29,355 nucleotides of DNA from a virus: positions 1 to 29,355 of the IMG/VR virus record IMGVR_UViG_3300041405_000021, one strand, 5' to 3'. Shown in pieces: positions 1 to 29,355 of the stretch. Positions within the stretch are counted from its first letter, which is position 1. Each line of letters starts with the position of its first letter. The translations under genes were made by a program, and so were the position numbers. The notes beneath the pieces are model-generated. The model saw nothing but the letters and a program-made list of their open reading frames with translations, had not been told where the DNA came from and did not search any database.

Positions 1-2
1 GT

Positions 3-404
3 AAGCTAGCAGAGACGTCTGATAAAGAACGTGCTACTCGTGCACAGGAACTGGGTAAGAATGCCCACTCGGGTGAGGTTGATTCCTCCTTCCGTATTAA
101 GGGTCAAGTCCTCGAACCTGATAGCATGGTAATCCGTATCTACATCGACCATGACATTCCGTTTGGTACTGGTGACAAAGCTGTACTCTGTAACCAGATG
201 AAGACCGTTATCTCTCGCGTGATGACTGGTCGTAACGAACTGGAAGACGGCACTCCAATCGACATCATCTTCGGCAACACGTCTGTAGAAGAACGGATGG
301 TAATGTCTCCTAAACTGATCTCCACGTCCAGCATGCTCTTGAAGCAACTTTCCAAACACGTAGCTGGCGTATACCGAGGAACTAAGAATGCAAAAGCAAA
401 GTAA
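3..404 (+). CDS. RNA polymerase beta-like subunit, C-terminal part (5' end outside window)
   Basis: The reading frame is open from the left edge and ends at 404, so only the last ~133 residues are visible. They match the conserved C-terminal core of bacterial RpoB in order: a GDK motif, then an NQMKTVIS stretch standing for the RpoB HGNKGVIS motif, then DGTPIDII, then a V-x-x-RM motif. Both lysines that line the catalytic site in RpoB (GDK and the NKG lysine) have counterparts. It is known that phiKZ-like phages split beta and beta' into separate genes, forming a virion and a non-virion polymerase; which of the two this belongs to cannot be decided here. The HG of HGNKG is replaced, so the protein is strongly diverged. 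The stop overlaps the next gene by 17 bases, suggesting one transcript. Confidence 0.75.
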   Translation, partial: KLAETSDKERATRAQELGKNAHSGEVDSSFRIKGQVLEPDSMVIRIYIDHDIPFGTGDKAVLCNQMKTVISRVMTGRNELEDGTPIDIIFGNTSVEERMVMSPKLISTSSMLLKQLSKHVAGVYRGTKNAKAK

Positions 405-585
405 CAACGTAGTCTTCGGCCAGAACCTTGCCGTTCTGACCGCAGCAGCAGAACTGGGGGCCGAAGCTATTGCTCGGTCTCTCGGCTCCGATTCGGCAGC
501 CAACACACTCGAAGGCGAGAACGTAACCATGGCAGATCTCAAGTCTGCTCTGATCGCTCGCATGATTAAATACCTGAACCGTTAA
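388..585 (+). CDS. hypothetical 65-aa protein
   Basis: The product is small, Ala-rich, helical and without a membrane segment; I do not recognise it. The ATG at 388 lies inside the end of the polymerase-subunit gene and is preceded by GAGGA at a normal distance, which supports translational coupling with that gene. Its end is followed by AAGGAGCTAAC, the ribosome binding site of the next gene, so the three genes look like one operon. The protein could be a small partner of either neighbour, but nothing in the sequence proves it. Confidence 0.7.
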   Translation: MQKQSNNVVFGQNLAVLTAAAELGAEAIARSLGSDSAANTLEGENVTMADLKSALIARMIKYLNR

Positions 586-594
586 GGAGCTAAC

Positions 595-2568
595 ATGTAC
601 CAATCCGAAACTATGGATGCTGTGCGCGACGCAGCTGAAACATTGACTCGGGAAGGTAAAGTACTGACCACTGGGAACCCTGAGTTCCCATTGGCTGTAT
701 TTGCCGATACCTATAAAGTCGATGACGAGCCTACTAACACGGCTCTCCCGGAAGAAGAAGTTGTAGCTATTGAAGAACACTTCGATGCTATTAACCAAGA
801 CTCTACTCCGGCTGAAGACGATACCCGTGAGTCGATTGTTGCTAACCTGCACACCGCTGTTGCGAAGGTTCAGTTTAACACCACTAACATCATCATCCCT
901 GCAATCAAAGCAATGCATACACAGTACGCTAGTATGCAAGCTAGTTCGAGCGAACCTGAATACGCTGTACGTGCTTGGCGCTATCTGGCACCACACAACT
1001 CAGCTACTTTGGTTAACCACATCAATACCCGTTATACCCAAGTTCAACCTAAAGACTCTTATCGTTCGTTCCATCTGGAAACCCAGTCGGCTGATGCGAT
1101 CGTTGAGATGATGGCCGTGAACAACCCTCACCTAGAACAGGAAGAGGTTACCGAATGGGCATTGCAGGTCGGTACCGAACGACTGGAAGCAGTATGGACC
1201 AGTATCTTTGGTTCTCAAGGTGTTGTAGTACCAGCCGGTCTTCCGTATCTGACTGCACAAGGTGCACCATTTAACGTAGACGACATTCTGGTTGCTTACT
1301 TCCTCTGCGGTCACTATATCGACAATCCAGTTGCAAACTCTGGCGTGGATATTGATGAATGGGAACACACGCTGAAGATCCTGCATGAGATGTTTGGGTT
1401 CTACCTGGCTCGTGCTTACACTCGTCGTGCTGATGCTCGTGAACAAGGTCAAATGATCCTTACTAACGATGCTACCAATCCAATCGATACCCGTCGTGCA
1501 GTAGTTATCTGTAACGGTGACGTATTCGATCCCTGGGTTCTGGCTGGTGGTGACATTCAAGCTGTATTGGGTGCTGCTGTTGAGAACTCTGGCGTAACTG
1601 ATGTTCGTCATCTGGATGCTAACTCGGCTAAGTTCATTGCTCGCTGGCACGCAGTGTACCCGATGATCAAACAAGCTGCGATCGACTACTCGGATCGTCA
1701 ACGCGTAAACAACGTTATCAATACTTTCCGTGAAGTCGGTAAGTCTGAACTGTTGAAAGAACGCTACAGCCCTGAGACCGAAGCTAAGCTGATTGAAGCA
1801 CTGCGTTATATCCGTCGTGACGATTACGATAACCCTTACAAGGTGTTCTCGAGTCTGATCTGCCGTGTGTACTTCCCAGAAGCTACCTATCTGGAATACC
1901 TCGACGCTATCGATCAATACGGTCAAGACTTCCCTAAGGCTACCGTGCGTGAACTGGCTACCCAAGCGATGATCTCGCTGGTTGCTATCTTCCAAGCTAA
2001 GCAGATCGTTACTGAACTGTTCATGCCTGAGATCAATCCAGATGGTCCAGAAGAACCTGGTCAATTCCAAGACACAGGTCTGTTGGCTATGGCTGACTCC
2101 GATGGTGAAGGCGAAGAAGCTGAAACCACCGACATGACTGGTGATGATAGTGTACCTGATGGTACCGATGGCGTGGACGGTGACGTAGGTCTATCGGATA
2201 CTGATCTGGGTGAAGGTACTGATGACACTTCTGTAGACGATATCGTTTCTGAAGACGCTGGTGTTGATGATACTACTGACACTCCCGGTGAAACCAGCAC
2301 TGACGAAGATGCGACTGATGACGAATTCACTGAGGAAGAGGAAGAAGATCCATATGCTGATCTGGAAACTCCTACCGAAGGTGAGGAAGTAGAGACCGAG
2401 GAAACTGAGACTGAAGAGTCTGAGTCTACCGATGGTGACTTTACCGCCGATGATTCTGCTGAAGCTACTGAAGAAGTAGAACAAACTGAAGACGCCGCTG
2501 AATCCGAAACTTCGACCGAAGAGGAATCCGAGGAAGAAGAGGAAGAGGATGAAACCCCTTTGACCTAA
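595..2568 (+). CDS. 657-aa probable virion/assembly protein with acidic C-terminal tail
   Basis: The start is well supported by AAGGAG seven bases upstream. Residues 1-490 look like a globular, mostly helical domain that I do not recognise. Residues ~495-657 are a low-complexity tail dominated by Glu, Asp, Thr and Ser with almost no hydrophobic residues, so probably disordered and strongly negative. The position between a polymerase subunit and the prohead protease suggests a head-related or virion protein; this is inference. A slippery heptamer CCCTTTG at 2556-2562, two codons before the stop, could make part of the product continue in the -1 frame for a further 116 residues (about 772 aa in total). 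The acidic tail resembles scaffold-like or DNA-mimic segments, but no function is assigned. Confidence 0.9.
   Translation: MYQSETMDAVRDAAETLTREGKVLTTGNPEFPLAVFADTYKVDDEPTNTALPEEEVVAIEEHFDAINQDSTPAEDDTRESIVANLHTAVAKVQFNTTNIIIPAIKAMHTQYASMQASSSEPEYAVRAWRYLAPHNSATLVNHINTRYTQVQPKDSYRSFHLETQSADAIVEMMAVNNPHLEQEEVTEWALQVGTERLEAVWTSIFGSQGVVVPAGLPYLTAQGAPFNVDDILVAYFLCGHYIDNPVANSGVDIDEWEHTLKILHEMFGFYLARAYTRRADAREQGQMILTNDATNPIDTRRAVVICNGDVFDPWVLAGGDIQAVLGAAVENSGVTDVRHLDANSAKFIARWHAVYPMIKQAAIDYSDRQRVNNVINTFREVGKSELLKERYSPETEAKLIEALRYIRRDDYDNPYKVFSSLICRVYFPEATYLEYLDAIDQYGQDFPKATVRELATQAMISLVAIFQAKQIVTELFMPEINPDGPEEPGQFQDTGLLAMADSDGEGEEAETTDMTGDDSVPDGTDGVDGDVGLSDTDLGEGTDDTSVDDIVSEDAGVDDTTDTPGETSTDEDATDDEFTEEEEEDPYADLETPTEGEEVETEETETEESESTDGDFTADDSAEATEEVEQTEDAAESETSTEEESEEEEEEDETPLT
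2556..2562 (+). promoter_or_regulatory. candidate -1 programmed ribosomal frameshift site CCCTTTG
   Basis: In the frame of the 657-aa gene the codons read ACC CCT TTG ACC TAA, so CCCTTTG is an X XXY YYZ heptamer in the correct phase (C CCT TTG), six bases before the stop. A slip by -1 enters a frame that opens only at 2553, just after a TGA at 2550-2552, and stays open to 2912. The -1 frame has a protein-like sequence with many charged helix-forming residues well before any start codon. I see no clear structure at the usual 5-9 base distance. A stem with a one-base bulge lies further downstream, at about 2615-2641. Confidence 0.5.
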
Positions 2569-2624
2569 GCCAGTCCTCTAACGAAGCATGGGATCAAAAA
2601 GAAATACGGAGACGCCTCGCCCGT

Positions 2625-2912
2625 TTGGAAGAACGGCGGGGTGAATCTATTGAAGAAACCATGAAGAAGGCTGGACCGGTAGGTACCGGATATTTTACGA
2701 TCGAACAAGCACGAGCTGCCGCTCAGGGTGAATGTGATGCCTATGGTATCGATCCTACACTGAGTAATGCTGAACGTTGCACGCGTCTAATTGATATTCA
2801 ACAGGGTTCACCTTTGATGCATGAAGAACGTCAACGGAAAGTTGCTTATGCGGAACGTCTAGCTGCTGATAAGTTCCACACCGATCTTAAAGACAAACTA
2901 GGTCAAAACTAA
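2625..2912 (+). CDS. hypothetical 95-aa protein or frameshift extension of the 657-aa protein
   Basis: The frame is open from 2553 to 2912. The first usual start codon is TTG at 2625, with GGAG 13 bases upstream (too far) and the TTG lying in the loop of a possible hairpin. The first ATG is at 2661 and has no convincing ribosome binding site. Coding-like sequence (an Arg/Glu-rich helix including EIRRRLARLEERRGE) runs across the TTG from upstream, which fits better with entry by -1 frameshift from the preceding gene than with independent initiation. The rest is a soluble, charged, mainly helical protein that I do not recognise. Its stop is followed by AAAGGG, the ribosome binding site of the next gene. 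Confidence 0.7.
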   Translation: MEERRGESIEETMKKAGPVGTGYFTIEQARAAAQGECDAYGIDPTLSNAERCTRLIDIQQGSPLMHEERQRKVAYAERLAADKFHTDLKDKLGQN

Positions 2913-2925
2913 AGGGTAACATCAC

Positions 2926-3645
2926 ATGGCAATTCCTAATCTAATCCGAGACGCAGACTACGTAATGAGTAGACTCGTTGAGAATGAAGATGGGAGTGTC
3001 GTCACCACAGTACCTTGCTCTGTACAGATTCCAGAAAGCTTTACTGCTAAGAACCTTGCTGTCATTGGCAGTGAGGTTTTTATTTTTGGTTTCTTCCCGA
3101 TCATCATGGGTGATCGGTATGCTGTGAACAAGACTATCGCTATGATGCGTATTTGTCCAAGCTCTACGCAAAAGGTCGTGGTTAACGAAACTCCGTACAT
3201 CGAGTTCCAATTCGAACCGGGTGACAAGCTCATTTATACAACCGCTCTGGTTGTAACTGATACACTGACGTATTACATGTACGACCAATTCGTTGCTAAG
3301 GGGAATATCCCTTGGTATATGAACTACTACGACATGGCTAATATGTTTGACACGGCTTTGGAACACGCAGGGGTAGACTTGGGTGGTCGTTCGATTATCG
3401 AACTGATTATCTCAACTATCGCTCGAGATCCTGATGATATGACTAGACTGTATCGGCATATCCTCGCAAGGCCGGAAGACCTCGTTAACAAACCTCCTGT
3501 TACCGTACCATTCCGTTCTGTTATTTGGAACACCTCCGATACAACCTCCAAACTCAATGGTGCTTACTACGATCACGGTATCAGCTCTGCTCTGGTTAAC
3601 CAGTCGGAGTCGGTAGAAATGATTGAAGAACTGCTCCGCACATAA
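2926..3645 (+). CDS. hypothetical 239-aa protein, probable virion or head-assembly protein
   Basis: The ATG at 2926 has AAAGGG at a suitable distance and begins a compact mixed alpha/beta protein without signal peptide or membrane segment. I do not recognise a family. The gene lies between the acidic-tailed 657-aa protein with its extension and the prohead protease, with 11-13 base gaps, so it is most likely transcribed with them and may take part in head assembly. That role is inferred only from position. Confidence 0.85.
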   Translation: MAIPNLIRDADYVMSRLVENEDGSVVTTVPCSVQIPESFTAKNLAVIGSEVFIFGFFPIIMGDRYAVNKTIAMMRICPSSTQKVVVNETPYIEFQFEPGDKLIYTTALVVTDTLTYYMYDQFVAKGNIPWYMNYYDMANMFDTALEHAGVDLGGRSIIELIISTIARDPDDMTRLYRHILARPEDLVNKPPVTVPFRSVIWNTSDTTSKLNGAYYDHGISSALVNQSESVEMIEELLRT

Positions 3646-3656
3646 GGAAGTTGTTT

Positions 3657-4532
3657 ATGAACATGGGTATGATTCGGGGACGTACGATCCCTAACCCCAT
3701 GGGCCAAGTTCCTACATCCCAGTCGGCAGTAACTGTCGGCTGTGCGATGTTGGCTGGTACCAATAAGCGTGGCATCTTGCCCGCAGACAAAGAAGGCTAT
3801 TATACCCTCGTGGTTGGTAGCTATGGCACAGAGAACTCCGCCGGTATGTTCTACGACGAAGCTTCCGGTGTAGCGATGTTTGAACCATCTAGCTCTTTGA
3901 TGCGTCGCCTTAAGAAAGGCGTACTGTTCATGGAGTTCAAGCACCCAGAACCTTACCAAGATCTTTTGATCCAAGGTCAGGTTGTACGCAAGCCTATGTC
4001 AGAAGCTGAATACCTCATGCGTATTCGGTCTATCGATGACAATCGGGTATGTGCACACATTCGTAACCTGACTATCATGCCGGGTGTGAATGAACAAGGT
4101 AAGCAGGTTAAGATGGTTGTAGCGGAAGTTAAGCCTTACGGTCCTTTTGCACAAGTCTTCAAAGACTCGCTGGATAACCCAAACATTAACACTTACTGTT
4201 CGGTACGTTCTATTACTCAGGACGATCAATACCGTGGCATTAAGTACACTCGTGAAATCGCTACTTGGGACTTCGTGGGTGAAGGTGGTATCTTTACCGC
4301 TAACAAATATACGTCTCCAGCATTGGAAGGTTTCAGCGAGGCAGAACGTCTCATTCATGTACCTGAGCGTACACTGACTCCAGATGTGTTGTGGCAGATC
4401 CAAGACGAAGCGAAAGCTCGTAGCCGTATCGGTTTGGAATCCGCTGAACACCAAGATGTAAGTGGTCTCATCGATGTACTCGGTTGGGAACGCAGTAAAG
4501 GTATTCGTCGTCCTGCATATTTGCGTGGATAA
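3657..4532 (+). CDS. prohead maturation protease, S80 / T4 gp21-like
   Basis: The 291-aa protein shows the layout of phage prohead serine proteases: an FKHPEP segment (His96) matching the family's G-E-L-x-HP motif, the catalytic-histidine region CAHIRN (His134), a glycine/proline stretch, YCSVRS with the likely nucleophile Ser182, and TWDFV with the likely acid Asp205. This His-Ser-Asp order is that of the T4 gp21/S80 family, which cleaves scaffold and internal head proteins during capsid maturation. The ATG at 3657 is chosen over the in-frame TTG at 3651 because AAGGA ends eight bases before it. The gene closes the first plus-strand block and is followed by a strong hairpin at 4556-4575. Possible substrates in the window are the acidic-leader internal proteins at 17771-20814. 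Confidence 0.75.
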   Translation: MNMGMIRGRTIPNPMGQVPTSQSAVTVGCAMLAGTNKRGILPADKEGYYTLVVGSYGTENSAGMFYDEASGVAMFEPSSSLMRRLKKGVLFMEFKHPEPYQDLLIQGQVVRKPMSEAEYLMRIRSIDDNRVCAHIRNLTIMPGVNEQGKQVKMVVAEVKPYGPFAQVFKDSLDNPNINTYCSVRSITQDDQYRGIKYTREIATWDFVGEGGIFTANKYTSPALEGFSEAERLIHVPERTLTPDVLWQIQDEAKARSRIGLESAEHQDVSGLIDVLGWERSKGIRRPAYLRG

Positions 4533-4555
4533 CGAAAAAAAAAATAAAGCATGTT

Positions 4556-4575
4556 CCCTCTCCAGCTGGAGAGGG
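4556..4575. terminator. bidirectional terminator hairpin between convergent genes
   Basis: CCCTCTCC and GGAGAGGG pair perfectly around AGCT. On the plus strand TTTATGTTAG follows. On the minus strand a run of nine T residues lies a few bases after the stem. It separates the protease gene (+) from the small minus-strand gene ending at 4582. Confidence 0.8.
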
Positions 4576-4581
4576 TTTATG

Positions 4582-4866
4582 TTAGTGTTTAGTATATGTC
4601 ACCACCTTTTGGTTTGACTGATCATACAAGTCAAATGTCGTAAGATCCGACTTGACTAGATATGGTATGTAGTTAACAGGTCCGTTTGAAGCCAGCTCTG
4701 TTCTACATTGTTGAATGAAACGCCCAGTGTCATTTTCGGTTCCGATGTATATGGCGTCCTCTGGAGAGCCATAGACGGGCTGCAACCCGTTCGGTGATCC
4801 GAATCCTTTGATGAACGTGTGTTTACCGATTGTATCGACACCGGCTATCGTAAATAATTGGCGCAT
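4582..4866 (-). CDS. hypothetical 94-aa protein
   Basis: The start ATG at 4866 is preceded on the minus strand by AAGGACTAACCC, a fair ribosome binding site. The product is a small soluble protein with a Gly-rich N-terminal half and a Thr/Asp-rich C-terminus; no family is recognised. It is the last gene of a minus-strand block of small unknown proteins (4582-7611) that looks like the accessory/early-gene regions of jumbo phages. It is separated from the gene upstream by two hairpins. Confidence 0.7.
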   Translation of the reverse strand: MRQLFTIAGVDTIGKHTFIKGFGSPNGLQPVYGSPEDAIYIGTENDTGRFIQQCRTELASNGPVNYIPYLVKSDLTTFDLYDQSNQKVVTYTKH

Positions 4867-4894
4867 GGGTTAGTCCTTACGCATGTTGATATAA

Positions 4895-4918
4895 GTGGAT
4901 TAGTTAGAGCTAATCCAC
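4895..4918. repeat. perfect 9-bp inverted repeat
   Basis: GTGGATTAG and CTAATCCAC flank the six-base loop TTAGAG. It lies 28 bases upstream of the minus-strand start at 4866, in the untranslated leader or promoter region of that gene. There is no T-tract, so it is more likely an operator or leader structure than a terminator. Confidence 0.5.
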
Positions 4919-4937
4919 ATGAGTGACACGGCACATT

Positions 4938-4959
4938 GCCCCTACCTTCGGGTAGGGGC
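4938..4959. terminator. terminator hairpin with TTTATGTCG flank
   Basis: GCCCCTACC and GGTAGGGGC pair perfectly over nine bases around a TTCG tetraloop. The plus-strand side continues with TTTATGTCGTC, the flank repeated at several other hairpins here. It follows the minus-strand gene that ends at 4971. Confidence 0.75.
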
Positions 4960-4970
4960 TTTATGTCGTC

Positions 4971-5354
4971 TTATAAACCACACAGTACTTTTAGTACCGG
5001 ATTGTTTTTGAGGGTATTGACATGCCATTCCAGAGTCATGGCATAAATTGCCGCTGTAAGGATATCATGGATCGTTGTGAAAATACCTTCACCACAAGCC
5101 GGATGATAACTTACGTCGAGTTTACCTGACGTCGGATTCTCGAAGGCCGTGAAGATTCTAACGCCATCGAATTCACAGATCAAATACCGACTATCCTCAC
5201 GCGTGGTCAAGATGGACTGACCGAGCTGCTCATTGATCGGGTCAATCAGTTTTTGCAGAGCTTCACGAATATCGACGATTTTACCTATCGAGCGTGCAGC
5301 ATCTACATACTTCTCCAGCTGTCGCTTCGTAACATGCTCAAATACCGTTACCAT
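4971..5354 (-). CDS. hypothetical 127-aa protein
   Basis: This is a soluble mixed alpha/beta protein with no recognised domain. The ATG at 5354 has a strong AAGGAG site, formed by the last codons of the upstream gene, so translation is coupled (the upstream stop lies two bases before the ATG). The N-terminal ~45 residues are helical and charged; the second half has alternating beta-type segments. It lies in the minus-strand block of small genes. Confidence 0.75.
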   Translation of the reverse strand: MVTVFEHVTKRQLEKYVDAARSIGKIVDIREALQKLIDPINEQLGQSILTTREDSRYLICEFDGVRIFTAFENPTSGKLDVSYHPACGEGIFTTIHDILTAAIYAMTLEWHVNTLKNNPVLKVLCGL

Positions 5355-5356
5355 GA

Positions 5357-5671
5357 CTAACTCCTTTCTTCGTCTTTATGAGGTCCATTGACCCAATTGA
5401 TTACTCGACGACGCACCCAGTCACAATGCGCGGATTTACTCAGCTCTTGTTGAGCCAGATATTTCCAGTACGCCGCCGCATCTTGGAACGTCGGGAAAAC
5501 AGTATGGTCCTTCATCAGACCATGGATCACATCAAGCCGTTCCCTTTGATAGGCCCGGATAACACGATCTGCTACTTGATCATCACCGTTGAGGATGTGT
5601 AACAGATTTGAAGCTTCTGTCCACGCATAGTGAACAATGTCCATTTTCAATACATCTGACATCTTGACCAT
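5357..5671 (-). CDS. hypothetical 104-aa protein
   Basis: This is an unrecognised soluble helical protein rich in Trp, His and Arg. Three in-frame ATGs lie close together (5680, 5671, 5662). I prefer 5671 because a TTGGA lies about nine bases before it; the one at 5680 has this sequence directly adjacent. The C-terminal end encodes the ribosome binding site of the next gene, so the two are a translationally coupled pair. Confidence 0.7.
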   Translation of the reverse strand: MVKMSDVLKMDIVHYAWTEASNLLHILNGDDQVADRVIRAYQRERLDVIHGLMKDHTVFPTFQDAAAYWKYLAQQELSKSAHCDWVRRRVINWVNGPHKDEERS

Positions 5672-5700
5672 GAGTACCATTCCAATCTAGAGTTAAGGAA

Positions 5701-5727
5701 AGGAGCGGTACTACATAGACCGTTCCT
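5701..5727. other. stem-loop in 147-base non-coding gap
   Basis: AGGAGCGGT and ACCGTTCCT can form a nine-base stem (one G-U pair on the plus strand, one A/C mismatch on the minus strand) with the loop ACTACATAG. On the minus strand it is followed by TTCCTT, so it may be a weak terminator for the gene ending at 5828. The gap 5681-5827 holds no normal gene. It contains a five-codon ORF with a good ribosome binding site (5729-5746, minus strand, Met-Cys-Val-Lys-Leu) and some start-stop pairs. Confidence 0.35.
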
Positions 5728-5827
5728 GTTACAATTTAACGCACATGCAATTCCTTAGGACATATTTGCCGAGTAACGCCTTACATTTAGTTAATTAGCC
5801 CCAGAACATTTTCCAGACTAGTCTTCC

Positions 5828-6208
5828 TTAATGGATTACATTTTCTGGTGGGAAGTTATTGTCAACTGCGTATCGATGCAGTTGCTGGTACACTTCATAG
5901 GCAATAGTACCTACAGCGTCCTGTAGCTCGCCGTACGACGCTTTACGTTCGAAGGTGTCGATCTCAACAGAATAGAACTCACCACTGATGTGATGAGCTT
6001 TAATCTTTACTAAACCTTCATGCCATTTCAGGTTGAACACCATACTGACGGTATATTTACCATCTGAGATGATATCAAACTTGATATCTGGATTGATGGC
6101 TTTCTGTTCGAGGTGTTCAGTGAAAGTGAATGTCTCGCAATACGGACGCATGATTTCATGTAGTTGATGCTTCAACAATTTCTTAGCAAGTGGTTCGATG
6201 TGCGACAT
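5828..6208 (-). CDS. hypothetical 126-aa protein
   Basis: The ATG at 6208 is preceded by AGGAGCTAAGT, a good site. The N-terminal ~30 residues are basic and helical, the middle has beta-type segments, and the C-terminal helix is amphipathic; no family is recognised. It is 14 bases downstream of the next gene in the same block, so they are probably co-transcribed. Confidence 0.75.
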   Translation of the reverse strand: MSHIEPLAKKLLKHQLHEIMRPYCETFTFTEHLEQKAINPDIKFDIISDGKYTVSMVFNLKWHEGLVKIKAHHISGEFYSVEIDTFERKASYGELQDAVGTIAYEVYQQLHRYAVDNNFPPENVIH

Positions 6209-6222
6209 ACTTAGCTCCTGTT

Positions 6223-6510
6223 TTATTTGTCGAGGTAATCGAAGATTTGTTTAGCTGTCAATGCCGGGTCAGTAACGTCAGGTTGAACGTCGTAGACCTT
6301 AAGGTGCGATTGATCACGAAACACTACCTTACAGTCCGTATTGTTCTCCACCCACATCGTTGCAACTTTGCTATTGAACGCATGAGTGAAATGGACCCTC
6401 AATTTAGAGGCTGGCGTGATTGACATGATCAGCTGGTTAGCACCGCTATCGAGGTGGGTGAGTTCTTTAATGACGAGCATGAAGTTCGTCAATGATTCAA
6501 CTGCTCGCAT
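6223..6510 (-). CDS. hypothetical 95-aa protein
   Basis: This is a small soluble protein that I do not recognise. The ATG at 6510 is preceded on the minus strand by TAGGAGTACCTATTA, a good ribosome binding site. A terminator hairpin (6538-6557) lies just upstream and belongs to the preceding gene, so this gene needs its own promoter or read-through. Confidence 0.75.
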   Translation of the reverse strand: MRAVESLTNFMLVIKELTHLDSGANQLIMSITPASKLRVHFTHAFNSKVATMWVENNTDCKVVFRDQSHLKVYDVQPDVTDPALTAKQIFDYLDK

Positions 6511-6537
6511 TAATAGGTACTCCTAGGTTAATGAAAA

Positions 6538-6557
6538 GCCCCCTCCTGCGAGAGGGC
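6538..6557 (-). terminator. rho-independent-type terminator
   Basis: On the minus strand GCCCTCTC, loop GCAG and GAGGGGGC form an eight-base stem with one mismatch, followed by TTTTC. It lies immediately after the membrane-protein gene that ends at 6563. Confidence 0.7.
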
Positions 6558-6562
6558 AAAGA

Positions 6563-7339
6563 TCACCATGTATGTCGTCCTTGACCGATCACCTCGATGT
6601 CGTCACCCAACTCCACTTTAACAACTTGTGGCATGTCGAGTGCATCATCTACCATGTCCTCGATATGGCGTAGGACCTCATTTGCTTCCAAGGTCTTTGT
6701 TTCCAGATCGTGGATCATGACGTTTGTAGCACGGACCATAACCACTAGCGTAGCAGCCGTAACCGCCAAGCCAGCAAGTTGACCCGCATTCTCTTTCATC
6801 ACCTGCCCAATCGGCGCAAAGTACTGACTAAAGAAGCCAGGAGCTTCTTGTTTCTTTTGCCGAGTTCGTTCACTTGTGAAACCGCCTCTGACATCGTCGG
6901 GATGGCCTCCTTCGTAGATTCGATAGAAGGGCGCAATATAGTCGACTTGTTGCTCAGGGACTTGCCCAAACGACTGATACTCCGAATCGATTTCCACAAT
7001 GGTGAAACCGAGGACATCCACAAGCGGTTGGAAAGCCTGGACCCAACCGTAGTTTTCCCACGGAAAGGATTCGTGATTTTCCTTGAGAGCTTCGTAATCA
7101 ACTTCAACAATTTCTTTCCTGTTGAACGCGTCATCGTGAAAGTCTCCCAACATTCTGAATGAGTAGGTGATGTGGCTTTTAGGGTCCTCAACTTCGTTTA
7201 TTTCGAGGGCATGGAGGATACGTTCCGTCACAGTCGCGTAACGATGAACGATATCATGGATTGCATTCTGGCGATAATCCCCCGCCATCGTATTGCCGAA
7301 CGTTGCCAGAATGTAATGCTTTACATAGACTTTATCCAT
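6563..7339 (-). CDS. 258-aa membrane protein with duplicated C-terminal module
   Basis: Residues 1-~165 form a soluble unrecognised domain. A hydrophobic segment around residues 182-202 (Ala/Val/Leu-rich) is a likely membrane helix. It is followed by a charged amphipathic helix and the tail VKVELGDDIEVIGQGRHTW. This tail and the preceding helix are clearly repeated in the 91-aa protein at 12504-12779 (VRVELGDDFELYGQGNRTD), so the two genes share a ~90-residue membrane module. The ATG at 7339 has AAGGTGTCGC upstream. A 38-aa membrane protein is encoded just upstream. The role is unknown; placement in the host inner membrane is inferred. Confidence 0.8.
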   Translation of the reverse strand: MDKVYVKHYILATFGNTMAGDYRQNAIHDIVHRYATVTERILHALEINEVEDPKSHITYSFRMLGDFHDDAFNRKEIVEVDYEALKENHESFPWENYGWVQAFQPLVDVLGFTIVEIDSEYQSFGQVPEQQVDYIAPFYRIYEGGHPDDVRGGFTSERTRQKKQEAPGFFSQYFAPIGQVMKENAGQLAGLAVTAATLVVMVRATNVMIHDLETKTLEANEVLRHIEDMVDDALDMPQVVKVELGDDIEVIGQGRHTW

Positions 7340-7423
7340 GCGACACCTTAATTGACCCCAATCCCCAAACGTAACCTGAAGACTGGGATCAACCTGTTAG
7401 GACACATTCCTGTGTGTCGTGGT

Positions 7424-7540
7424 TTAAGTGTCCATTCTGGCAACGGGGGCATTCCGTACGACGTACAGAACCGCAACGGTTGTGAGAGCGGAGCCGACGA
7501 CGACGATTGCAGCAACTTTCATCTTGAGAGAGTTACTCAT
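7424..7540 (-). CDS. 38-aa single-pass membrane peptide
   Basis: The minus strand reads MSNSLKMKVAAIVVVG..., with a hydrophobic core of about 19 residues (Ala/Val/Leu) after a basic start, then a short charged tail ending in ARMDT. AGAGGTG precedes the ATG at a normal distance, which is the main support for so short a gene. It lies 84 bases upstream of the 258-aa membrane protein and probably shares its transcript. The function is unknown; small phage membrane peptides often act on host processes or lysis, but nothing specific points there. Confidence 0.6.
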   Translation of the reverse strand: MSNSLKMKVAAIVVVGSALTTVAVLYVVRNAPVARMDT

Positions 7541-7596
7541 GGTTACACCTCTTTGGTTATGAAACTGAATGACGTAGTTGAACGGCTTTACTGCCC

Positions 7597-7611
7597 TTAG
7601 GTAGGCGGCAT
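7597..7611 (-). CDS. possible leader minigene Met-Pro-Pro-Thr
   Basis: The minus strand shows GAGGAG, six bases, then ATG CCG CCT ACC TAA. The ribosome binding site is among the best in the window, but only four codons follow, two of them consecutive prolines, which are known to slow ribosomes. It lies between a candidate promoter (7645-7652) and the 38-aa gene, so it could be a leader peptide. It may also be chance. Confidence 0.3.
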   Translation of the reverse strand: MPPT

Positions 7612-7644
7612 AATAAACTCCTCAATTTAGTTAACAGCATGAAT

Positions 7645-7652
7645 GTAATATA
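7645..7652 (-). promoter_or_regulatory. candidate early-type phage promoter (TATATTAC)
   Basis: The minus strand reads GTTTAAAGAGTATATTAC in an AT-rich gap upstream of the small-gene block. TATATTAC matches, from memory, the core reported for early promoters of phiKZ-like phages used by the virion RNA polymerase. The position after a terminator and before a gene block fits. No second exact copy was found; the closest is TATATTCT at 24280-24287 on the plus strand. Confidence 0.45.
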
Positions 7653-7689
7653 CTCTTTAAACAAGTTCTAATAGTAGGTACGACATAAA

Positions 7690-7707
7690 GCCTCCCCGAA
7701 GGGAGGC
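7690..7707 (-). terminator. terminator hairpin with GCATAA / TTTATGTCG flanks
   Basis: On the minus strand the stop region GCATAA is followed by GCCTCCC, loop TTCG, GGGAGGC and then TTTATGTCGTAC. The stem is seven bases and perfect. It ends the gene at 7712. The core CCTCCCCGAAGGGAGG is identical to that at 13383-13398. Confidence 0.75.
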
Positions 7708-7711
7708 GCTA

Positions 7712-8839
7712 TTATGCTTGTCCGGGTACAAAGTAAGGGTACATATTCTTAAGCATCTGTAAGCCCGGCTCAACGCGATAGAACGGTGAAGCCAGTAAAG
7801 CTATACGAAGGTCGGCATCTGTAGACATTACGGTTCTAGCTCCCTCTGAGGCGCTTGTAAGGTACTGTAGATTCCATGCAACATCGGTACGCCATGCGGT
7901 GCCGGTAAACACCTGACGATTTACGTAGAACCAAGCTGGCTTGAGTTCATTCAAAATAGCGATCAGTCTACGACCTTCATCGTAATAATTCGGTTGAGTC
8001 TGTGCGCCATTAGGTTCAGTTGGGACGACCGGGTATGGTCCACCAGCAATACAACCTTCTGGAATTACATAACCTGCCAACAGTTGGTCTGGATATGCCG
8101 GGTTCTCTGCCACGAGGGCTTTACTACCACCGTGCAACATCAATCGTTCAATTACTTCAAGGCTAGTGCTTGGAGATAAGCTATCGGATGCACGTTTGGT
8201 TACACTGAATCGGAACTGATCATCGTAGTTATAGTTATACGACTTAGATTCTTCATTCCATTTAGCACCGAAGGTTTCATCTACCAGATCTGGAATACCC
8301 CATGCGGATACCTCAGTCAGGATACCTTTAACCAATGCAGCCTGTGCACCTAGGTCAAACACATTGATCAGTTGGTTACCCGATAGATCGGAGATGAAAC
8401 CCATTACCCCGCTGACGCTTTTATAGTCACCGCTAAGGAATGTTCTGGCTGCGCCATCCATGACCAGTTTAACCGAATCGATCATCGAGTTAGCACCACG
8501 GACGTAACCTGTACCTTCGTCGGCACCAGTCAAGTCACCCGTAATACTACGCTCAAGCGTTTCAGAGATATCTGTGATCGCGCTTCGACTACCACCCAAT
8601 GCATCACGGATACGGTTCTTTGCAGTGTTGAGATCCATACCACGATCTTGCATCGCGGTACCGATACCTTTAACCATCTTGGTAGCACCACCAATGATCG
8701 AGTTCAGGTCGACATCGAATGCAGAGATCTTGGAGGTAAGTTTGTTAGCTAAGCCTGTGTCAACGTCTTTATATACATCGACTTCTTTTACAGGGCTATC
8801 TGGTAACCCGGAGAATGTGGGGGCTGAGAATGGTAACAT
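7712..8839 (-). CDS. 375-aa probable virion structural protein
   Basis: The start is set at 8839 (MLPFSAPTF...) because TTGGAAG precedes it. A longer frame starting at 8893 would begin inside the terminator hairpin at 8874-8891. The protein is Gly/Ser/Asp-rich with helical stretches in the first half and a Tyr/Pro/Asn-rich second half, without signal or membrane segments, which is the look of a phage structural protein. I recognise no family. It is the last gene of the minus-strand run 11279-7712 and has terminators on both sides, so it may be transcribed alone. Confidence 0.8.
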   Translation of the reverse strand: MLPFSAPTFSGLPDSPVKEVDVYKDVDTGLANKLTSKISAFDVDLNSIIGGATKMVKGIGTAMQDRGMDLNTAKNRIRDALGGSRSAITDISETLERSITGDLTGADEGTGYVRGANSMIDSVKLVMDGAARTFLSGDYKSVSGVMGFISDLSGNQLINVFDLGAQAALVKGILTEVSAWGIPDLVDETFGAKWNEESKSYNYNYDDQFRFSVTKRASDSLSPSTSLEVIERLMLHGGSKALVAENPAYPDQLLAGYVIPEGCIAGGPYPVVPTEPNGAQTQPNYYDEGRRLIAILNELKPAWFYVNRQVFTGTAWRTDVAWNLQYLTSASEGARTVMSTDADLRIALLASPFYRVEPGLQMLKNMYPYFVPGQA

Positions 8840-8873
8840 GTTGGATTCTTCCAAAAAAGAAATGACATAAAAT

Positions 8874-8891
8874 GGGGCACCGAAGTACCCC
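8874..8891 (-). terminator. terminator hairpin with UUCG loop
   Basis: On the minus strand GGGGTAC, TTCG and GTGCCCC form a seven-base stem with one G-U pair, followed by ATTTTATGTC. GCATAA at the end of the preceding gene lies before the stem, so the same GCATAA-hairpin-TATGTC pattern is present. Confidence 0.7.
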
Positions 8892-8897
8892 ACTTAT

Positions 8898-9947
8898 TTA
8901 TGCTTTAATACGGAACACGGTATTAGCCCATGGTAACCGTACGGTGACTTTCTCACCCATACCCGACTTACCTGCAAATGACAACATTGTACGTTGCTCG
9001 CCATCCCCACTAAACGACATGGTACGATGGTACAACTGATAGTTCATGGCTGCCATCCAGTTTACGAGTGACTGCGCCAATTGCAAGCGCTCCGCAACTT
9101 GTTCTTCGGTTGGTTTATTACGTGCACCTTTCTTCGGTTCACGGTACTCCAAGATAGCTGTGTGATGAGGATCGAAGTTCAGTTTATCTAACTGAGTATA
9201 CGATACCCGACCATAATCCAACGACCAGTAAACACCGTTACCGTAGTCTTCACCGGGGAATGAATTACCACCTATATGTAACCCTAGGTTTGGATTTGCC
9301 ATCCAGTCCATGTCAACGTTCTGTTGGAAGTCTGGAGTGTGAATTAGACCGACCGTATACAACGCTCGAACAATAGAGTTACGACCATGAGTCCAAACTT
9401 TAATGAGATTCTCACGGAAGTCCGGCATTGCTCGAAGCTGGCTTTGAAATTCCAGACGATACATTACCGATGGTTGATTCCCCATTCTAGCGCGCTGCAA
9501 CAAACGACACACATCGATGTGACGGAGTAGTTCACGCAACCATGCTGGAACCTGATTCTTTTCCACGAACACGTATAGGTCAGTTACAGCTTCTTCATTA
9601 CCGTAGTGGGAACCGATCATTGTTTTCACGACGCCCGGCACTACAGCTTTCTTTACCTTAAGGAAGGAAGCCAGTTGACCTTGTGTTACGAATGTACCGT
9701 CGATGGACTTACCGCGAATCCATTTGTAAGCTCGTTCAGCCAGAGCAACTTGAGTCGTTACAGATTCACGCAGGTCCACGGATACAGGGGAGATCATTTG
9801 TTCAATCAGGGTATTAGTCATTTCAGTTACCTGTTCAGTTTTAGTTATTTCATTAATACGGGTCTGCAATCTAGCATGACCCGCTTCAGCAGCGGCAGTA
9901 AGGACGTTGTCACTTAGGTGAGTGGAACGTGGTCTACGCTGGCGCAT
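8898..9947 (-). CDS. hypothetical 349-aa protein, possibly structural
   Basis: The start ATG overlaps the stop of the upstream gene by one base (TAATG), so it is coupled to it. The N-terminus is basic, followed by ~100 helical residues. The remainder is a globular Tyr/Trp-rich domain including the stretch GEDYGNGVYWSLDYGRVSY. No family is recognised. It is the fourth gene of an operon with 11279-10524, 10527-10318 and 10321-9947, all joined by one- or four-base overlaps, so these products probably work together. Confidence 0.85.
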   Translation of the reverse strand: MRQRRPRSTHLSDNVLTAAAEAGHARLQTRINEITKTEQVTEMTNTLIEQMISPVSVDLRESVTTQVALAERAYKWIRGKSIDGTFVTQGQLASFLKVKKAVVPGVVKTMIGSHYGNEEAVTDLYVFVEKNQVPAWLRELLRHIDVCRLLQRARMGNQPSVMYRLEFQSQLRAMPDFRENLIKVWTHGRNSIVRALYTVGLIHTPDFQQNVDMDWMANPNLGLHIGGNSFPGEDYGNGVYWSLDYGRVSYTQLDKLNFDPHHTAILEYREPKKGARNKPTEEQVAERLQLAQSLVNWMAAMNYQLYHRTMSFSGDGEQRTMLSFAGKSGMGEKVTVRLPWANTVFRIKA

Positions 9948-10321
9948 TATTTAAGGTCGCTCAGTACGCTGCGAACGATATCAACCCAGTCTTGTTCCTC
10001 TTGGGTGATACCGTACGCAGACCAGATGACTTCTGTTTTCGCGTTATACTTCATTCGAATGAATGGGGAAGCACTACCCAGTTCCAGCCGAAGGACTTCC
10101 TCCAGTTGTTCTTTCAGGTTAGCTACATGTACGTATGGATGGTTCAAGCCATGTCCCCAACCTTGGAGGTAAGCATTATGCTTACTCCCGGTGATCAGGT
10201 ATTGACGCAGGCATTTATAGGAGACGAACGTAAGTCCCGTCGGGGTCTGTTTTGGGTAATCGTTATCATACCCGAAGAAACTTGGGCAAGTAGTTGGATT
10301 ACTCAGATCAAGTACGCTCAT
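9947..10321 (-). CDS. hypothetical 124-aa protein
   Basis: The ATG lies in a four-base ATGA overlap with the upstream gene, and its own stop overlaps the next ATG. The protein is soluble, with a Pro/Tyr/Gly-rich N-terminal half and an acidic helical C-terminus; I do not recognise it. Such tight overlaps suggest a fixed-ratio complex with the neighbours. In size and position it could be a tail or baseplate accessory protein, but this is only inference. Confidence 0.8.
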   Translation of the reverse strand: MSVLDLSNPTTCPSFFGYDNDYPKQTPTGLTFVSYKCLRQYLITGSKHNAYLQGWGHGLNHPYVHVANLKEQLEEVLRLELGSASPFIRMKYNAKTEVIWSAYGITQEEQDWVDIVRSVLSDLK

Positions 10322-10527
10322 CGATGAACCTCCGCATTGTTATACATGTAACGACCATTATCCGTGATGACTACTCGATCATCGATACGCTTGATCCAAC
10401 CATAGATGCACATTACCGCAATATTTGGATTAGGCCATGGTTTAGTAGGTGAGCGTTTGCTACCCATCTTAATGATCTCATCAAGAACATTGTAATACTG
10501 CTGATGGATTTTAAGTTCCATGGTCAC
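10318..10527 (-). CDS. hypothetical 69-aa protein
   Basis: This small protein is joined to both neighbours by ATGA overlaps. The first 25 residues form a helix; then comes a Pro-rich turn and a segment with Trp-Ile-Lys-Arg and DDRVVITDNGRYM that looks like a small winged or beta-hairpin fold. This is suggestive of a DNA-binding winged helix but too short to call. It is in the middle of the operon 11279-8898. Confidence 0.75.
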   Translation of the reverse strand: MTMELKIHQQYYNVLDEIIKMGSKRSPTKPWPNPNIAVMCIYGWIKRIDDRVVITDNGRYMYNNAEVHR

Positions 10528-11279
10528 TCCACGTAATACGGATCAGGCACATAAACAGGCATGATGGTATCCGGCATGGATTTCTTCATGATTGGATCAT
10601 CGGTCCAAACTAAGGTGAGGATGTATTCCTCAGCCTTTGGGCGAAGCAAGTGTAGACCACGACGAAAGCCATTCCAGCTCAATCGTGGATCAATCAAAGT
10701 ACGACGGAGTTGCTGTACGTTTTTGTTGATGTCATTCTGACTCAAGCCAACCACGTTAGCCGGATTCTTCATGTAATCATCAAACAGCTTTTCCCACCAC
10801 ACGTTAATGTCAGTGTGTTGTGACCCTTCGGTCGTTACGATGTGTCGAAGCAAATGCCCCATCAGCAATGCTGGTGGTTTGGTACCTTGAAACAGCGCGC
10901 AGTCTTTCCAGTTGAATTCATTCGATGCTGGGTTGGCTTCATCATCGGTTGGATCGATATTGACCCGATACGTACTTTCGACACCATCCTTCCAATGCAA
11001 CTTGATATCCAAGTGCGCACGTGCGGGATTGAGGAAGTCGATAGCTTTGTTGAAGGCAGACCAATTCATGTCATCTGCGATGAGCGCTTTATTAAGGTTT
11101 CCCTTATCCGGCTTAACCGCGTTATGCGGTTTCTCAAAGTACAGTGTGAGCAAGCGAGACCAGGTGAAGTAGTTCACCTTACGCCACAGCAATACTTCAC
11201 GGAACAGATAGCACAAAATACCTGAGGCTTGTTTCTTACCTTTCAGGGGGTCAGCAAGCAAATCTTTAACAGAATCCAT
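10524..11279 (-). CDS. 251-aa protein with two tandem copies of one domain
   Basis: The first (residues ~30-105) and second (~138-232) halves share an order of motifs: W-x-x-L/KL..Y/F-x-x-P..N-x-V, then N-x-N/L-N-K, then W-x-x-F-x-x-x-x-x-x-L-x-P, then a beta strand ending in W-K/T-D. This indicates an ancient internal duplication. I do not recognise the domain. The ATG at 11279 is preceded by TAGGTGTAGAGCTA. It is the first gene of the four-gene operon running to 8898. No signal or membrane segments are seen. Confidence 0.8.
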   Translation of the reverse strand: MDSVKDLLADPLKGKKQASGILCYLFREVLLWRKVNYFTWSRLLTLYFEKPHNAVKPDKGNLNKALIADDMNWSAFNKAIDFLNPARAHLDIKLHWKDGVESTYRVNIDPTDDEANPASNEFNWKDCALFQGTKPPALLMGHLLRHIVTTEGSQHTDINVWWEKLFDDYMKNPANVVGLSQNDINKNVQQLRRTLIDPRLSWNGFRRGLHLLRPKAEEYILTLVWTDDPIMKKSMPDTIMPVYVPDPYYVE

Positions 11280-11337
11280 TAGCTCTACACCTACGGTGAT
11301 TGTTACGGAGAATGACGGTTATCAAACCATGATCGGT

Positions 11338-11916
11338 CTACTTAGCGTCCTCTTTCATGTTATCGCTGATCACGCGTGTTACCGTCAGGATATCATTGTA
11401 CATCCGGTTCAGTACACGGCAGTGATAGTTCGATGGAGCGTTTTCGATAAAGCGATTGTGGTAGACCATGAGTTCTTTGATGGTACGAACACCCTCATAG
11501 AAACTAATAGACCGACCGCTCACACCGATGAGATAATCATCCAGTGTGATGGACTTACGGATCATAAACTGATCAGTTGAGATTTCTGTAACGGTTGCAT
11601 CGTCTTCATGGATCAATGCATTAGTCGCCAAGGTCACGATCGATACCAGTTCACTGAGTGTTGAGTGTCGCGGTTCAATGCTCAGGTACATCATCTCTCG
11701 TGCATTAGGACCTTCCACAAAATGACCCAGTTTGATACGTCCCCAGAACTCTACCAGCATAGTCGGCAGGTCTGTCATTCCAACATCGGGTCCATCGAAT
11801 TGCTCCAACAGTTTTGTGTAAGTATCCTTGGGTGTCGTTTTGAGCCATTTATCCAGTAAACGCGCCAGTTTATCAATCATTCTATATAGCCCCTTATCAA
11901 TTTTGTCATCAGACAT
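11338..11916 (-). CDS. hypothetical 192-aa protein
   Basis: The protein is helical and soluble, with no recognised family. The ATG at 11916 has no clear ribosome binding site; it sits in the sequence TTATGTCTG, only 23 bases from the start of the divergent gene at 11940. That leaves little space for two promoters with leaders and suggests a very short or absent leader. The next in-frame Met is residue 13 (11880). It lies 58 bases upstream of the operon that starts at 11279. Confidence 0.8.
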   Translation of the reverse strand: MSDDKIDKGLYRMIDKLARLLDKWLKTTPKDTYTKLLEQFDGPDVGMTDLPTMLVEFWGRIKLGHFVEGPNAREMMYLSIEPRHSTLSELVSIVTLATNALIHEDDATVTEISTDQFMIRKSITLDDYLIGVSGRSISFYEGVRTIKELMVYHNRFIENAPSNYHCRVLNRMYNDILTVTRVISDNMKEDAK

Positions 11917-11939
11917 AACTTTATTCAGTCAGGTATTTT

Positions 11940-12470
11940 ATGGAAAACATCGCAGCCGTGTTTATTGACCCAGAAGTTCCAGAGGTAGCGTATGAAGATC
12001 TTGACTTCGATACGCAGCTAAAACATACACAGCGAATCAAAAATCGCATCCTTCATAAGCTCGTCCACAGTAACCCAGATGGAACCCTCCCGACTGATAA
12101 GGACTCAGTAGAGCTGATGTTGAAGGTTGCTGACTCCATGGACAAATCGACCATCGCTAAGAAGCGTGTTAACGTCGAAGAGAAGAACGGTAACTCTGCT
12201 ATCAGTATTCTCACCGGTATTGCAGAGATGGTTTCTAAAGGCGGGAACACTAACCTGTTTGCACAGGAAGTCCCAACCGGTAGTAATACGAATACGGACA
12301 TCGGTGAACTCCCTGACTTCAGTAATGCGCATGCTAACGGTGAAGCTGAAGTGGGTGTTATCTCTGAGACAGCTGACTCGTTCGATAAACGAATGGAAGA
12401 AGTTAACCGTAAAGAGATGCAGCGACGTGAAGAAGCTATGGGTTTGAATATCAACCCAGTTGCTAAATAA
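11940..12470 (+). CDS. 176-aa protein, possibly small terminase-like
   Basis: Residues ~25-110 are helical with the pattern SVELMLKVADSMDKSTIAKK followed by a charged segment and a hydrophobic helix. A similar 'LL..LD.MD+.AL.+.R' pattern is, from memory, seen in some small terminase subunits of large myophages. The C-terminal ~65 residues are charged, with a Glu/Arg-rich helix. I rate the terminase idea as weak. It is a single plus-strand gene between two minus-strand blocks, with a convergent terminator at its 3' end. The leader is only ~23 bases and the ribosome binding site is poor. Confidence 0.8.
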   Translation: MENIAAVFIDPEVPEVAYEDLDFDTQLKHTQRIKNRILHKLVHSNPDGTLPTDKDSVELMLKVADSMDKSTIAKKRVNVEEKNGNSAISILTGIAEMVSKGGNTNLFAQEVPTGSNTNTDIGELPDFSNAHANGEAEVGVISETADSFDKRMEEVNRKEMQRREEAMGLNINPVAK

Positions 12471-12479
12471 CGAAATAGT

Positions 12480-12497
12480 GCCAGCCTTCGGGCTGGC
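12480..12497. terminator. bidirectional terminator between convergent genes
   Basis: GCCAGCC and GGCTGGC pair perfectly around TTCG, followed on the plus strand by TTTATGTCAG. It lies between the plus-strand stop at 12470 and the minus-strand stop at 12504. Confidence 0.8.
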
Positions 12498-12503
12498 TTT
12501 ATG

Positions 12504-12779
12504 TCAGTCTGTTCGATTACCTTGACCATACAACTCGAAGTCGTCCCCTAGTTCTACCCTGACAATAGTTGGGGCTTCAATAGCGGTGTTAATCTTTTCT
12601 TCGATACTGGCTAATACCTCTTTGGTGTGTTCAGCATCATTAGATGCTTTGAGTGCTATCCCTACAGCTACAGCAGTGGTTGCTGTTGCTACGATGATGG
12701 GTAAGTTATCTGAGATTGATTCGACTATTGGGTCAATGTGATCTCTCTTGAGTCTCTGTAGCCAATTGGGTTGTGTCAT
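12504..12779 (-). CDS. 91-aa membrane protein, paralogue of the C-terminus of the 6563-7339 product
   Basis: The order is a basic N-terminal helix, a hydrophobic Ala/Val/Ile segment around residues 26-45 that is a likely membrane helix, a charged helix, and the tail VRVELGDDFELYGQGNRTD. The last ~90 residues of the 258-aa protein at 6563-7339 show the same order and a nearly identical tail. The duplication must be old, since the DNA has diverged. The ATG at 12779 has TTAAGG upstream. The function is unknown. The conserved VELGDD-x-E-x-x-GQG end suggests a binding site for a shared partner. Confidence 0.8.
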   Translation of the reverse strand: MTQPNWLQRLKRDHIDPIVESISDNLPIIVATATTAVAVGIALKASNDAEHTKEVLASIEEKINTAIEAPTIVRVELGDDFELYGQGNRTD

Positions 12780-12797
12780 GTTAAGTTAACCTTAAGC

Positions 12798-12867
12798 TAG
12801 TCTATTGCTAACAAGGAATTGGAATAAAGAGTTTGATCCGAATTCCCCCTATCATAGCCATAGACTA
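12798..12867. repeat. nested long inverted repeat, possible RNA structure
   Basis: The outer arms TAGTCTATTGC (12798-12808) and GCCATAGACTA (12857-12867) pair in 10 of 11 positions. The inner arms GGAATTGG (12815-12822) and CCGAATTCC (12838-12846) pair with one bulge. The element fills the gap between two minus-strand membrane-protein genes and would lie in the leader of the 91-aa gene. Confidence 0.5.
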
Positions 12868-12875
12868 ACCGAGTA

Positions 12876-13319
12876 TTATTTCGTAAACTTCTTATAAGCG
12901 CTAAACCCTACAAGTGATATTGCCATAGCAAATAGACAAACACCAATAGCCTCACCTAATGTCTCATCAGGTTGATGCCTAGTGTCTGGATCAAAGGTTG
13001 CATAGTCATCCAAGTTAAGGTCCTCATAAGCGATTTTAAGAGGGTCGTTTATGTATTCGTGATATCGATACTCCTTAAGCCATAAAGCCTTCAGAACGTC
13101 GTCAGAGACGATTACAGTGATGGTTGTACCTAGTTCAGATAACAACCTTATTTCATATGCGGTACATCCTGCCGGTTTTACTAGTGTTACACGTTGCCCT
13201 AAGTAATAGATCCCCAACTTGTTCAATGTGTTACGATATTCAGTTTGCTCTACCAGATCCATCCAATGCTTGATGCCCCAGTATTCAGCCATTTTTGTTA
13301 GGTGTACATACATGTTCAC
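12876..13319 (-). CDS. 147-aa protein with C-terminal membrane anchor
   Basis: The soluble, Tyr/Leu-rich N-terminal part is followed by an acidic Asp-rich stretch (residues ~95-118) and a C-terminal hydrophobic helix at about 122-142 ending in YKKFTK, typical of a tail-anchored membrane protein. A GTG at 13319 overlaps the stop of a 20-codon upstream ORF as GTGA, and an ATG follows at 13313; either could be the start. No family is recognised. It lies next to the 91-aa membrane protein, so both may act at the host membrane. Confidence 0.7.
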   Translation of the reverse strand: MNMYVHLTKMAEYWGIKHWMDLVEQTEYRNTLNKLGIYYLGQRVTLVKPAGCTAYEIRLLSELGTTITVIVSDDVLKALWLKEYRYHEYINDPLKIAYEDLNLDDYATFDPDTRHQPDETLGEAIGVCLFAMAISLVGFSAYKKFTK

Positions 13320-13378
13320 GCTCGTTCATTTGGTGCTAGGGTATGATATAAATCTGAAATAAAATGTGTTGACGGCAT
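13316..13378 (-). CDS. possible 20-aa leader ORF
   Basis: The minus strand reads GGGAGG, four bases, then an ATG that opens a 20-codon frame (MPSTHFISDLYHTLAPNERA). Its TGA overlaps the GTG start of the 147-aa gene by four bases. The ribosome binding site is the 3' arm of the hairpin at 13383-13398. The overlap supports translational coupling, but the peptide has no recognisable feature and may be chance. Confidence 0.3.
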   Translation of the reverse strand: MPSTHFISDLYHTLAPNERA

Positions 13379-13382
13379 AATA

Positions 13383-13398
13383 CCTCCCCGAAGGGAGG
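13383..13398. terminator. hairpin with CATAA / TATGTC flanks
   Basis: CCTCCC and GGGAGG pair around CGAA. GCATAA precedes it and AGTATGTCTG follows on the plus strand, so its flanks point in the plus direction although the genes on both sides are on the minus strand. On the minus strand the sequence after the stem is TATTATGCCG. It lies between the homing-endonuclease gene (ends 13464) and the 147-aa gene. Confidence 0.6.
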
Positions 13399-13463
13399 CA
13401 GTATGTCTGTGACGCCCTGTAGTGCGATTACAGCGATGTTAACTATAAATACGATGCATCACC

Positions 13464-14075
13464 TTACTTGTATCGCCACCCCTTAAATAAAGCGGTTTGG
13501 CTACGGATACGGTCAGCAGCGGTTTGCAGTCCGATACCATAAGTTTTAGCAACTGTGGTAAGGCTTTCATATTCAATGTCATCCACTAATACAGGTTTAC
13601 GTTTCTTAGCCGCGCGATTTTCTATCCATTCAGCTGATTGCTTCATACCAGTGCGAGTTTCAGACATTTTCTTCCGAGTGGTGTCAGTATGACCTATACC
13701 CATTTTACTGATCGACATCCTAGCTCGAGCTTCCAGTGTTTTTGGGATGCCGGTTTTCTTCGCCGATAAAGCCTGACGCATTTCCTCGGTCCATATGACG
13801 TCTACAACCCCTGTCCGATTTAATAATGTTCCAGACTCTCTCAGTAATTGGATAAGACTAGCTTCAGTCTGCCTAGCTGTTTCAATATCCGGCATTTCGT
13901 GAACCGTTACCTTGAACTCGGGCGACTGGTCGTATGCTTTCTGTAAGTCAGTATTTACATGCTTACCAAGTTTCAATGTATAGAAATGGCTTCGCTTGCG
14001 GGTTACGATATCGTTGGTTGAGCCTATGTATATCTTACCAGACTCAACATGCTCTAGTGTGTATACATAGGCCAT
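13464..14075 (-). CDS. GIY-YIG homing endonuclease (free-standing)
   Basis: The 203-aa protein starts with the GIY-YIG domain: YVYTL, then KIYIGSTND (Tyr16, Gly18), likely catalytic Arg in TRKRSH (residues 26-28), Glu71 in TEASLIQLL and Asn86. Residues ~104-155 hold repeated NUMOD3-type DNA-binding motifs (AKKTGIPKTLEARARMSISK; SETRTGMKQSAEW). The C-terminal ~45 residues match a NUMOD1-like helix-turn-helix (EYESLTTVAKTYGIG). Such enzymes cut cognate phage genomes and spread their own gene. It lies 10 bases after the SbcC-like gene with its ribosome binding site AAAGG at that stop, so it was probably inserted next to, and rides on the transcript of, a conserved replication gene. Confidence 0.9.
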   Translation of the reverse strand: MAYVYTLEHVESGKIYIGSTNDIVTRKRSHFYTLKLGKHVNTDLQKAYDQSPEFKVTVHEMPDIETARQTEASLIQLLRESGTLLNRTGVVDVIWTEEMRQALSAKKTGIPKTLEARARMSISKMGIGHTDTTRKKMSETRTGMKQSAEWIENRAAKKRKPVLVDDIEYESLTTVAKTYGIGLQTAADRIRSQTALFKGWRYK

Positions 14076-14085
14076 GCTATTACCT

Positions 14086-16593
14086 TTACTTGATGAGACA
14101 ATTCTTGTTATAGAGTTCTGGCACGGTTACGTTAGTAGGGTCCAGCACCATGAATTCAGCTTGGTTAAATGCCCCGTGAGTCGAAACGTAGTGACTGATG
14201 TAGAAGATCTGTGAGTGCTGACCATTCTCGATCAGACGAGCGATGAATGGGATCAGGTTATCACGGTGTTGTTCGTCAAAGGTACGACCGAACTCGTCCA
14301 AGAACAATGGGAAATCTTCCAGATGCAGGAACTTACGCATCGCCTGACAGAAACTGAAGTTAACCATCTCAACTTGAGAGTCGCTACCACGTGAGATATC
14401 TGGAGCCATTACAGCGCCATCAGAAATGCACAGTGGGAAGTTGTAATCCAGTTCGTCTTTCTCAACCTTAGATGGGAGGACTTCCATCTTGTAGGTCCAG
14501 ATCTCGGAGATGTAAGCATTGACCAGAGTCGTTACACCTTGCATGAAACCCATCAGATATTTACCCAACAGACCACCGTTCGGAGACAACGCTTTAATCA
14601 ACAGGTTCAGATCACCTTGAACTTCACGAGCATTCTCAACTTCACCTTCCAGCACACGTAGAGAAAACTCACGTTGTTCCAGAGTTGTCAGGTTACGGGT
14701 ACCTTCAGCGAGCTTTACTTGAATCTCACGGATCTCATTCTCATAAGCCTTATCTAGAAGCCACTCTGTGTGCTGCATGGCACGTTTACGCCAATTTTGG
14801 TATCCTTGTATAACCGCATTGATATCGTTGTTCAGACGACGGATGTCGACCTCTCCACGGTTGATCTGTTGCAGGTACTCCGACATCGTTTGTTGTTCAG
14901 AATACTTAGCTTGGATCTCGTGTTCCAATAGAGAGCAACGGTTGCGGTTATAAGCAACGGCATCACGATCGATTTCATTCAGAGTGGCGAGGCGTTTAAC
15001 CAGACGTTCTGTTTCGGCTTGAGTTTGATGCAGCAAGATCAATTGCTTCATCTTAGTATGCCACTGAGTGATATCCACTTTGATGGCTGATGGAGTACGA
15101 AACATCAATTGGTTATCTGACACGTAATCCCATACTGGACTAAAATCAGAATACTCGCGAGTCAACTGCACAAAGCCATGGACATGTCCACGATACTCTT
15201 TAGCTGCATCCAAATACTCTTCATCACTGAGGATAGCCAGATCGGCTTCTTCCATGTGAGTACGTACTTGGTTTATATAAGCTTCGAGTTTCTCACCTTC
15301 AGATTCATCGATACCCGGTTTGAACTCATGTTCACATTTAGGGCAAGCTACAGTGTCACACGCCTTTAGGCGAGCCAAGCGTTGCGAGGCGGTTTGTTCA
15401 GCGCGATCCAACTCGCGACGACGACCCAGCAAAGCAGACATGTTCTCGCGAACCGATTCAATCTTGACATTGGAGAAATACCCCTCGGTGTTATCAGGGA
15501 AAGCGTTAGTGATTTCAAACCAACGCTGGAACATGTTATGCAGCCGTTGATCTGGATTGTTGGACAGATCCAAGTTAACCAGCGGGAACTTAATTGGGTT
15601 AGCATCAAGTTCTTTAAACAACGTATCTACTTTCTTAGTAGCAGTAGCTACATCCGCTTCAAGGTTATTGAGTTGGTCAGGAGATACTTCCATCTCTGTG
15701 ATGTTAGCACCTCGTAACGATTCTAACTCCTCGGCCATCCGATTGATTACAGCTTGAACTGCCGCACATTGTTCTTGAACGATTCTTTTCTCGTCCAGAA
15801 ACTCTGTCTCGTTCTTAGCTTTAATACGGGTAGGTAGAGTTGGATAGCTGTACAAGATATCCTTAGCTCGTTCAACTAATTTAGCCAGCTGATCGGCTGC
15901 TTCGGCTTCGTCACGGAATCCCGGTTGCTGATTAGGTTGACGAGCCATGAACAAACCATTAAGGCGTTCAGACATCTCATGGTTATCACGCTTCAACAAA
16001 CTGATTTCAGCATCGGTCGGAATGTCATGGTTCTCATTGACCAGACGTTTCGTTATCGTATCGACTGTACCCTTCTGTGACCGAGACTCAGTCTTAAGAA
16101 TGTTGAATACATTGAAAGCATGTGTCAAATCCACTACCGACATTTTAGTCAGGATTTCACGACGCTTAGCCGTAGACATCTCGGTAAACTTCAGTCGACC
16201 TGTACAGATGTCATGGAACTCCCGAGTCAAGCCAAATTCTTGAAGGCACAGATCTTCTTGGATCTTGAATGTACCACCTGAGTTAAGTTCTTCGTCATCA
16301 CGGATAAAGGAATGTCTACCTGTACCATGACCGTATTCAGACTTCAGGACATAAAAGCTACCGTTGTGGTAGCAGTGAAATTCTTTCTCTCCGCCGGGAG
16401 CAAAGTTATCGGCACCACGTGCTGCCTTTGGTGGTGTTGGTAGTGGAGACAGTTCTTCCATAATAGAAGACTTACCTGAACCGTTAGAGCCGATCATGAT
16501 CATCAGCTGTTTAGTAGGGGTCCACTCAAACTCTTGAATATTGGATCGCATCAAACGACGAAAACGCTTGAGACGAAGGTATTTGATTTGCAT
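14086..16593 (-). CDS. SbcC/Rad50-like ATPase (T4 gp46-like recombination nuclease subunit)
   Basis: The 835-aa protein has the SMC/Rad50 layout: Walker A GSNGSGKS at residues 35-42; long coiled coils; a zinc-hook CPKC near residue 420; a second coiled coil; the ABC signature-like region RGSDSQVEMVNFSFCQAM; Walker B FPLFLDEFG; and a late His switch (ISHYVSTHG). In T4 the gp46/gp47 complex processes DNA ends for recombination-dependent replication, matching the UvsX homologue at 27246. The nuclease partner (gp47/SbcD) is not in the window. The ATG at 16593 has AAAGGG upstream. Confidence 0.92.
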   Translation of the reverse strand: MQIKYLRLKRFRRLMRSNIQEFEWTPTKQLMIMIGSNGSGKSSIMEELSPLPTPPKAARGADNFAPGGEKEFHCYHNGSFYVLKSEYGHGTGRHSFIRDDEELNSGGTFKIQEDLCLQEFGLTREFHDICTGRLKFTEMSTAKRREILTKMSVVDLTHAFNVFNILKTESRSQKGTVDTITKRLVNENHDIPTDAEISLLKRDNHEMSERLNGLFMARQPNQQPGFRDEAEAADQLAKLVERAKDILYSYPTLPTRIKAKNETEFLDEKRIVQEQCAAVQAVINRMAEELESLRGANITEMEVSPDQLNNLEADVATATKKVDTLFKELDANPIKFPLVNLDLSNNPDQRLHNMFQRWFEITNAFPDNTEGYFSNVKIESVRENMSALLGRRRELDRAEQTASQRLARLKACDTVACPKCEHEFKPGIDESEGEKLEAYINQVRTHMEEADLAILSDEEYLDAAKEYRGHVHGFVQLTREYSDFSPVWDYVSDNQLMFRTPSAIKVDITQWHTKMKQLILLHQTQAETERLVKRLATLNEIDRDAVAYNRNRCSLLEHEIQAKYSEQQTMSEYLQQINRGEVDIRRLNNDINAVIQGYQNWRKRAMQHTEWLLDKAYENEIREIQVKLAEGTRNLTTLEQREFSLRVLEGEVENAREVQGDLNLLIKALSPNGGLLGKYLMGFMQGVTTLVNAYISEIWTYKMEVLPSKVEKDELDYNFPLCISDGAVMAPDISRGSDSQVEMVNFSFCQAMRKFLHLEDFPLFLDEFGRTFDEQHRDNLIPFIARLIENGQHSQIFYISHYVSTHGAFNQAEFMVLDPTNVTVPELYNKNCLIK

Positions 16594-16620
16594 TGCGGCA
16601 ACCCTTTAATTAATCCTATA

Positions 16621-16632
16621 GATACATGTATC
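16621..16632. promoter_or_regulatory. 12-bp palindrome GATACATGTATC in divergent promoter region
   Basis: It is a perfect palindrome in the 60-base gap between the SbcC-like gene (-) and the spike gene (+). Both directions need a promoter here, so a shared operator is possible. No regulator was identified. Confidence 0.35.
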
Positions 16633-16653
16633 CAAGTAAATAATAGGTGACCC

Positions 16654-17469
16654 ATGGCCCTTCAAGATAAATCTATTCTTACCCTGTTCTCGATTGGGTA
16701 TGTTACAACTAACAAAGCGCGTGGTTCACGCAAGATTCAGTGTCTCCCAGTTGAGTCAGCTTCGGCTACCGATGGTGAGACTACGCATAACCCGGTAGAA
16801 GATGTTCTTAAGGGTACTGACAAAGACGGCAACGCTTATGAAGTAAAAGGTACGCAGACTCGTGACATTGAGTGTGAATGGATGCCGACCGAGGACAACC
16901 GATCCACACCACCTGATATGCGACGTGGTGAATTGGTTGAGATCTACCGAGTCGGCAAGACTTCGCAGTACTACTGGCGATGCATGGGATTTCGTAATAA
17001 CTTAAGGAACCTCGAACACGTAGTATGGCTATTTGCAGCAAGTCCTGACGCAGGTGGGGCAGGTGGTACCTTTGAGAAATGCTACAGTTTAGTGTTCTCA
17101 CCTTGGGATGGTTATATCAGCATTAACACAACTAAGGCTAATGGTGAACCATTTGCTTACACGCTACAGATCAATACCAAAGAAGGCTTTGCTGGTCTGA
17201 CTGATGATGTTGGTAACTTTTGGGAAGTGAATTCCAAAGACTCCCGTGTTAAGTTGCAGAACGTTGACAAGTCTATGGTATCGGTTGAGAAACAGTGGAT
17301 TGATCTAAAGGCTGACAAACGTATTACCTTTACGGTGGGTGGAACGGTAATGGAACTCACACCTGAGATGATCGATCAGAAGACTACAACACACAATACC
17401 AAATGCACTACCATGAATATTAATGCTCAAGCTGTTAAAGCGACCGTTGGTCGTTGGGATTGGTTGTAA
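16654..17469 (+). CDS. baseplate central spike (gpV/gp5-like) protein
   Basis: The 271-aa protein is beta-rich. Its C-terminal part (residues ~220-271) shows short repeated strands ([32 protein letters not shown]) as in the beta-helical needle of phage spike proteins. It is followed at once by a PAAR-tip gene with a TAATG overlap, the usual order for spike and tip. The spike trimer is expected to sit at the baseplate centre and pierce the outer membrane during sheath contraction. No lysozyme domain is seen, unlike T4 gp5. AGGTGA precedes the ATG. Confidence 0.65.
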
Positions 17470-17732
17470 TGCCTGGGATCTCAGTTTGCAATATGGACAA
17501 TGCTGGCGGTGGTATTATCCTACCGGGGGCGAATGCTAAGGTGTTTTATAAAGGTCAGCCATTAGCGATAGTTGGTTGTGAGGTATTACCCCACGCTAGT
17601 CACTCACGTGCCGTAGTGCAAACCGGATCAGCTAAAGTATTCATCGGCGGTATTCCGGTATGTATGGCGGGCAGTCGTGCAAGTTGTGACCACACCGCTA
17701 CTGGACGACCAGATGTAACTACTGCTGCATGA
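17469..17732 (+). CDS. PAAR-repeat spike tip protein
   Basis: The 87-aa protein shows the PAAR family pattern: a Gly/Pro-rich start ([19 protein letters not shown]), PLAIVG, PHASHS with possible zinc-binding His, [13 protein letters not shown], and a final CDHT motif. PAAR proteins form a sharp cone with a bound metal on the tip of the spike trimer. I choose the ATG at 17469, overlapping the spike stop as TAATG, over the in-frame GTG/ATG extension at 17454, which would overlap the spike gene further. Confidence 0.9.
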
Positions 17733-17741
17733 CAGCATAAA

Positions 17742-17761
17742 GCCCAGCCTAATGGCTGGGC
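17742..17761. terminator. bidirectional terminator after the PAAR gene
   Basis: GCCCAGCC and GGCTGGGC pair perfectly around TAAT. GCATAA precedes and GATATGTCG follows on the plus strand. On the minus strand TTTATGCTG follows. It separates convergent genes. Confidence 0.8.
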
Positions 17762-17770
17762 GATATGTCG

Positions 17771-18967
17771 TTAAACACCGTTGTTTTCGTAATGATCAAT
17801 ACAGTGGTTAATGAAGGTAAGCCAAACGTTCAGAGTGATCGCCAGCCAATGAGTAAAGTTATCCATTGGTTCAGCAAGCTTCTTGGACATCTCACCGATG
17901 ATCTGGAGAACCAGATTCGAAGATGGAACAGTCTCACCACTATCGGTTCGTTCCATGATCTGACGAATAGAATCATCGACCACGGTTTTAACAGTTTCAA
18001 AGTCACGTCGTCCAGACTCAGCCTTTTCAGCCAAGGTTAGGATGCTGGAGATCTGGTCAGTCAACTCGATCATTTCCTTTACGGAAGGTACATCGATTTC
18101 ACGTTCAGATTTATCCGCAACGTTCATGGTCAGTTCGGTAAAGCTCATGAGGAAGCTAGAACCTACCACGGTAGCTGGGTCACTCTTATTGGCACGCAGC
18201 GATTCGAAAGCTCCTTCTGGAGCCATGTATACAAATGCAGCGTTACCAGCAACCACATCACTACGACGGTGGAACTTTGGATTAACGTCGTTCATCTCGC
18301 CCTTGCGCATTTCCGTAGAACCCGGTGGGGCACGGAAACTGGCAGCGAACGATTCAATGAACTGCTCGATTACTTCGCCTGCTACTTCTTTACGATCTTT
18401 GCCTTCAGCGCCATCGAGGATATTCAGGAACTTACGACTGCAATCACGGGAGATCTTGGTTACGCATTTCGGATAAATGTTTAGTGTGTAGTTAGTCAAG
18501 TCTTTAATGTTAACCAGACTTGGAAGATCCACACCTACGAATTTACCATCTACCGACAAGCGTTGTACACCAGCTACAGACATAGTCGGCTGTAGCGATG
18601 CTTTAGAACCGAGCTTACCCAGTCGACGCGATACACCTTCTTGGCTTCGACGTACCCGACGGATACTACCAGTGAATTTAATGTACATCGCGTTAAGGAA
18701 TTGCCAGATCTGTTTGATGATTTGCCATGCGGCTTTAGCACCAGCAGCCAACGCTTCCTTAATTGCTCGCAGTGTGATGGCACCACCCTCTTTGATATCG
18801 AACTCAGGGTCGATGTTCTCAAGGGCAACGCCCATCACGAATGCGATGTCGCCACTCACTCGTTCTTTACCGTTGAGCAATTGCTCGTAGCGTTCAAGAG
18901 AACTAGTGAGTCGTACCACCTTATCCCAATTCTCGAGGACTGGTTTCAGTTCAGATGTTGGGTTCAT
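17771..18967 (-). CDS. 398-aa probable internal head protein, paralogue of the 610-aa neighbour
   Basis: The protein is largely helical and aligns along its whole length with residues ~200-610 of the upstream product: LERYEQLL / VERYHGLM; ALENIDPEF / ALEDIDANL; a helix with repeated Ala/Ile/Phe; LSVDGKFVG / LMIGDEFVG; NAAFVYM / NMALYAG; and a C-terminal helix ending in WLTFIN / YIGFLE. phiKZ-like phages carry families of paralogous inner-body and head proteins cleaved by the prohead protease; this pair may belong there, which is an inference. It lacks the long acidic leader of its neighbour. AGGAAG precedes the ATG, 14 bases after the upstream stop. Confidence 0.75.
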   Translation of the reverse strand: MNPTSELKPVLENWDKVVRLTSSLERYEQLLNGKERVSGDIAFVMGVALENIDPEFDIKEGGAITLRAIKEALAAGAKAAWQIIKQIWQFLNAMYIKFTGSIRRVRRSQEGVSRRLGKLGSKASLQPTMSVAGVQRLSVDGKFVGVDLPSLVNIKDLTNYTLNIYPKCVTKISRDCSRKFLNILDGAEGKDRKEVAGEVIEQFIESFAASFRAPPGSTEMRKGEMNDVNPKFHRRSDVVAGNAAFVYMAPEGAFESLRANKSDPATVVGSSFLMSFTELTMNVADKSEREIDVPSVKEMIELTDQISSILTLAEKAESGRRDFETVKTVVDDSIRQIMERTDSGETVPSSNLVLQIIGEMSKKLAEPMDNFTHWLAITLNVWLTFINHCIDHYENNGV

Positions 18968-18981
18968 GTGGTACTTCCTAA

Positions 18982-20814
18982 TTATGCTTCGATGGTACCG
19001 TCATTGCCTTCAGCTTTGATCGATGCTTCGAGGAAGCCGATGTAGCCTTTAACCAGATTGATCAGATAACCAATGAAGCGGTGCTGAGACTCAGAGGTAG
19101 TCTTGGCCAGAGTCAATGCGATCAGACCAGCTTGTTGACCGGCAGCATTACCGGTGAACAGATCCATGAAACCGGAGTGTTGTGCTTCGCCGACGAATTT
19201 CTTCAGTGCAGCATTACCCGATTTAACGTCAACGATGAATTGACACATTTTCTCAAGTTCACGGATTACCGCAACAGCCTCACCAGCGGTTGGGGTAGTT
19301 GCTTTAACATCGCCAGCAGATGGATCACCACCTGGGATCAGACTGAAGCTCAGGTTAACACCATCGGCAGCGTCTTCCATGGAGCCAGCGGCACCAGACT
19401 TCTTACTAGTCTTGATACCAGCATACAGAGCCATGTTACCCGGCATCGGACCAGACCAATGCAGACGGTCTACATCAAGGAAACCCGAAGGTACTTTGTC
19501 TTTGTCACCCGGTTGAAGGCTATCGAACGAACGGAATGCACGATCCAAGTTGTTCTCGATACCACCGATGATTGTGCTCATGGCTTCTTCGCCAGCACCA
19601 CCAAAGATGTCAGCGAACATACCACGCTTGCCTTTCCACTCTTCCAGAATCTTACCAAGGGCGTTAGGCCAGTTCATCAGGAGTTCTTGAGCGATACTGT
19701 GGACTTTAGCAACAGCGTTCTTAGAGTCGCCTACGAATTCGTCACCGATCATCAAACGACCGGCACCTTTCATGGTGAACTCTTTGTCACCTTCCAGGAT
19801 GTTTACACGCTTACGCAATTCGCCAAGGTGATTCTTGATCTTACCAGCGTCTTGAGAGAAGCTCGCAACCAGATCGGATACCATGTTAACGAATCGCATG
19901 AAGATCTTAACACCAGCTTCGAACAGCTTCTTCAGCTTGGAGCCCAGACCCTTACCTACTTCACCTGGATCAGCACCATCATCGATCGTACCTTCTTTAG
20001 CTTTAGAACCTGAGCCGACAGCAACTGCACTAGCTTCCAGAGATACACGGGCTTTAGGATTGAAGGATTCCAAAGCAGCACGTTCGGTGAAGAACAGGTT
20101 TGCGTCGATATCTTCCAGAGCCCACGAGATCGATTGACGGAGTTCATCCGACATATAGCGACCTTCTTTATGCATACGTTGCATCAGACCGTGGTAACGT
20201 TCTACGGTAGCGGTAGCTTTGCTCAGGGCTTCAGCTTTAGCAGCTACGGAGTCACACTCAGCCAGCTTCGACTCAGATACGTCGGTCATGCCGGTAACTT
20301 GGAGTTCTTCGCCATCGAGGTCCATAACCATGTCATCAGCTTCGCCAACGCCTTCAGCGCCAGACGAGTCAATCGAACTCAGATCACTGGCTTCAGTACC
20401 TTCGCCGCCTTCTTCACCTTCAGCGTGTTCTTCAACCGAAGTACGTACGTCACTGGCGCTCAGGCCATCAGTAGCAGATACCTTGTTTGGTAGGGTGTCG
20501 ATATCACGACCACCGTTCTGATCACGGTTCAGGTTTTCGTTAACGTCGCTTACATCCATATTGGTAGTAGCGTTCTTAACGTCTACGGTTTGAGCTGTAC
20601 CATCACCACCGCCATTCTCAGGACCGGGTTCGCTGGTCTTGGTATTGGACACTTCGGCATTAGGCAACTCATCGGTCACCAGTGGCTTAGGTTCGTTGAT
20701 GGCGTTCTTTGGGATGTCTTTCGTGGCATCTACCGCAACGTTATCTACGTTCGGATGACTGATGCTTTCTTGGGAGATGGATTTAACCATCTTAAAAATA
20801 TCTACACGGGCCAT
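18982..20814 (-). CDS. 610-aa probable internal head protein with acidic leader
   Basis: Residues 1-~195 are low-complexity and acidic (Glu, Asp, Gly, Ser, Thr), typical of a leader removed during head maturation. Residues ~200-610 form the helical domain shared with the 398-aa protein downstream. Possible protease sites of the phiKZ type (small residue-x-Glu) include SQE near residue 14 and SLE near residue 255. These were seen but not tested. The ATG at 20814 has GGAGTAAGAT upstream. The gene probably forms an operon with the 398-aa paralogue. The role in packaging or ejection is inferred from family resemblance only. Confidence 0.8.
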   Translation of the reverse strand: MARVDIFKMVKSISQESISHPNVDNVAVDATKDIPKNAINEPKPLVTDELPNAEVSNTKTSEPGPENGGGDGTAQTVDVKNATTNMDVSDVNENLNRDQNGGRDIDTLPNKVSATDGLSASDVRTSVEEHAEGEEGGEGTEASDLSSIDSSGAEGVGEADDMVMDLDGEELQVTGMTDVSESKLAECDSVAAKAEALSKATATVERYHGLMQRMHKEGRYMSDELRQSISWALEDIDANLFFTERAALESFNPKARVSLEASAVAVGSGSKAKEGTIDDGADPGEVGKGLGSKLKKLFEAGVKIFMRFVNMVSDLVASFSQDAGKIKNHLGELRKRVNILEGDKEFTMKGAGRLMIGDEFVGDSKNAVAKVHSIAQELLMNWPNALGKILEEWKGKRGMFADIFGGAGEEAMSTIIGGIENNLDRAFRSFDSLQPGDKDKVPSGFLDVDRLHWSGPMPGNMALYAGIKTSKKSGAAGSMEDAADGVNLSFSLIPGGDPSAGDVKATTPTAGEAVAVIRELEKMCQFIVDVKSGNAALKKFVGEAQHSGFMDLFTGNAAGQQAGLIALTLAKTTSESQHRFIGYLINLVKGYIGFLEASIKAEGNDGTIEA

Positions 20815-20855
20815 ATCTTACTCCGATAAGGGAAAGGTTGTTCTACATAAAATAG

Positions 20856-21479
20856 TCAAGGGAGTAGACCATTGTCTTTAATGATCTGTTCAAGGATTGC
20901 ATTTCGTTGAGACAGTAAAGCAATTGTTGCGTTAGCCTCAGCCAACCGTGCATAGTCAGTTGTACGATTCGTGATCGCTGCTTGACGAACGACTTCACGG
21001 TTCTCGTGGTCCTCTGGGGTTATCACATCCGACAGAGGCATGAATGCGATATTGATTTCAGGCTCAACGCCGAGGAAGTCACTGGTAGTGTTCTTCAAGG
21101 CTTGGATCAGGGAATCAAATAACGTCGAGTCCGGTAGCGGACCAAACGACAAACAACCGATATACTGGTTGTAAGGTTTGAAGTTGATATCAGGGAACGA
21201 TTGAACGTAAGTAGAAGGGACGTACAATGGCGCTGACGATTCAGTCATCAACGTAATTAGCATTGCCCCAGCAGCACGATCGCTCTGAAGATCCGTGTCC
21301 AGCAGTTTGAACGGATTGTAGAACAACTCAAAGATATTTTGCCCGAGGGTTTCAATCTCGTCGAATCTTCGTACGGCTGTCATGGTGTACAGCGTATTTG
21401 GAGTCATTGCCGCATCAAACGGGGGTTTCAGTGTAAACCGACCTCGAGTACCGACAGCGGGGATAATGGTGTTTGCCAT
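20856..21479 (-). CDS. hypothetical 207-aa virion-type protein
   Basis: The protein is a globular alpha/beta domain (residues 1-~160) followed by a C-terminal helix rich in Ala and Leu that could form a coiled coil (ANATIALLSQRNAILEQII). I recognise no family. The ATG at 21479 has AAAGGGCC upstream. It belongs to a minus-strand run of five probable structural genes (23354-17771). Between its end and the next gene is a TTTTATGTAG sequence that may be a promoter. Confidence 0.8.
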   Translation of the reverse strand: MANTIIPAVGTRGRFTLKPPFDAAMTPNTLYTMTAVRRFDEIETLGQNIFELFYNPFKLLDTDLQSDRAAGAMLITLMTESSAPLYVPSTYVQSFPDINFKPYNQYIGCLSFGPLPDSTLFDSLIQALKNTTSDFLGVEPEINIAFMPLSDVITPEDHENREVVRQAAITNRTTDYARLAEANATIALLSQRNAILEQIIKDNGLLP

Positions 21480-21515
21480 GGTTAGGCCCTTTTTCGATCA
21501 GTTATAACATTGGGG

Positions 21516-22001
21516 TCATGGGTGTAATCGCACTAGCTTGTCACCGTACCAGAACATCGAATCCCACACTGCCTTCATATACCAGTTGGGCTGTACAGAA
21601 CCACCTGCGGATGGAATCGACGCAAGTTCAGTCCAGATGGAATCAGCTGTGAAGGCACGATTAAACTTCGTGGCCATATACTCAACCAGTTTAACTGAGT
21701 TGGTGATACTGGCAATAGCAGTCAAGTCAGTGCTGTTAAAGGTAGGCGTCGGAATAATCTTACCTAGATCAAACCGGTTGTGTACGAACTCATGGATTAC
21801 CCACGGTTGGTCCATCTGGGAGATACGTACGACTGTATCCTCGGGAGCATCTGCATTACCCATTCCCTGCACCAGTATAATGGTGGAGTTATCACGGGTA
21901 AGGTCTATTGCAGGATAGGTTGCTTTAAGGCGAGCGTAATACACCGCAATCGGATCTACCCCTTTAAGTGTTTGGGTGGAATCGATAACAATTCTTTTCA
22001 T
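21516..22001 (-). CDS. hypothetical 161-aa virion-type protein
   Basis: I set the start at 22001 (MKRIVIDSTQ...) because CGAGGTACAC precedes it. The longer frame from 22046 would begin inside the terminator hairpin 22020-22041. The protein is a compact mixed alpha/beta domain with a Trp-rich C-terminus (NWYMKAVWDSMFWYGDKL). No family is recognised. It is grouped with structural-looking genes. Confidence 0.8.
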   Translation of the reverse strand: MKRIVIDSTQTLKGVDPIAVYYARLKATYPAIDLTRDNSTIILVQGMGNADAPEDTVVRISQMDQPWVIHEFVHNRFDLGKIIPTPTFNSTDLTAIASITNSVKLVEYMATKFNRAFTADSIWTELASIPSAGGSVQPNWYMKAVWDSMFWYGDKLVRLHP

Positions 22002-22019
22002 GTGTACCTCGATATAAAA

Positions 22020-22041
22020 AGGAGGCTCCGAAGAACCTCCT
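22020..22041 (-). terminator. rho-independent terminator
   Basis: On the minus strand AGGAGGTTC, TTCG and GAGCCTCCT form a nine-base stem with one G-U pair, followed by TTTTTATATCG. It directly follows the gene that ends at 22047. The flank TATATCG resembles the TATGTCG found after other hairpins here. Confidence 0.85.
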
Positions 22042-22046
22042 TTCAT

Positions 22047-23354
22047 TTATACGTTTGCTACTACCGATGCTTTGGATACAACCAGATAGTTAACGTTCTT
22101 GAAGAATGCCGAAGCATACACAATACCGTCACGTTTCATCCGAGAGATCCCACGAGGAACCGAAGTGTAAAGAGTCATTGTCTCAGCGGCTTTAATAAGC
22201 GTAGAGAGCAACATCATCCATTCCAAGGTTTCTGGGTCAACACGGTTAGCGTCACCACTACCTGTGTCAGTTACCAGATACTGAGGATACTTCTGAGTGA
22301 GCTTGATGATCCCATTACGGTTCTGCGGGTTACCGATTACGCCGAAGGCCAGAGACTTGTACTGGTTTACGCCAGATTGGTAGTTACTTCCAACATAGAT
22401 GTCGGAGTAAGCTGGACCACGGGCTGTACGCTTGACCAGCGGCAGGTCAGTGTTAGCATCGAAGATCGGACTATAGAGACCAGCTTGGAACTGAGCATCA
22501 GGCACACTGTAACGATGCCACAGCGGAGTAAAGATGAACTCGGTAGTCATGAACAGATCAGGGAGAATGGTTTCCCAATCCTCACGTGGACGAGTCGACT
22601 GATCCAAGATGTCTTTAACGATAGCGTCTTTGATGATGTCTGGGTTGTTACCCGCTTCACCGTAGATCAATACCAACCAAGTACCTTTCCAACGTAGTGT
22701 TTGGTTAGCAGGGTTGACGTAATCAAACTCGAATGCCTTCAGGTAGGTATACGGATATTGAGCACGGCGAGACTGAGCAACTTCCAGTTTCTCAACTAGG
22801 TTGAAGTCAGCCAATAGTTGTTTCACGATCAGTGGATCTTTGAAGAAGTCATCTACTGGATACAGAGGTTGAATTACCTCAATGACGTAGCCATCATACT
22901 GAGCACGGAACGAATCATCGCACAGCCAGATAATGATACGGTTAGCTTCAGCACCCAACAACTTAACTTCAATATATTCAGGCAACCAGACCTGACCATT
23001 GTTAAGCATCTGACCCGAGGCGAACGACTCAAGTTCGGTACTGAATTCAGCCATTACCATTTGACGCAGGGTATTAGGGTTAGAGTTGATAACCCCATCC
23101 TGTGCCTGTTGGTAAAGGTATTGTCCAAGTTTAAGGACTTGATCAAGGTAGTTCCCTTCAACGGGTACCACGTTTTCATCCCTTACACTATGAAATGAGA
23201 TTAAACCCACGTTTGGGGCGGACGACCCTGTGTGGATGGTCTTGTCTTTTGCATAGGTCAAGCTATCATCGGAAATCTCACCGAACATAGCAACTTGATC
23301 TTCCGCGTTACTGATGTAACTGGCGATCTCGTAAAAACCTTTTAATTCGTACAT
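22047..23354 (-). CDS. 435-aa probable virion structural protein
   Basis: The start ATG at 23354 has GCGAGGACAGTAC upstream; an in-frame TTG at 23369 is less likely. The protein is rich in Tyr, Trp, Asn and Leu with regular beta segments and no membrane helices, as is common for phage tail or baseplate proteins. No family is recognised. It is the first gene of the minus-strand run and diverges from 23531 across a 176-base gap that must hold both promoters. A terminator follows directly. Confidence 0.85.
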   Translation of the reverse strand: MYELKGFYEIASYISNAEDQVAMFGEISDDSLTYAKDKTIHTGSSAPNVGLISFHSVRDENVVPVEGNYLDQVLKLGQYLYQQAQDGVINSNPNTLRQMVMAEFSTELESFASGQMLNNGQVWLPEYIEVKLLGAEANRIIIWLCDDSFRAQYDGYVIEVIQPLYPVDDFFKDPLIVKQLLADFNLVEKLEVAQSRRAQYPYTYLKAFEFDYVNPANQTLRWKGTWLVLIYGEAGNNPDIIKDAIVKDILDQSTRPREDWETILPDLFMTTEFIFTPLWHRYSVPDAQFQAGLYSPIFDANTDLPLVKRTARGPAYSDIYVGSNYQSGVNQYKSLAFGVIGNPQNRNGIIKLTQKYPQYLVTDTGSGDANRVDPETLEWMMLLSTLIKAAETMTLYTSVPRGISRMKRDGIVYASAFFKNVNYLVVSKASVVANV

Positions 23355-23530
23355 GTACTGTCCTCGCAAGTAGAGCTGTAGAAGGGTTTACCATCTATAG
23401 AATCTGTAACTATTTGCGGTATTAGAAATCGTCGGGTATACTTTTAGTGGTGTGCCGTCAATGAGTCTATACTTCTGCCTTTAAGGTACCATGGGTAGGC
23501 TTAGTTTATTACTGACCAGGGGATATTCCG

Positions 23531-23815
23531 GTGAGTTTGACTATCAGAGCCTTGCTCCTTTTTTGGCCTTTCCTAAAACGTGCTCTCTTCGGGGACCGCA
23601 CTATAAAGGAATTAGTGCTGGCAAACAAACATATCACTGTTGTGAATGTATGCTTGATTGTTGTATTTCTTGCATTCATGAACACCTTGATTGAGTTGAA
23701 CGTAGTTAAGTCAGAGAATGTCCGGCTGGAAGTCCAGCTCACCCAAATGTGTACTATGCCGATGGAGACTAGTCTCCAAATGCGTCGTAAACTACTGGGC
23801 GAAATTCTGAAATAG
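23531..23815 (+). CDS. 94-aa membrane protein, possible inner-membrane lysis (i-spanin-like) protein
   Basis: The start is GTG, with AGGGGA seven bases upstream; no ATG is available because a TGA closes the frame at 23513. A cytoplasmic-type basic segment of ~35 residues is followed by one strong membrane helix (residues ~36-55, VNVCLIVVFLAFMN). After it comes a charged helical part of about 35 residues (IELNVVKSENVRLEVQL) that could form a coiled coil. A lipoprotein gene follows 23 bases later. This arrangement resembles Rz/Rz1 spanin pairs, which join the inner and outer membranes at lysis, but sequence support is weak. Confidence 0.7.
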   Translation: MSLTIRALLLFWPFLKRALFGDRTIKELVLANKHITVVNVCLIVVFLAFMNTLIELNVVKSENVRLEVQLTQMCTMPMETSLQMRRKLLGEILK

Positions 23816-23838
23816 AACCGATATGGGAAATGAACCAC

Positions 23839-24267
23839 ATGTTAAGAAAAACTCTCCTACTTACCTCTGTATGTCTAGCTCTTTCAGCGTGCATGCTTTA
23901 TGCACCTACATACGTCTCTCAACCGAGTACAACGGTGGTTCATGTAGCAACTACCTCCACGGCAGATTCACATGATTCGAACGTGAAACAAAAAACGACT
24001 GAGGTATCGAAACGGGTGGCGTCAAAGGCAACGACTACGAAGCAGCGTCCGTTAGCTGTCTGTGGTGCTTTTACCCTCCCCCGTGAAGTTGTACCCGAAT
24101 ATCTAACAGAAGAACTCATGGCTACCGCCAAGGATGTCGATGAGTTAGATACGTTGGTAGGTATGAAGGTTAAAGAACTTCAAACGTACATCGATAGCAT
24201 GCATTCCAAGATTGAGCAAGCCCACGCAAAGTGGTTGGAATCTTGTCAGCAGAAACTACTGGACTAG
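23839..24267 (+). CDS. 142-aa lipoprotein, possible o-spanin or envelope protein
   Basis: The N-terminus MLRKTLLLTSVCLALSAC is a textbook lipoprotein signal with the lipobox Leu-Ser-Ala-Cys18. I therefore start at the ATG at 23839 rather than 23830, which also places GGGAA at a better distance. The mature protein has a Ser/Thr/Lys-rich linker (~45 residues), then a conserved-looking segment and a helical C-terminus (MKVELQ-type heptads around residues 110-142) that could form a coiled coil. It is expected in the outer membrane (residue after Cys is Met, not Asp). It may pair with the membrane protein just upstream. Confidence 0.8.
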   Translation: MLRKTLLLTSVCLALSACMLYAPTYVSQPSTTVVHVATTSTADSHDSNVKQKTTEVSKRVASKATTTKQRPLAVCGAFTLPREVVPEYLTEELMATAKDVDELDTLVGMKVKELQTYIDSMHSKIEQAHAKWLESCQQKLLD

Positions 24268-24304
24268 TTAATGATCTAGTATATTCTGAAACGAGGTATT
24301 GTCG

Positions 24305-25750
24305 ATGTGTGATGGGATTGTGTTATACACGGACGGGTCATTCCGTCACAATGTAGCTGGTTGGGGCGTGCACGGTTATACGTTTAAGGACGAACCGCTA
24401 AAGACGAAGGCTGCAACTAAGCAGCAACCGACCAAAGAAGGTTATAAAGACGTACCGCTCGATGAGACCTGTACGGTCATTGATTACATCGACGCGTTTG
24501 GACGTGTTGAAGGACGTGCCACCAACAATACGGCTGAGTTAACAGCTGCTATTGAAGGCTTCAAACTCGCATTGAAGTCCGGGGCCGATAACCTTATCTT
24601 CCGCATGGATTCTGAGTATGTCCGCAAGGGTATGACTCAATGGGTTCATAAGTGGATCAAAGAGAATTGGGTTAAGGTCGATGGCTCGCCTCGCGAAAAC
24701 AAAGAGTTGTGGCTCGAGCTTGTAGCGCTAGAGAAACAGTGGAAGGATCGTGGATACAAATATCAAGCTATCTGGATCAAGGGACATAGCAATGACCTAG
24801 GTAACGACAAGGCCGACGTCAACGCTGCTCGTGGTGGTGGTTGTGCACCTAATGCGACCGTAGAGGTCAAGCAAGAAGGTGCTAAAGTCAACAAGCTCAA
24901 GAAGAAACCGGTATCTCCACTGATTCTTGAAACCCGCATGATCTTCGGGATCAACTCTGGGAAAGAGCCTGACGGCTACTACTACACCTATAACCTTGGC
25001 CGCATGCATAATGCCGGCCACAAACCACGTGACACAGCTAAAGATAAGTTAGCTAAATCGGATCTACTCTTCGGACGTCGGATCTCGGAAGCGACTTATT
25101 GTGTATATAAAGCCAAGGAACTCGACGAGTACTTGGAAGATCTACAGAAACTCCATGCCAGTGTATACGGTACGGAAAACCCAGAACTAGCTATCGTTAA
25201 CCTCACTAACGCCTGTAACGCTAAGCAGCGCAACAATATCGAACTGCTCGGAGCTGATGGGCTATTGAAGTTTGACGATATCTATTTACTGGCAACTCCA
25301 GAGATGGGGTTAATTAGTCGGACGCTCAATCCTCCACGGATGGCTAATGATGGAGTGATGGAGTTTAACGCTCTTGAAACTCGATTGGATGCTTATCTAG
25401 AAGGTAAGCTCGGGGCGTCGGTAGATGTCGTTGACATTACCTCACACTTTTACGAAGTGATCGAAGGTAAGAAGACGGTAACTCAGCTGAAGAAACATAT
25501 CACGCAGAATACCACTCACATGGACATTCCTGTTGTGCATAAGGGTCGGAAGATTACGATCAAGCTTTGTCTTGGTATTGACATTCCGGGTCGTAATCAA
25601 CTTAACCGTATTGCCTGCGAAGGTGTTAAGGTCGAACTGTTGATTTCTCCGCTGGGACCGTGTGCCTATTCGTACTCGACTGTGTTCGTGGCTGAAGATG
25701 GTGCTTCTATCTTTGGTGCACCCTACGCACAGTTCTTATTTAAAAAATAG
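24305..25750 (+). CDS. RNase HI fused to an unknown C-terminal domain
   Basis: Residues 1-~180 are a type I RNase H with all catalytic residues: Asp10 (YTDGS), Glu78 (NTAEL), Asp102 (MDSEYV), His161 (KGHSND) and Asp171 (NDKAD). There is an extra ~45-residue loop between the first strand and the Glu motif. The enzyme degrades RNA in RNA-DNA hybrids, such as replication primers. Residues ~180-481 are a second domain I do not recognise, beginning with a Lys/Pro-rich linker. Ordinary RNase HI is about 155 aa, so this is roughly three times that. I place the start at ATG 24305, eight bases after ACGAGG, not the TTG at 24299. Confidence 0.9.
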   Translation: MCDGIVLYTDGSFRHNVAGWGVHGYTFKDEPLKTKAATKQQPTKEGYKDVPLDETCTVIDYIDAFGRVEGRATNNTAELTAAIEGFKLALKSGADNLIFRMDSEYVRKGMTQWVHKWIKENWVKVDGSPRENKELWLELVALEKQWKDRGYKYQAIWIKGHSNDLGNDKADVNAARGGGCAPNATVEVKQEGAKVNKLKKKPVSPLILETRMIFGINSGKEPDGYYYTYNLGRMHNAGHKPRDTAKDKLAKSDLLFGRRISEATYCVYKAKELDEYLEDLQKLHASVYGTENPELAIVNLTNACNAKQRNNIELLGADGLLKFDDIYLLATPEMGLISRTLNPPRMANDGVMEFNALETRLDAYLEGKLGASVDVVDITSHFYEVIEGKKTVTQLKKHITQNTTHMDIPVVHKGRKITIKLCLGIDIPGRNQLNRIACEGVKVELLISPLGPCAYSYSTVFVAEDGASIFGAPYAQFLFKK

Positions 25751-25760
25751 TGGGTAACTC

Positions 25761-26168
25761 ATGAATCTATTTACTAGGTTCCGAGATGGCTTACATAGTG
25801 CGGGAGCTACGTTTTGGAATTGGATGTGGCTCAAGTCCGATGTAAGTTTTCGGAGAATGTGTGTAATGGCTTCATTGCATGCTCAGTTGGCCAAATGTAG
25901 TACTGACGACTGCCGTGCTATTACACGGCTTAACCAGCATATGCGGCTAGTAGGCGACCACAACGCGATGAGACTTCCAACTTTGTTCGCAGGGTTGATT
26001 TGGAAGAATCTTCCAAGTATCGAGAAGCTTGATACGAACAACAATAACTTGATACAGCGTATTGTTCGGCTTACTCCTTGCTGGTTGTACTACACGTCCG
26101 AGCAAAGCTATGAATCGGACATCAAAGAACTCTTAGGCTTTTGTAAGACTACTTGTTCTAACGGTTAA
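25761..26168 (+). CDS. hypothetical 135-aa protein
   Basis: The protein has several Trp, Cys and Arg residues and no clear membrane segment; a helical content is likely. I do not recognise it. It follows the RNase H fusion by 10 bases with a weak site (GGGTAACTC), so it is probably co-transcribed. It ends before the terminator at 26177-26200. Confidence 0.8.
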   Translation: MNLFTRFRDGLHSAGATFWNWMWLKSDVSFRRMCVMASLHAQLAKCSTDDCRAITRLNQHMRLVGDHNAMRLPTLFAGLIWKNLPSIEKLDTNNNNLIQRIVRLTPCWLYYTSEQSYESDIKELLGFCKTTCSNG

Positions 26169-26176
26169 CAGCATAA

Positions 26177-26200
26177 TGCCCCTGCCGTCAAGCAGGGGCA
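26177..26200. terminator. bidirectional terminator with GCATAA / TTTATGTCG flanks
   Basis: TGCCCCTGC and GCAGGGGCA pair perfectly over nine bases around CGTCAA. GCATAA precedes and TTTATGTCGTC follows on the plus strand; on the minus strand TTATGCTG follows. It separates convergent genes. Confidence 0.85.
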
Positions 26201-26209
26201 TTTATGTCG

Positions 26210-27136
26210 TCACAGATCGAGGATTGCTTTCTCGATTTCGTACAGTACGTTATTGGTTTCGATGATACGAGTCATCTGAGCAGCGTACCACTCTACCCAA
26301 CGACCAGCTTCGGATAGTTGATCACCGATCATCTTAGCGAATTCGTTAGATGTACTGGTGGAACGTTCTTCACCAATACGACGGATCAGGGCATTAGCTG
26401 TTTGTACCAATGCTTGTACAGCCTTCTTGATCTCATCAGTTGCACCACCATGAACCAATTGATTTACGGTCTGCATGTTACGTTCAGCTTCAACGAAGTC
26501 ACTGAACGAGTTGAATGCTTTACCCAAGGTAGTCTGAACAGCACGGTTACCGGTATAGAGTTTAGCCTCTTCTTCGATCAACTTAATACGGTCAGCACTA
26601 AGAGTGATACCGAATTCAAAGTCACGACGTTCTGCACGATCAAACGAGACCGACAGATAGTGACCAAAACGGGATGTAGCTGGACGGATTACTTCGTTCA
26701 GGACTTTGTCCATGATCTTAGCATGCTCTACCAACATAGCCGTCAACGGAAGAATCTCACCTCTCAAACCGTTAGGTTGCGATACCTTCATATCAACGTG
26801 TTCTTGGAAATCTAGGGAACTGGTGAAGGTTGACAACTGTGCGGGATGAAGAGTTTCCATCGGGTCGTAGTTATAAGTAGTCAGATACTTGAAGCCTTCC
26901 TGAATAGATACGCTCAGAGAATCAGTCTTACGACCGAAATACTTAGAGATGTTCCCCATCATCATTGCTTCGGTGGAAATAGTGCCAAGATCTTCGAAGA
27001 GTTGATTCGAAGGTGAATCATCTACACCGAGTGGCACATCGGTTGATTCAGTGTCAGTTGGGGGAAGACCCCACTCTTCCTCAATATTCTCTTTCGAGGC
27101 TTTGGGAATGTATTGATCGAAAATGCCGAGTTTCAT
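26210..27136 (-). CDS. 308-aa probable internal virion protein
   Basis: An acidic, Asp/Glu/Ser-rich N-terminal region (~residues 15-60) precedes a long helical domain. The C-terminal helix has the pattern SEAGRWVEWYAAQMTRIIET, loosely like the C-terminus of the two internal head protein candidates at 17771-20814. I recognise no family with certainty. The acidic leader and helical body suggest a capsid-internal protein processed by the prohead protease, which is an inference. The gene diverges from the UvsX-like gene across a 109-base gap. Confidence 0.75.
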   Translation of the reverse strand: MKLGIFDQYIPKASKENIEEEWGLPPTDTESTDVPLGVDDSPSNQLFEDLGTISTEAMMMGNISKYFGRKTDSLSVSIQEGFKYLTTYNYDPMETLHPAQLSTFTSSLDFQEHVDMKVSQPNGLRGEILPLTAMLVEHAKIMDKVLNEVIRPATSRFGHYLSVSFDRAERRDFEFGITLSADRIKLIEEEAKLYTGNRAVQTTLGKAFNSFSDFVEAERNMQTVNQLVHGGATDEIKKAVQALVQTANALIRRIGEERSTSTSNEFAKMIGDQLSEAGRWVEWYAAQMTRIIETNNVLYEIEKAILDL

Positions 27137-27140
27137 TTTT

Positions 27141-27177
27141 TAAGGTACCTTATAAAGTTATTAAACACAGTCGCGAC
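27141..27177. promoter_or_regulatory. palindromes in the divergent gap upstream of the UvsX-like gene
   Basis: TAAGGTACCTTA (27141-27152) is a perfect 12-base palindrome next to the minus-strand start, and GTCGCGAC (27170-27177) is an eight-base one with partial flanking symmetry. The gap 27137-27245 must hold promoters for both directions; on the minus strand it also contains TTTTATG. Operators are possible; no proof is available. Confidence 0.35.
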
Positions 27178-27245
27178 ACTGTTAACATAAAATTACGCTT
27201 AATCACAATGAAATGTAGTTTAACCCCATCCACTAGGAATCGACA

Positions 27246-28679
27246 ATGTTTGCAAATCACTTTGAGAAACCGGCATTTCGTCCGGCATTGAATATCGGCT
27301 GTATGCTGGATATCCCTACCGGTAAATATGAACAGGGAAAGCATGGTGAGATGATCCTGAACGGTGGCCTTGGGTCGCTGACTGGTATTGCCTCACGACC
27401 GAACAACTTTAAGACCGCTCTTGGCGTCTACATGCTTGCTATGGCCCGCCGTGCCCACCCCGGCAGTTACAGTATGGTCTACGACACAGAAGGTACGCTG
27501 AACCCTGTAGCTCGTTTCACCTCACTGGCTAAAGCCATTGAAGAAATCCGTACTATCGACTGGGAAAATGATGACCAGTTCGTATTCACGGATCTATCGC
27601 GTTACACCGGTGATGAATTCTTTAAGTTGTTCCGCACCGCTCTGCAAGAAAAAGAGAAAGATGCTAAGACGCACATGCGTACTACTCCTTTCTTGGACGT
27701 ACAAGGTAACAACAAGAAATGCCTGTATCCAACCACAGGTTTCATTGACAGCTTCTCGAAGTTCATCGTTACAGCTGTAGCGGATATGTACGAGAAGAAC
27801 GCCATTGGTGCATCGGGTAACAACACCGACGCTATGACCAACGGTAAAGCTAAGAACCAACTGTTTAACCAGTTGCCTCAAGTATGTGCCAAGACCGGTA
27901 CTTACATGATCCTCACTGCTCACGTTGGTGATATCATTCAGATGGAAATGTATCCAACTGATAAACGTAACCTGAGTGAGATGAAACGCGACACCGTACT
28001 GAAAGGTGTATCGTCTGGTTTCTATTCTCTGCCAAACAACGTCTGGGACATTATGTCTAACAAGCCGTTGCTGAACAAAGAGAAGATGCCAATCTATCCG
28101 CTGGATAACTCTACCGCTATTCAAGGTGACTCGGATCTCCGTCAACTGGAAATTAAGAACCTGCGTGGTAAAGGTGGTATTACAGGTCTACCATTCAACC
28201 TGATCGTTTCTCAAACTGAAGGTCTGTTGCCTTCGCTGTCTGAGTTCGACTACTGCAAAGAAGCAGGTTGGGGTATCGGCGGTAACAACATCAACTATTA
28301 CGTTGAACTGTGCCCTGAGATCAAACTGGGTCGTACCGTAGTTCGTAAGAAACTCGAAGAACACGCTAACCTGCGTCGCGCCGTAGAGATCCAATCGGAA
28401 ATGCTTCAGCTGATCATGTTCCAACGTTGGACCGCCGAACAGGTATGCACTCCTAAGGAACTGTACGACGATCTGAAAGCTATGGGTTATGACTGGGATA
28501 TGATCCTTACTCAAACTCGTGGCTACTGGATGTTCGAAGAAGACGAACACTTGAACGATAAGAAGTTCCTGTCCACTTACGATCTCCTGCGCATGCGTAC
28601 AGGCGATTACAAACCTTATTGGATGTCCGATGCCGACAAAGCTAAGATCATTCCAAGAGCACTCGCTAAGGCGGCTTAA
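27246..28679 (+). CDS. UvsX/RecA-like strand-exchange ATPase
   Basis: The 477-aa protein has a RecA-core layout. A Gly-rich strand (NGGLGSLTGIAS) leads to a Walker A of the UvsX type, S50-RPNN-FKT57, where Phe replaces the usual second Gly; T4 UvsX has GPSKSFKS at this place. The segment MVYDTEGTL (residues 77-85) matches UvsX FYDSEFG, with the catalytic acid as Asp80 or Glu82. The middle and C-terminal parts are diverged and longer than in T4 UvsX (~390 aa). Its role is expected to be DNA strand exchange in recombination-dependent replication and repair, together with the SbcC-like subunit. TAGGA precedes the ATG. Confidence 0.72.
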   Translation: MFANHFEKPAFRPALNIGCMLDIPTGKYEQGKHGEMILNGGLGSLTGIASRPNNFKTALGVYMLAMARRAHPGSYSMVYDTEGTLNPVARFTSLAKAIEEIRTIDWENDDQFVFTDLSRYTGDEFFKLFRTALQEKEKDAKTHMRTTPFLDVQGNNKKCLYPTTGFIDSFSKFIVTAVADMYEKNAIGASGNNTDAMTNGKAKNQLFNQLPQVCAKTGTYMILTAHVGDIIQMEMYPTDKRNLSEMKRDTVLKGVSSGFYSLPNNVWDIMSNKPLLNKEKMPIYPLDNSTAIQGDSDLRQLEIKNLRGKGGITGLPFNLIVSQTEGLLPSLSEFDYCKEAGWGIGGNNINYYVELCPEIKLGRTVVRKKLEEHANLRRAVEIQSEMLQLIMFQRWTAEQVCTPKELYDDLKAMGYDWDMILTQTRGYWMFEEDEHLNDKKFLSTYDLLRMRTGDYKPYWMSDADKAKIIPRALAKAA

Positions 28680-28888
28680 TGACAAATTCGGCTCCTAAGG
28701 TAGTACTTCACGGTATGAAAGATGGTGGTATGATTACGAGTGAACGCCACCACGAGCAACTACGTGTATTACGTAGTTTGAACGGACTCAAGAATACCAT
28801 TAAACATCTTAATGACCGCGACTTAATTAAACTACAGACGGCGATCTCTGAGCAAGTTAAGAAACGTGGGTTAGTGACCAACACGTAG
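28679..28888 (+). CDS. hypothetical 69-aa protein
   Basis: The ATG overlaps the stop of the UvsX-like gene by one base (TAATG), so translation is coupled. The protein is small, basic and helical, with a Lys/Arg-rich C-terminus; no family is known to me. The coupling suggests a function close to that of the recombinase, for instance as an accessory factor, but this is only from position. Confidence 0.75.
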   Translation: MTNSAPKVVLHGMKDGGMITSERHHEQLRVLRSLNGLKNTIKHLNDRDLIKLQTAISEQVKKRGLVTNT

Positions 28889-28895
28889 GTAACTA

Positions 28896-29060
28896 ATGAA
28901 GGTAAAAGACCTTATACCAGTCCTAATCAAAGCAGTCTTGCCCAAACCAAGGCTACCTGATAACACCGACATGGACCCGCGCTTCGGCGTGGGTTCTTTA
29001 AAGGACACCAATGACCCGACTAATAGACCACGGTCACGGGATCTACACAGTAGAACGTAA
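28896..29060 (+). CDS. possible 54-aa protein
   Basis: An ATG with TAGGT upstream opens a 54-codon frame (MKVKDLIPVLIKAVLPKPRL...) seven bases after the previous stop. The N-terminus is basic and hydrophobic; the rest is polar. However, it runs through a terminator-like hairpin (28975-28994) and overlaps the start of the next gene by 50 bases, so it may be spurious, or only its 5' part is expressed. Confidence 0.35.
   Translation: MKVKDLIPVLIKAVLPKPRLPDNTDMDPRFGVGSLKDTNDPTNRPRSRDLHSRT
28975..28994 (+). terminator. terminator-like hairpin
   Basis: ACCCGCGC, TTCG and GCGTGGGT form an eight-base stem with one G-U pair, followed by TCTTT. It lies between the UvsX operon and the gene starting at 29011. 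Confidence 0.6.
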
Positions 29061-29355
29061 GAGACCGAGTGAGAAAGAAATGTCAAATCGAAGAGTTTGC
29101 GTATGCGGTGTAACCTACACAGTTGGTCCATCTTCAACTGGGGGTTATCAACCGTACAAGTGTAACTGTAAGCCTCTTCCACCACCGGGTGGTAAAATCA
29201 CTCATTACGCAACTTACCCAGTTGACGTAATCCACAGAGATGAAACTGGAAATTGCGTCCGTGATGTCAATGGGAACTTCATGTACATGCACCGTAAAGG
29301 TGACAGAATCTTGGACGATGATGGTAATCCAGTAATAATTCCAAGTGGCTGTGAA
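29011..29355 (+). CDS. hypothetical protein, partial (cut by window end)
   Basis: ATG at 29011 is preceded by the strong site AAAGGACACCA and opens a frame that runs to the end of the window (115 codons seen). The start region contains two CxC pairs (VCVCG and KCNC, about 25 residues apart), which suggests a small zinc ribbon. A Pro/Gly-rich stretch follows, then a polar part with repeated Asp, Asn and Gly (DDDGNPV). I do not recognise a family; the remainder of the gene is missing. Confidence 0.7.
   Translation, partial: MTRLIDHGHGIYTVERKRPSEKEMSNRRVCVCGVTYTVGPSSTGGYQPYKCNCKPLPPPGGKITHYATYPVDVIHRDETGNCVRDVNGNFMYMHRKGDRILDDDGNPVIIPSGCE

Follow-up and report, generated by a model that had tools for sequence, protein, structure and literature searches.

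A probable -1 frameshift joining an inner-head protein of giant phiKZ-like Pseudomonas phages to exchangeable, possibly releasable extensions

A programmed -1 frameshift very probably joins a 657-aa inner-head protein, the carrier, to a conserved extension in the 29,355-nucleotide stretch of virus DNA analysed here, which is called the window throughout. The sequence motifs also make it reasonably likely that the extension is a payload that is cleaved off and delivered. The whole reading, in which slippage adds a payload to a head protein that is ejected and the payload is then freed by the head protease, is given a probability of roughly 0.6. The sequences themselves provide an in-phase slip site, its conservation, a -1 frame that is coding although it lacks a start, interchangeable payload domains, and a conserved SxE motif.

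From these features we infer slippage in vivo, cleavage at the SxE of the window, packaging, injection, and the payload's action, as follows. The majority of ribosomes would produce the 657-aa inner-head protein and terminate at 2566. A fraction would slip back one base on C CCU UUG, with tRNA-Pro and tRNA-Leu re-pairing with CCC UUU, and would add 116 residues to yield a 772-aa fusion. The gp177-like part would take the fusion into the prohead, and a gp175-like protease would cut after S-N-E, eight residues past the junction, leaving a payload of about 108 aa free. The freed payload could then be ejected into the host alongside other inner-head proteins, and the number of copies packed would be set by the slip frequency.

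The carrier gene and its surroundings

Sequence comparison identified the window as a fragment of a phiKZ-family giant Pseudomonas phage. The carrier and its neighbours are as follows:

595-2568, plus strand: carrier gene, 657 aa, homologue of the inner-head (ejection) protein 201phi2-1 gp271 / phiKZ gp177 / SPN3US gp243
766-774, plus strand: predicted head-protease site A58-I59-E60, end of the N-terminal propeptide, from alignment with AVE-61 and SVE-60
2095-2553, plus strand: acidic Glu/Asp-rich C-terminal tail of the carrier, upstream of the slip site (sequence, alignment)
2926-3645, plus strand: neighbouring gp176-like virion structural protein (phrog_2926, 2.6e-93)
3651-4532, plus strand: gp175-like head maturation protease, the proposed releasing enzyme (phrog_3014, 1.6e-84)

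The order from left to right is the end of the virion RNA polymerase beta gene, a 65-aa ORF, the 657-aa gene, the extension, and the gp176-like and gp175-like genes. The carrier was assigned to the gp177/gp271/gp243 family by similarity in its conserved part and by its place between RNAP beta and gp176/protease. It matches phrog_3841 in PHROGs (9.7e-134), shares 68% identity with 201phi2-1 gp271 over the first 514 residues, and shares 41% identity with phiKZ gp177 (PHIKZ177). The head protease cuts gp271 after AVE-61 and gp177 after SVE-60 (PMC5694885). A58-I59-E60 of the carrier aligns with these published sites and is predicted to be cleaved as well; E60 is invariant in a 10-sequence alignment. 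This site at about residue 60 is present in gp177 and gp271 but not in SPN3US gp243. The phiKZ protein gp177 is injected (PMC10449902), and gp243 is essential in SPN3US, where the abundant ejection proteins gp53 and gp54 depend on it (PMC5694885).

Two other regions of the window were noted, both on the minus strand. At 17771-20814, two genes for internal head proteins adjoin each other; both belong to family phrog_8282 and they encode 610 and 398 aa, the shorter one lacking the first ~160 profile positions. A 349-aa ORF at 8898-9947 has no PHROGs match, and its neighbours are otherwise assignable.

The slip site and the frame beyond it

The features at and after the end of the carrier gene are listed here:

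2556-2562, plus strand: slippery heptamer C CCT TTG, in phase (X XXY YYZ), conserved in seven phages
2562-2912, plus strand: -1 frame extension, 116 aa plus stop (DLSQSSNEAWDQ...DKLGQN), pN/pS 0.39 over codons 3-35
2566-2568, plus strand: zero-frame stop TAA, one sense codon past the heptamer, position conserved
2570-2591, plus strand: weak stem beginning 7 nt past the heptamer, which may act as a stimulator; 86% of cells paired, pairing interrupted in some phages
2577-2585, plus strand: S-N-E codons, predicted head-protease site freeing a 108-aa payload (2586-2909), conserved SxE
2613-2643, plus strand: strong hairpin of 13 bp located 50 nt past the heptamer, also a candidate stimulator; 98% of cells paired
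2661-2663, plus strand: ATG taken by relatives' annotations as the start of a small separate gene; its SD is weak, and L013 and L017 lack this ATG

The carrier ends with the codons GAT GAA ACC CCT TTG ACC TAA (2548-2568). In the -1 frame there is a TGA at 2550-2552, after which the frame is open over 2553-2909 and stops at 2910-2912, and a -1 slip would give a product of 656 + 116 = 772 aa. The earliest ATG, GTG or TTG in this frame is the TTG at 2625, followed by the ATG at 2661. The initial annotation had described CCCTTTG in the exact phase of the 657-aa gene near its stop, a -1 frame open from 2553 up to 2912 including the stop, and a TTG at 2625 as the earliest possible start of the downstream ORF; an ORF check agreed with all of these, coordinates included. 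It had put the chance of such a heptamer at 1-2%, close to our value of about 1% for four positions, which comes from a rate near the stop of about 0.3% per codon position, counted over every ORF of 100 aa or more from four related phages. In about 7,800 codons, thirteen gp177-like genes hold six in-phase heptamers off the junction; the carrier genes of the window, 201phi2-1, Viktualia and L017 each hold exactly one, at the junction. A slip-site search near ORF ends in four phages gave no general excess of heptamers beside stops and, thus, a lone heptamer is weak evidence. It is conservation across phages, not the heptamer alone, that lifts the candidate slip site of the window above chance.

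C CCT TTA/G was found at the identical place, one codon before TAA, in seven phages: the window, 201phi2-1, Viktualia, PhiPA3, Phabio, and the IMG/VR contigs behind loci L013 and L017. Every phage bearing this extension family has C CCT TTR (7/7), and CCCCTTT is invariant in all of them next to a fast-changing acidic tail. Three positions of NCC CCT TTR are synonymously free in the zero frame and never vary among the seven, while in gp177-like genes CCT accounts for 43% of Pro codons and TTA/TTG for 22% of Leu codons. Carrier homologues that lack the terminal slip site (PA7, D6, RVTF4, PS119XW, L019 and L024-L026) have no -1 extension there. PA7 is a member of the phiKZ genus, and neither its locus nor a heptamer scan of phiKZ revealed a slip site or -1 extension at the gp177 gene in that genus. 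The comparison of homologues that the initial annotation proposed showed both the heptamer and the overlap to be conserved in the seven phages, and a search of the homologues for any that lack the heptamer and keep a separate extension gene with a normal start returned none. An extension-only scan of viral contigs recovered known phages only, and a scan of genome contigs turned up no relative. One pattern match, contig L029, was rejected as chance since it has no long zero frame. That a sequencing or assembly error, or the decay of a gene, has split one frame in two is a negligible prospect; the same split, slip site and spacing occur in independently sequenced isolates and metagenome contigs.

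The seven CCCTTT-type phages are kin and do not represent seven independent events. Stronger independent support comes from two other groups. In Psa21 (Tepukevirus) and contigs L021-L023, the same gene ends with G GGA AAG one codon before TAA. The -1 extension of this group is conserved and different from the CCCTTT-type extension, the slip-to-stop spacing is identical, and the Psa21 extension domain recurs as the last domain of the L013 extension. The second group consists of six inner-head-like genes that end with A AAG directly before the stop and have a ParB-like extension in the -1 frame: L036 1143-2881 (D6), L042 (RVTF4), L037 1959-2836 (Psa21), L043, L044 and L045. The four that were tested (D6, Psa21, RVTF4 and L043) belong to the internal head protein family. 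Their group's -1 frame reads KV(T/S/A)xSxE(A/T/V)Y and then the ParB-like domain. Full heptamers are present in three of the six (GGGAAAG, CCCAAAG and AAAAAAG), and the other three fit a slip site by the A AAG part only.

Several related arrangements were seen in passing. The A AAG-stop extensions of D6 and Psa21 are annotated as separate genes. On contig G007 (L047), a ParB-like domain with SLE and then TF ahead of it is fused in frame to a virion structural protein, possibly a version of the same design that needs no frameshift. In 201phi2-1 (L053, 9461-11967) and contig G002 (L073, ~13511-16017), in both on the minus strand, the gene for DNA polymerase (phrog_3011) has an in-phase CCCAAAG 0-1 codons ahead of its stop, and its -1 frame runs into a conserved 124-aa family, phrog_9995. 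An ordinary ATG start seems to be used in PhiPA3, and Psa21 has no heptamer; the CCCAAAG at the end of the polymerase gene may be due to chance.

Downstream of the slip site of the CCCTTT-type phages, the consensus of the -1 frame is approximately PFxLSQxSxEAWxPxExxRRLxRLxxRR. The PhiPA3 extension has a 3-codon deletion compared to the others, and the frame is kept. Upstream of the annotated ATG, pN/pS was 0.39 in the -1 frame compared to 2.1 and 1.4 in the other frames. A value as low for this start-less stretch arose in only 1 of 2000 column shuffles, and in a six-phage set the -1 frame gave 0.36, with a value as low in 0 of 2000 shuffles. The earlier suggestion that coding-like sequence extends upstream of TTG 2625 is borne out by -1 frame conservation at the protein level up to the heptamer. 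The extensions of L013 and L017 are open -1 frames of 370 and 409 aa whose first ATG, GTG or TTG comes at codons 83 and 62, respectively.

Another explanation for the extension is that there are two separate genes. Translation of the downstream ORF would then begin at ATG 2661 or TTG 2625, perhaps with ribosomes re-initiating beyond the TAA, and the heptamer would be coincidental. Several annotations do start a gene at the homologue of ATG 2661. This ATG and the TTG both occur in the same five phages; neither is present in L013 or L017, where the frame is nevertheless open throughout. The SD duplex energy of the TTG in the window is fair (-6.6), but among the candidate internal starts SDs are weak and not conserved, and no conserved start with a ribosome-binding site was found for the extension. 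An independent start codon was rejected since none is conserved among the relatives. Against two separate genes also stand the conservation at the protein level that reaches the heptamer, upstream of any start, and the invariance of the heptamer at synonymously free positions. We consider this explanation highly improbable. Given the conservation of the start-less -1 stretch and the long start-less frames of L013 and L017, a separate start appears very unlikely as the main route to the extension.

In the 201phi2-1 record, gp271 is flagged as detected by mass spectrometry, and gp270, which is the extension, is not; a rare or small gp270 product could escape mass spectrometry. Viktualia (L002 3129-3452) and PhiPA3 (L003 2925-3611) have a further ORF that begins at an ATGA overlapping the extension's end. 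In Viktualia this ORF is a homologue of the domain that closes the L013 extension, and in L013 that domain shares a single frame with the remainder of the extension.

Two RNA structures downstream, the near stem and the hairpin, are possible stimulators of slippage. In the hairpin at 2613-2643, two pairs are changed on both sides such that pairing is compensated, with a modest pairing control from five sequences, and its conservation may come in part from the coding sequence. Fifty nucleotides downstream is an unusual distance for a stimulator, and it is the strongest hairpin that lies there, the near stem being imperfect. An SD-like element upstream of the slip site is found in five of the seven phages and is not kept in L013 and L017. 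For this reason, SD-like stimulation by the Glu codons is not claimed.

A protease motif at the junctions and the domains that follow

Proteins of phiKZ heads are cleaved after S/A-X-E, and proteins of 201phi2-1 are cleaved after Glu (PMC9026906, PMC10449902). Eight residues past the slip, all seven CCCTTT-type phages have SxE followed by A-W (T-F in PhiPA3), and SxE-(A/T/V)-Y is found at the junction of 6/6 A AAG-stop genes. S-x-E and then (A/T/V)-(W/Y/F) follows all 13 junctions of these two types. In the four GGGAAAG gp177-type genes the motif is directly before the slip site, as STE then AY, STE then AH, or SLE then AH. Among ORF ends with an open -1 frame in four phages, few have such a motif nearby (5/625), and four of the five are known junctions. 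In 201phi2-1 the motif is SSE followed by AWGPEELK, in Phabio STE followed by AWGPDELK, and in PhiPA3 STE followed by TFDIEDK. The match to the motif suggests that the fusion may be cleaved at the junction SxE. The predicted junction peptide of an uncleaved fusion contains ...DETPLELSQPSSE.

If the frameshift is real, the fusion could also stay intact, giving a longer minor version of the head protein like T7 gp10B, with no cleavage at SxE. That would follow the known pattern of phage head frameshifts (PMC5009743). We think it distinctly unlikely because every junction has a head-protease motif, either before or after the slip site, and head proteins in this family are cut at S/A-X-E (PMC9026906).

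The extensions look like interchangeable cargo domains: helical, ParB/sulfiredoxin-fold and GNAT-like. The predicted structure of the window's extension is helical (pLDDT 74); a structure search matched it to no known fold with significance, and Pfam and PHROGs returned nothing significant. For the extension domain of L013 and L017 (model pLDDT 68), the best structure matches were sulfiredoxin and ParB (best E 2.9e-5, probability 1.00 in the fold search), and this domain bears a D-G-x-H-R signature. L017 has an additional GNAT-like domain (E 3e-4, below the Pfam cut-off), a free-standing relative of which in Burkholderia phage FLC9 passes the cut-off. Relatives of the ParB-like extension are free-standing genes in Erwinia phages.

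A third possibility is that the frameshift is real and that the extension is an assembly or scaffolding tag, for core interaction or capsid targeting, which is cut off and lost on maturation. The homologue SPN3US gp243 is required for the incorporation of inner-body proteins, and cleaved N-terminal fragments of other head proteins are reportedly cleared from the head (PMC5694885). The extension of the window, a small helical domain without resemblance to an enzyme, would suit such a role. Cargo is a better fit for the relatives, which hold different enzyme-like domains at this place (ParB/Srx fold and GNAT-like) that also occur free-standing, and several relatives have no extension at the carrier gene. 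On this evidence a tag seems unlikely, though it deserves weight; cleavable cargo describes the extension better than a structural tail does.

Comparison with known systems

The initial annotation regarded frameshifting as new for a head-region protein with an acidic tail in a jumbo phage. A frameshift joining the two frames is strongly supported, but the phenomenon itself has precedents in head genes: PMC5009743 lists phage head-gene frameshifts in T3/T7 gene 10, A2, A118/A500 and PSA. T3/T7 gene 10A/10B, Lactobacillus A2 and Listeria A118/A500 (-1) and PSA (+1) resemble the present case in having a C-terminally extended second form. They differ in that the extension, often Ig-like, is part of the coat protein, whereas here it follows an internal ejected protein and comes with a protease motif. 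To our knowledge, none of these coat-protein extensions is released.

The lambda G/GT tail-assembly chaperone likewise slips at an X XXY YYZ site close to its 3' end. Its heptamer is G GGA AAG, as in the Psa21 group. G/GT differs in being a non-virion chaperone encoded between the tail tube and tape measure, while the carrier is an inner-head protein adjoining the head protease. The chaperone placement between tail tube and tape-measure genes was not found here, where the neighbours are RNAP beta, gp176 and the head protease.

The closest relatives of the carrier are the giant-phage ejection proteins gp177, gp271 and gp243, with which it is homologous, and the N-terminal protease site of gp177 and gp271 is conserved in it. 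Neither the gp271 extension nor this frameshift is described in the literature found, in a search that did not extend to the main 201phi2-1 papers (2008, 2010). The literature searched, including the consulted part of PMC5009743, held no description of a phage cargo route that is loaded by frameshifting and released by a protease.

Polyvalent proteins, for example DdrB of phage P1, are packaged in the head, typically contain ParB-like and GNAT domains, and are proposed to act on host entry (PMC5512222). They are single-frame multidomain proteins, for which PMC5512222 does not mention frameshifting, in contrast to the domains described here, which would hang by a frameshift and a protease site. 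Of the extensions, L013 has a polyvalent-type domain by fold and L017 by a GNAT match below the cut-off, and the payload of the window matches none.

The wider proposal is a general Gag-Pol-like cargo system in giant phiKZ-like Pseudomonas phages. Several inner-head proteins that end with slip sites would carry exchangeable effectors (ParB-like, GNAT-like and helical) into the prohead, and these would be released at SxE, injected at set copy ratios, and act early. We see this generalization as evenly poised between right and wrong. If true, it would mean that PhiPA3, 201phi2-1 and Phabio have new injected proteins, now annotated as separate small genes or, in PhiPA3, unannotated. It would explain how payloads are swapped without loss of the essential carrier, and the carrier with its slip site and SxE would be a natural tag for loading proteins into phage heads. 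A direct prediction for virion mass-spectrometry data that have already been collected also follows from it.

Phages would then share a retroviral trick, in which a frameshift determines how much cargo is packaged along with the genome and a protease releases that cargo. This Gag-Pol logic has been set out for retroviruses and totiviruses (PMC5009743). Slippage there occurs near the end of the gene for a packaged structural protein and a minor fusion carries the second domain into the particle, as in the arrangement proposed here. A viral protease frees the domain in those systems, as is proposed for the phage. The differences are that the virus here is a dsDNA bacteriophage, that an inner-head protein which is ejected, and not the shell, serves as carrier, and that the payload consists of variable small domains and no polymerase; the resemblance does not extend to homology.
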